A DNA stretch of 64,000 nucleotides. Origin: Wenzhouxiangella marina. Lineage in GTDB: Bacteria > Pseudomonadota > Gammaproteobacteria > Xanthomonadales > Wenzhouxiangellaceae. A program made the position numbers and the translations under genes. The notes under the pieces were generated by a model. The model did no database searches and was not told the DNA's origin. It worked only from the letters and a program-made list of their open reading frames with translations. The stretch covers positions 1,172,501 through 1,236,500 of the forward strand of contig NZ_CP012154.1 of assembly GCF_001187785.1 (NCBI RefSeq), given 5' to 3'. Shown here in pieces: positions 1 to 64,000 of this stretch. Positions within the stretch are counted from its first letter, which is position 1, and every line of letters begins with the position of its first letter.

Positions 1-390
1 TCCTCGAAGGCATCGCTCATCGAGACGCAGGACGCGACGTGAACGCGCGGCGGCTCACCACATACCGATCTACAGACATCGAATCTCCCCACCGATTCAT
101 CGAATGAAATCAACAACCACTGACAAACGCCTCCCCGAGGATAGCGATTCGTCCCCGCCCGGGCAATCGCTGCGCCGTCCAGGCGCGGCGCCGACCCTTG
201 ATCGAGTCCGGCTGGCCAACGGGCCGCTGCCTTGAAGAAGTGCGTGTCCATGCCTGTTCAACGCCGCCCACACCGCTGGATTTGAACTGACGACGAGAAA
301 AGCGCCTTGAATCCCTCGCTTTTGAAAATCCCCAGCCATGGCGCGTTGACCCCTTGCTCGACTCATCCAGAACGAACAAGGGAGAACAGC
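1..390. other. Left-edge region with no supported complete gene
   Basis: No reading frame here has a start, ribosome-binding site and protein-like composition. One frame on the plus strand is open from the window edge to a TGA at 40-42 and another to a TGA at 105-107. Either could be the tail of a gene lying outside the window, but neither tail is recognisable. The last 15 bases hold the purine-rich ribosome-binding site of the next gene. Confidence 0.4.
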
Positions 391-783
391 ATGACCAACA
401 ACAACCAAAGCGACAACGACAACTCGACACCCGCCAAGACTCCAGCGCCAGCCACCGAACCGCCGGCACCGATCCGTAGCGAAGCGGCCCCGCAGCGGCC
501 GGTCGAGGAGAGTCCCATGGGCGAGTTCCTCGCCTTCCGGCGCTTCGCCACGCCGGTGCTGGTCAAGATCGCCTTCTGGATCGGCACCCTGGTCTGCCTG
601 GTGCTGGGCATGAACACCATCGATGCCGCCAACCAGGGCTGGCGTGGCACCAACGCCGCCATGGTCTGGACCGGCGTCCTCACCATCACCCTCGGCCCCC
701 TGCTGCTGCGGATCGCCGGCGAACTGATCCTCGTCGTCTTCCGCATCAACGAGCGTCTCGCGGCACTGGAGCCTCACCGATGA
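391..783 (+). CDS. DUF4282 family small membrane protein
   Basis: This is a 130-residue protein. It has a hydrophilic, low-complexity N-terminal third rich in N, T, P and A, then two hydrophobic segments (roughly residues 50-70 and 88-108), and ends in a conserved-looking FRINERLA motif. The FLAFRRFATPVLVKIAFWIG start of the membrane part and the FRINE tail are typical of DUF4282. The function of the family is not established. The ATG at 391 is preceded by AAGGGAGA at a good distance, whereas an upstream in-frame ATG at 307 has no such site. The stop overlaps an in-frame upstream ATG of the next gene, so the two are probably co-transcribed. Confidence 0.8.
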   Translation: MTNNNQSDNDNSTPAKTPAPATEPPAPIRSEAAPQRPVEESPMGEFLAFRRFATPVLVKIAFWIGTLVCLVLGMNTIDAANQGWRGTNAAMVWTGVLTITLGPLLLRIAGELILVVFRINERLAALEPHR

Positions 784-860
784 GCGCGCCGAGCCATCCC
801 ATCCGCCAGGCCTCAGCGGCCCCATCACCCCGTTCCCATCGCCCTACAAGGAGACCATCC

Positions 861-2117
861 ATGACCCGATCGCTCATTCAATCCGCCCTGCTGCTCGCCG
901 CTACGAGCCTGCTGCTCGCCTGCGGCGGATCGCCCGGCCCGGATGCCGATGAACTGGAAGCCGAACTCGTCGCCCGTGTGCTGCCCGCCTCCTGGCAGAT
1001 CGAGTCGCTGTCGATCAGCGCCGCCGAGAACACGGGTAGCGAAGTCGAGCCGATCATCACCACGCGCTTCGAGCTGGAACTGGAGCTTCAGCAGGACCTC
1101 TACGAGCCGGCCTTCTCCAGCCAGCCCCTGGAGAGCGAAGGCGGCCGCACCGCGCGCCACATCGCAGGCCGGCGCGTGATCGAGAAAGTGCGCAGCGAAG
1201 GCGATGAGGAAATCGTCTTCGGCCTGGCCAGATCAGTGCGCCGCGGCGAGGGTTGGCAGACCCTCTTCGAGCTTGAGAGTATGCCCTGGCGCTACGCCGG
1301 CGAACCCCTGTCGGGATTCGGCAACGACTACGTCATCGCCGGCTCCGAGCAGGAGACCGAGCTGATCGCAGAGGTGGAAGAGGCCTGGCGGGCCGAGCAG
1401 GAACGATTGGCTGAAGCCGAACGCCGTGAGCAGGAGGCCCTGGCCGCGACCAACCAGGCCATCCTCGAGTTGCTGGGCAGCGGTTTCGCCGAGCTCGAAG
1501 CCGAGCGCAACGGCGACTTCGTCAACGCCATCGCCGAGTTCCAGCCCCCGGGCCAGATCGAGCGCCGCTTCGATCTGCCGATCGTCTTCGCCGGTGCGAC
1601 CTACACCTACCACGCCATCATCCGCGACGGCCGCCTGCGCCTGACCGACCCCGAAGGCAACTGTCGCGTCGAGCTGCAGCTACTCGCCAGCGGCGAGCAG
1701 CTCGAGGGCGTGTCCACCTGCTCCCTGATGCCCGGCGCCATCGCCTGGGTGCCGACCAGCGAAGCGGCGCTGAGCGCTAAATATCAGGAGGCCAACCAGC
1801 AGCTCCTTGCCTTCTTCCAGTCCGCGCGATCCAACGGAACCCTGAGTTTCACCGAACGCAACCTGACCTTCGGCGGCAGCAATACCTTCACGATCGAAAT
1901 CACCGGCATCGAAGGGACGACGATCAATCTCGATGGCTACCGCTACGGGCGCAAACAGTGGTCCGCCGTCTGGTATATCCAGTACGGGAAGATCCGCAGC
2001 CGAACCACCGACGCCTTCTGGTATTTCCTGGAGTATCGCTCACCCGAAGCCCTGGAGGGTCGTCGTTACAACAATCGCCCGAATCGCCCGATCGGCCTGG
2101 AACTCCGCCGCGGCTGA
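861..2117 (+). CDS. Predicted lipoprotein of unknown function
   Basis: A protein of 418 residues begins with a lipoprotein signal: a hydrophobic run ends in the lipobox LLAC at residues 17-20, followed by GGS. The ATG at 861 sits behind AAGGAG (848-853) and fits the signal peptide. The in-frame ATG at 780 would add 27 non-hydrophobic residues and is unlikely. After an acidic N-terminal domain comes a short charged helix rich in A, E and R (about residues 168-200, likely coiled coil), then a C-terminal domain rich in aromatic and beta-type sequence. I do not recognise the family. Residues after the Cys (GGSPG) give no clear inner-membrane retention signal, so an outer-membrane anchor facing the periplasm is the simplest guess. 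Confidence 0.7.
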   Translation: MTRSLIQSALLLAATSLLLACGGSPGPDADELEAELVARVLPASWQIESLSISAAENTGSEVEPIITTRFELELELQQDLYEPAFSSQPLESEGGRTARHIAGRRVIEKVRSEGDEEIVFGLARSVRRGEGWQTLFELESMPWRYAGEPLSGFGNDYVIAGSEQETELIAEVEEAWRAEQERLAEAERREQEALAATNQAILELLGSGFAELEAERNGDFVNAIAEFQPPGQIERRFDLPIVFAGATYTYHAIIRDGRLRLTDPEGNCRVELQLLASGEQLEGVSTCSLMPGAIAWVPTSEAALSAKYQEANQQLLAFFQSARSNGTLSFTERNLTFGGSNTFTIEITGIEGTTINLDGYRYGRKQWSAVWYIQYGKIRSRTTDAFWYFLEYRSPEALEGRRYNNRPNRPIGLELRRG

Positions 2118-2143
2118 TGAGAAAGGCGCAGCAAGCAATCGCT

Positions 2144-2161
2144 CCCGGCCCGAGGGCCGGG
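2144..2161 (+). terminator. GC-rich hairpin after the lipoprotein gene
   Basis: CCCGGCCC and GGGCCGGG form a perfect inverted repeat around GA, 27 bases after the stop codon. No T-run follows, so this would be a factor-dependent end or an RNA-stabilising hairpin rather than a classical intrinsic terminator. Confidence 0.4.
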
Positions 2162-2664
2162 GATGACGACCCATCGCTCATGCCGAGTCCTTTATCGATG
2201 TCGACCGTTTCACATTTCTCCTGCGACCGGTTTGTGCCGACGGCGCGTCTTTGCTATAACCAGAACCGTGGGCAAAGTTGGCAACAGGGGCGCGGTGCCG
2301 AGCAGATCGGTCCGTCGAGCAGGGGAAGCTGTCGAATCGATGACGGCGATTCCATGTGCGAAGAAGTCGGCCGCCTCGGTCGTGCAATTTGCGCTTTTCT
2401 CACGCTGATTGCGCTCAAGTACAAGGGCGCGAGAGAAGCAAGTTGGATAATTTGTCCTTCTAGATTCTGACAGAAAACCACCTGAATCCTGGAACCCCCG
2501 GGAGGATGTGAACTGAATTGGCTAATACACAGCAGAACCATGGCCAGTCGCAAACAGGACATCCTGAACGTAGGGGATTTTTATGTATAAAAAGCAGAAA
2601 TCTTTTGGTTCCACAACGCGCTTTCTCTGAATTTGTAGCTTGTAGTCAATAGGAGTTCTAGAAG
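2162..2664. other. Long low-GC intergenic region upstream of the STAND-like gene
   Basis: About 500 bases without a credible gene. Base composition falls steadily from the high-GC left flank to the A+T-rich right end. TTTTTA (2578-2583) and TAAAAA (2588-2593) form an AT-rich inverted repeat about 75 bases before the start codon, in a place suited to a promoter or operator. TAGGAG just before the ATG at 2665 is the ribosome-binding site. I saw no copy of the tRNA-Val 3' end and no integrase fragment here. Confidence 0.45.
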
Positions 2665-5600
2665 ATGCCGCTACCTCCGCCAACAGCCCCTCGGGCTAGA
2701 GAACTTCCCAAAGATATCTTTGTGAACCGAGGGTCAACGATCAAATGGGTTAATGATCTGTACAGGAAAGTGTCGCAGAGTCGATCTTCGGAGCTTGCGT
2801 TGATATTGGGCAAAGGTGGGGAAGGAAAGACGACTCTGAAGCAGTATCTGGTCAATAAGGTCCTTATAAAAAACACCGATTTCAGAAAGCCTTTGATTGT
2901 AGACGTTGATCTGAAGGACCTGACTCCCAACCAAACTCCGGATGCTGTAGAGCTTTTGGTTCGCATAAGAAACAAGCTCACCCAAGAAGGCCTTGCTCTC
3001 CCGCTGTTCGACTTTGCAATACATGCCCTATGGTCTGATGCCCAACGCTCCGAGGGGGAGGCCAAATTAGACAAGCGAAATTTAAAGCTAGAGTTGGAGG
3101 AAGGTATCGTAGAAGTCGGTAGGGACGTGATTGCCGAGTTCATAGAAAACGGAGAGAATGTTTCTATAAAGCTCCTTCGATTCGGATTGAAACAACTCAA
3201 TGAGCGTCTGTACCGAAGACGCAAGCTCCAGGCGCGATCTCAAGATCATTTTGATTTTATTGAATCACTGCTTAAAGAACAGATCATCGACAAAGAGAAG
3301 CTTGAAAAGCGCCTGCCGGAAATACTTGCGGATGATATTGAATTTCTGCTGAGTAATTGGGGGGCGAAGAAAGCTAGAACCCTTGTGGTTGTTTTTGACG
3401 AGTTCGAGCGTGTATTCGATGGCCACGAGCGAATTCCCAGCGATACGCTCCGGCGGATTGACAACGCGATCAACCTGATCGTTGCTACTTTGCGTACTCG
3501 AACGCTCTCGATTATTTTCAGTAGAAGAGCGCCGAACTGGGGCGAAACAAGCAAGGAGTGGGAGGCGTATCTTTCAAAGCAGACACGCAAGCTGCATGGC
3601 ATTCCCCTTCAAGATGCCAGGGAGTGGGTTCGTTGCGATGTGGATGATGATTTGCTGGTTCCAGTGATTCTTGCAAATGCCGGTGAGGATACTGATGGTG
3701 CAGAGCATTACTATGCGCTCCTGATTCGCTATCAGCTTGAACACATAGTTCCGAGGATCAAGCGCGGGGAGCGGATCGATGTTCGCAGTCTTGATATTCG
3801 CGACCGCGCCTTTGACGATCGTAAGCGTGAGATTATTAGTCGAGTCCTTCGCGACTACGATAGGCGGCTTAGGGCTGTTATCGAAGAGTTTTGTTACGTC
3901 GACTACTTTAATGAGGCGCTATTTAATGAGGTGATTGGGCAAATAGGAGCATCAGGTAAGCGCTCTAAATTCAGTGCTCTAACAAGTCTCTCCGTAATTC
4001 GCGAGCGAGGGAATGGCTTTTACGAAGTCACACCCGCTGTCGCCGACATTATTCGTTCTTCAGTCCCTGAGGAGGAGGGTCGGCGTATATATGAGAGACT
4101 TCTGGAGTCGTTGAATCGATTGATAGAGGTCCCGTACTCCGGGAAGTTTAGCTACCAGAATGTTCAGGCAGTCTCCATGGCGGTTTCAATTGCTTTTCGT
4201 GTCGATCATGATCGTGCGATTGAAATCGCGAGAAAGGCTGGTTCGCATTCGGCGTCAGCGGGATACGCGCGGCAATTAATAGATATATGCGATGAGCTCC
4301 GTGATCGTCTCCTATTGTCCGGAGATTTGAATGATCGCCGGGATCAGTCCTTGCTTGCACTTCGCGCGAGTCTTGATCTGAGCTTGGGAGACAACAGGCT
4401 TGCATTCGAGTTGATATCAAAGCATGAAAATGGCGATATCAAGCTCAGGGCGGTTGATGTCAGGTGGATGATTCTTTTGGCGCGATCGTTTGAGGATGCG
4501 GAGAGGGTTTTTAATGCTTTCGAGGCAGCGATTAGAGCTGCCCGTGGCGGTGTCCGTTCGCAGTACGTTTCGCTCGTCAGAGCCATGATAAAGAAGTCGC
4601 CAACCTCGGATATTCAGGACAAGTATATAGAGTTGCTTTTTGAGATCGATGAGCACGTAGATTCCTGGGTTCTTCGTTCGATGATCCGCCGCGCATCAGG
4701 CTTTGAAGAGGCGTGGAGGTTGGTGCTGGATCATTCATTTATCAAGATGGATCATAAGCATGTTGGCTTCCTGATGCAGAAGTACGAAACGAGAGAAGAT
4801 CTGGAAAATATCAAGGAGCTGATGTCAGAGCATGGAGTTCAATTGAATCAGGTTCATCGGAACATATTGTTCCAAAAGAGGAGCATCGTGGATCCTGATG
4901 ATGTTTTTCAAGGTTTTGAGGACGAGCGAAGGAAGCGTAGAAATATTGTTTCATATACGCAGGAGATCAACGTTTCTTCGAATTTTGAAGAGGCTCATGA
5001 ATTGTTTGTTTCTATGATTGAAGAGGGTATTGTTCCTGACTATCGGGCAATCGGTACACTTGCTGAAAAAGTTGGGGATCCTGAAGATCGACGGGCTTTT
5101 CTTGACTCGATAGACTCTTTCGCGGATAGAGGTAATTGGGTCCAGTTTCAGGCCCTGCTTCATCAAGTTGACGATCTAAGGGAATGCCTTGATGCCGTCC
5201 AAGAGTTATTGGCTTTCGGCGTCGAAATGAAGCTTGGGTTCGCAAAGCGCATTGGTGACGCATGCCAAAGGTATGCAAGAGGACCTGAAGTTTCATTTGA
5301 CGAGATCTCTCAACATCGTTTGAGATTTGATTCTCTTTGTGAGCGCTTCGATGCCGCGGAAGGCGCTCTGGAGGAATGGGATCAACGTATTTTGGTGGTG
5401 CTGAAGCGTGATGATGTCGCGCGCAATTATTTCGCTGAATATCTCAAGCCCCTTGGTGTTCAATTGCGCGCGCAAGCGTTGCGCCGAATGATGCTGGCTG
5501 AGACTGATTTTGATTCGGCAATGCAATGGGTTGTGGCCCTGAGAGGATCTGACTCCACAATAGCGCCGGATGTGGTTACCTCGCTGGCAAAGAAATGCCG

Positions 5601-6117
5601 TGATTGGTCTGATTCGAAGCAGGTCTTGGAGCTTGCTGAACAACAGCTAGTGCCTGTGGCGGGGCTGGTTTCGGCAATTCTCCGAGCACAGTCCGAGGAT
5701 CCTCTGGCGGTTCAGAACAGCATCAAGCGTCTTATGGATCGTTTCGATCGCGAACCTTTGGAGGCGGCGTTACAAGAGCCCGGAGCCATTCGGGCGATGA
5801 TTGTTTGGAGTCAATCGCCCGACATGCTGGATGCTGTGATTGATCTGGCGAGAAAGTTGGATATTGCTCCGACAGCTAGCGTTATTGTACGAATTGCCGA
5901 GCTCAGTCAGGCCCTGACGGAATTTGCACATAGGATGAGGAGACTTCCGCCGCCGGATGGTGTGTTTTCCCCTCGCATAGCAACAGCGCTGGTGCCGCTT
6001 CTGGGGGCTACGCTGGATGGATCGGATTTGCATGCCCTGGCGGGATTATGGGGAATGAGCAAAGAGGATATCCGCGTCTCTCTCGAAATAGGTCGTGAGA
6101 AGATACTAGGAAGTTGA
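2665..6117 (+). CDS. Large STAND-like P-loop ATPase with PPR-like helical repeats; candidate defence gene
   Basis: This protein has 1150 residues. The N-terminal P-loop domain has Walker A GKGGEGKTT at residues 49-57 and Walker B TLVVVFDEFE near 238-247. A following strand ends IIFSRR (about 280), as in the sensor region of STAND/AAA ATPases. The remaining 700 residues are almost wholly helical repeats. Around residues 735-860 three consecutive units look like pentatricopeptide repeats; the clearest contains EAHELFVSMIEEGIVPD. No nuclease, TIR or protease effector motif is visible at either end. The gene is markedly A+T-rich (26 of 60 bases are G+C in 4921-4980) in a chromosome near 65-67%, which suggests horizontal transfer. 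STAND ATPases with C-terminal repeats commonly sense infection or act in signalling. A defence role here is inference; a regulator of the MalT type is the alternative. Confidence 0.75.
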   Translation: MPLPPPTAPRARELPKDIFVNRGSTIKWVNDLYRKVSQSRSSELALILGKGGEGKTTLKQYLVNKVLIKNTDFRKPLIVDVDLKDLTPNQTPDAVELLVRIRNKLTQEGLALPLFDFAIHALWSDAQRSEGEAKLDKRNLKLELEEGIVEVGRDVIAEFIENGENVSIKLLRFGLKQLNERLYRRRKLQARSQDHFDFIESLLKEQIIDKEKLEKRLPEILADDIEFLLSNWGAKKARTLVVVFDEFERVFDGHERIPSDTLRRIDNAINLIVATLRTRTLSIIFSRRAPNWGETSKEWEAYLSKQTRKLHGIPLQDAREWVRCDVDDDLLVPVILANAGEDTDGAEHYYALLIRYQLEHIVPRIKRGERIDVRSLDIRDRAFDDRKREIISRVLRDYDRRLRAVIEEFCYVDYFNEALFNEVIGQIGASGKRSKFSALTSLSVIRERGNGFYEVTPAVADIIRSSVPEEEGRRIYERLLESLNRLIEVPYSGKFSYQNVQAVSMAVSIAFRVDHDRAIEIARKAGSHSASAGYARQLIDICDELRDRLLLSGDLNDRRDQSLLALRASLDLSLGDNRLAFELISKHENGDIKLRAVDVRWMILLARSFEDAERVFNAFEAAIRAARGGVRSQYVSLVRAMIKKSPTSDIQDKYIELLFEIDEHVDSWVLRSMIRRASGFEEAWRLVLDHSFIKMDHKHVGFLMQKYETREDLENIKELMSEHGVQLNQVHRNILFQKRSIVDPDDVFQGFEDERRKRRNIVSYTQEINVSSNFEEAHELFVSMIEEGIVPDYRAIGTLAEKVGDPEDRRAFLDSIDSFADRGNWVQFQALLHQVDDLRECLDAVQELLAFGVEMKLGFAKRIGDACQRYARGPEVSFDEISQHRLRFDSLCERFDAAEGALEEWDQRILVVLKRDDVARNYFAEYLKPLGVQLRAQALRRMMLAETDFDSAMQWVVALRGSDSTIAPDVVTSLAKKCRDWSDSKQVLELAEQQLVPVAGLVSAILRAQSEDPLAVQNSIKRLMDRFDREPLEAALQEPGAIRAMIVWSQSPDMLDAVIDLARKLDIAPTASVIVRIAELSQALTEFAHRMRRLPPPDGVFSPRIATALVPLLGATLDGSDLHALAGLWGMSKEDIRVSLEIGREKILGS

Positions 6118-6152
6118 GGGCTTATGTTCTGAAGTGGCTAATGGCCTATAAG

Positions 6153-6168
6153 GAGCCAAGAGTGGCTC
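6153..6168 (+). terminator. Short hairpin after the STAND-like gene
   Basis: GAGCCA and TGGCTC flank a four-base loop 36 bases after the stop codon and are followed by TCGTTT. It is a weak terminator candidate that would separate the low-GC gene from the next transcription unit. Confidence 0.35.
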
Positions 6169-6285
6169 TCGTTTCGGGGTTGAGGGTTGCAGGTGTACTA
6201 GGGCGCTGCCTGGATCATTTTTTGGGTCTTTTCAAAAATTCTCTTTCTGTGGCGTTTCCTAGATCCTTCACCGAAAGGACGGAGC

Positions 6286-7710
6286 ATGACGCGACTCGAG
6301 AGCGAAGTAATTTCAATCACCTCTGATCCACCCCCAACCCCCATCCTCGGCTGGCAACGCTCGGCCAGCCCCAACCCCGGCTTCGGCTTCCAGCGCAAGT
6401 CCACAGGTTCATCCCCTCCCGGGCGTAGGCAGGCCATCGAGGCGGGCAGCGAGGGCCATCTGATGACCATTGCCCCGACCGGTTCGGGCAAGGGGCGGTC
6501 GGTGATCATTCCGACCCTGTTGTCCTACACGGGGCCGGTGATCGTGGTGGATCCCAAGGGGGAGAACTACCAGGTCACGGCCAGGCGGCGGCGGGAGATG
6601 GGGCAGGCGGTGTTCAAGCTCGATCCCTTCGGGGTGACGGGGGAGGACAGCAGCTGCTTCAACCTGATCGACACCATCGACGTCGATCATGTCTCGGCCT
6701 ACGACCAGGCGGTGGCGATGGCCGAGCTGATCGTGGCCAATCGCAGCCTGCGCGACCCCTTCTGGGACGACAGCGCCCGGCTGTTGACGGGGGCGCTGAT
6801 CCTGCACGTGGCCACGGCCCGGCCGCCGGTGCTTCGTAATCTGAGTGAGGTGTTCTACCTGCTCAACCAGACCACGGAGGACATGGCGTTCACGATCAAG
6901 GAGCTGCAGAAGTCCAAGAATGAAATGGTGCGCTTCATGGCCTCGGGTTTTTCGGCGACGGAAGCCAGGGTCTGGGCCAGCATCCTGTCGACGGCCAGGG
7001 CATCCACGGGGGTGTTCAACGGGCCGGCCTTCGGCCAGATCAGCGGCAACAGCGAGATTCCCCTGGATGGCATCGTCCGCGGGGATCCGATCAGCATCTA
7101 CCTGATCCTGCCGCCGGAAAAGCTCGACAGCCACGGCAGCCTGCTTCGGGTCTGGATCGGCAGCCTGATGGATCAGCTCTGCAAGCGCCGCCACCAGGTG
7201 CCCGAGCCGACCCTGTTCATTCTCGACGAGGCCGCCCAGCTCGGCGAGCTCAAGCAGCTGCGCCGGGCTGTGACCCTGCTGCGCGGCTACGGGGTGCGGA
7301 CCTGGAGCTTCTGGCAGGATCTCAGCCAGCTCCAGAGCCTCTACCCGGACTGGGAAACGCTCTACAACAACACGCGCTACATCCAGACCTTCGGCGCCAC
7401 CACGCATCTGTTGGGGGCCTCGCTCAGCCGCCTGCTGAATCTGCCCGGGGATGTCGATCCATTGAAGTTGACGCCCGGCGAGCTGATCCTCGCCGAAGCC
7501 GGGTGCCCGGCCCGGGTGGTGCTCAAGCCCGACTACCTGAAGGACGCCTGCTTCCGGGGGCACTACGACGACAACCCCTTCTACCAGCCCGCCTTGCCCG
7601 TGCCGGCACTGGCGGAATCAGCGAGCCAGGTGGTGCCGATCGAGCCCCGGGCCGCCGATGATCCCGAGTCCGAGCGAGACGAGCCCACCGACCCGGGCCG
7701 CGCCGACTGA
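6286..7710 (+). CDS. Orphan VirD4/TraG-like coupling ATPase without membrane anchor
   Basis: This 474-residue protein belongs to the type IV coupling-protein family, hexameric ATPases that normally bring DNA or protein substrates to a type IV secretion channel. Walker A PTGSGKGRS lies near residues 63-71, followed by the family-typical VVDPKGEN. Walker B LFILDEAAQLG is near 311-321. The usual two N-terminal transmembrane helices are missing: the protein starts with about 45 polar residues and passes straight into the ATPase core, so it should be cytosolic. No relaxase, VirB or pilus gene is present in the window. The start at 6286 has CGGAG just upstream. Its stop overlaps the next start by one base, so it is tightly coupled to the cREC gene. 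GC content is high, unlike the preceding gene. Confidence 0.85.
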   Translation: MTRLESEVISITSDPPPTPILGWQRSASPNPGFGFQRKSTGSSPPGRRQAIEAGSEGHLMTIAPTGSGKGRSVIIPTLLSYTGPVIVVDPKGENYQVTARRRREMGQAVFKLDPFGVTGEDSSCFNLIDTIDVDHVSAYDQAVAMAELIVANRSLRDPFWDDSARLLTGALILHVATARPPVLRNLSEVFYLLNQTTEDMAFTIKELQKSKNEMVRFMASGFSATEARVWASILSTARASTGVFNGPAFGQISGNSEIPLDGIVRGDPISIYLILPPEKLDSHGSLLRVWIGSLMDQLCKRRHQVPEPTLFILDEAAQLGELKQLRRAVTLLRGYGVRTWSFWQDLSQLQSLYPDWETLYNNTRYIQTFGATTHLLGASLSRLLNLPGDVDPLKLTPGELILAEAGCPARVVLKPDYLKDACFRGHYDDNPFYQPALPVPALAESASQVVPIEPRAADDPESERDEPTDPGRAD

Positions 7711-8156
7711 TGGCGCGGCCCGACGGCCCCAAAACCCCGCCGATCCGCCTGCTGGTGGTCGAGGACAATGCCGAGCGCATCGCGCGGTTCGAGCGCTGGA
7801 TGCCGCCGGACGTGCGCGTGACCTTCGCACGCAGCGCGGGGCGTGCGATGCGCATCATCGAGCTGGATGCGGGCCGAGTCTACGCCGGCATGCTCCTCGA
7901 TCACGATCTCGACGATCAGAACGCCTCGGACGATGAGCTGGGCCTGACCGGTCGCCACGTGGTCGACCGGATCATCCGCCACACGGACCCGGACGCGGCC
8001 ATGCTGGTGCACTCGATCAACCCGGGCGGGGCGAGGATGATGGTGCGCCGCCTGGAGCTGGCGGGCTTCTGGGTGACCCGGATGCCGTTCCCCGTGCTCA
8101 GCGAAGCGAAGCTCAGGACCTGGATCGACGAGATCAGGAGCTACTGGCGGCCCTAG
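7710..8156 (+). CDS. Cyclic-phosphate-processing receiver (cREC) protein
   Basis: This is a stand-alone domain of 148 residues with the receiver (Rossmann-like) fold pattern. It starts RLLVVEDNAERI, like response regulators, but then departs from them. The usual phospho-acceptor strand reads LLDHDLDD (about 53-60), and the next strand ends VHSINPGGARMM (about 101-112). The DHDL and HSxNxxGxxxM signatures belong to the cREC family, which has been proposed from comparative genomics to process cyclic phosphate ends in RNA repair or conflict systems. The canonical lysine and Thr/Ser switch of a two-component receiver are not apparent. It is translationally coupled (one-base overlap) to the VirD4-like ATPase, so the two products probably work together. 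A strong terminator follows the stop. Confidence 0.75.
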   Translation: MARPDGPKTPPIRLLVVEDNAERIARFERWMPPDVRVTFARSAGRAMRIIELDAGRVYAGMLLDHDLDDQNASDDELGLTGRHVVDRIIRHTDPDAAMLVHSINPGGARMMVRRLELAGFWVTRMPFPVLSEAKLRTWIDEIRSYWRP

Positions 8157-8170
8157 CAGAGCCCGGAAAA

Positions 8171-8204
8171 GAAAAAGCCTGCGCCGGGAGGCGCAGGCTT
8201 TTTT
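8171..8204. terminator. Strong bidirectional intrinsic terminator
   Basis: AAAAA precedes GCCTGCGCC, a GGGA loop with one extra pairing option, then GGCGCAGGC and TTTTTT. The A-run and T-run flank a 9-bp GC stem, so it terminates in both directions. It ends the cREC operon on the plus strand and the tRNA transcript on the minus strand. Confidence 0.92.
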
Positions 8205-8229
8205 GATCGGCCGGATGGCCGGAACTCGG

Positions 8230-8304
8230 TGGTGGGCGATGGTGGGATCGAACCACCGACCCCTGCCGTGTGAAGGCAGTGCTCTCCCGCTGAGCTAATC
8301 GCCC
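8230..8304 (-). tRNA. tRNA-Val (anticodon CAC)
   Basis: Read on the minus strand, GGGCGAT pairs with ATCGCCC as acceptor stem. The D-arm is GCTC/GAGC, the anticodon stem CTGCC/GGCAG around loop TTCACAC, the variable loop GGGTC, and the T-arm GGTGG-TTCGATC-CCACC. Discriminator A is followed by an encoded CCA (8232-8230). Loop positions 34-36 read CAC, which decodes GUG (valine). The accessory genes at 2665-8156 lie on its 3' side, the usual side for integration, but no repeated copy of the tRNA end was found. Confidence 0.95.
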
Positions 8305-8358
8305 CGAGCCGCGTATTGTAGGCGGCCAGGATAATCGAGGCAAGGCCTGTCTGCCCGA

Positions 8359-11300
8359 TCAGTCGTCCCGGTCGTGCGAGGCTTCCAGCACACGGTAGGC
8401 GGCCGGCAGCACGATCAGGGTCAGGATGGTGGAGACCAGCAACCCCGAGATGATTGCCCAGGCCATGGGCGGCCAGAGCGTCGACTGGGTCCAGGTCAGG
8501 GGCAGCAGACCGGCGATGGTGGTGGCGGTGGTCAGCAGAATCGGGCGAATGCGTCGGGCGACGGCGGCGGGGATGGCCTGGTCGAGATGCAGGCCGTCGG
8601 CCACGCCGGCTTCGATGCGGTCGATCAGCACAATGGCGTTGTTGACCACGATGCCGATCAGGGCGACGACGCCGAGCATGGCGGTGAAGCTGAAGGGCTG
8701 GCCGCTGAGCAACAGGCCAGGGACCACGCCAGCCGCAGCCAAAGGCACGGTCAGCAGGACCAGGCCAGTCAATTTCAGACTGTTGAACTGCCACATGAGA
8801 AAACCCAGCAGGGCCAGCAGGCCGATGGGCAGGGTGCTGAACAGGGCCTGGTTGGCGTTACTGGCTTCGGCCGCGGCGCCGCCAGGCACGACGCGCACGC
8901 CCTCGGGGAGTTCGAGTTCGGCCAGGGCCGGTTCCAGCGCCTGCCAGATCTGGCCATAGGTGACGCCCGGGTCGGTCTCGGCCAGGACGGCGGTGGTCAG
9001 CTGCAGATCGCGGTGCTCGATCACCGCCGGGCTCAGGCTCATGCGCATCTCGACGAAGGCATCGAGTGGTCGCGGGCCGTTCGGCGTATCGACCACCAGG
9101 CCGGCCAGGGCTTCGTGCGGAAGGCGCTCGCCTTCGCGCGAGCCCAGCAGCAGGGGCAGGGGTTCGCGTTCGGCGCGCCAGGTCGAGACCTGCTGACCGC
9201 GGCTGGCCCGGGCCAGCACTTCGGCCAGGGCATCGCGGCTGACGCCCTGGCGGGCGGCTTCGGCCTCGTCGATCAGGACCTCCAGGGTCGGCAGACCCTG
9301 GCCCAGACGGTGGCGGACATCGCGGGCGCCGGGGATGTCGCGCAGGGCGTCCATCACCGAATGCGCCGCGGCGCGCAGGGCCTGGGTGTCGGGGCCGAAC
9401 AGGCGGACTTCGACCGGGGCGTCGACGGGCGGGCCCTGGCCGAGTCGGCGGGCCACGATCTGCGCTTCGGGGATGCGATCGGGAATGTAGCGGTCGATCC
9501 ATTCGATCAGGGCGGGCAGTTCGCGATCGGAGTCGGTGATGGCCACCAGGCGGGCCATGTGCGGCGCGTTCCGGGTCTCCATCAGGTTGTAGTAGAAGCG
9601 CGGGCCGCTGAAGCCGGCGAAGACCTTCACATCGCGAACGCTGGGCTGGGCGAGCAGCTCGTTGGCCACGTCACGGGCGTGCAGCAGGGTGGTCTCGGTG
9701 CGCGTGCCCTCGGGAAAGTTCAGGTCCACGATCAGCTGGTTGCGATCGGTGCTGGGGAAGAAGTCGCGCGGCAGGAAGTTCGCCAGGGAGATCATCGCCA
9801 CGACCAGCAGGGCGCTGCCGCCCAGCACGGCCCAGGGGCGTCGATCGCTGAGCTGGCCGAGCTCGCGGCCGAGTTGCTCCAGGCGAGCGGACTCGCGGGC
9901 ACTGCCGGCGCGCAGCAGGCTCGGCGCGATCGCCGGCGTGACCAGCACGGCATAGGCGTAGCTGACCACCAGCACGAGCATCACCATGATCGGAATGCCG
10001 CGGGTGAAATCGGCCGTGTCCCCGTGCGAGAGCAACAGGGGCAGGAAGGCGGCCAGGGTCGTGCCGGTGGCGGCGGCCAGCGGGCCGGCCAGCTCGCGCG
10101 CGGCGGCCATGGCGGCCTGGGCGGGTTTCTTCCCTCGATCGATATGCCATTGCAGGCTCTCGACCATCACGATGGCGTTGTCGACCAGCATCCCTAAGGC
10201 AATGACCATCCCGGCCACGGACATCTGATGAAGGATGCCGCCGCCGAGGGCGTAGATCGCCAGGCCGGAGAGCGTGACCAGGGGCAGCAGGGCCGCCACG
10301 ATGACGCCCATCCGCCAGCCCATGGCCCAGAGCAGGATGGCGGCCACGATCAGTACGCCGAGCAGTAGCGAACGGCCGAGCTCGCCGAGGCGCTGCTCGA
10401 CCCAGCGCGGCTGGTAGAACATCTCCTCGATCGTGAGCGGGGCGTAGTTCGGCGCGACCTCCTCGATGCGTTCGCGCACGGCCTCGCCGAAGTGCACGGC
10501 ATTGACGTGGTGGCGCGGAATGACGACGCCGAGGGCGACGACGGGCTGGCCGTTGAATTCGATGCGCTCGCCCACCGGTTCGGCCGGCTGGAGCTGCAGA
10601 TCGGCCAGTTCCCCGAGCGTGTGCAGGCGGCCCTGAGCGTCGGCCACGGGCAGGGCGGCGAGTTCTTCCAGGCTGCCGAGATCGCTGTCGGACTGGATGA
10701 TCAGATTGCGCTCGTCCACCACCAGAGCGCCGCCGGGCACGACCCGGTTGGCGCGCTGGATCGCCTGAGCCAGCTGGTCCATGCTCAAGCCCGCGGCCAG
10801 CAGTCGGGCCGGATCGACGCGGACCCGGAGCTCTTCGTCCGGGCTGCCGATCAGGTCGATGCGGCCGATGCCCGGCACCGTGAACAGGTCGCGGCGGAGC
10901 TGTCGGGCCGCGTCCAGGAGCTCGATCAGATCGTCGCTGCCGCCGATGGCCAGGACGATGCCGTGGGTGTCCATGGAGCGGTCACGAAGGTCGATCGGTC
11001 CGGCCCGCTCGGGCAGGCGGCGCTCGGCCCGATCGATGGCCACGCGGATCCGGTCCCAGACGCTGTCCGTGTCGTAGACGTTCGATTTCAGGCCGACGAT
11101 CAGCTGGGCGAATCCGAAGCGGGCCGTCGAGCGGATCTCGCGGACCTCGTCGACGGTGGCCAGCTCGTTCTCGATCAGCTCGATGACCTGGGTCTGGATG
11201 CGCTCTGGCTCTGCGCCCGGCCAGGGCACGAGAACATGTCCGTATCGATAGGGGAAGAAGGGGTCCTCCTGCCGGTCCATGCTCAGCCAGGCGCTCAGGC

Positions 11301-11373
11301 CCAGGATCGAGAGCAGGGCGACGACCGTGAGGATCATCGGTCGCCGGCGCATCACCGTGTCCATGATGTTCAT
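8359..11373 (-). CDS. RND-family efflux pump inner-membrane permease
   Basis: This 1004-residue protein shows the internal duplication of RND pumps. Each half has an N-terminal helix, a large periplasmic loop and a block of helices. It would form a proton-driven trimer in the inner membrane that exports hydrophobic or amphiphilic compounds with the adaptor encoded next to it and an outer-membrane factor not found here. The helix-4 proton-relay segment reads GMLVDNAIVMVES (about residues 393-405). Well-studied drug pumps have two adjacent aspartates there, so this one keeps only the first. The matching segment in the second half reads GIVVNNAIVLIDR (about 904). The start overlaps the adaptor stop by four bases. 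The substrate is unknown, and the TetR regulator upstream suggests a chemical inducer. Confidence 0.93.
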   Translation of the reverse strand: MNIMDTVMRRRPMILTVVALLSILGLSAWLSMDRQEDPFFPYRYGHVLVPWPGAEPERIQTQVIELIENELATVDEVREIRSTARFGFAQLIVGLKSNVYDTDSVWDRIRVAIDRAERRLPERAGPIDLRDRSMDTHGIVLAIGGSDDLIELLDAARQLRRDLFTVPGIGRIDLIGSPDEELRVRVDPARLLAAGLSMDQLAQAIQRANRVVPGGALVVDERNLIIQSDSDLGSLEELAALPVADAQGRLHTLGELADLQLQPAEPVGERIEFNGQPVVALGVVIPRHHVNAVHFGEAVRERIEEVAPNYAPLTIEEMFYQPRWVEQRLGELGRSLLLGVLIVAAILLWAMGWRMGVIVAALLPLVTLSGLAIYALGGGILHQMSVAGMVIALGMLVDNAIVMVESLQWHIDRGKKPAQAAMAAARELAGPLAAATGTTLAAFLPLLLSHGDTADFTRGIPIMVMLVLVVSYAYAVLVTPAIAPSLLRAGSARESARLEQLGRELGQLSDRRPWAVLGGSALLVVAMISLANFLPRDFFPSTDRNQLIVDLNFPEGTRTETTLLHARDVANELLAQPSVRDVKVFAGFSGPRFYYNLMETRNAPHMARLVAITDSDRELPALIEWIDRYIPDRIPEAQIVARRLGQGPPVDAPVEVRLFGPDTQALRAAAHSVMDALRDIPGARDVRHRLGQGLPTLEVLIDEAEAARQGVSRDALAEVLARASRGQQVSTWRAEREPLPLLLGSREGERLPHEALAGLVVDTPNGPRPLDAFVEMRMSLSPAVIEHRDLQLTTAVLAETDPGVTYGQIWQALEPALAELELPEGVRVVPGGAAAEASNANQALFSTLPIGLLALLGFLMWQFNSLKLTGLVLLTVPLAAAGVVPGLLLSGQPFSFTAMLGVVALIGIVVNNAIVLIDRIEAGVADGLHLDQAIPAAVARRIRPILLTTATTIAGLLPLTWTQSTLWPPMAWAIISGLLVSTILTLIVLPAAYRVLEASHDRDD

Positions 11374-12506
11374 GGCACGACCCGAACGAGGTCATCATCA
11401 AGCAGGCGCCCGTGGCCGGCCACGACCACGCGGTCGCCCTCGGCCAGCTCGCCCTCGACATCGACCCAGCCGCCGCGCAGGCGCCCGGGCGTGACTTCGA
11501 CGGCCAGCGCGCGGCCGTTCTCGACCCGGAACAGGCGGCTCTGACCCGAGGGCGACTGGATCAGGGCCGACAGGGGCACGCTCAGACGCGCCGGCTCGGC
11601 CAGGTCCAGGACCACGTTCACGGCCAGGCCCGAGTGCCAGTCGGATTCGTGGCCTGAGGCCAGTTCGATGATGATCTCGGACGGACGGCCCGGCTGGCTG
11701 CTGCCGATCTCGCGCACCCGGCCTGCGATCTGTCGGGTGCTTTCGCGGGCCTGGACGAGCACGTCCTGGCCGAGTTCGAGTCCCTGGCTGCGCTGGGCGG
11801 CCAGCTGCACGGCGGCTTCGAGCTCGCCATCGCCGACCAGGCTGAGCACCGGCTGTCCGGCGCTGACGAACTGACCGGCTTCGAGCATCCATTCGCTGAC
11901 CCGGCCGGCGTAGGGCGCACGCAGGGTGGCTTCGTCGAGTTGCTCGCGGGCCTCGCTCAGGGCGGCTTCGGCCTGGAGCAGGGCCTGAGCGGCGGCATCT
12001 CGACGCGCCACGTTGCGCTCCAGTTCTTCCGTGGGCACGAGGTTTCGCTGGTGCAGGTCCTGGAGGCGTTCCACTTCCCGCTCGAGCTGCTCGAGATTCA
12101 GTCGCGCCTCGCGGCTGCGGGCTTCGGCGGCTTCGGCACCCGGCATCAGGGCCGGGTTGTGCAGTACCGCCAGAATCTGCCCCTCGCTGACGCGCTCGCC
12201 CAGGGCCACGCGTCGCTCGGCCAGCTGACCGGCGTGCAGGAAGGCGAGTTCGCCGCGCTGGCGTGCCCGCAGAACGGCGGGCAGCTGCACGCGTCGGAGC
12301 GGTTCGCTCTGGCGCACGTCGGCCACCCGGACCGGGTAGGCGGACGGATCGGTCTCGGGCGCGACCAGGCTCGTCTCCTCGGCCTGAAGCAGCGGCCAGC
12401 CGAACAGGAGGGCAGCGACGAAGATGGCGAATAGAGCGATCGATGAACTGGCCGGCCGGTCAGTTATCCGGCGGAGCGAATCTTTCAGTCGGAGCGTTCG
12501 TTTCAT
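11370..12506 (-). CDS. RND efflux periplasmic adaptor (membrane-fusion protein)
   Basis: The adaptor has 378 residues. An N-terminal membrane anchor lies at about residues 22-37 (SIALFAIFVAALLFGW), followed by a lipoyl-like half, an alpha-helical coiled-coil hairpin (about 120-185, rich in E, R, L and A), the second lipoyl half and a beta-barrel domain. It should bridge the permease to an outer-membrane channel across the periplasm. It is the middle gene of a tetR-adaptor-permease operon, with 19 bases separating it from tetR and a four-base overlap with the permease gene. Codons 14-21 contain a near-perfect operator palindrome (12446-12465) matching the one in front of tetR, which is an unusual place for an operator. 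Confidence 0.92.
   Translation of the reverse strand: MKRTLRLKDSLRRITDRPASSSIALFAIFVAALLFGWPLLQAEETSLVAPETDPSAYPVRVADVRQSEPLRRVQLPAVLRARQRGELAFLHAGQLAERRVALGERVSEGQILAVLHNPALMPGAEAAEARSREARLNLEQLEREVERLQDLHQRNLVPTEELERNVARRDAAAQALLQAEAALSEAREQLDEATLRAPYAGRVSEWMLEAGQFVSAGQPVLSLVGDGELEAAVQLAAQRSQGLELGQDVLVQARESTRQIAGRVREIGSSQPGRPSEIIIELASGHESDWHSGLAVNVVLDLAEPARLSVPLSALIQSPSGQSRLFRVENGRALAVEVTPGRLRGGWVDVEGELAEGDRVVVAGHGRLLDDDLVRVVP
12446..12465. promoter_or_regulatory. TetR-type operator inside the adaptor coding sequence
   Basis: The 20-bp sequence AACTGGCCGGCCGGTCAGTT is an inverted repeat with a single mismatched pair. It matches the tetR promoter operator at 18 of 20 positions. It lies within codons 14-21 of the adaptor gene, where a bound repressor could block RNA polymerase within the operon. 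Confidence 0.6.
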
Positions 12507-12525
12507 ATCGGGCTCGGCGTGTCGT

Positions 12526-13143
12526 TCAGGCTTGGTTGGCTTCGGGGCGGGGCAGCAGCCCCTCCATCAGGACCTTGAGGAAATCGTCCAGGAACTCCTG
12601 GTCCTGGCCCATGCCGGGCCAGGCGCGGTGGTGCTCGCGCGCCTGGAACCATTGGGTGCACAGGCTGATGAACATGGTCACCACGTGGGTCGGGTTGACG
12701 TCATCGCGCAGCAGGCCGTTCTCCTGGGCCTGGCGGATGCGCTGGGCACCCAGGCGGACCAGGTCGGCGTCCAGATGGCTGCAGCTGGTGTCCCCTTCGA
12801 GGTGGGTCCAGCCGAACAGGCGCACCACGCGCGGGTTGTCGCGCAGGAATTCGAAGTAGGACGTGACGCCCCGGATCAGCAGGTCCGGGCCGGGGGAGTC
12901 GGTGGCGTCGAGGTCGTCCTTCTGATCCTGGTAGTACTGGCCGAAGGCCTTTTCCTTGACGGCCTCCCAGAGCGCCTCCTTGCCACCGAAGTGGTGGTGG
13001 ATCAGGCTCTTGGTCACGCCGCTCCTGACCGCGATTTCGCGGATGGACACGGCGGCGAAGCCGCGGTCGATGAACAGATCGAAGGCCGCGTCCAGAATCT
13101 GGCCACGGGTGCGGTCGGCGTCTCGGATGGCAGCGTCGTTCAT
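12526..13143 (-). CDS. TetR-family transcriptional regulator of the RND operon
   Basis: The regulator has 205 residues. Its N-terminal TetR DNA-binding domain (about residues 10-58) contains VSIREIAVRSGVTKSLIHHH as helix-turn-helix, followed by a variable helical ligand-binding domain. It probably represses its own operon and releases DNA when it binds a compound exported by the pump. The start at 13143 is preferred because a good sigma-70 promoter (13151-13179) would begin transcription at or next to this ATG. The further upstream in-frame ATG at 13179 lies within that promoter and the operator. This predicts a leaderless mRNA. Confidence 0.9.
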   Translation of the reverse strand: MNDAAIRDADRTRGQILDAAFDLFIDRGFAAVSIREIAVRSGVTKSLIHHHFGGKEALWEAVKEKAFGQYYQDQKDDLDATDSPGPDLLIRGVTSYFEFLRDNPRVVRLFGWTHLEGDTSCSHLDADLVRLGAQRIRQAQENGLLRDDVNPTHVVTMFISLCTQWFQAREHHRAWPGMGQDQEFLDDFLKVLMEGLLPRPEANQA

Positions 13144-13150
13144 GCGGCGC

Positions 13151-13181
13151 AGTGTACTACTAACTGGCCGACCGGTCAATT
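13151..13181 (-). promoter_or_regulatory. tetR promoter overlapped by a TetR operator
   Basis: On the minus strand, TTGACC (13174-13179) and TACACT (13151-13156) are 17 bases apart. The palindrome AACTGGCCGACCGGTCAATT (13162-13181) covers the -35 element and most of the spacer. It is almost the same as the palindrome at 12446-12465. This fits autoregulation. The predicted start of transcription falls about seven bases below the -10, next to the ATG at 13143. Confidence 0.7.
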
Positions 13182-13199
13182 AGTGTCCGTGCACACAAG

Positions 13200-13226
13200 T
13201 TGTCTGAAAAAGCGATACGCTATACT
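13200..13226 (+). promoter_or_regulatory. Possible promoter of the HD-GYP gene
   Basis: TATACT (13221-13226) is a good -10 element 30 bases before the GTG start codon. TTGTCT (13200-13205) is the best -35 candidate but is only 15 bases away, so the pairing is uncertain. The site diverges from the tetR promoter. Confidence 0.45.
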
Positions 13227-13255
13227 CGATTCTCGAGCCTGCGAGGGGGTCGGTA

Positions 13256-15007
13256 GTGAGCATCATTTCATGGGATGAATTCCGGCGTCAGCAGCAGGGC
13301 GAGTACGAGCTGACGATCACGCCCGACGAGCTTCGCATCGGCGACTTCATCGTTCGAGTGGATACGCTGGATGGGGTTCCACCGATCACGCCTCGCGGCC
13401 AGCGCGTCGAATCCTTCGATCAGAAGCAGTTGTTCCAGCGCCACTGCAAGCGCGTGGTCATCGACCTCCAGCGCTGCCTGAACCGGCGCACCAGCGGCAC
13501 GGAAGCGAGTCTGTCCAGTGCCGGTGCCCTGCCCAGGCTGACGGGCAAGCTCGATGCCCTGCGGAACAGCGAGATCACCGCGACCCGCCTGGTCGAGGCC
13601 TGGCAGGTCTACCGCCGCCTCAGCCTGGTGGCGCAGGCGCAGATCCTGAGTTTCCATCGCCATGGCCACATCGACGTCGCCGACGCCAAGGACGCCGTCG
13701 AGGAGCTGCTGGAAGCGGTGCCCGATCATCTGGCCTGCCTGATCTGGTTCACGCACATCAAGGAACCCAGTCGCTACGCCTTCCAGCACGGGCTCAATAC
13801 CGCGCTGCTGACGGCCGGCCTGGCCCACGCGGCCGGCTGGACGGGCAAGGTGGCCGAGACCCTGGTGCTGGCGGCCCTGACCCATGACCTGGGCATGATG
13901 CGCATCAGCCTCCAGACCCTGCGCAAAAAGGACGCCCTGTCCGCAGCCGAGCGGGACCATATCCGCCTGCACACGCGCATGGGCCACGAGCTGCTGGCGC
14001 AGAACGATGGCCTGCCCGACGCGGTGGCCAGCGTGGCGCTTTATCACCATGAACAGGCCGACGGTCGCGGTTATCCCGAGGGCCTGACGCGCGAAGGGAT
14101 TCCTGCCATGGCTCGCCTGGTCAGCGTGATCAGCGCCTACCAGGCCATGACCACGCCCAGGTTTCATCATGGCGCGATGTCGCATCAGCAGGCCCTGGGC
14201 GAGCTGTGGAAGCTGCGCGGCAAGCAGTTCGACGAGGAGGCGGTGGATGCCTTCTCGAAGTTTCTCGGCTGGGCCCCGCCGGGCACCCTGATGCGCCTGG
14301 CCGATGGCCGTCGTGCCGTGGCCCTGCATGCCGTCGATGGGCAGCGTCGGCCGCTGGTGCGCCTGCTGCATCACCGAGGCGAGGAATTCGTGTTCGGTGT
14401 CGAAATCGATCTGAACGATGGTCCGGTCAGCGCCGGTGCGGACGGGCAGGGCGTCGTTCTGCTGGCCGATGGCTCGGGCGGGGTGAAGCACCGCGAGCTG
14501 ACGCGGAAACTGCCGCCGGCCCTGGCCCCGCATACGGCGGGCACGGCCGATGAGTCGTCGCCGACCCAGCCGCGCAGGGAACGTCGGCAGCGGCCGCGAG
14601 TGGACGCGCCGCGGGGCACTCGGATCCTGGTGGTCGACGACTCGCGCACGATTCGCGAAAGCCTGCGTCACATGCTCGAACAGAGCGGCTATCGGATCCA
14701 CCTGGCGGAAAGCGGCGAGCAGGGCCTGGAGCTCGCCGAGCGGGAGCGGCCGGACCTGATCATCCTCGACATCATCCTCCCCGACATCAGCGGCTTCCGC
14801 GCCCTGCGGCGGCTGCGCAAGCACCCCGGGACGCGCGATCTGCCGGTGATCATGATCAGCGGCAATTCCGGTGCGGTGGAGAAGTTCTTCCTGCAGCGCG
14901 TCGGCGCCGACGACTTCATCCAGAAGCCCTTCGGACGCTTCGAGGCCTTCAGTGCGATCGAGCGCCTGATCCGCGCCGGCGCCCTGGGCCGCCGCCTGGC
15001 CGGCTGA
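13256..15007 (+). CDS. HD-GYP phosphodiesterase with C-terminal receiver domain
   Basis: This 583-residue protein has an N-terminal DUF3391-like domain (about 1-120), an HD-GYP domain (about 175-365) and a C-terminal response-regulator receiver (about 455-575). The HD-GYP signatures are intact: THDLGM with HD at 210-211, HTRMGHE, and HHEQADGRGYPEGL from 264. It should therefore be able to hydrolyse cyclic-di-GMP, acting in the cytoplasm on motility, biofilm or virulence pathways. The receiver has its phospho-acceptor Asp505 in LIILDI, a Ser in MISGN and Lys557 in QKPF. Most HD-GYP response regulators carry the receiver at the N-terminus, so this order is unusual. The start is GTG, preceded by GAGGGGG. 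No partner histidine kinase is present. Confidence 0.92.
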   Translation: MSIISWDEFRRQQQGEYELTITPDELRIGDFIVRVDTLDGVPPITPRGQRVESFDQKQLFQRHCKRVVIDLQRCLNRRTSGTEASLSSAGALPRLTGKLDALRNSEITATRLVEAWQVYRRLSLVAQAQILSFHRHGHIDVADAKDAVEELLEAVPDHLACLIWFTHIKEPSRYAFQHGLNTALLTAGLAHAAGWTGKVAETLVLAALTHDLGMMRISLQTLRKKDALSAAERDHIRLHTRMGHELLAQNDGLPDAVASVALYHHEQADGRGYPEGLTREGIPAMARLVSVISAYQAMTTPRFHHGAMSHQQALGELWKLRGKQFDEEAVDAFSKFLGWAPPGTLMRLADGRRAVALHAVDGQRRPLVRLLHHRGEEFVFGVEIDLNDGPVSAGADGQGVVLLADGSGGVKHRELTRKLPPALAPHTAGTADESSPTQPRRERRQRPRVDAPRGTRILVVDDSRTIRESLRHMLEQSGYRIHLAESGEQGLELAERERPDLIILDIILPDISGFRALRRLRKHPGTRDLPVIMISGNSGAVEKFFLQRVGADDFIQKPFGRFEAFSAIERLIRAGALGRRLAG

Positions 15008-15024
15008 GCGGCGCCGAGCTCAGC
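15003..15024. terminator. Hairpin shared by two convergent stop codons
   Basis: GCTGAGC and GCTCAGC form a 7-bp stem around eight bases. The stem contains the TGA of the HD-GYP gene (15005-15007) and, on the other strand, the stop of srkA (15020-15022). No T-run follows on either strand. Confidence 0.4.
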
Positions 15025-16039
15025 GCAACCAGCGCAGGGGCGCCTGCTGCAGTTCGTCGAGCTGTTCCCTGAGCTGCTGGATGACCTGCTCCCAGTGACG
15101 GCCGTCTTCGAACCACGGAAAGGCCCGCGGGAAGGCCGGGTCCTCCCAGCGTCGGGCCAGCCAGGCCTGGTAGTGCAGCATGCGCAGGCTGCGCAGGGCC
15201 TCGACGAGGTTGAGTTCGGCGGTGTCGAAGTCCATGAAGGCCGTGTATTCCTGCAGCAGCCAGTCGAGCTGCCGCTCCTGATCGTCCCGCTGGCCTGAAA
15301 TCAGCATCCACAGATCCTGGATCGCCGGGCCGGTCAGGCAGTCGTCGAGGTCGACGAAGTGCGCCTGCTCGTCGCGCCACAGGATATTGCCGGGGTGGCA
15401 GTCACCGTGCAGGCGCAGCCGGCGGAAGCGGCCGGCGCGCTCCCAGGCCGCGTCGATCGATTCGAGCAGGTGCTGACACAGGCTCTCGAAGGCCGACTCG
15501 AGGTGCATCGGGATCCAGTTTTCCTCGAGGAGGTAGCGAACGGGATCCTGGCCGTGGCTCTGTCGACTCAGGGTCGGCCGGTGCTCGAACTGCCCGGCCG
15601 CACCCACGGCGTGCATCCGGCCCAGGGCCCGGCCGAGGACGCGCAGCGTGTGCTCGTTGGCCAGCTCGGGGGCGTGTCCGCCCCGCCGAGGGAAAAGCGC
15701 AAAGCGAAACCCGCTGTCCTCGAACAGGGTCTGGCCATCGATCTCGAGCGGCGCGACCACCGACAGGCCGGCCGCGGCGAGTTCGGCGGTAAAGGCATGC
15801 TCTTCGAGAATGGCGTCCCGACTCCAGCGCCCCGGGCGGTAGAACTTGGCGATGACCGGTGCCCCTTCCTCCAGCCCCACCTGCCAGACGCGATTCTCGT
15901 AGCTGTTGAGAGCCAGCAGACGCGAATCGGTCTCCAGGCCAATGCCCTCGATCAGCTGGCAGATCAGGTCGGGGGTCAGTCCGGCGAAGGGGGGTGCATC
16001 GGCGGACGGGCCGTCGGAATGTCGCGGGTCGTGGCTCAT
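15020..16039 (-). CDS. srkA: Stress response serine/threonine kinase SrkA (YihE-type)
   Basis: This is a 339-residue aminoglycoside-phosphotransferase-fold kinase. It has an early Lys in VIAKFYRPGRW, the catalytic loop HGDCHPGNILW and the metal-binding FVDLDD, in the arrangement of E. coli YihE/SrkA. That kinase counteracts stress-induced death, in part by limiting MazF action. Length and motif spacing match the family. The start at 16039 (MSHDPRHSD) is preferred over an in-frame ATG 24 codons upstream, which would overlap the divergent promoter region. It converges on the HD-GYP gene with only 12 bases between the two stops. Confidence 0.88.
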   Translation of the reverse strand: MSHDPRHSDGPSADAPPFAGLTPDLICQLIEGIGLETDSRLLALNSYENRVWQVGLEEGAPVIAKFYRPGRWSRDAILEEHAFTAELAAAGLSVVAPLEIDGQTLFEDSGFRFALFPRRGGHAPELANEHTLRVLGRALGRMHAVGAAGQFEHRPTLSRQSHGQDPVRYLLEENWIPMHLESAFESLCQHLLESIDAAWERAGRFRRLRLHGDCHPGNILWRDEQAHFVDLDDCLTGPAIQDLWMLISGQRDDQERQLDWLLQEYTAFMDFDTAELNLVEALRSLRMLHYQAWLARRWEDPAFPRAFPWFEDGRHWEQVIQQLREQLDELQQAPLRWLR

Positions 16040-16097
16040 TTGGCGTATGATCTTCGGCGTGAGCGTGGTAGTCGAAAACGACTGGAAGGATGCGGAT

Positions 16098-17309
16098 TTG
16101 AATTGTGACATGTCCGATCGGTCGGGGGCGTGGATCCGGCGCGTTCTGGCGCTTGCCTTGCTGCTGCTGTCCGGTGCGCTGGCCGCTCAGGACAGGGCCG
16201 AGGATGAAGCGCCGACCGAGCCGCAGGCTCGAACATCCTCCGATACGATCGCTGATCTCAGTTGTCGCGACCAGCTGGACCGTCCCGGCAGCTGGCTGGA
16301 TCGATCGCATTCCTACATGAATCGCCAGCTCTGCGAGCCGGCGGCCTGGTTCGATGGTTTCTTCGGCGATTCCCGGTCCTTCGAGGAAACGCCCGTCGGC
16401 ACCTTCTTCCGCCTGCGCAATTCCCTGCAGTGGGACCAGCGCGAGGGCTGGAGCGTCGGCGTTCGGGTCCGGGCCAACGTGCTGCTGCCGAGGGTCTCGG
16501 AGCGCCTTCGCCTGCTGATCACCAGTGACGATGACCTGTCCGGGCAGTTCGAGGATGGGCCGGGCTTCGACGAGGAAGACGAACAGACGCGCCTGGGCCT
16601 GCGCTTCATCGCCAGCGAGGGCGCCCGGTCCCAGCTCGACCTCGATGGCACGGTGCGCGTGTCCAGCGGCGGCCTCAATCCCCGCGTGCGCGCACGCTAT
16701 CGCCACGTCAGGGGCCTGTCTTCCAACACCCTGGCGAGGGCCACGCAGAGCGTCTTCTGGGAACGGGACGAAGGCTTCGGCACGACCTCCCGCTTCGACT
16801 GGGAGTGGTTGCCGAACCGCGATCGCCTGCTCCGCTGGACCGCGCAGGGGACCTTTTCCGAGGAATCCGACGGGGTCGACTGGCGCAGCTCACTGATCGG
16901 CTTCCAGCAACTCGATCCGAAGACCGCCGTGCGCACGGAGCTGGGTCTGTTCGGCTACACGCGGCCCGATTTCAAGGTCGAGGAGTATTTCGTGGCGGTC
17001 CGTTACCGGCGTCAGTTCCTGCGGCCCTGGCTGTTCTTCGAGCTGCAGCCCCAGCACGCCTGGCCGCTGGACCCGAACGGTGGCGATCGTCGGACCGACT
17101 GGCGATTCACCATGACCCTCGAAATCCAGTTCGAGAACGAGCGTTCCCGCCAGTCCCGGCTGCGGCGCTACCTCGGTGGTGAGGACGACGTCGAAGCCTG
17201 GGACGACGAACTGCCGGTGCCCGTCGATGCGCCGGGAGACCGAGTGGACGACCCGGTGCTGAAGGGCGACAGGAAGGACGGGGAGTCGAACGGCGATCGG
17301 GACGGTTGA
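16098..17309 (+). CDS. Exported beta-rich protein of unknown function, possibly outer-membrane barrel
   Basis: A protein of about 403 residues. A clear signal peptide (RVLALALLLLSGALAAQD, cleavage likely after ALA) is followed by an acidic linker and a domain made of alternating polar/hydrophobic strands. The strands have frequent aromatic residues and R/D-rich turns, as in porin-like outer-membrane barrels. An N-terminal motif SWLDRSHSYMNRQLCEPAAWFDGFFGD with two cysteines may mark the family, which I do not recognise (given in two parts: SWLDRSHSYMNRQL, then CEPAAWFDGFFGD). I place the start at TTG 16098 because GGAAGGA (16084-16090) is seven bases upstream. ATG 16110 is the alternative and is too far from it. 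The acidic tail after the barrel-like part is unusual for a barrel, which normally ends in an aromatic residue. Confidence 0.65.
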   Translation: MNCDMSDRSGAWIRRVLALALLLLSGALAAQDRAEDEAPTEPQARTSSDTIADLSCRDQLDRPGSWLDRSHSYMNRQLCEPAAWFDGFFGDSRSFEETPVGTFFRLRNSLQWDQREGWSVGVRVRANVLLPRVSERLRLLITSDDDLSGQFEDGPGFDEEDEQTRLGLRFIASEGARSQLDLDGTVRVSSGGLNPRVRARYRHVRGLSSNTLARATQSVFWERDEGFGTTSRFDWEWLPNRDRLLRWTAQGTFSEESDGVDWRSSLIGFQQLDPKTAVRTELGLFGYTRPDFKVEEYFVAVRYRRQFLRPWLFFELQPQHAWPLDPNGGDRRTDWRFTMTLEIQFENERSRQSRLRRYLGGEDDVEAWDDELPVPVDAPGDRVDDPVLKGDRKDGESNGDRDG

Positions 17310-17319
17310 AACCCTCCCG
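17298..17319 (+). terminator. Hairpin overlapping the stop codon
   Basis: CGGGA and TCCCG, then GGTT and AACC inside them, form a stem with one C-C mismatch. The stop codon TGA (17307-17309) is at the tip. No T-run follows. The convergent oxygenase gene ends 11 bases further on. Confidence 0.4.
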
Positions 17320-17329
17320 ACGGGCTGCA

Positions 17330-18031
17330 CTAGCGCGGCGGATCGATCTGTCCGTCGATGGAAGCATTGAGCCGGAACCAGCCCGCGATGCTTGATCGGT
17401 CCTTGTGTGCCGGTCGGACTTCATGGGGGATTTCTTCGCTCAGGAACAGGGCCATGCTGCCCGCCCGCGGTTCGATCACCGCCAGTGTTTCGGATTCATC
17501 TTCCGAGAACAGCACCAGTTCGCCGCTATCGCCCGCCTGCCAGTCCCGGTTCAGATAGACCACGACCGAAACCAGTCGATTCGCCGCACCCCGAAAGCTG
17601 TCCAGGTGGCGCTTGTAGAAGCCGCCCGGTGGGTAGTGCGCGAAATGGCCCTCGAATTCGAACAGGCCCAGAAAGAGCCGTCGATTGAGCGCCAGGCGGA
17701 GCCGCTCCATCTGGTCGAGGAAGGCACTCTGCACCGGTCGCTGCCGATTCAACCAGACGATTCGATCGCGGCGGATGTCCGAGTCGATCTGGAAATCCAG
17801 TTCGCGGCCGATGCCGGCACGATGCAGGCGATCGGCCTCGCGCAGGGCGTCGAGTTCTTCGATCAGGGCCGCGACCTGGGCCGAGTCGAGCATCTGCGTG
17901 CCGTGCCACCAGCCATTGCGCCCCAATGCGTCAGCTGCCTGCTCCAGCAGCTCCGCCTCGCCGACCAGCGGCAAGGGGACGGTCAGTGCGGCTTCGGCTT
18001 CCTGCTCGGGTGAAGGACGGGTGGTCGCCAT
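17330..18031 (-). CDS. 2OG-Fe(II) dioxygenase
   Basis: This is a 233-residue protein with the prolyl-4-hydroxylase-like fold of non-haem iron dioxygenases. The iron ligands appear as KRHLD (HxD) and EIPHEV (distal His), and the 2-oxoglutarate-binding Arg as RSSIAGWFR. HYPPGGFYKRH and VVYLNRDW are typical of the SM-20/P4H-like group. The substrate is unknown; relatives hydroxylate proteins or small molecules. The start at 18031 (MATTRPSPEQ) is chosen because the upstream ATG at 18070 adds a short unconserved peptide. No strong ribosome-binding site is seen for either. Confidence 0.88.
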   Translation of the reverse strand: MATTRPSPEQEAEAALTVPLPLVGEAELLEQAADALGRNGWWHGTQMLDSAQVAALIEELDALREADRLHRAGIGRELDFQIDSDIRRDRIVWLNRQRPVQSAFLDQMERLRLALNRRLFLGLFEFEGHFAHYPPGGFYKRHLDSFRGAANRLVSVVVYLNRDWQAGDSGELVLFSEDESETLAVIEPRAGSMALFLSEEIPHEVRPAHKDRSSIAGWFRLNASIDGQIDPPR

Positions 18032-18148
18032 CGATGCTCTGTCATTGCAAGGCCTTGGGAACCCGATCAAGTCGACGGGGCCCGATGCTGGCCGGTGGCG
18101 GAATTCTGCACGCTTCCTTCCAGTCCGGGGAAAAAATCTCGCCCGCCC

Positions 18149-18796
18149 TCAAGCTCGCGGCAGGGCATGGATGCGCTGTCCGCTGGTCACGAAGCGGCGC
18201 TCCCAGGGGAAATCGACCTCGTCCATCAGGCCGGTGAAGCTGCCGAAGGCCGGCAGTACCAGATGCTCTCGTCCGTACAGAAAGGCCGGCAGGCGAAGCC
18301 GTTCCCGACGTGTCTTCAAGACCGCGCCCGGGTGTAGATGGCCGGACAGACCGGGGCCGGTCAGTCTGCGACTCCATTCATGCACCAGGGCCAGTCCGCC
18401 GAGTTCGAAGCATTCCTCGTGGCCGTCGACCTGCCACTGGTGCAGCCAGATTTCGAGATCGCGGTCGTGGTTTCCGAGCACCAGATCGATGGCGATGTCG
18501 TCGTGGCGAGCCCGCCATTCCCCGATCCGATCGGGCCAGTCGTCGTCGGGCATCGGCGGTGCATGCACCCAATCGCCCAGAACGATCAGGCGCTCCGCTC
18601 CGGTGTCTTCCAGCAGCAGTTCGAGGCGGTCGAGGTCCCGCTGCAGGACGCCGCAGGGCACGGCCATGCCGTGGCGGCGAAAGACCTGGTCCTTGCCGAG
18701 ATGGACGTCGGCCACCAGCAGGGCGCCCTCGGCGGGCCACCAGACCGCCCGGTCGGGCAACAGCTCGAGGGTCTGTCCGCCCAGTTCCAGCTTCAT
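18149..18796 (-). CDS. pdeM: Ligase-associated DNA damage response endonuclease PdeM
   Basis: This 215-residue calcineurin-like metallophosphoesterase has the metal-binding blocks VADVHLGKD, LGDWVHAP, LGNHD and GHLHP in the expected order. PdeM is the small nuclease/phosphoesterase of the bacterial Lhr-ligase cassette. It is the last gene of the four-gene operon (exonuclease, ligase, helicase, pdeM), and its start overlaps the helicase stop by four bases. Both the family and the position support the assignment. Confidence 0.92.
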   Translation of the reverse strand: MKLELGGQTLELLPDRAVWWPAEGALLVADVHLGKDQVFRRHGMAVPCGVLQRDLDRLELLLEDTGAERLIVLGDWVHAPPMPDDDWPDRIGEWRARHDDIAIDLVLGNHDRDLEIWLHQWQVDGHEECFELGGLALVHEWSRRLTGPGLSGHLHPGAVLKTRRERLRLPAFLYGREHLVLPAFGSFTGLMDEVDFPWERRFVTSGQRIHALPRA

Positions 18797-21219
18797 GTTG
18801 CCGGCTCCAGCTGGGCGAGCATGCGCTCGACCCGGCGCTCGAAGTCTTCACTGGACACGCGCGAGCGCAGGCGGTCGGCCCAGAGCGGAAAGGCCAGCGG
18901 CGTCAGGCGGCCGGGTCGGCGCAGGACGAGTTCCTGGCGAGCGGCCCGTTCGAGGGTGGCCCGGAGTCGGCTCAGCTCCATCTCGGCTTCCAGCACTTCT
19001 CTTCGCGCCTGATCGAGGAGCAGATTGTCGGGGTCGTGTTCGGAGAGCATGTCGAACATCAGGCCGCTCGAGGCCTGGATCTGCCGGGTCCGCTTCATTC
19101 GCCCCGGGTAGCCCTGAAAGACCAGGCCGGCGATGCGCGCGATGTCGCGGAAACGGTGTCTGGCCATTTCCGTGGCGTTGAGGGCCTGGATCAGCTCTTC
19201 GTCCAGTCGCTCCGGGCTCAGCAGCTCGCGATAGTCGGATTGCTCCAGCTCGAAGGGTTCATCGGTGACCAGTTCGATGCCGTAGTCGTTGACGGTCATC
19301 GAAAAGCTGCTGGCGGCCCGTTGTGACAAGCGCCAGGCCAGCAGGGCGGCCAGGCCTTCATGGGCCAGGCGGCCGGCGAAGGGGAACAGGTAGAGATGGT
19401 GCCCTTCGCGGCTTTCGATGGTCTCGATCAGCAGGCGATCGCGCCCGGGCAGCGCCGATCGTGCCTGCTGCAGCTGCAGCAATTCCCGAATCGGGTCCAG
19501 CCGTCGATCGCCTTCGCCCTGGTCGACCTCGTCCATCAGCTCGAGCACGGCGTCGGCCAGCAGGGTGGACAGCGGCAGTCGTCCCCCCGCCCAACGCGGC
19601 ACCGAGGCCTTGCCGCCGCTGGCCTTCCGGACGTAGGCCGTCATGTCCTGGACCCGGCTCAGGCTGAGCAGGCGCCCGGCGAAGACGAAGCGTTCGCCGG
19701 GTTTCAGGCGGGTGATGAAGCGCTCCTCGATCTGGCCCAGGCTGCCACCCCTGGAGAAGCGCACCTGCAGGTGGCCGTCGGCGGTGATCGTGCCGACGGA
19801 CATGCGGTGCTGCTGGGCGATGCGGCGATCGCGGACCCGGTAGCGCTCGCCATCGAACTCGACGCGCCGGAAGCCCGGGTAGGCGCGCAGGGCCTGACCG
19901 CCTCGGCAGATGAAATCGAGCAGCCATTGCCAGCGCCGCTCATCGAGGCGAGCAAATGCATGGGTGTCCCGGAGTTCGGCCAGGGCTTCATCGGCCCGGA
20001 AGCCGCCGCCGAGGGCGCGCGTGACCAGGTGCTGGGCCGCCACGTCCAGGGAGCCGGACAGGGGCGGGCGGGCTTCGATCCGCCGCTGCTCCATGCGTCG
20101 CCGCGCGGCAGCGATCTCGAGGATCTCCAGCGCATGGGTGGGCACGCAGACCAGGCGACTGGTCTGGCCGGGCTGGTGACCCGATCGGCCGGCGCGCTGG
20201 GTCAGGCGGGCGATGCCCTTCGGGCTGCCGATCTGGATCACCTGATCGACGGGCGAGAAGTCGACGCCCAGGTCGAGGCTGGAGGTGGCGACCACGCACT
20301 TCAGTTCGCCGCGGCGCAGTCGTTCTTCGGCCGTCAGACGCGCCCGACGGTCGATCGAGCCATGGTGCAGATGCACCCGGTCCGGCCAGGGCACGGTGGA
20401 CTGAATCGCCTGGAACCAGAGCTCGGCCTGCGAGCGGGTGTTCGTGAACAGCAGGGTTGAACGGGCTCGCTCCAGGTGTTCGAGCACGCCCGGCAATTGG
20501 GCCATGCCCGTGCGCCCGGCCCAGGGGAAGCGCTCGATGCTGGGCGGCAGCAGGGTCTCGACCTCGATCTCGCGTGGCGTGCGCCCGGCGATCAGGCGCC
20601 CATCCCGGTGCGGGCCGAGCAGGACGGCCATGCCCTCTTCGACATTGCCCAGGGTGGCCGAGAGTCCCCAGAGGCGAAGCGCCGGGTTGAGGGCGCGCAG
20701 CCGCGCCAGGGCCAGCTCCAGCAGCACGCCGCGCTTGCTGCCGAGCAGTTCGTGCCACTCGTCGATGATCACGCCGCGCAGGCGCCCCAGGCGCTGGTCG
20801 CTGTCGGTGTAGCTGAGCATCAGGGACAGGGACTCGGGGGTCGTGACCAGCGCGGGCGGTGGGGATCGACGCAGGCGCTGGCGCTCACTGGCGGACGTGT
20901 CCCCGGTTCGCGTCGCCACGCGCCAGTCCAGGCCCAGGCCTGCGACGGCTCGATCGAGTTGCTCGCTCGTGTCCGTGGCCAGGGCGCGCAGCGGGGTGAT
21001 CCACAGGTAGCTCAGGCCGGCGGGCGGGCGGCGCAGCGCGTCCTGCAGCGGGCCGCCCCAGGCGGCCAGGGTCTTGCCGGAGCCGGTGGGCGCATGGATC
21101 AGGCCGGACTCGCCCCGCGCCCAGGCGTCCCAGGCCTGGCGCTGGAAGTCGAACACGGGCCAGCCCTGCTGCTCGAACAGGCGCTCGACGGACAGCGTGG
21201 GCTCGGCCAGCGCACTCAT
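18793..21219 (-). CDS. Ligase-associated DNA damage response DEXH-box helicase (Lhr)
   Basis: This superfamily 2 helicase has 808 residues. Walker A is APTGSGKTLAAWGG (about 40-53). The DEXH box reads IIDEWHELLGSKRG, with DEWH in place of DECH/DEVH. Motif III is GLSATLGN, and the second RecA domain contains LLFTNTRSQAELW and TQRAGRSGHQ. A winged-helix and Lhr-core C-terminal region follows. Lhr-type enzymes are ATP-driven 3'-5' translocases. In this cassette the helicase is thought to act with the ligase and two nucleases on damaged DNA. It overlaps both neighbours by four bases. Confidence 0.95.
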   Translation of the reverse strand: MSALAEPTLSVERLFEQQGWPVFDFQRQAWDAWARGESGLIHAPTGSGKTLAAWGGPLQDALRRPPAGLSYLWITPLRALATDTSEQLDRAVAGLGLDWRVATRTGDTSASERQRLRRSPPPALVTTPESLSLMLSYTDSDQRLGRLRGVIIDEWHELLGSKRGVLLELALARLRALNPALRLWGLSATLGNVEEGMAVLLGPHRDGRLIAGRTPREIEVETLLPPSIERFPWAGRTGMAQLPGVLEHLERARSTLLFTNTRSQAELWFQAIQSTVPWPDRVHLHHGSIDRRARLTAEERLRRGELKCVVATSSLDLGVDFSPVDQVIQIGSPKGIARLTQRAGRSGHQPGQTSRLVCVPTHALEILEIAAARRRMEQRRIEARPPLSGSLDVAAQHLVTRALGGGFRADEALAELRDTHAFARLDERRWQWLLDFICRGGQALRAYPGFRRVEFDGERYRVRDRRIAQQHRMSVGTITADGHLQVRFSRGGSLGQIEERFITRLKPGERFVFAGRLLSLSRVQDMTAYVRKASGGKASVPRWAGGRLPLSTLLADAVLELMDEVDQGEGDRRLDPIRELLQLQQARSALPGRDRLLIETIESREGHHLYLFPFAGRLAHEGLAALLAWRLSQRAASSFSMTVNDYGIELVTDEPFELEQSDYRELLSPERLDEELIQALNATEMARHRFRDIARIAGLVFQGYPGRMKRTRQIQASSGLMFDMLSEHDPDNLLLDQARREVLEAEMELSRLRATLERAARQELVLRRPGRLTPLAFPLWADRLRSRVSSEDFERRVERMLAQLEPAT

Positions 21220-22817
21220 GATGAGGCAGGGTCGGGCAGCAGGCGCTTGAGGTCATCCAGTCGATCGGCCTGTTCGACGCTCAGGTCTTCACGCCAGCGA
21301 TGGATGCGCGGAAAGCGAAGCGCAATGCCCGACTTGTGACGAGGCGAGGGCGAAATCCCCTCGAAGGCCAGCTCGAAGACCTGCACCGGCTCGACCGAGC
21401 GGACCGGGCCGAAGCGCTCACGGGTGTTGGCCCGGATCCAGCGATCGAGGCGGTCGATCTCCTTCTGGGTCAGGCCCGAATAGGCCTTGGCGACGGGCAC
21501 GAGTTCATCGCCGTGGTGGACGGCGAAGGTGTAGTCGGTGAACAGATTGGAGCGGCGGCCGTGGCCTGGCTGAGCGTAGAGCAGCACGCCATCGAAGGTG
21601 TAGGGCTCGACCTTCCATTTCCACCAGTCGCCGCGCTTGCGTCCGACGCGATACGGGGAATTCAGGCGCTTGAGCATCAGGCCCTCGACGCCGCGCTCGC
21701 GGGCGCTGGCCTGGAGCTCCGGCAGGGCATCCCAGTGCTCGAAGTCCACCGCTTCGGATCGCAGCAGCGGCGAGGCGACGTCGGCCAGAATCCCATCGAG
21801 GGCGGTCAGGCGTTCAGCGAGATCGCGCTCGCGCAGGTCCTTGCCGTCGGCCTCCAGGCAGTCGTAGACCAGCAGGGCCACGGGGGCTTTCGCCAGGGTG
21901 GTCTTGCCGGGCTTCTTGCGCCCGATCCGCGTCTGCAGCACGTTGAAGGGCAGGGGCTGGCCGTCCCGCCAGGCCATGATCTCGCCGTCCAGCACGGTGC
22001 CGTCGGGCAGCGCCTCGGCGGCGGCCTCGAGTTCCGGGAAGCGACCGTCCATGCGCTCCTCCCCACGCGACCAGATGAAGGTCCGAGCTTCGCGCCGGAT
22101 CAACTGGGCCCGGATGCCGTCCCATTTCCATTCCGCCTGCCAGTCTTCCGGCGGGCCCAGGGCGGCGGGTTCCTCGGTCAGGGGGGAGGCGAGGAAGAAG
22201 GGGTAGGGCGTGGACCGATCGAAATCGCGATCGCTGGCGCCGGCGATCAGGCGCTCGAAGAACTCGGCGCTGGCCTGCCAGCGGCCCATCAGTCGGTGCG
22301 CGACCAGGCTGCTGTCGACGCCGGCCAGCTCGGCCAGGGCGCGGGTGACCAGGCGTTTGCTGACGCCCACGCGAAAGCCGCCGGTCAGCAGCTTGTTGAG
22401 CATGAAGCGTTCGGTGCCGTCGAATTGTCGCCAGAGGGTACGGACGGCTTCCTTGCGCTGCTCGGTCTCCATCGAGGCCAGTGGTTTGATCGAATCTTCG
22501 ACCAGGTCGGACAGCGCGGGGGCTTCGCCTCGATCGGCGGCCGGCGGCAGCAACAGGTGCATGGTTTCGGCCAGGTCGCCGACGTGTTGATAGCTCTCTT
22601 CCACCAGCCAGTCGTCCAGGCCGCTCGCTTCGGCAGTCCAGGCGCGCAGCTCGCTGGTCTTGACCAGGCGCTTGAGGCGCCGTCCGGTCAGGAAATGCAC
22701 GGCCCAGGCGGCGTCGGCGGCTGGCGCCTCGCGGAAGTAGTCCACCAGATGAGCCACCTTGGCCTGGGTGGCGGTGGTCCGATCCAGCTGCTCGAACAGG
22801 CGGGCGAAGCGCTTCAT
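21216..22817 (-). CDS. ATP-dependent DNA ligase of the Lhr cassette
   Basis: This ligase has 533 residues. An N-terminal helical DNA-binding domain (1-200) is followed by the nucleotidyltransferase core. The lysine that takes AMP is in EWKWDGIRAQL (KxDG motif, about residue 227), and an OB-fold domain ends the protein. The enzyme seals nicks using ATP, unlike the essential NAD-dependent LigA of bacteria, and so points to a repair role. Its position between the beta-CASP exonuclease and the Lhr helicase, with four-base overlaps at both ends, is the hallmark of the ligase-associated damage-response operon. Confidence 0.95.
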   Translation of the reverse strand: MKRFARLFEQLDRTTATQAKVAHLVDYFREAPAADAAWAVHFLTGRRLKRLVKTSELRAWTAEASGLDDWLVEESYQHVGDLAETMHLLLPPAADRGEAPALSDLVEDSIKPLASMETEQRKEAVRTLWRQFDGTERFMLNKLLTGGFRVGVSKRLVTRALAELAGVDSSLVAHRLMGRWQASAEFFERLIAGASDRDFDRSTPYPFFLASPLTEEPAALGPPEDWQAEWKWDGIRAQLIRREARTFIWSRGEERMDGRFPELEAAAEALPDGTVLDGEIMAWRDGQPLPFNVLQTRIGRKKPGKTTLAKAPVALLVYDCLEADGKDLRERDLAERLTALDGILADVASPLLRSEAVDFEHWDALPELQASARERGVEGLMLKRLNSPYRVGRKRGDWWKWKVEPYTFDGVLLYAQPGHGRRSNLFTDYTFAVHHGDELVPVAKAYSGLTQKEIDRLDRWIRANTRERFGPVRSVEPVQVFELAFEGISPSPRHKSGIALRFPRIHRWREDLSVEQADRLDDLKRLLPDPASS

Positions 22818-23824
22818 GGCGAACGGTCCGGCGCCAGGGTGGCACGCAGGTTCCAGCTCTCCGCCTCCAGGCCCTGGCTGGCGAGATGCCGGGTCAGGGC
22901 TTCGCCGTTGCCGTGGATCGTGATCACCCGGCCTGCGTTCATGTCGGCGGCGGTTCCGACCAGGCCGGGCCAGTCGGCATGGTCGGACAGGACGAAGCCG
23001 CGGTCGTAGCCGCGGCGACGGCGGTTGCCGCGAATGCGCATCCAGCCCGAGACGAAGCCCGCCGAGTGCCCCTTGAAACGCCGCATCCAGCTCGAGCCGG
23101 CGGCCGAGGGTGGCGCCAGGATCAACTGGCCGCGAAAGTCCTCCTGCGGGTCGGCTTCGCTGATCAGTCGAGTGGGCGGCAGGGCGATGCCCTGCTCACG
23201 GTAGCAGTCGGTCAAGGGGCGCATGGCGCCGTGCAGCCAGATCGGCTCGTCGACCCCGGCGCCGTGAAGTTCGGCCATCACTCGCTGCGCCTTGCCGAGG
23301 GCATAGCAGAACAGCACGGCGGGCCGCCCTTGAGCGCGACAGGCCTGCCACCAGTCCAGCATCTCGGCGATCACCTGGTCCGTCTCGGGCCAGCGATAGA
23401 CGGGCAGGCCGAAGGTGCACTCGCTCAGCCAGACATCGCAGTCGAAGGGCTGGAAGGCCTCGCAGGTGGGGTCCGGGGTGCGCTTGAAATCGCCGGACAC
23501 CCCCCAGGTGCCTTGCGCGGATTCGATGCGCACCGTGGCCGAACCCAGGATGTGGCCGGCCGGGAACAGGGTGATTCGGGTCTCACCCAGCTCGATCGGC
23601 TGGCCGTAGTCGAGGCCGACCAGATCCTCGGGCTGGCCGATGCGATGGGTGAGTACCGGCAGGCCCGCTCGCGCCGTGAATACCTCGGCGGCGCCAGCGC
23701 GCGCGTGGTCGGCGTGGGCATGGGTGATGATCGATCGCGGCACCGTTCGGAGCGGATCGATCCAGAAATCACCCGCGCGACAGTAGAGGCCGCCCGCATC
23801 GGGCACCAGTAGAGACTCGGTCAT
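22814..23824 (-). CDS. Ligase-associated DNA damage response exonuclease (MBL/beta-CASP fold)
   Basis: This 336-residue metallo-beta-lactamase-fold nuclease resembles SNM1/Ysh1 proteins. The zinc-binding signature THAHADHA lies near residue 35, followed by HILGSA and later a beta-CASP region with LSDHADWPGL. Family members degrade DNA ends. It is the first gene of the four-gene operon. The ATG at 23824 has no obvious ribosome-binding site. The 130 bases upstream hold a Fur-like box, a promoter and a terminator-like hairpin, so expression of the whole repair operon might pass through that leader. Confidence 0.92.
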   Translation of the reverse strand: MTESLLVPDAGGLYCRAGDFWIDPLRTVPRSIITHAHADHARAGAAEVFTARAGLPVLTHRIGQPEDLVGLDYGQPIELGETRITLFPAGHILGSATVRIESAQGTWGVSGDFKRTPDPTCEAFQPFDCDVWLSECTFGLPVYRWPETDQVIAEMLDWWQACRAQGRPAVLFCYALGKAQRVMAELHGAGVDEPIWLHGAMRPLTDCYREQGIALPPTRLISEADPQEDFRGQLILAPPSAAGSSWMRRFKGHSAGFVSGWMRIRGNRRRRGYDRGFVLSDHADWPGLVGTAADMNAGRVITIHGNGEALTRHLASQGLEAESWNLRATLAPDRSP

Positions 23825-23880
23825 GAGCGAAGAGTGCCCGCAGCCGGGTCAAAGCCACGAAAAGGCGAGCCATCGAATGG

Positions 23881-23951
23881 AAAAATAACGCCCCGGCCTG
23901 GAGGAGGAGAGAGAGCAGGAGAGTCGGCCGGGGCGGTGAGCAAACTGTGAT
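23881..23951 (-). ncRNA. Candidate Fur-controlled small RNA or leader attenuator
   Basis: Transcription from the promoter at 23956-23984 would begin near 23948-23951. The RNA has a short unpaired 5' end, then CGCCCCGGCC (23935-23926), a 27-base pyrimidine-rich loop containing CUCUCUCUCCUCCUCC, then GGCCGGGGCG (23898-23889) and UUAUUUUU. The 10-bp GC stem with a T-run resembles an intrinsic terminator. Its large CU-rich loop is complementary to Shine-Dalgarno sequences, as in known gammaproteobacterial riboregulators with C/U-rich loops. The hairpin lies 57 bases before the exonuclease gene, so it may instead attenuate that operon. Nothing identifies it as a known RNA family. Confidence 0.5.
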
Positions 23952-23954
23952 GCG

Positions 23955-23973
23955 AACGATAACGATTATCGTT
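23955..23973. promoter_or_regulatory. Fur-like box
   Basis: AACGATAA, three bases, then TTATCGTT form a perfect 8-bp inverted repeat of 19 bp overall. It resembles the 19-bp Fur box and its GATAAT-type hexamers. It is shared between the minus-strand promoter and the divergent membrane-protein gene beginning near 24014. Confidence 0.65.
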
Positions 23974-23984
23974 TCATAAGTCAA
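23956..23984 (-). promoter_or_regulatory. Sigma-70-like promoter on the minus strand
   Basis: TTGACT (23979-23984) and TATCGT (23956-23961) are separated by exactly 17 bases. The Fur-like box at 23955-23973 covers the -10 element and most of the spacer, the usual place for repression by iron-loaded Fur. Confidence 0.6.
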
Positions 23985-24013
23985 GCCCGTATCGAAAGAT
24001 TCGTGAACTCGCT

Positions 24014-25294
24014 ATGCTTCTGGCCATGGAATCAGGCTTGGATTGGGTCTATCGACTGGGCGTCGCACTGGCGATCGGCATGATGATCGGCAGCGAGCGC
24101 GGCTGGCAGCGACGGGAAGCCAGCGAGGGCCAGCGTTCGGCCGGGCTTCGGACCTTTGCCCTGTTCGGCCTGCTGGGCGGTCTGAGCGGCCTGCTGGCGC
24201 GCGACTTCGGTCTGCTGCCGGCCGCCGTCATGTTTCTCGGCCTGTCCCTGCTGATGGCCAGCATGCACCTGGCCCACGCGCGTGAGGATCACGACCTGGG
24301 GGCGACGACCGAGGTCGCCGGCCTGATCACCTTCCTGCTCGGCCTGCTGGCCGGCCTGGGTGAACTGGCGATCGCGTCGGCGACGGGGGTGATCACGGTG
24401 GTCGTGCTGGCTTCCAAGCACCAGATGCACGGTTGGCTCGCCCGCCTGAGCCGACCCGAGCTGGTGGCCGCGCTGAAGTTGCTGGTGATCTCGGTGGTGC
24501 TGCTGCCCCTGTTGCCCAATCAGGGTTACGGGCCCTGGGGCAGCCTCAATCCGTACGTGATCTGGTGGATGGTGGTGCTGATCGCCAGCATTTCCTTCGT
24601 CGGCTACTTCGCCGTGCGCCTGGCCGGTGCGCGGGCCGGGATCGCCTTCACCGCCCTGTTCGGTGGCCTGGCCTCGTCGACGGCCGTGGCCATGCACCTC
24701 TCCCGCCTGTCCGCTTCCGGTCAGGCCCGTCCGCGGCTGCTGGCGGGCGGCATCCTGCTGGCCTGCGGCACCATGTATCTGCGCCTGCTGATCGTCGCCA
24801 GCATCGTCGAGTTCGGCCTGTTCCGCGCCCTTGTCATGCCGGCTGCGGTGATGGCCGTGCTTGTACTGGGCGCGGCGGCCTGGTTGATCGGGCGCTCGGG
24901 CCGTGAGGAATCCGCCGGCCCGATCCACCAGTCCAATCCGCTCGAACTTGGCTCCGCCCTGGTCTTCGGCCTGCTGCTGGCCCTGGTCATGCTGCTGGGC
25001 CAGGCGCTGACCCACTGGCTGGGCGATGCCGGGGTCTACCTGCTCGCCGCCGCCTCGGGGGTGGCGGACGTCGATGCCATCACCCTGTCCCTGTCGAGAA
25101 TGGCCGGCGAGGGCCTGTCGATCGAAGTGGCCACCCTGGGCATCCTGATCGCGGCGGCGGTGAACTCCATGGTCAAGGCCTCGATCAGTCTGAGCATCGG
25201 CGGGCGCCGCAGCGGCCTGCCGGTCATGCTGGTGCTGGCTCTCGCCTCGATCGCCGGTCTATTGATCGCCTGGCTGGACGGGAGCCTGATCTGA
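24014..25294 (+). CDS. MgtC/SapB-type membrane protein with DUF4010 domain
   Basis: This 426-residue, very hydrophobic protein has about a dozen predicted helices. The N-terminal 140 residues carry the MgtC/SapB pattern, including ALAIGMMIGSERGWQ and RTFALFGLLGGLSG. The rest is the DUF4010 domain, with FGGLASSTAVAMHLSRL and a C-terminal pair of helices. The family sits in the inner membrane, and transport of a divalent cation has been suggested but not shown. The start could be ATG 24014 or 24026; neither has a good ribosome-binding site. A Fur-like box lies 41 bases upstream, so metal-dependent control is plausible. Confidence 0.85.
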   Translation: MLLAMESGLDWVYRLGVALAIGMMIGSERGWQRREASEGQRSAGLRTFALFGLLGGLSGLLARDFGLLPAAVMFLGLSLLMASMHLAHAREDHDLGATTEVAGLITFLLGLLAGLGELAIASATGVITVVVLASKHQMHGWLARLSRPELVAALKLLVISVVLLPLLPNQGYGPWGSLNPYVIWWMVVLIASISFVGYFAVRLAGARAGIAFTALFGGLASSTAVAMHLSRLSASGQARPRLLAGGILLACGTMYLRLLIVASIVEFGLFRALVMPAAVMAVLVLGAAAWLIGRSGREESAGPIHQSNPLELGSALVFGLLLALVMLLGQALTHWLGDAGVYLLAAASGVADVDAITLSLSRMAGEGLSIEVATLGILIAAAVNSMVKASISLSIGGRRSGLPVMLVLALASIAGLLIAWLDGSLI

Positions 25295-25374
25295 AGACTT
25301 GATCCGCAATGGCGCCCTGGCGCTGGTGGATTGCTAGACTGAGTTCCGATTTCCACCTTGCGGATGCATGAAAG

Positions 25375-27453
25375 ATGTCAGTTTCCAGCCCCGTTCGATT
25401 CCGAGTGCTCATCGGTCTGCTGCTGCTCGGCCTTGCCTTCGCCCTGTCGGCCGAGGAGCGCCTGAGCGCGCGTGATCTGTTCGGTCTGCAGTGGGCCTCC
25501 GAGCTGCAGATCAGCCCCGACGGCGAGACGATCGTCTATCGGCGCGCCATCAACGACATCCTCATCGATCGAACCCGGTACAACCTTTGGATCATCGATG
25601 CCGATGGCAGCGATCATCGGCCGCTGCTCTCGGAAAGCGGCAGCGCCTCCTCGCCGCGCTTCTCGCCGGACGGGGAGCGCCTGGCCTGGGTGGCCGAGGC
25701 CGACGGCCGGGCGCAGCTGTTCGTGCACTGGCTCGACGGCGGGCAGACCGCCCTGGTCAGTAATCTGGACGCCACGCCTTCGTCGATCGCCTGGTCGCCG
25801 GACGGGCAGTGGATCGCCTTCGTCATGCAGGTGCCCGCCGACAAGCCCTCCCTGGCCACGCCGCCCGATCGCCCCGAAGGTGCCGAATGGGCGCCGGCGG
25901 TGCGGGTCATCGACAGCGTGATCTATCGCTTCGATGGCCGTGGCTTTCTCGAGCCGGGATTCCAGCACGTCTTCGTCGTCTCGGCCGAAGGCGGTAGCGC
26001 ACGGCAGATCACTTCCGGTGACTACGACCACCACGGCCCCCTGGCCTGGATGCCGGACGGGCAATCCCTGCTCTTCACCAGCAACCGCGCCGAGGGCTGG
26101 CAGTATCAACTCGGCCAGCGCGATCTCCATCGGGTCGATGTCGCTGACGGCACGATGGTGCAGCTGACGGAGCGGGAGGGCATGATTTCCTCGCCCACGG
26201 TCTCGCCCGACGGGCGCTGGATCGCCTTCGAGTACGACGACCATCAGGGCCGGCAGTATTCCGAATCGTCCCTGGCCCTGGTCCGTCCCGATGGCAGTGA
26301 CTTCCGGCGTCTGGGCGTCGAGCTGGATCGATCCATGAGCGACCCGCAGTGGGCCGCCGACAGCGACAGTCTCTGGTTCCGCTTCGATGATCATGGCCAG
26401 CGCCACGTCGGCGAGATCGACCTGGACGGCGATTGGGAGGTCCGTGTCAGTGGTCTGGGCGGCACCGCCATCGGCCGACCCTATCTCAGCGGCATGTTCC
26501 ACGTCTCCGACAATCGCAGGATCGCCTACACCGCCGGCACCGCCCAGCGGCCGGCCGATGTGCACGTCCGGATCGGCCGCGAGCAGCGCCGCCTGACCGA
26601 TCTCAACCGCAACCTCCTCGACCACCGCGAGCTGGCCGAGGTGCACGAGATCAACTATCGCTCCTCCGTGGACGGCACCGAGATCCAGGGCTGGTACCTG
26701 ACCCCGCCGGGCTTCGACCCGACGCAGCGCTACCCGATGATCCTCGAGATTCACGGCGGCCCGCACCTGGCCTACGGCGCCGAGTTCTCGGCCGAGATGC
26801 AGCGCTATGCCGCCGAAGGCTTCGTGGTCTTCTACGACAACCACCGCGGCTCCTCGTCCTACGGCCGCGACTTCGGCATGCTGCTGGAGTACAAGTATTC
26901 TTCGGAAGAGGACTTCGGCGACCACATGAGCGGGGTCGATGCGATGATCGAACTGGGCTTCGTCGATCCCGAACGCCTGTTCATCACCGGCGGTTCGGCC
27001 GGTGGGATCGCCACCGCCTACGCCATCGGCCTGACCGATCGCTTCCGCGCCGCCGCCGTGGCCAAGCCGGTCATCAACTGGATCTCCAAGACCCTGACCG
27101 GCGACTACTATCCGGGCCAGATCGAGCGCCAGTTCCCGGGCCTGCCCTGGGAGCACTTCGAGCACTACTGGCAGCGCTCGCCCCTGTCCCTGGTCGGCAA
27201 CGTCACCACGCCGACCCTGCTGATCACCGGCGAGAACGACTACCGCACCCCCATGTCGGAGACGGAGCAGTACTACCAGGCCCTCCAACTGCGCCGCGTG
27301 GACACGGTCATGATCCGCGTGCCCGAAGCCGCCCACGGCATCGCCTCGCGCCCCTCGCACCTGATCGCCAAGATCGACAACATCCTGGCCTGGTTCCAAC
27401 GCTACGATGCGCCGAACCAGCTCAAGCCTGGAGACGCTGATTCCGGTGAATAG
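25375..27453 (+). CDS. Exported S9-family prolyl-oligopeptidase-like peptidase
   Basis: This protein has 692 residues. A signal peptide (about 1-26, hydrophobic core LIGLLLLGLAFALS) precedes a beta-propeller with repeated FSPDG, WSPDG and VSPDG motifs (about 30-400) and a C-terminal alpha/beta-hydrolase domain. The catalytic triad is visible as Ser541 in GGSAGG, Asp622 in ENDYRTP and His654 in EAAHGI. IHGGPH supplies the oxyanion region. It should cleave short peptides in the periplasm, as acylaminoacyl- or dipeptidyl-peptidase-like enzymes do. It stands alone as a transcription unit. Confidence 0.93.
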   Translation: MSVSSPVRFRVLIGLLLLGLAFALSAEERLSARDLFGLQWASELQISPDGETIVYRRAINDILIDRTRYNLWIIDADGSDHRPLLSESGSASSPRFSPDGERLAWVAEADGRAQLFVHWLDGGQTALVSNLDATPSSIAWSPDGQWIAFVMQVPADKPSLATPPDRPEGAEWAPAVRVIDSVIYRFDGRGFLEPGFQHVFVVSAEGGSARQITSGDYDHHGPLAWMPDGQSLLFTSNRAEGWQYQLGQRDLHRVDVADGTMVQLTEREGMISSPTVSPDGRWIAFEYDDHQGRQYSESSLALVRPDGSDFRRLGVELDRSMSDPQWAADSDSLWFRFDDHGQRHVGEIDLDGDWEVRVSGLGGTAIGRPYLSGMFHVSDNRRIAYTAGTAQRPADVHVRIGREQRRLTDLNRNLLDHRELAEVHEINYRSSVDGTEIQGWYLTPPGFDPTQRYPMILEIHGGPHLAYGAEFSAEMQRYAAEGFVVFYDNHRGSSSYGRDFGMLLEYKYSSEEDFGDHMSGVDAMIELGFVDPERLFITGGSAGGIATAYAIGLTDRFRAAAVAKPVINWISKTLTGDYYPGQIERQFPGLPWEHFEHYWQRSPLSLVGNVTTPTLLITGENDYRTPMSETEQYYQALQLRRVDTVMIRVPEAAHGIASRPSHLIAKIDNILAWFQRYDAPNQLKPGDADSGE

Positions 27454-27582
27454 CCCGTCACTTCCGGCTACGGTATTGCAGAGCTTTTCTGGTCAGTCGA
27501 ACCCGACTGCCAGCGGGCAGTAGAGCGAGAAAATGCGCTGAGTGGCGCCGAGCTTATTCCGATCGAGATGGCCATGGAGGCC
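27454..27582 (+). other. Open frame after the S9 stop; possible gene remnant
   Basis: The reading frame directly after the S9 stop codon stays open for about 54 codons and reads as plausible protein (for example AELFWSVEPDCQ and GAELIPIEMAMEAL), but it has no start codon. It may be the decayed end of an earlier gene next to the toxin-antitoxin pair, or chance. I cannot assign a family. Confidence 0.2.
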
Positions 27583-27623
27583 TTGACATACCCAAAACGG
27601 GGTTTAGGATACCCGAAATGGGA
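27583..27623 (+). promoter_or_regulatory. Promoter with two operator-like repeats overlapping the start codon
   Basis: TTGACA (27583-27588) and TAGGAT (27605-27610) are 16 bases apart. Two copies of a 14-base motif, ATACCCAAAACGGG (27588-27601) and ATACCCGAAATGGG (27609-27622), are exactly 21 bases (two helical turns) apart. Each has CCC and GGG arms. The second copy contains the ATG at 27618, and transcription would start at or next to that ATG. Confidence 0.65.
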
Positions 27624-28253
27624 ACAATATTGAACAAGTCGCCTCCCAACGATGCCGCCCGAGCCACCGGCCTGGCGGACGCGCTGTTTACCAAGGTCCA
27701 GCAGCGCGTGCTCGGCTTGTTGTTTGTCCATCCTGACCGGAGCTTTTACGCCAACGAGGTGATCGCTCTGGCAAACATGGGGACCGGTGCCGTGCAGCGT
27801 GAACTCGCACGCCTACAGGCGGTGGGCCTCGTAACCGTGAAGCGCATCGGACGCCAGAAGCATTATCAGGCCAATCCTGAGTCGCCCGTGTTCCATGAAC
27901 TACGGGGCCTGGTATTGAAGACAGTGGGCCTGGCGGATGTGCTGAGTGCTGCTCTGGAGCCTCTCAAGGATCGGATTTCTCAGGCCTTCGTGTTTGGCTC
28001 GGTGGCCAAGGGCCAGGATTCAGCGGCCAGCGATATCGACCTGATGGTGATCAGTGATGAGCTGAGCTATGCCGAGCTTTTTGCAGCGCTGGAGCCGGCG
28101 ACAGAACAGCTCGATCGCCCGATCAATCCGACGGTGTACTCACGCGCGGAGTTGGGCAAACGCCTGCAGGATCACAACGCTTTTGCCTGTCGGGTGCTGC
28201 AGGGCGAAAAGATCTGGTTGATCGGGGGCGAGGATGAGCTCCAGGCTCGATAG
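27618..28253 (+). CDS. Nucleotidyltransferase fused to winged-helix DNA-binding domain (MNT antitoxin-like)
   Basis: This protein has 211 residues. Residues about 25-95 form a winged helix-turn-helix, including NEVIALANMGTGAVQRELAR and a VTVKRIGRQKHYQANP wing. Residues about 115-195 form a minimal nucleotidyltransferase with GSVAKGQDSAASDIDLMVI, the GSxxxG...SDID signature. MNT proteins paired with HEPN proteins act as antitoxins, in some cases by adding AMP to the HEPN partner. Fusion to a DNA-binding domain suggests that it also represses its own promoter, where two repeats 21 bp apart overlap the start. The predicted mRNA is leaderless. It overlaps the next gene by 20 bases. Confidence 0.85.
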   Translation: MGTILNKSPPNDAARATGLADALFTKVQQRVLGLLFVHPDRSFYANEVIALANMGTGAVQRELARLQAVGLVTVKRIGRQKHYQANPESPVFHELRGLVLKTVGLADVLSAALEPLKDRISQAFVFGSVAKGQDSAASDIDLMVISDELSYAELFAALEPATEQLDRPINPTVYSRAELGKRLQDHNAFACRVLQGEKIWLIGGEDELQAR

Positions 28254-28665
28254 GCTCACCGGATCAGGAAAGCCGCTGGCGCGCGAAGCCCCCGATCAGC
28301 GCGAATTCGATGGGCTGAAGCGATCAGGGTTGGCGCGGCTTGCCGATGCTCAGTTGCAAGGGCTCTCCCCGGAGGGTCGTTTCGATCTGGCCTACAACGC
28401 CGCTCACGCGCTGTGCCTGGCTGCGCTGCGTTGGCATGGCTATCGCGCCAATCATCGCTACATCGTGTTTCAGGTGCTGCCACAAACACTTGGACTCGGT
28501 CCGGAAGTCTGGCGGGTCCTGGCCAAATGCCATGATGTCCGCAATCTCGGTGAGTACGAAGGCGATCTGAACATTGATGATCGGCTTCTCGCCGATCTGC
28601 TGGCCGCCTGTCAGGTCGTCGCGGAGCAGATCGATGCGCTGACTCCGCCCTCGGATCCGTCATGA
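28234..28665 (+). CDS. HEPN-domain protein, probable toxin partner of the MNT protein
   Basis: This is a 143-residue helical protein. The segment CHDVRNLGEYEGD (about 99-111) resembles the conserved helix of HEPN proteins that pair with minimal nucleotidyltransferases, with R, N and Y in the positions usual for that region. A helix with YNAAHALCLAALRWHGYR precedes it. HEPN members are often RNA-cutting toxins with an Rx4-6H motif. Here I see R and N but no clear H at the expected distance, so catalytic activity is uncertain. The 20-base overlap with the MNT gene implies coupled production. Confidence 0.75.
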   Translation: MSSRLDRLTGSGKPLAREAPDQREFDGLKRSGLARLADAQLQGLSPEGRFDLAYNAAHALCLAALRWHGYRANHRYIVFQVLPQTLGLGPEVWRVLAKCHDVRNLGEYEGDLNIDDRLLADLLAACQVVAEQIDALTPPSDPS

Positions 28666-28708
28666 AGCCGGCGGCGCGTCAGCTCTACCAACAGCTTGGC
28701 GACCCGAG

Positions 28709-29866
28709 GTGACCCAGCTCCAGATTCTCGCCGTGCTGCTGGTCTGCATCGCGGTCGCGCACTGGTTCGGTCGCCAGCGCTACGGGCAATGGCTGGGCAG
28801 CGCCCTGTGGGTGATCGTGCTGACCGCGACCGTCGCGAATCTCGGCGTGATTCCCCTGGCCAGCGAGCCGACGCCGATCTACACCCAGCTGCTGGGTACG
28901 GCCGCGCCGATTTCGATCTTCCTGCTGTTGCTGAAGGCCCGGCTTCGCTCGCTGGTGGAAGTCGGCCTGCCGCTCGGGCTGATGTTCGCTTTCGCCGCGC
29001 TCGGCACCCTGGCCGGGGTGCTGATCGCTGGCTACCTGCTGGGCGCGTCCGAATGGATGGCGCCCTGGTATGCGCCTCTCGCCGGCATGTTCGCTGCGAC
29101 CTACATCGGCGGTGGCGCCAATTTCAATGCCGTCGCGCTGCACTTCGGCGTGATGGAGAGCGGTAACCTGTACGCCGCGGCGGTGGTGGCCGATCACGTG
29201 CTGACGGTGGTCTGGATCGCGCTGTTGCTGCTCTTCCCGCGCCTGGTCGGACGCTGGCTCACCCGGCGGGACCCGCTGGAAACGGCCAAGTGTGAAGCCG
29301 AAGCCGGCGCTGCGCGCACGGCCCAGGATCGGCGCCCCGACCTGGGCGATCTGGTCATGCTGCTGGCGCTTGGCGTCGGCGCCTTTGTCCTGTCCGACTG
29401 GCTGGCCGCCCGGCTGGCGGCGTGGACAGGGCTGGCCGTGCCGCCGATTCTGATCCTGACCACCCTGGCCCTGATCCTGGCCCAGTTCGAGGCCGTTGCT
29501 CGCCTCAAGGGCGGCCAGATCCTCGGCATGTTCGGCGCCTATCTTTTTCTGGCGGCCCTGGCGACCTACTGCGAACTCTCCGCGCTTGCTTCCCTCGGCT
29601 GGCTCGGGCTCAAGCTGATGGCCTACGTGACCCTGATCATTGCGGTCCACGCCCTGGTGGTCCTGCTGGCCGGGCGCTTGCTCCGACAGTCCCCGGAAAC
29701 CGTCGCCGTGGCCTCGGCCACGACGGTCGGCGGTGCGACCGTCGTGCTGCCTCTGGTCGAGCGATTCGAACGCCCGGACCTGCTGCTGCCCGGTATCGCC
29801 CTTGGCACGCTGGGCAATCTGCTGGGCACCTATGTCGGGTTCAGCCTGGTTTACGCGCTGAGCTGA
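28709..29866 (+). CDS. DUF819-family membrane protein
   Basis: This is a 385-residue inner-membrane protein with about ten helices. MFAATYIGGGANFNAVA (about 130-146) and the repeated late segment TTVGGATVVLPLVE are characteristic of DUF819, a family related in fold to transporters but without a proven substrate. The start is GTG at 28709, preceded by GACCCGAG, a weak ribosome-binding site. It lies 43 bases after the HEPN gene and converges on the coiled-coil gene at 29885. Confidence 0.85.
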   Translation: MTQLQILAVLLVCIAVAHWFGRQRYGQWLGSALWVIVLTATVANLGVIPLASEPTPIYTQLLGTAAPISIFLLLLKARLRSLVEVGLPLGLMFAFAALGTLAGVLIAGYLLGASEWMAPWYAPLAGMFAATYIGGGANFNAVALHFGVMESGNLYAAAVVADHVLTVVWIALLLLFPRLVGRWLTRRDPLETAKCEAEAGAARTAQDRRPDLGDLVMLLALGVGAFVLSDWLAARLAAWTGLAVPPILILTTLALILAQFEAVARLKGGQILGMFGAYLFLAALATYCELSALASLGWLGLKLMAYVTLIIAVHALVVLLAGRLLRQSPETVAVASATTVGGATVVLPLVERFERPDLLLPGIALGTLGNLLGTYVGFSLVYALS

Positions 29867-29884
29867 CCGCGGTCGTCCCGTTCC

Positions 29885-30178
29885 CTACTTGAAGTGCGAC
29901 TTGAAGTAGTTGAAGGAGTTGCCCAGGGCTTTCCAGGCGTGTTCGGTTTCGTCCTTGACCTGTTGCCACTTCTCCTTGCCGGCTGCGCGAAGTTCGTCGA
30001 AGTGGCGTTGAGTTTCGCGGCGCTTGGCGCGCAGATCGTGCAGGCGATTTTCGTATTCCTTGCGCGCCTCGGCCTCGAAGCGATCGGCGCGACCCTTGAG
30101 CGTTTCGATTTCCTCGTCGAGTCGATCGAGGCGCTCCTTCATGGTCGAAATGAACTCATTCTGATTGGATCCGCTCAT
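29885..30178 (-). CDS. Small coiled-coil protein, sll1863-like stress response family
   Basis: This 97-residue, highly charged and almost entirely helical protein (MKERLDRLDEEIETLKG and following heptads) ends in aromatic NSFNYFKSHFK. Length and composition match small proteins annotated as the sll1863 stress-response family. Their molecular function is not known. The start at 30178 (MSGSNQNEF) is preferred, as upstream in-frame sequence is not protein-like. Confidence 0.65.
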   Translation of the reverse strand: MSGSNQNEFISTMKERLDRLDEEIETLKGRADRFEAEARKEYENRLHDLRAKRRETQRHFDELRAAGKEKWQQVKDETEHAWKALGNSFNYFKSHFK

Positions 30179-30359
30179 GGCAATTCCTGTTCGCCTTTGG
30201 ATGAAAGTGAGGCCTCGCCGGGGTCGACCGATGACGGCCCGGCAAGAACCTTGGGTCATTCTGCACCATCCGCTCGGCCGTGTCGGACTTCGGCGCCGAA
30301 TCGCCTTTCGTCTGCAGCGCCGTGCTAACGTTTGCAAGGACCAGGACGCATCGCCCCCT

Positions 30360-30782
30360 ATGAACAGCTTTCAGCTCGACCCTCGCTTGGCCGCGGACTC
30401 TCTGCCCATCGATTCCCTCGAACTCTGCCAGCTTCGGCTGATGAACGATCAACGCTTTCCCTGGCTGCTGCTGGTGCCGGCTCGACCCGGCACCGTGGAA
30501 GTGCTGGATCTGGATGCCGCGGATCAGATGCGTTTATGGGATGAGATTCGGGTGGTGGCCGGGGCCGTCCGCTCGGTCTTCGCGCCGGACAAGCTCAACA
30601 TCGCCGCCCTGGGCAATGTGGTGCCCCAGCTGCACGTGCACGTGATCGGCCGCTTCCGTAACGACGCCGCCTGGCCGGCGCCAGTCTGGGGCGTGGGCAC
30701 GCCCGAGCCCTGGCCTGATGGTGCGAAAGACGAGATCGAGCGCCTGCGCCGCGCACTGCAGCAGACTCCGGATCACGCATGA
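30360..30782 (+). CDS. HIT-family hydrolase/transferase
   Basis: This 140-residue histidine-triad protein has the active-site motif QLHVHVIGR (HxHxx) near residues 90-98, preceded by LNIAALGN. Members hydrolyse or transfer nucleotide phosphoramidates and similar conjugates, with the central histidine as nucleophile. The last His of the canonical HxHxHxx triad is replaced by Ile-Gly, as in the more distant HIT branch. The start at 30360 is chosen from where protein-like sequence begins (MNSFQLDPRL). It overlaps the following transporter gene by four bases. Confidence 0.88.
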   Translation: MNSFQLDPRLAADSLPIDSLELCQLRLMNDQRFPWLLLVPARPGTVEVLDLDAADQMRLWDEIRVVAGAVRSVFAPDKLNIAALGNVVPQLHVHVIGRFRNDAAWPAPVWGVGTPEPWPDGAKDEIERLRRALQQTPDHA

Positions 30783-31618
30783 AGGCAGTGCTGCTGGTCA
30801 GCCTGGCGCTGACCGCCTTTGCGGCCAATTCCGTGCTGACGCGCCTGGCGCTCGTGGAGACGGCGATCGACCCGATCAGTTTCACCGCCGTCCGCCTGGC
30901 CAGTGGAGCCCTGGTGCTGGCCCTGATCGTGGGGATCCGTTCGAGCACGCCGGCTGGCCAGGGTAGCCTGGCTTCGGCGCTCGCGCTGTTTGCCTATGCG
31001 CTCTGCTTCTCCCTGGCCTATGTCTTCCTGACCGCAGCCACCGGTGCCCTGCTGCTGTTCGGGGCGGTGCAGATCAGCATGATTGCCTGGAGCCTGATTC
31101 GCGGCGAGCGGCTGGCCGGGTCGGCCTGGCTGGGATTTGCGCTGGCCCTGGCCGGCCTGGTGTGGCTGTTGTTGCCGGGGCTCGCCCGGCCGCCGCTGAT
31201 GCCGGCCCTGCTGATGGTGGCGGCCGGAGTGGCCTGGGCGATCTACACGCTCAGGGCGCGAGGGGCCGGTGATCCGACCCGTGCCACGGCGGGCAATTTC
31301 CTGATCGCGGCGCTGCCGGCCATCGGTCTCGCCCTGTGTCGCTGGAGCTGGGCCGAATGGGACGGGGCCGGGCTCGCGCTGGCCATGGCGTCCGGGGCGC
31401 TGGCCTCGGGGCTTGGTTACGTGGTCTGGTATGCCGCCCTCGGATACATCCGGACCTCGACCGCCGCCGTGGCCCAGCTGCTCGTGCCGGTATTGACCGC
31501 GGTGGCGGGGGTCATTCTGCTGGCCGAGCCCCTCGGCTTGCGCTTGATCGGCGCTGGCGCGATCATTCTCGGTGGCATCTTGCTGGTCATCGCGCCCTGG
31601 CGGCGCCGCCCATCCTGA
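30779..31618 (+). CDS. EamA/DMT-family transporter
   Basis: This 279-residue inner-membrane protein has ten predicted helices from two EamA repeats. The repeats are visible in VRLASGALVLALIVG in the first half and LLVPVLTAVAGVILLAEPL, the typical closing motif, in the second. It is a metabolite exporter of unknown substrate. It lies in a short operon with the HIT and GST genes, overlapping the HIT gene by four bases. Confidence 0.9.
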   Translation: MKAVLLVSLALTAFAANSVLTRLALVETAIDPISFTAVRLASGALVLALIVGIRSSTPAGQGSLASALALFAYALCFSLAYVFLTAATGALLLFGAVQISMIAWSLIRGERLAGSAWLGFALALAGLVWLLLPGLARPPLMPALLMVAAGVAWAIYTLRARGAGDPTRATAGNFLIAALPAIGLALCRWSWAEWDGAGLALAMASGALASGLGYVVWYAALGYIRTSTAAVAQLLVPVLTAVAGVILLAEPLGLRLIGAGAIILGGILLVIAPWRRRPS

Positions 31619-31632
31619 GGAGTGTTCGATCC

Positions 31633-32208
31633 ATGAGACTCTACGGTTCCACCACCTCGCCCTATGTTCGCCATTGCCGGATCGTTCTGGCCCAGACCGA
31701 GCTGGAGCACGAATTCGTCGAAACCGACTACACGGAAAGCGCGCTGCGCTCGCCGACGGCCAGGGTGCCGTTTCTGGACGATGGCGAGCTGCGCCTCCAC
31801 GACTCGGCCAGCATCCTGCGCCATCTTCGTGAGCGTGCCGGTCAGGTCTTCATGCCGGACATCCAGGACTACGAGACCTTCCTATTGGCCAATACGGGGC
31901 TGGATGCCTCGGTCAATCTGTTCCTGCTCGAAAAGGAGGGCCTGACGCCGGCCAAGGTCCCTTATCTGGCGCGCCAGGCGGCCCGGGTCGAGAGCGTCCT
32001 GGCTGAGCTCGATGCCCGCTGTGCTCAGGGCCTCGATACACTCGAAGCGCCCTTTAGCGACGGCCAGCTGCGAGTGGGCTGCTACCTGAGCTGGGCGGCC
32101 TTTCGCGAGCGCTTTGCCATCGACGGCAAGCGGAATCTTGAGGCCTTGATGGTGAAGCTGGACGCCGATCCGGTATTTGCTGGCACCCATCCTTCCCTGC
32201 TGGTCTGA
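31633..32208 (+). CDS. Glutathione S-transferase family protein
   Basis: This protein has 191 residues. The thioredoxin-like N-terminal domain (1-75) contains TTSPYVRHCRIVL and RVPFLDDGELRLHDSASIL, the cis-proline and glutathione-binding Ser region. A helical C-terminal domain follows. It probably conjugates or reduces small molecules with glutathione in the cytoplasm. It begins 14 bases after the DMT gene, at the ATG after GAGGAGTG. Confidence 0.88.
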   Translation: MRLYGSTTSPYVRHCRIVLAQTELEHEFVETDYTESALRSPTARVPFLDDGELRLHDSASILRHLRERAGQVFMPDIQDYETFLLANTGLDASVNLFLLEKEGLTPAKVPYLARQAARVESVLAELDARCAQGLDTLEAPFSDGQLRVGCYLSWAAFRERFAIDGKRNLEALMVKLDADPVFAGTHPSLLV

Positions 32209-32233
32209 GGCATGGACTAATCGTCGGGTTGGC

Positions 32234-32280
32234 GGAGATGTTTCGGACATGGTCCGTCGGGGACGTGGCCCCGACCTACG
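32234..32280 (+). repeat. REP-like element, copy A
   Basis: A 47-base element, identical to copy B at 32543-32589. Its right half contains GTCGGGG and CCCCGAC arms that can form a hairpin. It lies in the gap between the convergent GST and mgtE genes. Confidence 0.8.
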
Positions 32281-32358
32281 GGGGCGATCGCGGTGGCCGA
32301 GAGACTGCGAGGACGAAAGGGTCTGGCTCGTTAGAGATATTGCCCGATCGGAGCCCTG

Positions 32359-32405
32359 CGTAGGTCGGCCCCACGCGGCCGACGGACCATGTTCCAAGTA
32401 TCTCC
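32359..32405 (-). repeat. REP-like element, copy C (inverted, diverged)
   Basis: The reverse complement of copies A and B, with roughly eight substitutions over 47 bases. The hairpin arms are partly altered but the CGTAGGTCGG end and the ATCTCC end are kept. Confidence 0.75.
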
Positions 32406-32542
32406 GTCAGCGCGACTGCACAATGTCCCCGCAATTTCGACAACCCCGCACACGAATATCGCCGTCATCGCCGGGGTTTCGGCCTGTGACGTTCAATGGG
32501 CACCGGACGTTTGGCTACGGCGTTGCTGATCATCGGATTGAA

Positions 32543-32589
32543 GGAGATGTTTCGGACATGGTCCGTCGGGGACGTGGCCCCGACCTACG
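32543..32589 (+). repeat. REP-like element, copy B
   Basis: Same 47 bases as copy A. It is followed at once by five and a half tandem GATC units (32597-32615). The whole gap at 32209-32695 holds these repeats and no credible gene. Confidence 0.8.
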
Positions 32590-32695
32590 CTGCTCCGATC
32601 GATCGATCGATCGATATCGAAAGCGGCTTGGGCAACGGCCTCGGATTCTCCGGGGTGCCCCGATCCAGCACCGATTATCTGGTAACCGTCCTCGC

Positions 32696-34075
32696 CTACA
32701 GCAACAGCACCGAGGCAAGGCCCAGGAACGCGAAGAAGCCCACGACGTCGGTAATGGTCGTGACGAAGGGCCCGGAGGCCAGGGCCGGGTCGATGTTCAG
32801 CCGCTCCAGGGCGATCGGGATGACGATGCCGCCGAGGGCGGCGGCCACCAGGGTGAACAGCATGGCCAGGGCGATCACGGCGCCCAGCATCGGCACGCCG
32901 AACCAGAGTGCGGCGATGATCGCCATGATCAGGCCGAAGCCGAAGCCGTTGATGGCGCCTACCGTGATCTCTCGCCAGCTGACTCGAATCGCGTTTCTCG
33001 GAGTCAGTTCACGCGTCGCGATCGCACGCACGGCCACGGTCATGGTCTGGGTGCCTGCATTGCCGCCCATCGAGGCGACGATCGGCATCAGGACGGCCAG
33101 GGCGACCATCTGGTCGATGGTCTCGGCGTAGAGGTTGATCACCATCGAGGCCAGGATGGCGGTGAGCAGGTTGACCATCAGCCAGAGCGCGCGGCCCTTG
33201 GTGGTCTGGAAGACCGTGTCCGTCAGGCTCGAGTCCTCGTCGACCCCGGCCATGCGCAGCATGTCCTCCTCGTGTTCCTCGTCGAGGACGCCCATGGCGT
33301 CGTCGATCGTGATGACGCCGGCCAGGCGACCGTTCTCGTCGACCACGGGGGCCGAGATCAGGTGGTAGTGGTTGAACAGGTAGGCGACTTCGCTTTCCTC
33401 GTCGGTGACGGTCACCGTGCGGAAGCTCGGTTCCATCAGGTCTGACAGGGCGGTATCGCGCCGCGAAGACAGCAGCCGTCCCAGGGCCACGTAGCCGGCC
33501 GGTTTCATGGCCGGAGAGACCAGGATGACGTGATAGAACTGGTCCGGCAGTTCTTCGTTGTTGCGGACGTAGTCGATCGCCTGGCCGACGCTCCAGTCCT
33601 CGGGCAGGGCGACCAGCTCGCGCTGCATCAAGCGGCCGGCCGAGTACTCCGGATAGCTCAGGGCGCTTTCGACCCCGATCCGGTCGGTGGCCTCCAGGGC
33701 CTCGAGGATGCGGGACTGCTGCTCGTGCTCGAGGTCTTCGACCAGGTCGACGACGTCGTCCGAATCGAGCTCGCGAATGGCTTCGGCCAGGACCTCGGCG
33801 GGCAGGGCTTCGATCAGCGGCTCGCGGATCGACTCGTCGAGTTCGGACAGGATTTCGCCGTTGATCTCCTCGCCCCAGAGCTCGACCAGGGCCATGCGCT
33901 CGGGCGGGCTGATCTGCTCGATCAGGTCGGCGACATCGGCCGCGTGCAGGGGCTCGAGCAGCTCGCTCAACTGCTCCGCATCCTGTGCGTCCACGGCCTC
34001 GATGACCGACTGGATGCGTTCCTGGTCCAGACCGTCGCTCAGATCTTCGTTCTCTGGTGGTGTCTCGGTCTGCAT
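32696..34075 (-). CDS. mgtE: Magnesium transporter MgtE
   Basis: This 459-residue protein has the full MgtE layout: a cytoplasmic N domain of acidic helices (1-140, with LHAADVADLIEQ), two CBS domains (about 145-265, ending VITIDDAMGVLDEEHEED), a plug helix and five membrane helices. The latter hold MPIVASMGGNAGTQTMTV, the conserved pore and Mg-binding region. It is a dimeric Mg2+ channel gated by cytoplasmic magnesium. Length is typical. I see no recognisable magnesium riboswitch in the upstream region. Confidence 0.96.
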   Translation of the reverse strand: MQTETPPENEDLSDGLDQERIQSVIEAVDAQDAEQLSELLEPLHAADVADLIEQISPPERMALVELWGEEINGEILSELDESIREPLIEALPAEVLAEAIRELDSDDVVDLVEDLEHEQQSRILEALEATDRIGVESALSYPEYSAGRLMQRELVALPEDWSVGQAIDYVRNNEELPDQFYHVILVSPAMKPAGYVALGRLLSSRRDTALSDLMEPSFRTVTVTDEESEVAYLFNHYHLISAPVVDENGRLAGVITIDDAMGVLDEEHEEDMLRMAGVDEDSSLTDTVFQTTKGRALWLMVNLLTAILASMVINLYAETIDQMVALAVLMPIVASMGGNAGTQTMTVAVRAIATRELTPRNAIRVSWREITVGAINGFGFGLIMAIIAALWFGVPMLGAVIALAMLFTLVAAALGGIVIPIALERLNIDPALASGPFVTTITDVVGFFAFLGLASVLLL

Positions 34076-34460
34076 GATCGCGCTCCTGGGATCAGCTCAA
34101 ATCTGCCTGGGTCGATGGATTATTGCAGGTCTTGCCGGTCGGGCCGAGGGTTTCTCGCGCTTCCTCGCGGCATGTGGGCCTTGTTCTGCCGGGTCGAAGG
34201 CGCTTGCAGCCCGAATGTCACTGGAGACAGGCGACGCGGAGAAAGAAGCCGTTCGCCATCACGGTTTTTGCCTATTGAGTTAACTGTTTTCGCGATATTA
34301 TCTTTCTTGCAGGAATGGGACCTGCATGCTTGCCGGGTTGATATCTGCGGGCGAGTGTGACGGCGCGGGGGGCGTCCGATTCGCATCGGCCCGCAGTACG
34401 CGAGTTGCAACGGTCTTCGCTTCTTCCCTGAACTTCATCGACGCTTCGGAGAAACATCAA
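34076..34460. other. Divergent promoter region of mgtE and the anchored protein gene
   Basis: About 385 bases without a supported gene. An A+T-rich patch at 34265-34310 contains TTGAGT (34275-34280) and TATTAT (34296-34301), a possible plus-strand promoter with a short 15-base spacer. An ATG at 34326 is in frame with the next gene but would add 45 residues ahead of its membrane segment and lacks a ribosome-binding site. No riboswitch-like fold is obvious. Confidence 0.4.
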
Positions 34461-35474
34461 GTGAGCAGATCACGACTGGCGCTTGCCTTCCTGTTCGGTG
34501 TGCTCGTTCTTGCTGCTATCGGGGCGGTTCTGCTCGGAATCGATCGAGGCAGTGATGCGGCTCCCCCCGCGAGCGCTGAAGGTCCGGCTCAGGAAGGTGA
34601 GGCGATGGCAGAAGCACCGGCCATCAGCCGTTCGACGATCGAGGGCCAGGAACGGAGTCGGGATCTGTTCGATCTTCGGCAGGCAGCGATCGAAGCGGAG
34701 GGGCCCTGGAGCCCGCAGCTGCGGGCTGCGGTGATGCGACTGTCGCCGGATCAGATGCTCGAATTCCTGGACGACGACGATCTTCTGGTTCGAGACGAGG
34801 CGAGGGATGTCGTGTCCGGCATCTACGCCACCTGCGGGGTGGCCCTCGGTCTCCTGGCGCTGGAGGCGCGGGGTGCCCTGGCGCAGTCCGATTCTGAGAC
34901 GGGCTCCAGCTCGGCCATGATCGCTTCAATGCTGGCGAACCCGGGGATGGATTGGTGCCGTCGGATGAGCTCCCAGCTGGGGGCCGAGCAAGCGCGAAGC
35001 AAGCTGAACGAGCTTGTCGAGATCACGAGCAGCGTCGACCCGAGGGGGAACCCCCAGCGAGTCGCGGTGGAACAGCAACTGGCACAGGCCCTTGAGGCGG
35101 GCCCGGAGGCGCTGTTCCTCCAGCTGCAGTCGGACGACGCCCTGCTGGTGGCAATGACCACGGAGCTGCTCTGGGAGGAGCGAACCCCGGGTCTCGTCGA
35201 GGATTGGTCGCCGATGGAACGTCTGTCACAGGCCCAGGCCGAACAGGTGCTTGATGCCCTGTATGCGAGCCTGGATTGCCAGTTTGTCGGCGATTGTTCG
35301 CTGAACAACTTTCTGGTCAGTGCCTATTGCTTCCAGCCCGGATTCCAGTGCGATGGTCAGAACGTGCTCGATGGCATCCTTTATCAGAGCATGAGCCCGA
35401 GCCAGTTCGAGGCTTACAACCTTCTTCTATCAGCCATCGCCCGGCAGCGTGCCGCCCGGCGCAGCGGAGGCTAA
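34461..35474 (+). CDS. Membrane-anchored helical protein of unknown function
   Basis: This protein has 337 residues. A single N-terminal membrane segment (LALAFLFGVLVLAAIGAVLLG) leaves the rest in the periplasm. A linker rich in A, P and E is followed by a mostly helical domain. In this domain, pairs of short helices beginning near LRAAVMRLSPDQMLEFLDDD recall HEAT-like or scaffold repeats, and there are six cysteines including DCQFVGDCSLN and CFQPGFQCDG, which suits disulfides outside the cytoplasm. I do not recognise the family. The start is GTG at 34461 behind CGGAGAAA. Confidence 0.65.
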   Translation: MSRSRLALAFLFGVLVLAAIGAVLLGIDRGSDAAPPASAEGPAQEGEAMAEAPAISRSTIEGQERSRDLFDLRQAAIEAEGPWSPQLRAAVMRLSPDQMLEFLDDDDLLVRDEARDVVSGIYATCGVALGLLALEARGALAQSDSETGSSSAMIASMLANPGMDWCRRMSSQLGAEQARSKLNELVEITSSVDPRGNPQRVAVEQQLAQALEAGPEALFLQLQSDDALLVAMTTELLWEERTPGLVEDWSPMERLSQAQAEQVLDALYASLDCQFVGDCSLNNFLVSAYCFQPGFQCDGQNVLDGILYQSMSPSQFEAYNLLLSAIARQRAARRSGG

Positions 35475-35569
35475 AGAGCCTTTGATTCGCAATTCTCGGA
35501 CGCGGCGCGAGTCTGCACGGCCGGTTTCTTCTGAGAGACACCGGCGCTGAGTCAGCGGTCGGGACTCGA

Positions 35570-35587
35570 CCGTCATCGTCCTTTCAT
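35570..35587 (+). promoter_or_regulatory. Candidate Pho box
   Basis: CCGTCAT and CTTTCAT are 7-base direct repeats separated by four bases. Each differs from the PhoB repeat CTGTCAT at one position. The site lies 70 bases before the TonB receptor gene of a phytase/PhoX operon, where phosphate-starvation control would be expected. Confidence 0.6.
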
Positions 35588-35657
35588 CGGTCGGCAACCG
35601 GACTGCAGCATTTCCTCTCTAGCATCCCCGGGCTGATTCCACCCGTGATGCGTTCCG

Positions 35658-38462
35658 ATGAAATCCATTCGCTTTTCCTTGTTCTTGTTCTGTCTGGTCC
35701 TTTCCTTCGTTTTCGTTCCGCAGGCACTGGCCCAGACGGGCTCGATCCAGGGCGAGGTGACCGATGCCCGCGGTGGGCGCCTGGAGGGTGTTCGAATCTC
35801 GGTCAGCGAACTCGACCGCTTCACCGTCACCGATCAGGCCGGTCGCTACCTTCTGCGAGGCCTGCCTGCCCGTGTGATCGAAGTCCGCTTCGAGTACCTC
35901 GGAAGCGAGACCCGCATGGAAACCGTCACTATCGAGGCTGACGAGACCATCGACCTCGATGTGTCGATGAGCACGGCCCTGTCGCTGGATCGGATCGAGG
36001 TGCGCAGCCAGGCGCAGGCCAGCTCGCGCGCACTCAACCAGTACCGCAGCGCCGACGCCGTGACCAATGTCGTGTCTTCGGATGACATCGGTAGCTTCGT
36101 CGATCAGAACGTCGCCGAGGCCCTGCAGCGTCTGCCGGGGATCTCGATCACGCGCGACCAGGGCGAGGGCCGTTTCGTGACGATCCGCGGCCTGAACTCG
36201 AACCTGAACAACGTCTCGCTCAACGGCATGCGCATCGGCACGCCGGAGCCGGGCAATCGCGAGCTGCCGCTGGACCTGATCCCGACCGGTTCCGTCGAGC
36301 GTCTGGAAGTGGTCAAGGTGCCCACCCCGGACATGCCCGGCGATGCCATCGGCGGTGCGGTCAACGTGGTCTCGCCGTCGGCCTTCGACAGCGAAGCTCA
36401 GGTCATCCGCTACCGCATCGAGGGTCTGTACGCCGACCTGGGCAGCGAGAGCGGTATCCGCGGCGAGCTGGCCTACAGCAATGTCTTCGACGGCTTCGGC
36501 GGCCAGGACAACATCGGCCTGAGCTTCGGCATCAACTATCTCGAGCGTGACTTCCAGTCCGACAACATCGAGACCGAGTACGATCTGATCGACGAGGAAT
36601 CGACCGGTAGCGAAGTGTTCGCGCCGATCGAGACGCAGCAGCGCAAGTACTTCATCACCCGCGATCGCCTCGGTGCACACCTGAACCTGGATTTCCGCCC
36701 GAACTATCGCGATCAGTACTTCTTCAACGCGCTCTACAGTCAGTTCAACGACGCCGAGACGCGCCAGCGTTCGATCAGCGTCTGGGAGGATGGCGATCTG
36801 GACGCCCTGAACGGAGGAGTCGCCGAGTTCCGCGGTGTCGAGGCCGACGGCATCCGCCGCCGCGTGCGCTACCGCAGCAAGGAGCAGGAAACCTTCGCCC
36901 TGGCCCTGGGTGGTGAGCACCGTCTGGAGAACTGGACCATCGACTACCGCGCCGGCTACTCGGAGGCCAGCGAGGACGCGCCGGACGAGATCGAAGGCCG
37001 CTTCGAGCTGGATGGGGATGACGTCGATGCCGACGTTCGCTTCGGCAGCGGTGTGCCGGTGTTCGACATCAATCGTGGCGGCGTGGCCGCCGATGACATC
37101 TTCGTCAACGGCAACTTCGCACTGGATCGAGTGGTGCTGAGCCAGGCCTTCACCGACGAGGAAGACGCCAACTTCAGCCTCAACCTGGAGCGGGCCTTCC
37201 TGTTCGGGGCCGGCCATCAGTTCACCCTGAAGTTCGGCGCCGATGCCCGTTACAAGGACAAGGACGTGGATGAAAACGAGGTCGAGCTGCGCGTCGTGCC
37301 GGATCTCGATCTGGGTCCGTTCACCCGCCCCGGTTTCAGCTTCCCCTTCGGCAGCATGGGTGAGGGCATCAGCTCGCGCCTGTTCCGGGAGTACTTCTTC
37401 GCCAACCGTGAGGCCTTCGGCGAACGTCCGGGCGACCTCGGTGAAAATCTGCTGTTGTCCACGGCGCCCGATTTCAGCGCCAGCGAGGACGTGACCGCCG
37501 CCTATCTGATGGGTACCCTCGACATCGATGACTGGCGCATCATCGCCGGTGCCCGCTTCGAGGACACGGAGTTCAAGGCGCGCGGCAATGCGATCGACTT
37601 CGACGAGGACGGAGAACTGGCCGGCGTCCAGACCGTTCGTGCCTCCAACGACTACTCGGAATTCCTGCCGGGCATCCTGGCTCGTTACGAAGGCTTCGAT
37701 GACATCGTCCTGCGCGCCGCCTGGACGAACACCCTGGCACGTCCCAGCTTCAGCGCACTGTCTCCGGGCGTGGTCATCTTCCGCGAGGATCTGGAAGCCG
37801 AGGCCGGCAATCCCTTCCTCGACCCGATCACGTCGAGCAACATCGACCTGATGTTCGACTGGTACCTGCCGCGGGCGGGCATTTTCTCGATCGGCCTGTT
37901 CGCCAAGGACATCGATGACTTCGTGGTCGACTTCGTGACCGACAACGACCCGAGCCTGCCGGGCTTCGAAGTCGAACGGCCGATCAACGGCACCTCGGGC
38001 GAGACCCGTGGCATCGAATTCAACTTCCAGCACGACCTGGGCGTCTGGAACGAGTCCCTGGACGGCCTGCTGTTCGGTGTGAACCTCACCGCGATGGACA
38101 CCGAATTCACCGTTGCCGAGCGCCCGGGCGAGACCTTCTCCCTGCCGCAGGCCTCGGAGTCGATCGCCAACCTGTACCTGGGCTTCGAGCGCGGCCCTTT
38201 GTCGACGCGCCTGAGCTGGTCGCATCGTGGCAAGTACCTTGAAGAGATTGGCGATGATGCGCGTTTCGATGTCTACGTCGACGACCATGCCCAGCTGGAC
38301 CTGACCGCATCCTGGCGCTTCACCGACCAGATCGAAGCGATGCTCGAAGTGATCAACATCACCGATGAGGCCCTGCGTCTCTATCAGGGCGATTCGGGCA
38401 ATGTGTTCCAGCTCGAAGAGTACGGCGTGAGCGTCAGCGCCGGTCTGCGCGGTCGCTTCTGA
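35658..38462 (+). CDS. TonB-dependent receptor of the phytase operon
   Basis: This outer-membrane receptor has 934 residues. A signal peptide (about 1-25, ending ALAQT) is followed by a carboxypeptidase-regulatory-like beta domain (about 28-105), the plug domain (about 125-240, with ALQRLPGISITRDQGEGRF and VEVVKVPTP-like strands) and a 22-strand barrel ending GLRGRF with the terminal aromatic residue. It uses energy from TonB to import a ligand. The next two genes encode a phytase and a PhoX phosphatase, and linkage of beta-propeller phytases with TonB receptors is known. The ligand is therefore probably inositol phosphate or a breakdown product. Confidence 0.93.
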   Translation: MKSIRFSLFLFCLVLSFVFVPQALAQTGSIQGEVTDARGGRLEGVRISVSELDRFTVTDQAGRYLLRGLPARVIEVRFEYLGSETRMETVTIEADETIDLDVSMSTALSLDRIEVRSQAQASSRALNQYRSADAVTNVVSSDDIGSFVDQNVAEALQRLPGISITRDQGEGRFVTIRGLNSNLNNVSLNGMRIGTPEPGNRELPLDLIPTGSVERLEVVKVPTPDMPGDAIGGAVNVVSPSAFDSEAQVIRYRIEGLYADLGSESGIRGELAYSNVFDGFGGQDNIGLSFGINYLERDFQSDNIETEYDLIDEESTGSEVFAPIETQQRKYFITRDRLGAHLNLDFRPNYRDQYFFNALYSQFNDAETRQRSISVWEDGDLDALNGGVAEFRGVEADGIRRRVRYRSKEQETFALALGGEHRLENWTIDYRAGYSEASEDAPDEIEGRFELDGDDVDADVRFGSGVPVFDINRGGVAADDIFVNGNFALDRVVLSQAFTDEEDANFSLNLERAFLFGAGHQFTLKFGADARYKDKDVDENEVELRVVPDLDLGPFTRPGFSFPFGSMGEGISSRLFREYFFANREAFGERPGDLGENLLLSTAPDFSASEDVTAAYLMGTLDIDDWRIIAGARFEDTEFKARGNAIDFDEDGELAGVQTVRASNDYSEFLPGILARYEGFDDIVLRAAWTNTLARPSFSALSPGVVIFREDLEAEAGNPFLDPITSSNIDLMFDWYLPRAGIFSIGLFAKDIDDFVVDFVTDNDPSLPGFEVERPINGTSGETRGIEFNFQHDLGVWNESLDGLLFGVNLTAMDTEFTVAERPGETFSLPQASESIANLYLGFERGPLSTRLSWSHRGKYLEEIGDDARFDVYVDDHAQLDLTASWRFTDQIEAMLEVINITDEALRLYQGDSGNVFQLEEYGVSVSAGLRGRF

Positions 38463-39631
38463 TGGCAGGGCATCGCAATCGGCAAACCGGGGTCATGGCC
38501 ACGATGATGCGAACGAGCGGGTTCGGAGTCCTTTCGCTCCTGGCCTTGGCCCTGCTGGCCGCTTGCGGTGAGCAGGGCCGGGATGCCGCACCGAGCCCGT
38601 CGTCGGCGCCGGCGCCGCTCGTCGAGACGGCGCCCACGCCGCGGCCGGCCACCGAAGTCGCTGAGCGCTGGCTCACGCAGCGCGACGAGGGCGACAACGT
38701 GGATTCGGTCGCGGTCTGGAGCGACGGCGTCGAGCGGAACTGGCTGCTGGCCACGGCCAAGGAGTCCGACATCCTGATCATCTACGATGCCGCGACCGGC
38801 GAGCGTCTGGGCGAGGCCGGCGGCACCGGCAATGCGCCCGGCAGGCTGCTGCGTCCGAACGGCCTCTTCGTGATCGACGATCTGGTCTGGATCGTCGAGC
38901 GGGACAACCATCGCCTGCAGGCCCTGAGCCTGCCGGATTTCGCGCCGCTGGGGATCTTCGGGGCCGATGTGCTGGTCAAGCCCTACGGCCTCTGGATGGA
39001 GCGGGCCGACACTGGATACCGCATCTTCGTGACCGATTCCTACGAGACCGTCGACGAGCAGGTGCCGCCGGATGCCGAGCTCGACGGCCGCCTGCATCGT
39101 TTCGACATCGTGGATCGTGACGGCCGCTTCGAGCTGGTCGAGCATCGGCGCCTCGGGCCGACCGAGGGTGTCGGCCGTTTGTTCAAGGTCGAATCGCTCT
39201 GGGGGGACCCGGCCAATGATCGTCTGCTGGTCGCCGACGAGCATCCCGATGCACTCAACCTCAAGATCTTCGATCTCGAGGGTCGCTTTACCGGCGAGAC
39301 CGCCCTGGATGGCGAGTTGTTCTACGAGCCGGAAGGCACCGCCTTGGACGCCTGCGAGGACGGGCGTGGGTTCTGGGTCGTGACCGACCAGGATCACCTG
39401 GACAATCGCTTCCTGGTCCTCGACCGTCTCGGTCTGGACGTGCTGGGCGCCTTCACCGGTGCCGTGACGGCGAACACCGATGGCGTCTGGCTGCATCCGG
39501 CGCCGCTGCCGGGCTTCCCGGGCGGCGCCTTCTATGCCGTGCACGATGACGGCAACGTCGGCGCCTTCGATTGGGCCGAAGTACAATCCGCGCTGAATCT
39601 GACCCCCTGTACGCAGGACGTAATGCAGTGA
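38462..39631 (+). CDS. Lipoprotein phytase (beta-propeller 3-phytase type)
   Basis: This protein has up to 389 residues. The signal peptide ends in LLAAC (lipobox), so the enzyme is lipid-anchored. The mature part is a six-bladed-propeller-like sequence with NWLLATAKESDILIIYD, GRLLRPNG, FVTDSYET, EPEGTALDACEDGRG and WVVTDQD, in the pattern of phytases that remove phosphate from myo-inositol hexakisphosphate with calcium. The frame opens at an ATG overlapping the receptor stop by one base. The signal peptide itself fits better from ATG 38495. Short acidic loops appropriate for calcium are plentiful. Confidence 0.85.
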   Translation: MAGHRNRQTGVMATMMRTSGFGVLSLLALALLAACGEQGRDAAPSPSSAPAPLVETAPTPRPATEVAERWLTQRDEGDNVDSVAVWSDGVERNWLLATAKESDILIIYDAATGERLGEAGGTGNAPGRLLRPNGLFVIDDLVWIVERDNHRLQALSLPDFAPLGIFGADVLVKPYGLWMERADTGYRIFVTDSYETVDEQVPPDAELDGRLHRFDIVDRDGRFELVEHRRLGPTEGVGRLFKVESLWGDPANDRLLVADEHPDALNLKIFDLEGRFTGETALDGELFYEPEGTALDACEDGRGFWVVTDQDHLDNRFLVLDRLGLDVLGAFTGAVTANTDGVWLHPAPLPGFPGGAFYAVHDDGNVGAFDWAEVQSALNLTPCTQDVMQ

Positions 39632-40983
39632 TTTCCAGACGTCGCTTCATCGGTAGTTCGGCGGCCGCGGTCGGCGCGGCCTTCATCGGTTATCAACGGC
39701 AGGTGCTGGGCCGGGCCCATGCGATCCTGCCCGGCTGGCGGGATTTCGGGCCGGTCCGGCCGGACCCGGCCGGGGTATTCGACCTGCCGGCGGGCTTTGC
39801 CTACACGGTGATCGCCCGCCTCGGCGAGACCATGCACGATGGCCTGCGTCGTCCCGGTCTGCCCGATGGGATGGCGGCCTTTCCGGGCGCGGATGGACAG
39901 GTGATCCTGATTTGCAATCACGAAGTCGAACACGACGAGTCCGCCCTCGGCCCCTTCGGTCCGAACGGCGAACTGGCCGACCGGATCGATGCGAGCCGCG
40001 TCTACGATCCGGGTCGCCGCTTGGCCTGTTCCGGCGGCACGACGACCCTGGTCTATGATCCGAGCGCCCGCCGTGTGACGCGCTCCTGGATGAGTCTGGC
40101 CGGGACCGAGAACAACTGCGCCGGCGGGCCCACGCCCTGGGGCAGCTGGCTGAGCTGCGAGGAGACGGTGGTCCGCAGCGATCAACAGACCTACACGCGC
40201 GACCATGGCTGGGTGTTCGAAGTGCCGGCTTCGGCCACCGAAGCGGTCGAACCCGTGCCCCTGACCGCCATGGGTCGTTTCAACCATGAGGCCTGCGCGG
40301 TGGATCCCGCCACCGGTATCGTCTACCTGACCGAGGACCGATCGGACGGCCTGTTCTATCGCTTCATTCCGAACCGCCCCGGTGAACTGGCGGCCGGCGG
40401 ACGCCTGCAGGCCCTCGCCCTGAAGGATCGCCGTCGATCGGACACGCGCAACTGGCCCGAGAACGGCGCCTCATCGATCGCGGTCAATGAAGCCCTGGCC
40501 GTCGAATGGATCGATCTGGACCGCATCGATGCACCTGACGACGATCTGCGTCATCGAGGTGCGGCCCGGGGCGCGGCCGTGTTCGCGCGTGGCGAGGGTC
40601 TCTGGTGGGGGGACGGCGAAGCCTATTTCGCCTGCACCAACGGCGGGCCTGATCGATATGGCCAGATCTTCCGTTATCGACCGAGCGACGAGCAGTTGAG
40701 CCTGTTCGTGCAATCCAGCGATCATCGCTTGATGAAGTCCTGCGACAACCTGACGGTCAGCCCCTGGGGCGACCTTCTGGTGTGCGAAGACCGGGACGAT
40801 CATGCGGGTCTGGTCGGGGTCACGCCCGCAGGCGAACTCTACGAATTCGGGCGCAACGCCTATTCCACGTCCGAACTCTGCGGCGTTTGCTTCGCACCGG
40901 ACGGCCAGACCCTCTTCGTCAATATCCAGAAGGACGGTTTGACGCTCGCCATCCACGGCCCGTTTCCGACCGCCGGCACCTGA
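39628..40983 (+). CDS. PhoX-family alkaline phosphatase with Tat signal
   Basis: This protein has 451 residues. It begins with a twin-arginine signal (SRRRFIGSSAAAVGAAF), so it is exported folded, as metal-containing PhoX enzymes are. The propeller domain contains CNHEVEHDE, SCEETV, GRFNHEACAVDP and YLTEDRSDGLFYRF, family-typical stretches with the acidic residues that hold calcium and iron. It should release phosphate from a wide range of esters. The start is GTG at 39628 within GTGA, overlapping the phytase stop by four bases, which confirms the three-gene operon. Confidence 0.9.
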   Translation: MISRRRFIGSSAAAVGAAFIGYQRQVLGRAHAILPGWRDFGPVRPDPAGVFDLPAGFAYTVIARLGETMHDGLRRPGLPDGMAAFPGADGQVILICNHEVEHDESALGPFGPNGELADRIDASRVYDPGRRLACSGGTTTLVYDPSARRVTRSWMSLAGTENNCAGGPTPWGSWLSCEETVVRSDQQTYTRDHGWVFEVPASATEAVEPVPLTAMGRFNHEACAVDPATGIVYLTEDRSDGLFYRFIPNRPGELAAGGRLQALALKDRRRSDTRNWPENGASSIAVNEALAVEWIDLDRIDAPDDDLRHRGAARGAAVFARGEGLWWGDGEAYFACTNGGPDRYGQIFRYRPSDEQLSLFVQSSDHRLMKSCDNLTVSPWGDLLVCEDRDDHAGLVGVTPAGELYEFGRNAYSTSELCGVCFAPDGQTLFVNIQKDGLTLAIHGPFPTAGT

Positions 40984-40999
40984 ATCTCACGAACGAGCT

Positions 41000-41803
41000 T
41001 CAACCTCGGGTGGCGATCAGGTCGGCCAGGCGAGCCTTCTTGGGGTCGCGATAGAGCAGGCTGCGGAGGGGGTTGTCGCGGGCCAGTGGTTTCCACTCAC
41101 CTTCGGCCTGGGCCAGGCGGTCGGCGATCGCCCAGAGCACGATCGGGTTGGCGCCCATGCCCATGTGGCTGGCGCTGACCTCGATGTTTTCCGACAGCTC
41201 GTGCTCGGGCGCCATGCTGATTCGCCAGTTGACGATGCCGTCGGTCTTGCTCAGGAAGGAGGTGCTGGGCGCCATCGGGTGCTCGAGCAGCCACTCGGCC
41301 AGGCGCGGGTCGTCGGCCTTCCAGCCGCTGACCAGTTCGAAGATCCGCCAGGCATTGGTTGCCTGATGCTCGGCCTGGATCGGGGAGCCCAGGGTGATCA
41401 CGCTGCGGACGTGCTCGGGCATGCGAACGGCCAGGGCGCGGGCCATCGCACCGCCCAGGGACCAGCCGATCAGGCTGACGGTGCGGCCATGGCGGCGGTG
41501 CAGGGTGTCCAGTCGTTCCTCGAGGCGTTCGACCAGGTTGTCGACGGGCCCGATGTTGAAACCCTGACGCCAGGGGTAGGCCGCGTAGCCACGACTGTTG
41601 AGGAAGCGTCGGATCGGCCAGGTGCTGGTGTCGTTGGCGACCAGGCCCGGCAGGACCAGCACGGGGTGGCCATCACCGGCGGGCGCTCGCTTCAGGATCG
41701 GCCAGCTCACGGCCAGTGAGCTCCACTCGAAAAAGGCACGCCCTTCCAGCGCCATCAGCACGGGGTGGGGCGCGCGCAGGGGAAAACGGTCCAGCCAGTT
41801 CAT
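41000..41803 (-). CDS. Alpha/beta hydrolase coupled to the acyltransferase gene
   Basis: This 267-residue alpha/beta hydrolase has the nucleophile elbow GWSLGG (about 115-120), VLVLPGLVANDTSTW for the oxyanion strand and late His in SASHMGMGANP. It lies downstream of a wax-ester/diacylglycerol acyltransferase gene with an ATGA overlap. A role in neutral lipid turnover as lipase or esterase is therefore likely, though the substrate is not determined. A longer frame extends upstream antisense-like within the acyltransferase gene and is not used. Confidence 0.85.
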   Translation of the reverse strand: MNWLDRFPLRAPHPVLMALEGRAFFEWSSLAVSWPILKRAPAGDGHPVLVLPGLVANDTSTWPIRRFLNSRGYAAYPWRQGFNIGPVDNLVERLEERLDTLHRRHGRTVSLIGWSLGGAMARALAVRMPEHVRSVITLGSPIQAEHQATNAWRIFELVSGWKADDPRLAEWLLEHPMAPSTSFLSKTDGIVNWRISMAPEHELSENIEVSASHMGMGANPIVLWAIADRLAQAEGEWKPLARDNPLRSLLYRDPKKARLADLIATRG

Positions 41804-43206
41804 GTCGTGATTCCTCCTTCCAGCTCGTCCAGGGCCTGGTCGATGCGCCGGGCCAGGCGAGCGGGCTCGGGCAGCACCTCGGGGCAGGCCAGGATGCCGA
41901 CCTCCAGACTTCCAGCATAACTCTGAACCGTGATGTTCAGGCCCAGGCCGTGGGTCACGATCGAGATCGGGTAGTAGTGTGAAATGCGACGGCCTGCGAG
42001 AAACAGCGGTACGGGTGGTCCGGGTACGTTGGAGATGACCAGGTTCGCCAGCGCCGGCAAGCGCTCTGACAGGCGACCGGCCTTCCAGAGACGGCTCAGG
42101 CCCGTGGCCCAGAAGGGTGCGGCCAGGCCGGGGAAGTCGGTCGGGATCAGATGGCTGAAGGTCTGGACCCGGGCCTTGATCCGGCCGGTCGAGGCGTGGA
42201 TGCGCTTGAGACGCTCGATCGGGTCGGCTTCGTCGGTCGGCAGTTCGCACTGGACCATCGAGACCTGGTTGTTGGCCTCGCCATTGCCCTGGGCTCGAAG
42301 GCTGATCGGCATGCCGGCGATCAAGGGCCTGTCGGGTAGCTCCCCGTGCTGCTTCAGCGCCGATCGCAGAGCGCCGGTGCACAGGGCCATGACGACGTCA
42401 TTCAGGCTGACCCCATAGCCTTGGGCGACCCCCTTGATCCGCTTCAGCGCCAGGCTGGTCACGCCGAAGGCGCGTTGGTCGCCGATCTGGACGTTGAAGC
42501 GCGTCTTCGGGGCGAACAGCAGGCTGTCTCTGAGGCCGGCCACGGTCCTGATGGGCGAACCCACGCCGGAGGCAGCCAGCTTGACCGTGTCCGGAAGGCC
42601 GCGCATCCAGCGGCCCCAGGCACTCACCGTCGAGCCAGCAGCGCGCACGGCCAGACGGGCCTTGCCGCTGGGGTGGCTGGCCGGTGCCGGGGGCGGACGA
42701 TGGCCCGGCGTTTCAGGGTCCGGTTCCGTGTCCAGCAGGGCCCGGGCCAGGGCCACGCCGCCCTGGCCGTCGAGGAGGGCGTGGTGGATGCGGCTGTAGA
42801 GCGCGACGCGTCCATCGGCCAGGCCGTCGATCACGACCAGCTGCCAGAGCGGTCTGTCGCGGTCCATCGGCTCGGCGTGCAGGCGGCCGGTCAGTTTCAT
42901 CAGCGCCTTCATCGAGCCCGGCGCGCGCAGGCGCCGATGCTGGATATGCCAGTCCAGATCGAGCTCCGCATCGCCACGCCAGATCGGATGGCTCAGGCCC
43001 AGCGGCGCGTCTTCGAGCACGCGTCGCAGGGGGGCGGCGGCGGCAAGCCGATCGGCGACGTGATCACGCAGCTGCTGATGAAAATCACCGCCTTTTCTCT
43101 GGCCGGCCTCGAGCAGCATCAGGCTGCCCACATGCATCGGCGTACCCAATCCTTCGAGGTAGAGAAAGGCGGCGTCGAGGCCGCTGAGTGGCTGGTGCTT
43201 GCTCAT
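41800..43206 (-). CDS. Wax ester synthase/diacylglycerol acyltransferase (WS/DGAT)
   Basis: This 468-residue protein has the condensing motif HHALLDG (HHxxxDG) near residue 139. SLNDVVMALCTGALR and the C-terminal NVPGPPVPLFLAGRR are both typical of bacterial WS/DGAT enzymes. The enzyme joins an acyl group from acyl-CoA to a fatty alcohol or diacylglycerol, producing storage lipid at the inner face of the membrane. It is first in an operon with the hydrolase. An inverted repeat at 43258-43281 and TATAGT at 43234-43239 lie just upstream, suggesting regulated expression. Confidence 0.93.
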   Translation of the reverse strand: MSKHQPLSGLDAAFLYLEGLGTPMHVGSLMLLEAGQRKGGDFHQQLRDHVADRLAAAAPLRRVLEDAPLGLSHPIWRGDAELDLDWHIQHRRLRAPGSMKALMKLTGRLHAEPMDRDRPLWQLVVIDGLADGRVALYSRIHHALLDGQGGVALARALLDTEPDPETPGHRPPPAPASHPSGKARLAVRAAGSTVSAWGRWMRGLPDTVKLAASGVGSPIRTVAGLRDSLLFAPKTRFNVQIGDQRAFGVTSLALKRIKGVAQGYGVSLNDVVMALCTGALRSALKQHGELPDRPLIAGMPISLRAQGNGEANNQVSMVQCELPTDEADPIERLKRIHASTGRIKARVQTFSHLIPTDFPGLAAPFWATGLSRLWKAGRLSERLPALANLVISNVPGPPVPLFLAGRRISHYYPISIVTHGLGLNITVQSYAGSLEVGILACPEVLPEPARLARRIDQALDELEGGITT

Positions 43207-43233
43207 GCTTGGTCGAGCTCGTGCATCCGACTC

Positions 43234-43281
43234 ACTATACGCCCGATCGGAGCGCTTGCACGAGTGTCTCCGGACTCGTGC
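43234..43281 (-). promoter_or_regulatory. Promoter and inverted-repeat operator of the WS/DGAT gene
   Basis: On the minus strand TATAGT (43234-43239) is a good -10. GCACGAGT (43258-43265) and ACTCGTGC (43274-43281) form a perfect 8-8-8 inverted repeat that would cover or flank the -35 region. The regulator is unknown. Confidence 0.5.
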
Positions 43282-43335
43282 CTTTCATATCACCCGGCAC
43301 GAATGCAGATCGCATCAAGGGCTCTCTGGTGTCGG

Positions 43336-43770
43336 TCAGGCGACCAATGGGTTCCGTGCTTTCAGATTCGGAAAGACGGAAAAGTCGCGGTCCGCAGTCC
43401 AGAGCTCGGTGACCCCATGCTGAAGACAGATTGCGGCGATCCTAGCATCATGGACTTTCGGCCCGACGATGCGGGCGGAGTCGAGCATCGGTCGCAGTTC
43501 GCTCCAATGGCGAACACTTTCAGAAATCAGATTCAGTCCGGGACACTCCAGCCAGGCATCGATCTGATCGAGTGCCTGACTCGACGGTGTCGGTGGGTCG
43601 AAGATCCGCGGATGGGTGGCGATGCTGTAGAACTCATGCAGGCAGGGCCATGGGATGGCCCACGGGGCCCGGGATGTCGCCAGCGACTCGATCCGTTCAT
43701 AGGCCTGAGGATGAAACGGACTGTCCTCCCGATGCGCATAGACCAGGAGGTTCGTGTCGATGGCGATCAT
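43336..43770 (-). CDS. vapC: PIN-domain toxin, VapC family
   Basis: This 144-residue PIN-domain ribonuclease shows acidic active-site residues in AIDTNLLVYA (Asp4), LHEFYS (Glu), KVHDARIAA (Asp) and TADRDF (Asp). VapC toxins cut specific RNAs, often tRNA. The start at 43770 (MIAIDTN) overlaps the antitoxin stop by four bases. The upstream in-frame ATG is not conserved-looking. Confidence 0.9.
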   Translation of the reverse strand: MIAIDTNLLVYAHREDSPFHPQAYERIESLATSRAPWAIPWPCLHEFYSIATHPRIFDPPTPSSQALDQIDAWLECPGLNLISESVRHWSELRPMLDSARIVGPKVHDARIAAICLQHGVTELWTADRDFSVFPNLKARNPLVA

Positions 43771-44012
43771 TCGATACGATCTTCGTAGGCCAGATCGCGC
43801 AGGCGATCCCATTCCAGTCCCTGGCTGTCCTTGCGTAGCCCATTACCACTGAAGCAGGCACGTCGAAGCTTGAAGTCCTGGATCCGCTCGGCCTCGGCCA
43901 GTTCATGCCTCAGGCCGCGCTCGATCAACGCTTTGACCGTTGTGTGCTCGCGTTTGGCCAGGGCGCGAGCAGCAGACAGAACGGCATCGGAAATTTCCAC
44001 GGTTGTCTTCAT
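43767..44012 (-). CDS. vapB: VapB-type antitoxin
   Basis: This 81-residue protein has an N-terminal ribbon-helix-helix-like DNA-binding region (MKTTVEISDAVLSAARALAK) and a charged C-terminal tail that should wrap the toxin. It lies directly upstream of and overlaps vapC. ATG 44012 is preferred over the in-frame ATG at 44024, because the residues begin with the usual MKTTVEI pattern. Two direct repeats upstream may be its operator. Confidence 0.85.
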   Translation of the reverse strand: MKTTVEISDAVLSAARALAKREHTTVKALIERGLRHELAEAERIQDFKLRRACFSGNGLRKDSQGLEWDRLRDLAYEDRIE

Positions 44013-44018
44013 GTGGGC

Positions 44019-44048
44019 GCCCATATGGACGAGGGAATAAGCCCATAT
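44019..44048. promoter_or_regulatory. Direct repeats upstream of vapBC
   Basis: GCCCATAT occurs at 44019-44026 and 44041-44048, 22 bases apart, or two helical turns. They lie immediately before vapB and are candidates for VapBC autoregulation. Confidence 0.4.
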
Positions 44049-44105
44049 CCTACCGAGGCCCTTCGGGTGCGGCAAGTACCGGTCCGTTCAATGGAGTCCC
44101 GTTGA

Positions 44106-50005
<5,900 letters not shown>

Positions 50006-50083
50006 ACCTGCTGAGTTTTAGAGCGCGCACTCGAATTTTCACTTTTCAGCGCGAGTTGCTCGGCGAGAAAGCGCCCGGTGCAG

Positions 50084-50114
50084 TGCTTGCCGACGCTGAG
50101 CCTTTCCGGCAAGC
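50084..50114. promoter_or_regulatory. Inverted repeat between gltB and the VKOR gene
   Basis: GCTTGCCG (50084-50091) and CGGCAAGC (50107-50114) are perfect 8-base arms separated by 15 bases, in the 149-base divergent promoter region. The dyad is about 80 bases from gltB and 40 from the VKOR gene. The binding protein is unknown. Confidence 0.4.
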
Positions 50115-50154
50115 TAGCAGGCTTTGCCATTCAGTTGATCAGGAGATTTGCACC

Positions 50155-51033
50155 GTGGCTCGAAAGTCCCGCAGCAGAAAACACGCACCCGCCAAGCCGA
50201 CGCCCGCTCGTCCTCGCTACGCGCCGGACTGGATCACCCTGGGGCTGAGTGCGTTCGGTATGCTGGTCACCGGCTATCTGGTCATCACCACCCTGACGAC
50301 CGGTACGCCGGTCGGCTGTGGCGTGGGTTCGTCCTGCGACATCGTCCAGCAGAGCCGTTGGTCGACCCTTCTGGGGCTGCCGGTCGCGCTCTGGGGCTTC
50401 GGCCTCTACCTGGTCATCGCCCTGGTGGCCGGCCTCGGCCGGGCTCGCCCGAAGCGCTGGCAGCAGCTCTGGGCCCTGAGCTTCTTCGGGCTGATCTTCA
50501 GCCTTTACCTGACCCTGGTCGGCTGGCTTGAACTCGACGCCCTGTGCTGGTGGTGCACCCTGTCGCTCGCGACCGTGCTGGCCCTGGTCATCACGCTCAC
50601 CTTCCGCCGTCCAGGCCTGGACGAAGGGCCCTTCTGGGGCAATTTCCTGCTCGGTCGGGGGGTGACTGTGGCCGTGCTTCTGGTCGCCCTGCACGGCATC
50701 TACAACGGCTGGTTCGAAGCGCCGGCCGATCCGAAGCTCGAGGCGCTCGCGCAGCACCTCGATCGCACGGGGGCCACCTTCTACGGCGCCTTCTGGTGCC
50801 CGACCTGTCAGGACCAGAAGGCCATCTTCGGCGCGGCCGCCGACGATCTGCCGTACTTCGAATGCTCACCGAATGGCCGCAACGCCGGTCTGGCCTTCGA
50901 GTGCGCCAGCGAGAACATCAGCAACTTCCCGACCTGGGTGATCGGCAGCCGCCGCCTCGATGGCATCCAGACGCCCGAGGACCTGGCCCGCTACTCTCGC
51001 TTCGACTGGGAGGGCTGGCAGCCGCCGGAGTGA
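50155..51033 (+). CDS. VKOR-thioredoxin fusion protein
   Basis: This protein has 292 residues. Four to five membrane helices (about 22-195) form a vitamin K epoxide reductase domain with loop cysteines in GCGVGSSCD and the active CXXC in LCWWCTL. A C-terminal thioredoxin-like domain carries the redox motif FWCPTCQDQ. Fusions of this kind make disulfide bonds in exported proteins, passing electrons to quinone in place of DsbB. The start is GTG at 50155 with AGGAG ahead. Further cysteines (FECSP, FECAS) in the last domain are as in cyanobacterial and plant relatives. Confidence 0.92.
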   Translation: MARKSRSRKHAPAKPTPARPRYAPDWITLGLSAFGMLVTGYLVITTLTTGTPVGCGVGSSCDIVQQSRWSTLLGLPVALWGFGLYLVIALVAGLGRARPKRWQQLWALSFFGLIFSLYLTLVGWLELDALCWWCTLSLATVLALVITLTFRRPGLDEGPFWGNFLLGRGVTVAVLLVALHGIYNGWFEAPADPKLEALAQHLDRTGATFYGAFWCPTCQDQKAIFGAAADDLPYFECSPNGRNAGLAFECASENISNFPTWVIGSRRLDGIQTPEDLARYSRFDWEGWQPPE

Positions 51034-51042
51034 TCCGGCGGC
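51021..51042. terminator. Hairpin at convergent gene ends
   Basis: GCCGCCGGA and TCCGGCGGC form a perfect 9-bp stem around GTGA. The VKOR stop codon TGA (51031-51033) is in the loop, and the M36 gene ends ten bases beyond the stem. No T-run is present. Confidence 0.45.
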
Positions 51043-51052
51043 CGCTCACCGA

Positions 51053-53320
51053 TCACTGAGCTTCGAAGCGATCCCGATGGAGCGGATCGCTGAGGCAGTC
51101 CAAGGGGCGCTGGAAGTCCGCGCTGACGTTCAATGCGTCGGCGTTTCCACCATCATCCGCGTTGACGCCCATGCCGCGGCGGGCGAAGGCGTCCCAGATC
51201 TCGCAGCGGTTGGCGCTGTCGTTGGCGATCTCATCGGCCAGCAGCACGGCGTTGCGGAAATCGAGGAAGGTCGGGCTGCAGGGCTGCAGCTTGAGACCGT
51301 CGATGACCAGGCGCAGTGCCAGCTGGTTCCCGCCGTTGCCCCGGTGCATGTCCGGGTCGAAGCCGTACTTGTCGACCAGGTTCCAGTACAGGTCCCACAT
51401 CGCCGAGTTCAACACCGTGCCGACCCCGTGCGGAATCGAAACACCGCCGGGCTGGCCCGCGTTCTGCAGATTGGCGTAGCTCAAGGGGTTGATGCTCAGA
51501 TCCCGGATGTAGGGCGCAGGACGGATTCCGGCGCCCGGAATGTTCTGCTGGAAGATCAGGTAGGAGCCGACGCCGCGCGGCTGGTCCGATCGGTCGCTGT
51601 CCTTGGCGGTGAACCAGAGCGCCAGGAAATCGCTCCAGCCCTCGCCGGCCTGCTGGCGACCTGACAGGCAGCTGGCCTGGGAGGGGCCGCCGGTCAGACG
51701 GTTGGACAGACCATGGCCGTACTCGTGCGCGATCACGCCGGCATCCAGGTCGCTGTCCCGGTTCAGGGCCGGCCCACCTTCGCGGATCAGGGTGCCGGTG
51801 ATCGCGTTGACGGCATCGGCGATGATCGCATTGCCATCGTCGTTGCCGATCATCGCGACGGGAATCGTGACCTGCCCGCCCGAGGCTCCGGGGCCCATGT
51901 TGATGGTGGCGTTGCCGGACTCGCTGTTGACGATGATCGCCGCCACGGCGCCGGCCTGTTCGGCATTGAGCGCCTTGAGGCCGAACTCGCAATTGCCACG
52001 ACGGATCAGGGCGATGTTGCCGGCGGTGAAATTCTGCAAGCTGCTGCAGCCCTCGCTGCCGAGCGCGCCACTGCCATCGTCGACCACTTCCAGTTCGCCC
52101 AGGCTGCCCGGATCTCCGATGGGCTCGCCCCAGCTGGCGGAGGCCACGGCGTACTCGCCAGCGCTGACCGCCGGCTCCGAGACGCGCAGGAAGGCCGGCG
52201 TGCTGCCGGTCCAGACGAACATCTGCATGCGCGGCGCGAGGCCGTCGGGGGGCGTGCCGAAGTTGGCGTTATTGGTGCCCGAGCCGTCCTGGGCGTCGGC
52301 TCGCACGGCATCGTTGGCCAGACCCGCGGCGGTGAAATTGACCTGCTGGAAATTGCCGGCCGCCTCGTCGAAGCCGTGGTGCCAGAGGACGTCGTGCAGC
52401 AGATTGTTCCAGTAGAACAGGTTGGTGATGGCGAAATCCTCGTACTCGGCCGGCTGCTGGGTGTCGAGGTCGACCGCGAAGTCGAAGTTCAGGTCGACGC
52501 CACCGTCGGGCCGTCGGCCGTCAGCGTTGTTGGCATCGGTGTCCTCTTGGGCAAAGACGTTGTTGCCCCGGGTGTCGGTGTAATTCGTCGTGCCGGCCGT
52601 GTGCCAACCGTCCGGCGAGGCGTCCGGGTCGGCGGGATCGCTCACCAGCTGATCCTCGCCCTGGCCCGGGTGTTCAAGCGGCTCGGGGAACACGCGGTAG
52701 GCGGCCTGCTGAGTCCAGTTGACCGCGCGTAGCACGCGACCTTCGTGTGCATCCACCCAGGCCTCGTACCAGTCGCTCCGGTCCTTTTCATCGACCGCCA
52801 TCTGCCAGACCAGGTGCAGGCGACCCTCGTGTTCCAGCCAGGCCAGCTCCACCGGCACCGGTTGATCGGCCATCGTCGGGGCGTCGAATTGCCAGCTCCG
52901 CTCGTCGATGCGCGATGCTTCGGTGCTTGCTTCCTCGAACTCCAGCCGACGTTCGCGGGCATAGACCGCCAGCGCCTGCCGGGCCGAAAGTGTCGGTTGC
53001 CGGTCATTGGTCCGGCGGGCGGCATCGGCGACGAAGCGGCTGTTGACGCTCCAGACCCGACCATCGGCGGCGAGATTGATGTTGGCCAGGGCGAGCGCGA
53101 CCGGCAAACCGTCGACCCGCTGGCGGAGCCAGACGTGCCGGACCCCGGTGTGATCGCTGACGTAGTCGTCGGTCACTTCGCTATCGGTGATGTCTTGGGC
53201 ATTCAGGCCCAGGGCATCGGCGCGTTCGGCCAGCGCGAGTCGGGCCTGATCGGGGGTGCTGGCCGCAGCCGGCAGCGTCAGCAGGCACAGGGCCGCCGCG
53301 GCGAGAAGAGTCCTTTGCAT
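51053..53320 (-). CDS. Exported M36 (fungalysin-type) metallopeptidase with PA domain
   Basis: This 755-residue protein has a signal peptide (TLLAAAALCLLTLPAAAS) and an FTP-type propeptide (about 25-200). The M36 catalytic domain has the zinc motif AHEYGHGLSNRL and the downstream glutamate helix QAGEGWSDFLALW. A PA (protease-associated) domain is inserted ahead of the zinc motif, recognisable by CSSLQNFTAGNIALIRRGNC and AGAVAAIIVNSE. It should be secreted, activated by loss of the propeptide and degrade proteins outside the cell. The start at 53320 begins at the signal peptide; 62 upstream in-frame codons are not used. Confidence 0.93.
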   Translation of the reverse strand: MQRTLLAAAALCLLTLPAAASTPDQARLALAERADALGLNAQDITDSEVTDDYVSDHTGVRHVWLRQRVDGLPVALALANINLAADGRVWSVNSRFVADAARRTNDRQPTLSARQALAVYARERRLEFEEASTEASRIDERSWQFDAPTMADQPVPVELAWLEHEGRLHLVWQMAVDEKDRSDWYEAWVDAHEGRVLRAVNWTQQAAYRVFPEPLEHPGQGEDQLVSDPADPDASPDGWHTAGTTNYTDTRGNNVFAQEDTDANNADGRRPDGGVDLNFDFAVDLDTQQPAEYEDFAITNLFYWNNLLHDVLWHHGFDEAAGNFQQVNFTAAGLANDAVRADAQDGSGTNNANFGTPPDGLAPRMQMFVWTGSTPAFLRVSEPAVSAGEYAVASASWGEPIGDPGSLGELEVVDDGSGALGSEGCSSLQNFTAGNIALIRRGNCEFGLKALNAEQAGAVAAIIVNSESGNATINMGPGASGGQVTIPVAMIGNDDGNAIIADAVNAITGTLIREGGPALNRDSDLDAGVIAHEYGHGLSNRLTGGPSQASCLSGRQQAGEGWSDFLALWFTAKDSDRSDQPRGVGSYLIFQQNIPGAGIRPAPYIRDLSINPLSYANLQNAGQPGGVSIPHGVGTVLNSAMWDLYWNLVDKYGFDPDMHRGNGGNQLALRLVIDGLKLQPCSPTFLDFRNAVLLADEIANDSANRCEIWDAFARRGMGVNADDGGNADALNVSADFQRPLDCLSDPLHRDRFEAQ

Positions 53321-53492
53321 GTTGGAGTCCGTAGTTGGTTGGAAGGTCGAGCCGCGCGCAGTGTGGCATAGTTCTCGCTTGAAATAAACTTTTGTGACTA
53401 AACTCCCAGAATTGACGCACCCGGCCCTCTTCACTCGATACCGCGCGGACGTCGTTATCCTTGTCCCAGCGTCGATGCCTTTCTCTGGAGTC

Positions 53493-54050
53493 ATGCGCCC
53501 GATCATTCTGATGGTTCTATTTTCCCTTTGGCCCGGCCTGGCGCTTGCGGAGCCTTGCTGGTGGTCGGACGCCGACCACGGCCAGCTGGGTTTCGTGGGT
53601 CAGATCGAGGGCCGTGCTTTCGATGGTCGATTCACCGCCTTTGCGGTCAGCGTCTGTCTCGACGAGGCCGACAAGCTGGCCTCAGCGCGGATCAGGGTCG
53701 AGGTGGACACGGCATCGGCCGATTCAGGCAACCCGGATCGCGATCGAATGATGTCCGGGTCGTCCTTCTTTGCCAGCCGCGATTTTCCGACCGCCGTCTG
53801 GCAGACCGAATCACTGCGGCCTGACGGTGAGGGATTCCTCGCGTTCGGTGAATTGGAACTGCGCGGCATTCGCGTAGAGCAGCCGGTCGAACTGCGCTTC
53901 GACTTCTCCTCCGAGGTCCCGCGACTGTCGGGCGAGGCCAGGGTGTCCCGCCTGGCCTACGAGGTGGGCACGGGAGAATTCGCCGATCCGGATTTCATTG
54001 CCGATACGGTGGACGTACACTTCGAACTCGATCTTCGGGAGCAGCGCTGA
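53493..54050 (+). CDS. YceI-family exported protein
   Basis: This 185-residue protein has a signal peptide (PIILMVLFSLWPGLALA) followed by a lipocalin-like barrel of the YceI type. RVEVDTASADSGNPDRDRMM and FFASRDFPTAVWQT are the usual conserved stretches, and GELELRGIRVEQPVEL follows. YceI proteins bind isoprenoid or other lipids in the periplasm. The ATG at 53493 has CTGGAG close by. The stop overlaps the glutaredoxin start by one base. Confidence 0.9.
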   Translation: MRPIILMVLFSLWPGLALAEPCWWSDADHGQLGFVGQIEGRAFDGRFTAFAVSVCLDEADKLASARIRVEVDTASADSGNPDRDRMMSGSSFFASRDFPTAVWQTESLRPDGEGFLAFGELELRGIRVEQPVELRFDFSSEVPRLSGEARVSRLAYEVGTGEFADPDFIADTVDVHFELDLREQR

Positions 54051-54382
54051 TGCGGACCATCGCTTTCTGGGTTATCGCGATCTTCATTCTCGGTCTTGCC
54101 TGGAAGCAGATCGACGGTTCCAGGCTTCGGGCCGCTGACATCAGCCCGGAGCATGAGGTGGTGATGTTCACCGCGCCCTGGTGTGGCTACTGCGACCGAG
54201 CGCGGGCGCACCTGAACGAGCGCGGCATCGACTTCCTCGAAATCGATGTCGAGGGCTCCGCCAGCGCCAACCAGCAGTGGAGAGATGCCGGGGGGCGCGG
54301 TGTTCCGCTGACCTTCATCGGCGAGCAGCGCTTCGCGGGCTACTCCCGCGAAGCCTACGACCAGGCCCTCGATCGCCTCTGA
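54050..54382 (+). CDS. Membrane-anchored glutaredoxin-like protein
   Basis: This 110-residue protein has one N-terminal membrane helix (AFWVIAIFILGLAW) and a glutaredoxin domain with redox motif APWCGYCDRA (CGYC) and the cis-proline GVPLTFI. The orientation is likely to place the domain in the periplasm, where it could reduce or isomerise disulfides. It is coupled to the YceI gene. Confidence 0.88.
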   Translation: MRTIAFWVIAIFILGLAWKQIDGSRLRAADISPEHEVVMFTAPWCGYCDRARAHLNERGIDFLEIDVEGSASANQQWRDAGGRGVPLTFIGEQRFAGYSREAYDQALDRL

Positions 54383-54396
54383 GCCTCGGGGCGATC
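54371..54396. terminator. Hairpin at convergent gene ends
   Basis: GATCGCC (54371-54377) and GGCGATC (54390-54396) pair perfectly. The glutaredoxin stop TGA (54380-54382) is in the loop, and the stop of the reductase on the minus strand lies at the right arm. There is no T-run. Confidence 0.4.
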
Positions 54397-55471
54397 AGTC
54401 CTTGTCGCTCACACCCAGGCGCTTGTGCATGATCGGCGAGGTCGTCGTGTACTGCACGAACTGACGCTTGTCCGGATAGAGGTATTTCTGCACGCCGAAG
54501 GCGGCCAGCGCGGCTTCGTGGAAGCCTGACAGGATCAGTTTCTTCTTGCCCGGGTAGGTGTTGATGTCGCCGACGGCGAACACGCCGGGCAGGCTCGTCT
54601 GGAACTGTTCCGTATCGACCGAGAGCTGCTTCTTCTCGATGTCCAGGCCCCAGTCGGCGATCGGCCCTAGGTCCGGAGCGAGGCCCCAGAAGACCAGTAC
54701 CTCGTCGCCTTCGACGACCGTGCGCTGCTTGTCCAGGTCCATGATCTCCAGGCCGGTGAAGCGTCCGTCCTCGCTGTGGACTTCCATGATCAGACCCTGA
54801 TGTTCCTGGACCCTGCCGGCCTCGACCAGGGCCTTGACTTTGGCCACCGAAGCCGGTGCGCCCCGATACTCCGCCCGGCGGTGGATCAGCGCGATGGAGT
54901 CGGCCACCTCGGCCAGGTCCATCGTCCAGTCGAGGGCCGAGTCACCGCCGCCGAGGATCAGCAGCTTCTTGCCGCGATAGCGTTCGCGGTCGGTGACCTT
55001 GTACTGCACCTGATCGGTGGTGAGTTGCTCGAGGTTCCTGGCCCGGAGCCGGCGCGGCAGGAAGGAGCCCAGGCCCGCGGCGATGATCACCGCGCCCGCA
55101 TCGAAGCTCGTGCCCTTCGAGGTGACCACCGTGAAGCGGCCGTCCTCGCGCTTCTCGAAGCGTTCGACCTGCTGACCCAGGTGCATGCCGGCGTTGAAGG
55201 GCTTGATCTGGGCCATCAGATTGTCGATCAGTTCCTGGGCGGCGACGACCGGGTAGGCCGGGATGTCGTAGATCGGCTTTTCCGGATACAGCTCCGCGCA
55301 CTGGCCGCCCGGTTGGGGCAGGCTGTCGATCAACTCGGCTTTCAGGTCGAGCAGACCCAGTTCGAAGACCTGGAACAGGCCGACCGGGCCGGCGCCGATG
55401 ATGACCGCATCGGTCTTGATGGGGGTTGGATTCTCGGACACGTTGAAGGTTCGGGATTGGAAAAGCGCCAT
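54395..55471 (-). CDS. Thioredoxin-reductase-like ferredoxin-NADP+ reductase
   Basis: This 358-residue two-dinucleotide-domain flavoprotein has an FAD motif AVIIGAGPVGLFQVFELG and NAD(P) motif LLILGGGDSALDW. It lacks the CxxC redox pair of thioredoxin reductases. Its length and the extended C-terminal segment (VQYTTTSPIMHKRLGV) match the TrxR-like ferredoxin/flavodoxin-NADP+ reductases of Gram-positive and some proteobacterial species. It passes electrons between NADPH and ferredoxin or flavodoxin in the cytoplasm. Confidence 0.9.
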   Translation of the reverse strand: MALFQSRTFNVSENPTPIKTDAVIIGAGPVGLFQVFELGLLDLKAELIDSLPQPGGQCAELYPEKPIYDIPAYPVVAAQELIDNLMAQIKPFNAGMHLGQQVERFEKREDGRFTVVTSKGTSFDAGAVIIAAGLGSFLPRRLRARNLEQLTTDQVQYKVTDRERYRGKKLLILGGGDSALDWTMDLAEVADSIALIHRRAEYRGAPASVAKVKALVEAGRVQEHQGLIMEVHSEDGRFTGLEIMDLDKQRTVVEGDEVLVFWGLAPDLGPIADWGLDIEKKQLSVDTEQFQTSLPGVFAVGDINTYPGKKKLILSGFHEAALAAFGVQKYLYPDKRQFVQYTTTSPIMHKRLGVSDKD

Positions 55472-55538
55472 GATAGCGCGGGGGCGTAAGCTCGAAGGGT
55501 TCCGGTTTCCGGTTCCGGATTTCTAGGTGCTGAACGAA

Positions 55539-55553
55539 GTCACCCCGGATGAC
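55539..55553. repeat. Short palindrome in the reductase/ung gap
   Basis: GTCACCCCGGATGAC is a near-palindrome with GTCA/TGAC ends. The surrounding 55472-55731 has no supported gene and looks like accessory intergenic sequence; GGTTCCGG repeats stand at about 55498-55516. It may be a REP-type unit but only one copy is in the window. Confidence 0.25.
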
Positions 55554-55731
55554 CGGAGGCCACTGCAACCCCAAAGCTCATCATCGCCCCATCGAAACCC
55601 CGCTGAGGTCCATGCTTCAACAATCTCCGCCAACCCGAGCTCGACACCCACCAACCACCCCAGGATCTGCCAAGTAACCTCGGTCGACAAGGAGCGGAAT
55701 TCTTCGGTCCTTTCGTTTCTTCGGCTGGGGT

Positions 55732-56466
55732 ATGCTCGGGCAGGGATTCGCAAGGTTTTTCCGATCTTTGGATACTCAAGGCAATCGATCCGATATTCGT
55801 CTCCACCCAGAGTGGTTGGCCGTGCTCGAGCAGGAATTCAGCGAGCCCTACATGCTCGAGCTGAAGCGCTTTCTGCTGGAGCGCAAGCGCGCCGGTGCCG
55901 AAATCTACCCGCCGGGTCCGAAGATCTTCAACGCCCTCGATTCCACCCCCCTATCCTCGGTTCGCGTCGTGATCCTGGGTCAGGACCCCTACCATGGGCC
56001 GGGGCAGGCGCACGGCCTGTGCTTCTCGGTGCAGCGCGGGGTTCGGCCGCCGCCGTCCCTGGTCAACATCTTCAAGGAGCTCGAATCCGACCTCGGTCTG
56101 CCGATTCCAGGGCACGGTTGTCTGCAGGACTGGGCGGATCGAGGGGTGCTGCTGCTCAACGCCGTGCTCACGGTCGAGCGGGGGCAGGCCGGTGCCCACC
56201 AGGGCAAGGGCTGGGAGCGCTTCACCGACGCCGTGGTCGAGGTGGTCAATCGACGCTGCGATCACGTGGTGTTCCTGCTCTGGGGGAGTCACGCCCAGAA
56301 GAAGGGTGCACGCATCGACCGCGCCAGGCATCTGGTGCTGAAGGCGCCGCATCCTTCGCCCCTGTCGGCCCATCGCGGTTTTCTGGGCTGTCGGCATTTT
56401 TCCCAGGCCAATGACTGGCTGGTGTCCAAAGGCCTGGAGCCGATCGACTGGCGCCTGGGCGACTGA
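55732..56466 (+). CDS. ung: Uracil-DNA glycosylase (family 1)
   Basis: This 244-residue protein has all family 1 signatures: the water-activating loop [13 protein letters not shown] (about 83-95), [25 protein letters not shown], and the DNA-intercalating loop [11 protein letters not shown] near 203. It removes uracil from DNA to start base excision repair. The ATG at 55732 follows a purine-rich stretch. An N-terminal extension of about 20 residues beyond E. coli Ung is possible, and the start is therefore moderately certain. Confidence 0.95.
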
Positions 56467-56480
56467 GCCGTTCAGCCCAG
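56455..56480. terminator. Hairpin at convergent gene ends
   Basis: CTGGG/CCCAG and inner CTGA/TCAG pair with a three-base bulge. The ung stop TGA (56464-56466) and the opposite-strand stop of the transporter (56472-56474) lie in the two arms. No T-run. Confidence 0.4.
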
Positions 56481-57368
56481 CTTGCGTCTGGAAGCGGCGC
56501 GGAAGCCGAAGTAGATCCCCGTCAGCGCCAGCAGGGCCCCGGTGATCTGCAGGGGGCTCAGGCGCAGGCCGAAGATCAGCACGTCCCAAAGGATCGACTG
56601 CGAGGGCTGGAGCAGCAGCAACAGGCCGACCAGGCCGGCGGGCAGGAACGGCATCCCGCGGGTGATCAGCAGCCAGCCGATGACCTGGCAGAGGATTCCC
56701 AGGGCAATCAGACTCAGGAGCGTCTGGCGGTCGGGGATCGAAAAGTCATGGCCTTCGATCAGATTGAGCAGGCCCAGCATGAGCACGCACCACAGGCTGA
56801 CCTGCAGTAGACGGGTCTCGGGCCGAAACCCGCCTTCCCGGATCTGGAAGCCACGCAGGCTGAGCAGGTACGCGGCATAGGCGGTGGCGGTCAGCAGACC
56901 GAAGCCGATGCCCAGACGGTAGTCGGGCGGCAGCTGGGCCCAGTCGCGGCCGAACAGCAACCAGAGCCCGCTCATGGCCAGGGCCAGCCCCGTCGCGAAG
57001 CGCCAGCCCAGACGTTCACGCAGCCAGACCACCCCGACGGCGGTCAGCACGAAGACCTGGAAATTGGCCAGCAGGGTGGCCAGGCCCGGACCGATGTAGT
57101 CGATGGAGCGGTGCCAGAACCAGAGATCGGCGGTGAAGAAGATCGCGATCAGGCCCGAGGAGCCCCAGCCGCGACGGAAACCCTCACGCAGGCGCCCTTG
57201 AACGCTGATCAGCAGGATGAAGCCCAGCGCCCCGAACAGCATGCGGTAGAAGGCCGAGGTGGTCGGTTCGACGTTGGCCAGGCGGGCGAACACGGCCGCG
57301 AAGCTGATCAGGGTGGCGCCGGCGAGGACCAGCAGGCCGGCGCGCAGGGGATGCGTGGACAGGCTCAT
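56472..57368 (-). CDS. EamA/DMT-family transporter
   Basis: This 298-residue inner-membrane protein has ten predicted helices and two EamA repeats. Its motifs include EPTTSAFYRMLFGALGFILL and LLLQPSQSILWDVLIFGLRL. The substrate is unknown. It is separate in sequence from the DMT protein at 30779. It lies 30 bases after the ubiI-like gene on the same strand and might be read from the ubiquinone operon. Confidence 0.9.
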   Translation of the reverse strand: MSLSTHPLRAGLLVLAGATLISFAAVFARLANVEPTTSAFYRMLFGALGFILLISVQGRLREGFRRGWGSSGLIAIFFTADLWFWHRSIDYIGPGLATLLANFQVFVLTAVGVVWLRERLGWRFATGLALAMSGLWLLFGRDWAQLPPDYRLGIGFGLLTATAYAAYLLSLRGFQIREGGFRPETRLLQVSLWCVLMLGLLNLIEGHDFSIPDRQTLLSLIALGILCQVIGWLLITRGMPFLPAGLVGLLLLLQPSQSILWDVLIFGLRLSPLQITGALLALTGIYFGFRAASRRKLG

Positions 57369-57398
57369 GGGGGACCGCCTCGCGCCGATGCGACGGGC

Positions 57399-58604
57399 TC
57401 AGGCCGCGCGCGCTCGACGGGCCAGAGCCGGACTGTCCCGGTCGAAGCCACAGGCGCGCTCGACGAACAGCTCGCGGGCCGGCCAGAGTCCCTGGCCGAG
57501 CATGAAGCCGGCGCCGAGCAGGTGCTTGCCCAGGCCGGCGGGCAGGCGAACGGTTTCATTGATGGCATGGATGCCGCCGCCGATCAGCTCGCTTGCCGAG
57601 CGCCGCCAGCGCTGGTAGTGGTCCAGGGCGCGGCCGCGGTCAGCGAGGGATTCCACCGGCGTCAGACATTCGGCCAGCGCGGCCGCATCGGCCAGGCCGA
57701 GGTTCAGACCCTGGCCGGCCAGGGGGTGGACGCTGCGGGCCGCATCGCCCAGCAGCACCAGTGGACCCTGGACCAGTCGTCGTGCCCGGCGTCGCACCAG
57801 CGGCAGGGCGTGGCGGGCGCCGACCTCCAGCACCTCACCCATCGGGCTGTCCTGGCAGGCGTTGATCTCGAACAGGAATTCCTCGGCCGGCATCTTGACC
57901 TGGGCGAGGGTGCGTTCGCTGGCCTGGGACCAGACGATCGAGGAGCGCCCATCAGCGAGCGGTAGCAGCGCCAGGGGACCGAAGTCGGTGAATCGCTGCC
58001 AGGCCAGGCCGTCGTTCGGGCGCTCGGTGCGGACCGGCGCGATCAGGGCATGCTGGTTGTAGTGCCACTCATCGACCTCGATGCCCGCCAGGCGGCGAAG
58101 CGGGCTGCGCGCGCCGTCGGAGGCGATCAGCAGTTCGGCACTCAGCCGCGGACCGGACTCGAGCCGGGCGCGCGCGCGCGGGCCGTCGAGCTCGACCTCG
58201 CCGAGGCGATCCGGGCAGAACAGCTGGATGCGCGGATTGGATTCGATGCGCTGCCAGAGCGTGGCCCTCAGGGCCGGGATCTCGGCGATCCAGCCGAGGG
58301 CTTGGAGTCCGTGTTGATCGGCCTTGAATTCGATCGAGCCGCGGCCCGCATGGACCTGCATGCGGCCGTAAGCGGCCATCCGATCGGCCCAGGGGCCAGG
58401 CCAGGCGCCGACGGCCTCGAGAATGGCGGCCGAGCCGGGGCTCAGGGCAATGACGCGTGGGTCGTAGTCCTCGCCGGGCCAGTCCGAGGCCGGCGCCTGA
58501 GCATCGACCAGCGCGACCTGCCGACCTTGCTCGGCCAGCAGCAGCGCCGCAGTGGCTCCGGCCACGCCGCCACCGACCACCAGGACGTCGACATCGATGC
58601 GCAT
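57399..58604 (-). CDS. FAD-dependent ubiquinone hydroxylase, UbiI/VisC type
   Basis: This 401-residue flavoprotein has VLVVGGGVAGATAALLL at the N-terminus, the second FAD/NAD motif IASDGARSPLR and the C-terminal GDAARSVHPLAGQGLNLG. These three mark the UbiH/UbiF/VisC hydroxylases that add hydroxyl groups to the ubiquinone ring. Its position after ubiH matches E. coli ubiI (visC). Which ring carbon it works on cannot be read from the sequence. It overlaps the ubiH stop by one base. Confidence 0.9.
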   Translation of the reverse strand: MRIDVDVLVVGGGVAGATAALLLAEQGRQVALVDAQAPASDWPGEDYDPRVIALSPGSAAILEAVGAWPGPWADRMAAYGRMQVHAGRGSIEFKADQHGLQALGWIAEIPALRATLWQRIESNPRIQLFCPDRLGEVELDGPRARARLESGPRLSAELLIASDGARSPLRRLAGIEVDEWHYNQHALIAPVRTERPNDGLAWQRFTDFGPLALLPLADGRSSIVWSQASERTLAQVKMPAEEFLFEINACQDSPMGEVLEVGARHALPLVRRRARRLVQGPLVLLGDAARSVHPLAGQGLNLGLADAAALAECLTPVESLADRGRALDHYQRWRRSASELIGGGIHAINETVRLPAGLGKHLLGAGFMLGQGLWPARELFVERACGFDRDSPALARRARAA

Positions 58605-59806
58605 CAGGCCTGCTCCTCGATCGGCTGGGCCAGACTCGGCACCGGTTGACGAAAGCCCATCGCCGCATGGACCAGCCGGCCTCGAAGGCCCGGCAGGCCG
58701 GCATGCGCCGCCAGGCCGAGTCCCGTGGCCAGCCGGGCCAGGCCCGAGGGGTTGGTGAAGGCGCGGGCCAGGGTGTCGGTGTAGCGGACGGTGGCGTCCT
58801 GATCGGGCTGACGGGTCCGGGCATAGTCACGGAGGGCCGCGGCGTTCCCGGGATCGTCAAGGCCGGCCAGCGCATCGACCAGGCCGGCGACATCGCGAAG
58901 GCCGAGATTGAAGCCCTGGGCGGACACCGGATGGACCGCGTTGGCGGCATTGCCGATCAGCACCACGCGCTCGGCGACCGGCCAGGCGGTGCGCTGGCGG
59001 ACCAGCGGGTAGCGGGCGCGCTTGCCGGGCCGGGTGAATCGCCCGAGGGCGGGTCCGAAGCGTTCGCCGAGCTGCTCGCACAAAGTTGAATCATCGAGCT
59101 CCATGGCCTGGTCGATTCCCTCGTCGCGGTCGATCCAGACCACGCCGACGCGGCCGGCCGGCTGCGGCAGCAGGGCCAGGGGTCCGCGCGGGGTGAAGCG
59201 TTCGTAGGCGGTGCCGGCGGGGCTGCGCTCGGGCAGCACATTGAAGATCATCGCCGATTGACCATAGGGTGCTCGCTGACAGCGGAGTGCCGCGCGTTCG
59301 CGGACCTTGGACGCATTGCCGTCGGCGCCGACCAGCAGTCGGGTGTGCAGTCGGCGTCCGTCGTCGAGCTCGACCTCGAGGCCGTCGCCGGACTCCTGCC
59401 AATCCGCCAGCCGCGCCGGGCAGAATTCGCTGATCGAATCGTTCGATGTCAGGGCGGCCAGCGCCCTATTGCCCAGCTCGCGCGCCACGATCACCTGGCC
59501 GAACTGCTCGCGGCCGTAGTCTCGGGCTTCGAGGTGCAGGTGGCCGAAGCCGCCCGCGCGGGTGATGTCGATGCGCTCGATGGGCATCCGAACCGAGGCC
59601 TCCGGCAACAGATCGAGGCGGGCGAGCACGTTCAGGGAGGCGGCGTTGATGACCAGGGTGCGGTCGTCATGGCTGGGCTGATGGTCGGCCTGGCGGGCCT
59701 GCGCTTCGACTACGGCCACCCGGCGGCCGGCCGACGCCAGCGCGACGGCGGCCGTCGCGCCGACCAGGCCTCCGCCGACGATCACCACGTCGAAGCGATC
59801 GCTCAT
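58604..59806 (-). CDS. ubiH: 2-octaprenyl-6-methoxyphenol hydroxylase UbiH
   Basis: This protein has 400 residues. It carries the same three flavin motifs as its neighbour (VVIVGGGLVGATAAVAL, LVGADGNASKVRE, IGNAANAVHPVSAQGFNLG). It lies between pepP and the ubiI-like gene, as in E. coli, supporting UbiH, which hydroxylates the ring at C4 in aerobic ubiquinone synthesis. It overlaps pepP by four bases. Confidence 0.92.
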   Translation of the reverse strand: MSDRFDVVIVGGGLVGATAAVALASAGRRVAVVEAQARQADHQPSHDDRTLVINAASLNVLARLDLLPEASVRMPIERIDITRAGGFGHLHLEARDYGREQFGQVIVARELGNRALAALTSNDSISEFCPARLADWQESGDGLEVELDDGRRLHTRLLVGADGNASKVRERAALRCQRAPYGQSAMIFNVLPERSPAGTAYERFTPRGPLALLPQPAGRVGVVWIDRDEGIDQAMELDDSTLCEQLGERFGPALGRFTRPGKRARYPLVRQRTAWPVAERVVLIGNAANAVHPVSAQGFNLGLRDVAGLVDALAGLDDPGNAAALRDYARTRQPDQDATVRYTDTLARAFTNPSGLARLATGLGLAAHAGLPGLRGRLVHAAMGFRQPVPSLAQPIEEQA

Positions 59807-61104
59807 CCGGCCATCAGTCCTTCGATGTCCGCGACCTCGCGAGGCACGCCGGCGGTCAGGTTTTCCGGTTCGCCATCGGTGACCCGGATGTCGTCCTCGA
59901 TTCGAATCCCGATGTTGCGGAAGCCGGCCGGGATGTCGTCGTCGCTGCCGATGTACAGGCCGGGTTCGACGGTGACCACCATGTTCTTCTCCAGCACCCG
60001 AGACTGTTCGTCGATACGGTAGTCGCCGACGTCGTGCACGTCGAGGCCGAGCCAGTGGCCGGTCTTGTGCATGTAGAAGCGCCGGTAGGCCTCGCTTTCG
60101 ATCAATCCATCGACCCCGCCTGCCAGCAATCCGAGTTCGACCAGGCCCTCGGTCAGGCGCCGCACGGCGGCTTCATGGTAGGCCTCGAAGGGGCGCCCGA
60201 TGCGGACCTGATCGATGGCGGCCGCCTGAGCGGATAGCACGACTTCGTAGGCGGCTTTCTGCTCCGCGGTGAAGCGGCCGTTGACCGGGAAGGTTCTCGA
60301 GATGTCGGCGGCGTAGCCATCGAATTCGCAGCCCGCGTCGATCAGCAGCAGATCGCCGTCGGCCAGCGCCTGATTGTTGCTGATGTAGTGCAGAACCAGG
60401 GCGTTGGAACCACCGGCCACGATCGGCTGATAGGCCGGCGGGCAGCCGTTGCGCTGATATTCGTGGAGCAGCTCGGCCATGATCTCGGACTCGTTCATGC
60501 CGGGCCGGCACTGCTGCATGGCGCGAACGATGGCCTGGGCCGAGATGCGCGCCGCGCGCTGCATGCAGCGGATCTCCTCGCGCGACTTGACCAGGCGCTG
60601 CTCGTGCAGAAGGTACTCGAGGGAGACGATCTCGCCCGGACCCTTCTCGCCGCGCCGCTGTTCGCGCAGGCGCTTGCGCCAGTCCATCACGCGCTGGTCG
60701 AAGGCCGGATCCTTGCCGACCGGGTGGTAGACCCGGGCGCAGCCCTCCATCAGGCCGGGCAGGATGTCATCGAGGTCGGCGATCGGAAAGGCGTCGTCGA
60801 CGCCGAGCTGCTCGACGGCACCTTCCAGGCCCAGGCGAGGGCCGTCCCAGCGCTCGCGCTCGGGGTCGCGAGGGCGGCAGAACAGGATCTGCTCGCCGCC
60901 GGCCCGACCGGGGGCCATGGCCAGCACGGCTTCGGGCTCGGACAGGCCGGTGAGGTAGAGGAAATCGCTGTCCTGGCGATACGGGTAGTGGCTGTCCCCA
61001 TTGCGCAGGTGTTCGGGCGCGGCCGGCACCAGGATCAGGGCGTGTTCCCCGGCCTCGGTCATCAGGCGCCGGCGGCGGCGCTGGAACTCCTCGCGCTTGA
61101 TCAT
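59803..61104 (-). CDS. pepP: Xaa-Pro aminopeptidase (aminopeptidase P)
   Basis: This 433-residue protein has an N-terminal aminopeptidase P domain (1-175, with FLYLTGLSEPEAVLA). In the pita-bread M24 catalytic domain the five metal ligands are visible in LIDAGCEFDGYAADISR, HKTGHWLGLDVHD and VVTVEPGLY, followed by GIRIEDDI. It removes an N-terminal residue preceding proline. It lies between ygfB and ubiH with four-base overlaps on both sides. Confidence 0.96.
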   Translation of the reverse strand: MIKREEFQRRRRRLMTEAGEHALILVPAAPEHLRNGDSHYPYRQDSDFLYLTGLSEPEAVLAMAPGRAGGEQILFCRPRDPERERWDGPRLGLEGAVEQLGVDDAFPIADLDDILPGLMEGCARVYHPVGKDPAFDQRVMDWRKRLREQRRGEKGPGEIVSLEYLLHEQRLVKSREEIRCMQRAARISAQAIVRAMQQCRPGMNESEIMAELLHEYQRNGCPPAYQPIVAGGSNALVLHYISNNQALADGDLLLIDAGCEFDGYAADISRTFPVNGRFTAEQKAAYEVVLSAQAAAIDQVRIGRPFEAYHEAAVRRLTEGLVELGLLAGGVDGLIESEAYRRFYMHKTGHWLGLDVHDVGDYRIDEQSRVLEKNMVVTVEPGLYIGSDDDIPAGFRNIGIRIEDDIRVTDGEPENLTAGVPREVADIEGLMAG

Positions 61105-61631
61105 TGCCGGGTCAGGCTTTCCTCGCGCAGCAGCAGGACGGCCACGCGCAGGAACTCGGTCAGCTCGGCAAAGGCGGATTCCTCCGCTTCCTGATCGCTG
61201 TCGTCATCGGTCGTGGCGCGTGCGATCTGTTCGATCATGCGCAGGGCCTCGTGCGATTCTTCCGATTTCAGCGTGGGTGAACCGGCGCCGAAGCCGGTCA
61301 GGAAACCCGAGCACCAGCGGGCCAGGCAGGCGGTACGTTCGCCCAACGGCCGGTCTTCCGTCGGCAGCAGCGGCTGGAAGCTCAGTTCCGTCGAGGCCAG
61401 CTCATCCTTCAGTGAGCTGAGCGCGGGGCCGAGCTGAGCGAGGATTTCGTCGGGCGACAGATCACCGACCTGGAGCGCGGCCAGGTGGCCGGCCAGTGCG
61501 GCCTCGTCCTGGTCGGGTCGGGCGCAGAGCAGGCCGATGACCACGGCGTGGGTCTCGGCGATGCCGGCCGGGTCCTTGTCGGCGGCCAGGGCCAGGATCC
61601 AGGCCAGCTTCGATTCCTGTTGAGTGGGCAT
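61101..61631 (-). CDS. ygfB: UPF0149 family protein YgfB
   Basis: This 176-residue acidic helical protein of the YgfB/YecA family contains the characteristic WCSGFLTGFGAG segment. It is first in the operon with pepP and the ubi genes, as in E. coli and Pseudomonas. In Pseudomonas YgfB affects AmpC expression, but a general biochemical role is not fixed. Confidence 0.92.
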   Translation of the reverse strand: MPTQQESKLAWILALAADKDPAGIAETHAVVIGLLCARPDQDEAALAGHLAALQVGDLSPDEILAQLGPALSSLKDELASTELSFQPLLPTEDRPLGERTACLARWCSGFLTGFGAGSPTLKSEESHEALRMIEQIARATTDDDSDQEAEESAFAELTEFLRVAVLLLREESLTRQ

Positions 61632-61699
61632 GGTGCGGAGCGGAAGGGTCGAAAAGAGCAGTTTATCATCGGGGCCGTGGGCCGAGTGAGGCAGGGCGC

Positions 61700-61729
61700 T
61701 TGTGAAGTGATGACCTAAAGAACTAAGAT
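61700..61729 (+). promoter_or_regulatory. Probable promoter of the zapA/6S RNA operon
   Basis: TTGTGA (61700-61705) and TAAGAT (61724-61729) are 18 bases apart. They lie 36 bases before the coiled-coil gene in the 133-base divergent gap with ygfB. Confidence 0.5.
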
Positions 61730-61764
61730 TAAGCCTCTGTAATCCCTAGAAGAACGCGTCGCTT

Positions 61765-61989
61765 ATGGAATCGTTGCAAGAGACCAGCTCGGCGCTGGAC
61801 CGTCTTCAGCAGCGTCTGCGCGAGATGCTGGAGCGCATTCGGCGGCTGGAAGAAGAGAATCGATCCCTGCACACACGCCAGGAATCCCTGGTGTCCGAGC
61901 GGGCTCAGCTGGTCCAGCGCAACGAGGAGGCCCGCGAGCGGGTGGAGGCCATGATCGAGCGTCTCAAGGCGCTAGAGAACGCGGGGTAG
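61765..61989 (+). CDS. Small coiled-coil protein upstream of zapA (TIGR02449 type)
   Basis: This 74-residue protein is almost one continuous coiled coil, rich in L, E and R (LQQRLREMLERIRRLEEEN). It always stands before zapA in related genomes and may be a division or ZapA-associated factor. The function is unproved. The next gene begins four bases after its stop. Confidence 0.8.
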   Translation: MESLQETSSALDRLQQRLREMLERIRRLEEENRSLHTRQESLVSERAQLVQRNEEARERVEAMIERLKALENAG

Positions 61990-61993
61990 GCCG

Positions 61994-62293
61994 ATGAGCA
62001 ACGCGAACGAACCGGTCACGGTCCGAATCCTGGAGCGCGAGTACCGCGTGATGTGCGCGCCGGAGCAGCGCCGGGCCCTGATGGAGTCGGCCCTGTTCCT
62101 GGATCACCAGATGCGCGAGATCCGGGATTCCGGGCGCATCTCCTCGATCGACAAGATCGCGGTCATGAGTGCGCTGAACCTGGCCGAAGAGGTCCTCAAG
62201 CTCCGTCAGCAGCTCGCCGATCGCGAAGAAATGATCGACCGCCGCGTTCGTCAGATGGCGATCGAGCTTGATCAGGGTCTGCCCGGGGATTAG
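61994..62293 (+). CDS. zapA: Cell division protein ZapA
   Basis: This 99-residue protein opens with VTVRILEREYRVMCAPEQRR, the ZapA globular head, and continues as a coiled coil with IDKIAVMSALNLAEEVL. ZapA cross-links FtsZ filaments at the Z-ring. It lies just ahead of the 6S RNA gene, which is the widely conserved arrangement. Confidence 0.93.
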   Translation: MSNANEPVTVRILEREYRVMCAPEQRRALMESALFLDHQMREIRDSGRISSIDKIAVMSALNLAEEVLKLRQQLADREEMIDRRVRQMAIELDQGLPGD

Positions 62294-62303
62294 ACTGGAT
62301 ACA

Positions 62304-62493
62304 GGCGCTCTCTGCGGTGTTCGCCAGCAGGAAAGTAATATGCCTTGTCCCTACTTATCGACCTCGGGACGGCGCCTTTCATCGCTGGTGTGCCGGTCGC
62401 GTAACCGCGAATGGCCTGAAGGCGTGAAGAGCCGACCCACTTGAACCTCTGGTTCAAGGTCACCGACCTGCAGCGGCACAGGCGGAGAGCGCC
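62304..62493 (+). ncRNA. ssrS: 6S RNA
   Basis: A roughly 190-base RNA between zapA and the cyclo-ligase gene. The ends pair (GGCGCTCTC near 62304-62312 with GAGAGCGCC near 62485-62493). TGTTCGCCAGC follows the 5' arm as in known 6S RNAs. The conserved hairpin CTTGAACC-TCT-GGTTCAAG is at 62440-62458, with CCTGCAGCGGCA after it. 6S RNA mimics an open promoter and holds sigma-70 RNA polymerase in stationary phase. Exact ends are approximate. Confidence 0.9.
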
Positions 62494-62690
62494 ACTCTTA
62501 CCGATCCTTCCCCTTCGAAGCGAGCAGCAACGCCGATGAGCTCTAATCATGCATACGCTCGCGCCCTTGCTTGGTCCTTGTCCGCACAGTGAATTTTCCT
62601 CCCTCGGAAATACAGCATGGTATTCCACTCGGCCGGAAAATCCCCTGTGCGAACCGTTCCCTGCGCAATCATCGCGGCGATCCATGAATA
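62494..62690 (+). other. Spacer between 6S RNA and the cyclo-ligase gene
   Basis: About 200 bases without a gene. In E. coli the 6S RNA and ygfA are co-transcribed, which fits this arrangement. No classical terminator separates them here. The start codon at 62691 has no clear ribosome-binding site. Confidence 0.4.
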
Positions 62691-63290
62691 ATGCGGGCTA
62701 GCAGCGAGACACCGGACCTCAAGGCCGAGCTCCGGGCCCGTCTGGTCGCCGAGCGCGAGCGATTGCACCCGCATCAACGCCTGCAGCTCGATCGACGCAT
62801 CTGCGCGCATCTGCTGCGCTACCTCGATGAACGTGATGGCCTGAACCTCGCCGGCTTTCATGCCTTTCGCGGTGAACCGGACCTGATGCCGGCCCTCGAG
62901 GCCCTGCACCAGGCCGGACGGCGAATCCACCTCCCGGTGGTCGACGGCTCGCACATGGAGTTCCGACGCTGGACGCCGGGCCAGGCCCTGCGCAGGAACC
63001 GCTTCGGCATTCCCGAGCCCCTCGACGGCAAGCCCTGCCCGATCGAGCGCCTGGACGTGGTGTTCATGCCCCTGGTTGCCTTTTCTCCATCGGGCACGCG
63101 CCTGGGCATGGGGGCAGGCTTCTACGATCGTGCCTTCGAATTCCGCCTGAGCCAGCCCGGCCAGGGCCCCAGCCTGATCGGCACGGCCTACAGCCTGCAG
63201 GAAGTCGACAGCCTGCCGGCCCAGCACTGGGACGTGCCGATCGACGGGGTGATCACCGATCGTGGATTGAAGCGCTTCACCGAAGACTGA
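62691..63290 (+). CDS. 5-formyltetrahydrofolate cyclo-ligase
   Basis: This 199-residue protein (the YgfA/Fau homologue) has KAELRARLVAERERL at the N-terminus and FMPLVAFSPSGTRLGMGAGFYDR, the phosphate- and folate-binding core (shown here in parts: MPLVAFSPSGTRLG and MGAGFYDR). It converts 5-formyl-THF to 5,10-methenyl-THF with ATP. Its place after 6S RNA is conserved across gammaproteobacteria, where it contributes to persister and folate physiology. Confidence 0.95.
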   Translation: MRASSETPDLKAELRARLVAERERLHPHQRLQLDRRICAHLLRYLDERDGLNLAGFHAFRGEPDLMPALEALHQAGRRIHLPVVDGSHMEFRRWTPGQALRRNRFGIPEPLDGKPCPIERLDVVFMPLVAFSPSGTRLGMGAGFYDRAFEFRLSQPGQGPSLIGTAYSLQEVDSLPAQHWDVPIDGVITDRGLKRFTED

Positions 63291-63367
63291 GGTGGCGATC
63301 CGGAGCCGCTGCTCGCGGCTTTCGGGTTACCCTTTGCCGCGTTTTTGAAGAAAGCGAGAGGATGGCC

Positions 63368-63835
63368 ATGAACTACTGGCTGATGAAATCCGAGCCCGAT
63401 GCCTTCAGCATCGATGATCTGAAGAATCGCCCCGATCGGACCGAACCCTGGGACGGCGTTCGCAACTATCAGGCGAGGAATTTCATGCGCGACGAGATGA
63501 AGGTCGGCGACAGGATCTTCTTCTACCACTCGAATTGCAAGGTGCCCGGTATCGTCGGCATCGCCACGGTGGCCAGCGAACCGTACCCTGACCGCTGGCA
63601 GTTCGACCCGGATTCCAAGTACTACGACCCCAAGAGCGACCCGGACAATCCGCGCTGGATCCTCGTCGACGTCAAGTACGAGCGGCATCTCGACCGAGTG
63701 CTTTCGCTCAACGAGATCAAGGAGCACGCCGAGGCCCTGGGTGATTTTGCCCTGACCCGGCGCGGCAATCGCCTGTCGATCATGCCTGTCGACGACGCAC
63801 AATGGGATTATCTGCTGGGATTGGAGAAGCAATGA
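63368..63835 (+). CDS. EVE-domain protein
   Basis: This 155-residue protein starts [18 protein letters not shown] and contains [20 protein letters not shown] and [15 protein letters not shown], hallmark EVE segments that form the pocket for modified nucleobases. EVE proteins are related to PUA and YTH domains. Functions in RNA or DNA modification sensing are suggested. The start at 63368 is seven bases from GAGAGG. An ATG at 63362 would add two residues. The stop overlaps the rpiA start. Confidence 0.9.
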
Positions 63836-64000
63836 GTCAGGAACGCCTGAAGATCGAAGTTGCGCAAGCAGCCCTCAAGCACGTCGAGGATGGCATGCTG
63901 CTGGGCGTCGGCACGGGGAGCACGGTGAACGCCTTCATCGACCAGCTGGCCGCCTCCGGCAAGCGGCTCGAAGCGGCCGTCTCTTCGTCAGAGGCGACCA
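63832..64000 (+). CDS. rpiA: Ribose-5-phosphate isomerase A (5' part)
   Basis: The first 56 codons of a gene that runs off the right edge. Residues around 25-35 ([12 protein letters not shown]) are the phosphate-binding loop of RpiA, which interconverts ribose-5-phosphate and ribulose-5-phosphate in the pentose phosphate pathway. ATG 63832 overlaps the EVE stop by four bases. In E. coli rpiA stands beside ygfA and 6S RNA, so the synteny agrees. Confidence 0.93.

What the first reader, a model, noticed from the sequence alone, without database searches (positions are those of the whole stretch)
6286..8156. Orphan soluble VirD4-like ATPase coupled to a cREC protein
A coupling-protein ATPase without its membrane helices overlaps by one base with a stand-alone receiver domain of the cyclic-phosphate-processing (cREC) family. 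No relaxase or type IV channel is nearby. One is a nucleic-acid translocase relative and the other has been linked by comparative genomics to RNA-end repair. Their translational coupling suggests a two-gene system acting on nucleic acids inside the cell, possibly with the STAND-like gene upstream. I know of no described system with this pair.
Basis: partly seen in the sequence, partly recalled or inferred. Interest (0 to 1): 0.75.

Follow-up and report, generated by a model that had tools for sequence, protein, structure and literature searches.

The report
Soluble VirD4-like motor paired with cREC
A bacterial motor protein related to those that pump DNA through conjugation channels, but lacking its membrane anchor and any channel, belongs to a small widespread family that in relatives travels in compact gene cassettes resembling anti-virus systems; here it sits beside a predicted RNA-end-processing enzyme.

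Summary
VirD4L (6286-7710) and a stand-alone cREC (7710-8156) overlap by one base. VirD4L has no transmembrane segment, and the complete 3.68 Mb genome has no VirB4. It is not a decayed conjugation gene: in a tree, 29 membrane-free VirD4L rows from Pseudomonadota and Bacteroidota form one clade (100/100), apart from 11 conventional coupling proteins. VirB4 is absent from 12 of 18 carrier genomes examined. Its predicted fold is TrwB without the anchor (Z 30.5).

The proposed fixed two-gene system is only partly supported. Immediate VirD4L-cREC adjacency occurs only in this genome; in the one other genome found with both, cREC lies 20 kb downstream on the same strand, beyond type III CRISPR genes. 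Partners elsewhere differ: NYN RNase plus a large STAND-like NTPase (Erythrobacteraceae), an unnamed domain (Sphingomonads, Sinorhizobium), X-Y genes (local paralogue), or none (most Bacteroidota). The Erythrobacteraceae trio is a discrete mobile unit: 6,486 bp, 99.7% identical between two genera, flanks unrelated.

Best reading: VirD4L is the motor of modular intracellular conflict cassettes, and cREC fills the small-enzyme slot here. Defence is inferred, not shown. The window STAND has foreign codon composition and may be independent.

The parts
6286..7710 (+). VirD4L-a: soluble VirD4/TrwB-like ATPase, 474 aa; Walker A near residue 63-70, Walker B LFILDEAAQLG near 310-320, no membrane anchor
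7710..8156 (+). cREC: stand-alone cyclic-phosphate-processing receiver domain, 148 aa, overlapping VirD4L by one base (TGATG)
2665..6117 (+). STAND-like NTPase, 1150 aa, P-loop GKGGEGKT at residue 49, Walker B LVVVFDEFER at 240, one PPR-like repeat near 750-808; GC3 0.50, foreign to its surroundings; possible sensor, membership unproven
8172..8203 (.). terminator-like hairpin with A run and T run between cREC and tRNA-Val (may serve both strands)
   Evidence: (self-match of the inverted repeat)
8230..8304 (-). tRNA-Val(CAC), end of the accessory stretch; tRNA-RND order seen in some congeners, neighbour on the other side differs
307..2117 (+). DUF4282 protein (307-783) and putative lipoprotein (780-2117), whose homologues also sit beside VirD4L genes in L012

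Best explanation
VirD4L is a cytosolic motor of the TrwB/VirD4 fold that has shed the membrane anchor and its secretion channel. It serves as the motor subunit of modular intracellular conflict cassettes, most likely against phages or plasmids. In the fullest form (Erythrobacteraceae) the cassette is motor + co-translated small RNA enzyme (NYN, PIN-like RNase) + large STAND-like P-loop NTPase. By analogy, in this window the STAND-like gene would sense the invader, VirD4L would assemble as an ATP-driven ring on the invader's nucleic acid or on the sensor, and the co-translated cREC would occupy the small-enzyme slot, opening cyclic phosphates (2',3'-cyclic RNA ends or cyclic ADP-ribose phosphates) made during the response. 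Shown here: the genes, their overlap, the anchor-free clade, absence of VirB4, the predicted fold, and that the Erythrobacteraceae trio moves as one unit. Inferred: defence, ring formation, the substrate, cREC activity, and that the window STAND belongs to the unit.
For: Clade of 29 membrane-free rows, 100/100, separate from 11 conventional coupling proteins. No VirB4 in 12 of 18 carrier genomes, including this complete one. Motor motifs kept (37 invariant columns over 24 aligned proteins, including G66, G68, K69, D314, E315, R333, Q344, Q348); purifying selection in 6 of 7 VirD4L pairs (dN/dS 0.05-0.31; the seventh pair is near-identical and says nothing). Fold: TrwBdeltaN70 Z 30.5, 356 residues, 3.3 A; next DndH-C, VirB4 and HerA anti-phage complexes. 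VirD4L-NYN-STAND-like segment 99.7% identical over 6,486 bp between Erythrobacter SD-21 and Qipengyuania, flanks unrelated; a second pair 94.2% over 6,764 bp; in L017 the same VirD4L-NYN start with a different large NTPase. STAND-type gene beside VirD4L in 10 of 29 clade rows, in 4 lineages. In G661 and G1028 the strongest AAA_16 match of the genome is the one next to VirD4L. cREC and soluble VirD4L are in the same 2 of 61 genomes.
Against: VirD4L-cREC adjacency in one genome only; 20 kb apart in G034, and in L012 the VirD4L-a copy is broken, with no cREC on the fetched contig. 19 of 29 clade rows have no STAND neighbour counted, including all 8 Bacteroidota rows, several of them among ordinary chromosomal genes. 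Only the Sinorhizobium and Sphingomonad STANDs pass Pfam cut-offs; the window one and those of L013 and L017 do not, and the Erythrobacteraceae and window NTPases align only weakly (hhalign probability 8%, E 0.004). Window STAND has foreign composition. PADLOC gives only weak hits for any part.
Confidence: 0.45

Rival explanations
1. VirD4L works alone or with changeable helpers. Its position beside cREC and the STAND-like gene is a chance juxtaposition in a variable stretch next to tRNA-Val, so the three genes are not one system.
For: Adjacency unique to this genome; cREC 20 kb away in G034 and next to a metallophosphoesterase there. Bacteroidota VirD4L genes mostly have no constant partner. 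STAND GC3 0.50 against 0.88/0.92; STAND found in none of 233 other class genomes or in plasmids.
Against: One-base stop/start overlap with matching composition; the same 2 of 61 genomes hold both genes, same strand, cREC downstream in both; other clade members also have a small gene overlapping VirD4L.
Confidence: 0.37
2. VirD4L is an ordinary cellular DNA-processing motor (repair, segregation or uptake), unrelated to conflict.
For: HerA/FtsK-like fold neighbours include repair motors; stands alone in several Bacteroidota.
Against: Rare and patchy: 3 of 369 class genomes, 7 of 398 phylum genomes (of which 3 conventional) and 8 of 150 in a Bacteroidota family; moves between genera as a cassette.
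Confidence: 0.12
3. VirD4L is a decaying leftover of a conjugative or mobilisable element.
For: One relative's copy (L012) is broken; G661, G894 and four Erythrobacteraceae genomes do hold VirB4 elsewhere.
Against: Anchor-free as a whole clade, intact motifs, dN/dS 0.05-0.31, no relaxase or integrase among the flanking genes tested.
Confidence: 0.03
4. The small protein is a phosphorelay receiver that regulates VirD4L.
For: Predicted fold matches receiver domains with probability 1.00.
Against: The residue before the last-strand proline, where receivers have Lys, is not Lys in any of 3 sequences, and the Thr/Ser position reads an invariant His; no histidine kinase among the neighbours tested; Pfam gives cREC, not Response_reg.
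Confidence: 0.03

Closest known systems
TrwB/VirD4/TraG type IV coupling proteins
   Same: PF02534 motor, Walker motifs, helical insertion, TrwBdeltaN70 fold Z 30.5
   Different: No membrane anchor, no relaxase or channel found, separate clade
HerA-type anti-phage complexes (SIR2-HerA, DUF4297-HerA, Nezha)
   Same: Cytosolic ring-motor fold with a partner enzyme gene; structural matches Z about 16-18
   Different: Motor is nearer to TrwB than to HerA; DUF87 (HerA) only E 0.027, below cut-off
STAND/NLR-like defence proteins, incl. DUF4062 NADase Swarozyc (PMC13174449: abstract, outline and passages read)
   Same: Large STAND-type NTPases recur beside VirD4L; the Sinorhizobium STAND and L017 carry DUF4062 matches just under and well under the cut-off
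   Different: The text passages describe DUF4062 with the phage portal; VirD4, TraG, TraD and HerA do not occur in that paper's main text
cREC proteins of phages (PMC7824862, PMC9503650: passages read)
   Same: Domain family, two acidic catalytic positions
   Different: Published contexts are RNA ligases, Nudix, sirtuin, 2H; the word VirD4 occurs in neither text

Membership tests
Type IV coupling protein (VirD4/TraG/TrwB) | PF02534-type motor with Walker A/B and coupling-protein fold | tested here: met
Type IV coupling protein (VirD4/TraG/TrwB) | N-terminal membrane anchor | tested here: not met
   (maximum hydropathy 1.32; Walker A at residue 63)
Type IV coupling protein (VirD4/TraG/TrwB) | Relaxase or T4SS genes nearby, VirB4 in the genome | tested here: not met
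   relaxases were not searched genome-wide
Type IV coupling protein (VirD4/TraG/TrwB) | Binds DNA or effectors and delivers them to a channel | not testable with these tools
   needs biochemistry
cREC (PF20274) | Score over curated cut-off | tested here: met
   39.3 bits against 27; relative in G034 40.4
cREC (PF20274) | Receiver fold with conserved aspartates | tested here: met
   (D19, D64 invariant in 3 sequences)
cREC (PF20274) | Context with RNA ligase, Nudix or sirtuin genes | tested here: not met
   none among window neighbours tested by Pfam; metallophosphoesterase in G034
cREC (PF20274) | Opens cyclic phosphates | not testable with these tools
   predicted only, per PMC9503650 passages
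Two-component receiver | Conserved Lys after last strand and Thr/Ser after strand 4 | tested here: not met
   canonical positions recalled, mapped by order of strands
STAND NTPase (gene 2665-6117) | STAND-type P-loop module over a curated cut-off plus repeat region | tested here: inconclusive
   AAA_16, NB-ARC, nSTAND5 all below cut-off; Walker A/B present; PPR-like repeat
HerA-type defence motor | HerA (DUF87) domain over cut-off | tested here: not met
   DUF87 15 bits against 23.2
Known anti-phage system in PADLOC | Match to a system model | tested here: inconclusive
   mad8 28.3 bits for VirD4L, E 3e-07, likely a general ATPase-type match; HEC-09 27.5 bits for NYN

The most novel reading that the evidence does not exclude
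A conjugation-type coupling motor has been domesticated, once, into an anchor-free family that powers a new kind of modular bacterial immune cassette: STAND sensor, VirD4-derived ring motor, and an interchangeable co-translated RNA-directed enzyme (NYN RNase, cREC). The motor would pull on or scan invading nucleic acid and feed it, or the signal, to the enzyme.
Probability: 0.3. Interest if true: 0.8.

Novelty: new variant of a known kind. Interest (0 to 1): 0.55.

Why it matters
Conjugation genes and immunity genes are usually opponents. An anchor-free VirD4 clade in STAND/nuclease cassettes would show the motor of gene transfer re-used inside the cell, parallel to HerA. Automatic annotation labels these genes 'conjugative DNA transfer', which hides them from defence searches and may make carriers look conjugative. 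The cREC partner would also give a concrete system in which to test the untested prediction that cREC opens cyclic phosphates.

Tried and rejected
Fixed VirD4L-cREC pair: looked for cREC beside all other VirD4L loci, in plasmids and phages (no match), viral contigs (none) and genome contigs (none confirmed). Only G034 has it.

Decayed mobile element: rejected by the clade, motifs and dN/dS. Integration at tRNA-Val with a duplicated end: no long copy of the tRNA end found in the 83 kb of own sequence searched; the site varies between congeners but no element could be outlined.

Common partner domain: the Sphingomonad/Sinorhizobium upstream domain and the Wenzhouxiangella Y protein are not detectably related (hhalign probability 0.2%). 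The Erythrobacteraceae NTPase shows no useful similarity to those of L017 and L037.

AAA_16 as a genome-wide STAND census was too unspecific (10 to 43 matches per genome), so no enrichment statistic is claimed; its only use is that the top match in G661 and G1028 lies next to VirD4L.

Literature: searches (listings only, open-access library) showed no paper describing an anchor-free VirD4 clade or a VirD4-STAND or VirD4-cREC pair; this is absence from those searches, not proof. From the papers opened (PMC7824862, PMC9503650, PMC13174449) I read the passages returned by term search, and for the last also the abstract and outline.

Rows dropped: the tree left out L004 (split gene), L071 (fragment), L067 (same as L050), the broken L012 copy and L011 (duplicate of G034). 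My own gene caller shortened the window VirD4L to 415 aa; the full 474-aa frame was used from then on.

Full report
OBSERVATION. Pfam gives T4SS-DNA_transf at 183.6 bits for the first and cREC_REC at 39.3 bits (cut-off 27) for the second. NCBIfam's VirD4/TraG models all score far below their cut-offs (best 141 of 250). The window is bases 1172501-1236500 of a complete 3.68 Mb genome whose nearest named relative in the searches is Wenzhouxiangella sp. XN79A (its contig has the same length, 136,637, as G034:C8). After cREC come a terminator-like hairpin (8172-8203), a tRNA-Val and an RND efflux gene.

THE ATPASE IS SOLUBLE AND HAS NO CHANNEL. Its highest 19-residue hydropathy mean is 1.32 and Walker A begins near residue 63; across the VirD4L set the maxima are at most 1.94, while the 11 conventional proteins run from 1.93 to 3.00, 10 of them at least 2.22. 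PF03135 (VirB4) is absent from this complete genome and from 12 of 18 carrier genomes examined; six do hold it. No relaxase, integrase or T4SS gene appeared among the flanking genes given to Pfam; relaxases were not searched genome-wide.

IT IS A FAMILY. tblastn in plasmids gave 3,737 records at E up to 1e-10; among the 30 listed, nearly all conventional in length and context where looked at, three Sinorhizobium plasmids stood out at 45% with a short protein. Searches found soluble relatives in Erythrobacteraceae, a Sphingomonad-type family (f222), Gammaproteobacteria and Bacteroidota. It is rare: 3 of 369 class genomes, 7 of 398 phylum genomes (3 of these 7, G433, G707, G798, are conventional by hydropathy, relaxase neighbour or tree), 6 of 249 in one alphaproteobacterial family, 8 of 150 in one Bacteroidota family. 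In a maximum-likelihood tree of 40 proteins, 29 soluble rows form one clade with support 100/100 on a stem of 0.84, apart from 11 conventional ones (rows dropped beforehand are in Tried and rejected). Motor residues are invariant. dN/dS is 0.05-0.31 in 6 of 7 VirD4L pairs; the seventh is near-identical (the window-G034 pair has dS about 1, so its 0.31 is rough). The AlphaFold model (pLDDT 83, pTM 0.81) matches TrwBdeltaN70 with Z 30.5 over 356 residues, then Cag-beta, DndH-C, VirB4 and HerA complexes. VirD4L is thus, in predicted fold, a natural TrwB without its anchor.

WHO STANDS BESIDE IT. (i) Erythrobacteraceae (L013, L014, L016, L017, L021): VirD4L overlaps by 4 bases an NYN-domain gene (NYN 40.0 bits, cut-off 24.2, tested in L013), followed at once by a 1309-1973 aa P-loop NTPase. 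Between L013 and L021, of different genera, a 6,486-bp segment is 99.66% identical and spans just these three genes plus about 120 and 200 bases; the 21-kb stretches otherwise share only 147 bp. L014 and L016 share 6,764 bp at 94.2%, again the three genes (plus a 137-bp piece). L014 and L017 share only VirD4L and most of NYN; the NTPase differs (the L017 NYN frame is shorter, 139 aa, and it is a MAG contig). The unit is therefore a mobile, partly exchangeable cassette. The NTPase of L013 has no Pfam match and that of L017 only sub-threshold AAA/NACHT/DUF4062 matches, so 'STAND-like' rests on size, P-loop and weak alignment. (ii) Sinorhizobium (L003, L004, L056): a 254-aa gene before VirD4L; a divergent patatin gene and an nSTAND1-ankyrin protein (124.9 bits) that carries the same domain as the 254-aa gene (E about 1e-10); a DUF4062/NB-ARC-like/TPR STAND 0.9 kb downstream (in L004 VirD4L is split, in L056 the patatin gene is interrupted). 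(iii) L035, L037, L045, L046, L047 (family f222): a homologue of that domain overlaps VirD4L by 4 bases; in L037 and L047 a divergent STAND (AAA_16 57.7 bits in L037) is adjacent, and it is the strongest AAA_16 match in each of those two genomes. (iv) Wenzhouxiangella paralogue b: X-Y-VirD4L-b in this genome just left of the window, in G034 and in L012. (v) Bacteroidota: mostly no constant partner; a Runella plasmid copy lies near a caspase-family gene. In sum 10 of 29 clade rows have a STAND-type neighbour (window 1, Erythrobacteraceae 5, Sinorhizobium 2, f222 2); 19 do not. The local paralogue b, 4.4 kb from the window STAND, is counted among the 19.

cREC. The model (pLDDT 86.5) is a receiver fold. 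In the three-sequence alignment D19 and D64 are invariant; at the position of the canonical Thr/Ser stands an invariant His (H101), and the canonical Lys before the last-strand proline is not Lys in any of the three. The canonical positions are recalled and were mapped by order of strands. This fits cREC and not a phosphorelay receiver. Its activity is a published prediction: cREC 'remain experimentally uncharacterized' (PMC9503650, passage). In the class survey 45 of 369 genomes matched PF20274 at E up to 0.001, 11 over the cut-off, most inside long frames; of the 3 genomes of the same class draw with soluble VirD4L only this one is among the 45. Among 61 genomes (own plus 60 relatives) cREC is in 2 and soluble VirD4L in the same 2 (by hand, 1 in 1,830 if independent, though shared ancestry of one region makes that too kind). 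In G034 the two lie on the same strand, cREC 20 kb downstream, with RT-Cas1, Cas10-like and RAMP genes between them and a Card1-like nuclease and a metallophosphoesterase near cREC. L012 has VirD4L-b and a broken VirD4L-a, and no cREC on the stretch held.

THE STAND GENE OF THE WINDOW. It has GC3 0.50 against 0.82-0.92 for four neighbours, no homologue in 233 other class genomes (E up to 1e-8) or in plasmids (E up to 1e-5), and one PPR-like repeat. A 21-residue match to the end of a G034 lipoprotein-like gene lies just before it (window 2405-2467, E 0.006), hinting that it was inserted into an older stretch. Its role with VirD4L is a hypothesis by analogy with (i).

CONCLUSION. The specific two-gene system is seen once. 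I commit to 'motor of modular conflict cassettes' at 0.45, with chance juxtaposition of VirD4L and cREC as the main rival at 0.37. No defence activity has been shown for any of these genes here.

Noticed in passing
window 2665-6117: Bacterial STAND-like NTPase with a pentatricopeptide-like repeat (TIGR00756 19.3 bits, just under its cut-off of 20; PPR structures at E down to 5e-14), foreign GC3 and no close relatives found.
   Followed up: partly
L022:16042-19000 (left of window; gene X begins at about window base 20, minus strand): Second soluble VirD4L (52%) in an operon with two genes, X and Y, without any Pfam match in the G034 copies; the trio is kept in G034 and L012.
   Followed up: partly
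L025:2888-19320 and L024:14750-17431 (G034): Type III-type CRISPR genes with a Cas6-like/RT/Cas1 fusion, plus a Card1-like nuclease, lie between or beside VirD4L-a and cREC.
   Followed up: partly
L003:4656-18845: Sinorhizobium plasmid island: nSTAND1-ankyrin, patatin, partner domain, VirD4L, DUF4062-like STAND and a TrkA-N/RyR-like protein, kept over 12.8 kb at 97.6% between two plasmids.
   Followed up: partly
L047:7790-9226, L003:11035-11799, L057:7225-9519: Unnamed domain overlapping VirD4L also occurs in a STAND-ankyrin and a TPR protein; no Pfam family over cut-off.
   Followed up: partly
L050:99-4805: Runella non-mobilizable plasmid: soluble VirD4L between two small hypothetical genes, divergent caspase-family gene beside them.
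   Followed up: no
L070:5125-9413: Genes before a Bacteroidota VirD4L look like Cas2 and a reverse transcriptase by eye only; not tested with any model.
   Followed up: no
L022:10344-12242: 632-aa protein built of many repeats of the type PGRFVAQ.GQ..A..C..GRFA, near a GT41-type transferase, a radical SAM and a DUF6445 gene.
   Followed up: no
window 2405-2467: Possible remnant of the end of a lipoprotein-like gene that follows VirD4L-a in G034 (52% over 21 residues, E 0.006).
   Followed up: partly
window 8230-8304: tRNA-Val next to the RND efflux gene is kept in three of eight congener loci examined, with different genes on its other side.
   Followed up: partly

Follow-up and report, generated by a model that had tools for sequence, protein, structure and literature searches.

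The locus described here lies on the minus strand of a 64,000-nucleotide stretch of the Wenzhouxiangella marina genome (the window, by which we mean this whole stretch; the genome is a single contig of 3,675,202 bases). Direct reading and a scan for sigma-70 promoters place a -35 hexamer, TTGACT (23979-23984), 17 bases ahead of a -10 hexamer, TATCGT (23956-23961). The -10 hexamer falls within a Fur-like box, AACGATAATCGTTATCGTT (23955-23973), which forms a perfect 8-3-8 inverted repeat, AACGATAA-TCG-TTATCGTT, and is identified by its match to the consensus and by comparison with shuffled sequences. Behind this promoter, sequence, folding and covariance models predict a small RNA (sRNA) gene of approximately 69 nt (23881-23949), with its start set at the predicted position about 7 nt past the -10 hexamer. 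Folding leaves the 5' leader (23936-23949) unpaired; it is followed by the 5' arm of a 10-bp GC stem, CGCCCCGGCC (23926-23935), a CU-rich loop of 27 nt (23899-23925) and the 3' arm, GGCCGGGGCG (23889-23898), both arms being supported by sequence, folding and covariation. The complete loop, GACTCTCCTGCTCTCTCTCCTCCTCCA, is 85% pyrimidine and holds four CUCC words, which mark it as the likely mRNA-pairing element. The RNA is read as ending in the T-run TTATTTTT (23881-23888), the end of an intrinsic terminator and, given the hfq gene in the genome, a possible Hfq-binding tail. The promoter, inverted repeat, stem, loop and T-run had been put forward in a preliminary description of this DNA, and each is found at its place: the promoter base for base, the inverted repeat over the -10 hexamer, and the stem, pyrimidine loop and T-run in that order.

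The RNA of W. marina folds with an energy of -23.9 kcal/mol (z -3.8 against shuffles); a simple terminator scan overlooked its hairpin because that scan accepts only loops of 3-8. Farther along the minus strand, the ATG of an exonuclease gene stands at 23824, leaving 57 bases between the T-run and the start codon. A gene for an MgtC/DUF4010 membrane protein (24014-25294, plus strand) is divergent from the sRNA; with its ATG at 24014, it begins some 40 bases away from the Fur-like box, which might therefore act on this gene as well in W. marina. At the far end of the window, a 6S RNA (Rfam RF00013, 87 bits) occupies 62306-62492 on the plus strand, with a zapA-like gene (61994-62293) just before it.

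The Fur-like box in its genome

The promoter of the sRNA is the sole sigma-70-like site called within 22-26 kb of the window, where 0.3 would be expected. The box overlapping it agrees with the consensus AATGATAATCATTATCATT at 16 of 19 positions, a score that was never reached when the upstream 130 bp were shuffled 1000 times. Sites with no more than three mismatches to AATGATAATCATTATCATT number five in the 3.68 Mb genome and zero in a reversed control. One of these five near-consensus boxes is that of the sRNA; three others precede bfd, which adjoins a bacterioferritin gene, an ABC solute-binding gene and a DUF2061 gene, and the fifth lies near def. The ABC solute-binding protein is assigned by Pfam to SBP families only; by our own reading, it resembles ferric-iron binders. 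The genome encodes Hfq (103 bits) and two proteins of the Fur family, Fur itself (143 bits) and another (66.8 bits). The sibling boxes before bfd and the ferric-type ABC solute-binding gene point to Fur and iron; on its match to the consensus, the box of the sRNA is very likely a Fur box, and we strongly infer that the sRNA is repressed by Fur and thereby controlled by iron.

Two of the other boxes can be described on their own account. One (G000:C1:379749-379767, where G000 is the W. marina genome) lies shortly before def, the gene for peptide deformylase, an iron enzyme, and may serve either a divergent promoter or that of def. The other (G000:C1:2650973-2650991) precedes the gene for a DUF2061 membrane protein of 70 residues, which suggests iron control of this uncharacterised protein.

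Recurrence of the unit in related genomes

A BLAST search of 101 relatives with the 206-base gap returned matches mainly to the hairpin part, most of them at a distance from the exonuclease gene. When the hairpin was cast as a covariance model, the search identified 11 strong members in 43 genomes of the Wenzhouxiangellaceae, each with the same promoter and box upstream, and a second model that included the box recovered the same 11, one per genome, at E values of 1e-6 to 3e-16. The carriers are W. marina and ten related genomes, ten of the 11 belonging to genus g1 and one to g2. The box, promoter and hairpin recur as a unit in these 11 genomes. Both large model searches used stricter filters that could let weak relatives escape; in 398 genomes of the order, the second model found no members beyond the 11. 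A 30-bit match at the level of the class was an ordinary short-loop terminator, and those matches below about 37 bits that were read all lacked a Fur box, being either coding sequence or terminators of the usual short-loop kind. A scan of the 43 genomes for the pattern TTATCRTT + TCTCC + CGGGG hit the member loci and one chance site only (control, 1). A pattern scan over approximately 85,000 species gave at least 80 matches, the best 25 of which by pyrimidine content were inspected; among the matches listed, promoter, Fur box and CU loop occur together only in those from the Wenzhouxiangella family.

Several relatives (G003, G011, G019 and G020) lack the sRNA as judged by the covariance models. 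In a tree built from sdh DNA, the carriers are found in all main branches and the non-carriers are scattered, which is most simply read as the mark of an ancestral gene that has changed position and that some species have lost or have altered so far that it is no longer recognised.

By inspection, all 11 members possess a TTGnnn-16/17-TAnnnT promoter with its -10 element in a Fur-like array; an automatic choice coincided with the inspected promoter in eight of them and in the other three (G001, G013 and G015) favored a different site upstream. The -10 element is TATCAT in most relatives, as against TATCGT in W. marina. The best 19-mer box agrees with the consensus at 14-17 of 19 positions in eight members, a score equalled by no more than 3 of 1000 shuffles; in G015, G018 and G001 the matches are weak (13 of 19), and 13-23 of 1000 shuffles are equally good. 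Fur binds DNA in a repeated-hexamer mode, and the displacement of the -10 by one 6-base unit further along the box array in a group of members like G005 fits this mode of binding. The short distance of some 40 bases to the MgtC/DUF4010 gene and the existence of a second Fur-family gene would fit a box that belongs to that divergent gene or to a different metal regulator, for instance the second protein of the Fur family, with the hairpin being unrelated to it. No other member lies beside an MgtC/DUF4010 gene, however, and box and hairpin remain together; with the sibling boxes before bfd and the ferric-type ABC solute-binding gene indicating Fur and iron, we regard this arrangement as highly improbable.

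Conservation of the hairpin and its loop

A nine-pair core of the stem is retained in all 11 members, and seven of the 12 pairs of the stem model are invariant; the outer pairs of this 12-pair model often fail. Three pairs, including the outermost, change on both sides, which is above nearly all shuffles, and the compensatory changes convert C-G to U-A in three sequences and C-G to A-U in one. An extra small 5' hairpin is seen in the leader of five relatives, by eye and in single folds. The loops measure 25-32 nt, are 62-87% pyrimidine and carry CUCC (anti-Shine-Dalgarno) words in every member. These words persist while loop length and flanks vary; the conserved trait of the loop is its general anti-Shine-Dalgarno character and not an exact sequence. 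A small protein was considered as the product and set aside, as the RNA has no ATG and the range of loop lengths (25-32 nt) breaks any common frame.

Read on the plus strand, the loop is TGGAGGAGGAGAGAGAGCAGGAGAGTC and contains several GGA motifs, through which the hairpin of an opposite-strand transcript might titrate CsrA/RsmA. The promoter and T-run of the members are on the minus (sense) strand, and within the window no T-run follows the stem on the other strand, so that we find a titrator of this kind scarcely credible.

Genomic context

The exonuclease gene is downstream of the sRNA in four of the 11 carriers (G000, G006, G016 and G023). The remaining neighborhoods are diverse: an S9 peptidase gene upstream and an unassigned membrane-type protein gene downstream (G005 and G013); a membrane protein gene of that kind downstream, with a solute-binding gene on the upstream side (G001); an ABC solute-binding gene upstream and a convergent glycosyltransferase gene downstream (G015); a GGDEF gene and a convergent glycosyltransferase gene (G018); a glutamate-synthase-like oxidoreductase gene upstream (G027); and kinase/pyrophosphorylase and DUF1249 genes (G030). 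For the downstream membrane-type protein of G005, Pfam gave no match in the one frame scanned, which was other than the true frame. In G015 and G001, the sRNA stands directly behind an ABC solute-binding gene similar to the one that bears a Fur box in W. marina.

The preliminary description had offered as an alternative that the hairpin is a leader terminator of the Lhr-ligase repair operon. On this reading, it would act as attenuator or insulator of the exonuclease-ligase-Lhr operon, the promoter of which would be iron-controlled by chance. The T-run is indeed 57 bases before the exonuclease start on the same strand, and this order is kept in G006, G016 and G023. The alternative nevertheless fails because seven of the 11 members are away from the operon, beside unrelated genes, and two of these (G015 and G018) face a convergent gene. 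We therefore reject a leader terminator as very unlikely. In G001, G005, G013 and G018, the exonuclease gene and the sRNA are on different contigs. The concern raised in the preliminary description, loss of the stem or box in relatives that keep the flanking genes, thus calls for care: these four relatives have no unit before the exonuclease gene and yet carry it elsewhere. By the arrangement of its signals and neighbors, the sRNA is its own transcription unit with an intrinsic terminator, independent of the genes beside it. The proposal of an sRNA gene is upheld by the joint recurrence of box, promoter and hairpin in 11 genomes and in several gene contexts.

Search for targets

Pairing between the loops and the ribosome-binding sites of sodB was slightly stronger for cognate pairs than for shuffled pairs (P ~0.035), a value in which genome relatedness is left in and to which G030 contributes much. 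A longest-seed measure of loop/sodB pairing across genomes was not significant (P 0.15), and in W. marina the loop paired no better with the sodB ribosome-binding site than with an average one (rank 24 of 46 among ordinary sites), so that the cross-genome signal for sodB is weak. A cross-genome comparison of sdhC ribosome-binding sites with the loops gave no signal. The W. marina genome holds 68 sites with GGRGGRGR before an ATG (reversed control, 16), which include, by eye, a pyrH-like and a nuoK-like gene; those of the genes that were read by eye revealed no iron-related pattern.

That these searches gave no convincing conserved target would agree with a Fur-controlled sRNA without chosen mRNA pairing, for example a sponge for another RNA or a protein, or an inert by-product of an iron-regulated promoter. 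We consider this improbable: the anti-Shine-Dalgarno words are kept in all 11 loops despite their changing length and flanks, and one would not expect an inert by-product to retain its box, promoter, stem and loop words as a set while its place in the genome changes.

Proposed mechanism

We think it quite likely that the locus is an independent gene for a trans-acting sRNA of about 70 nt, off under Fur and on at low iron, whose loop pairs with ribosome-binding sites and lowers translation. In the model that we propose, Fur carrying iron would occupy the box that covers the -10 hexamer and so silence the gene; when iron is scarce, Fur would leave the box and the RNA would be made. The single GC hairpin would end transcription and leave its large loop unpaired, displaying CUCC/CUCUCC words similar to the anti-Shine-Dalgarno sequence of the ribosome itself. 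This loop could then pair with target mRNAs at their purine-rich ribosome-binding sites, probably assisted by Hfq on the U-tail, and the lowered translation of the targets would constitute an iron-sparing switch. We infer both the pairing with mRNAs and the use of Hfq. A broader role, in which the terminator loop is an anti-Shine-Dalgarno mimic that competes with 16S rRNA and damps mRNAs with strong Shine-Dalgarno sequences generally during iron starvation, is conceivable and on balance unlikely.

The unusual traits of this sRNA are its very small size, a targeting loop that is apparently inside the terminator, and a control and set of loop words that are kept despite changed position. It makes the specificity of a simple anti-Shine-Dalgarno loop directly testable, and it occurs in a genus that includes a cultured, fully sequenced species.

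Comparison with known systems

Iron-sparing sRNAs of unrelated sequence have arisen repeatedly. Rfam at its gathering score gave no match in the sRNA gap, no match to FsrA was found at the sRNA, and a search at relaxed thresholds that included RyhB and PrrF gave chance-level matches only. In the open literature, we found no small RNAs for Wenzhouxiangella, and our literature searches on this genus and the Xanthomonas group yielded no Fur-driven iron-sparing sRNA.

RyhB of enterobacteria and PrrF of Pseudomonas resemble the present locus in that a Fur box immediately precedes the promoter of the short RNA gene, and differ from it in structure and in the apparent targeting element. The difference in structure had been anticipated in the preliminary description, and Rfam gave no match at any useful score; unlike in RyhB and PrrF, targeting appears to reside in the loop of the terminator. 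BrrF of Burkholderia cenocepacia, whose sequence is unrelated to those of the known Fur-regulated sRNAs, is an sRNA of low-iron conditions that regulates sodB, sdh and others (PMC7377471). It lacks a Fur box immediately upstream and is probably expressed together with hemP, whereas at the present locus the box overlaps the promoter of the sRNA itself.

Further parallels are found among RNAs that act through C-rich motifs. FsrA of Bacillus subtilis is described as Fur-repressed and as targeting Shine-Dalgarno sequences with a C-rich motif (PMC9410917), and the Wenzhouxiangella RNA shares the Fur repression and C-rich anti-Shine-Dalgarno pairing predicted here; FsrA belongs to the Bacillota and needs the FbpABC chaperones, whereas the RNA described here is a single hairpin whose gammaproteobacterial host encodes Hfq. 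IsrR of Staphylococcus has Fur boxes in its promoter, pairs through C-rich unpaired regions near Shine-Dalgarno sequences and is conserved through one genus (PMC9410917); at 174 nt, with three hairpins and a terminator, it contrasts with an RNA of about 70 nt whose motif is in the terminator loop. In sX13 of Xanthomonas, C-rich loops act on G-rich motifs near translation starts (PMC3771888). C-rich or CCUCCUCCC anti-Shine-Dalgarno words are displayed in hairpin loops of sX13 and of the alpha-r14/cuckoo RNAs of Rhizobiales (PMC3771888, PMC10746234, PMC3927594), which have three or more hairpins and for which we found no report of Fur or iron control in these sources. The cuckoo RNAs are defined there by three hairpins, each with CCUCCUCCC in an unpaired region (PMC10746234); the W. 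marina RNA has one loop-bearing hairpin, and its loop lacks CCUCCUCCC. Since C-rich pairing is known in sX13, FsrA and IsrR, the Wenzhouxiangella sRNA would by analogy block translation when iron is short. It is not a member of the RyhB, PrrF, FsrA, IsrR or cuckoo families, and probably represents a new Fur-repressed family that acts on ribosome-binding sites in the manner of FsrA, IsrR or RyhB/PrrF.
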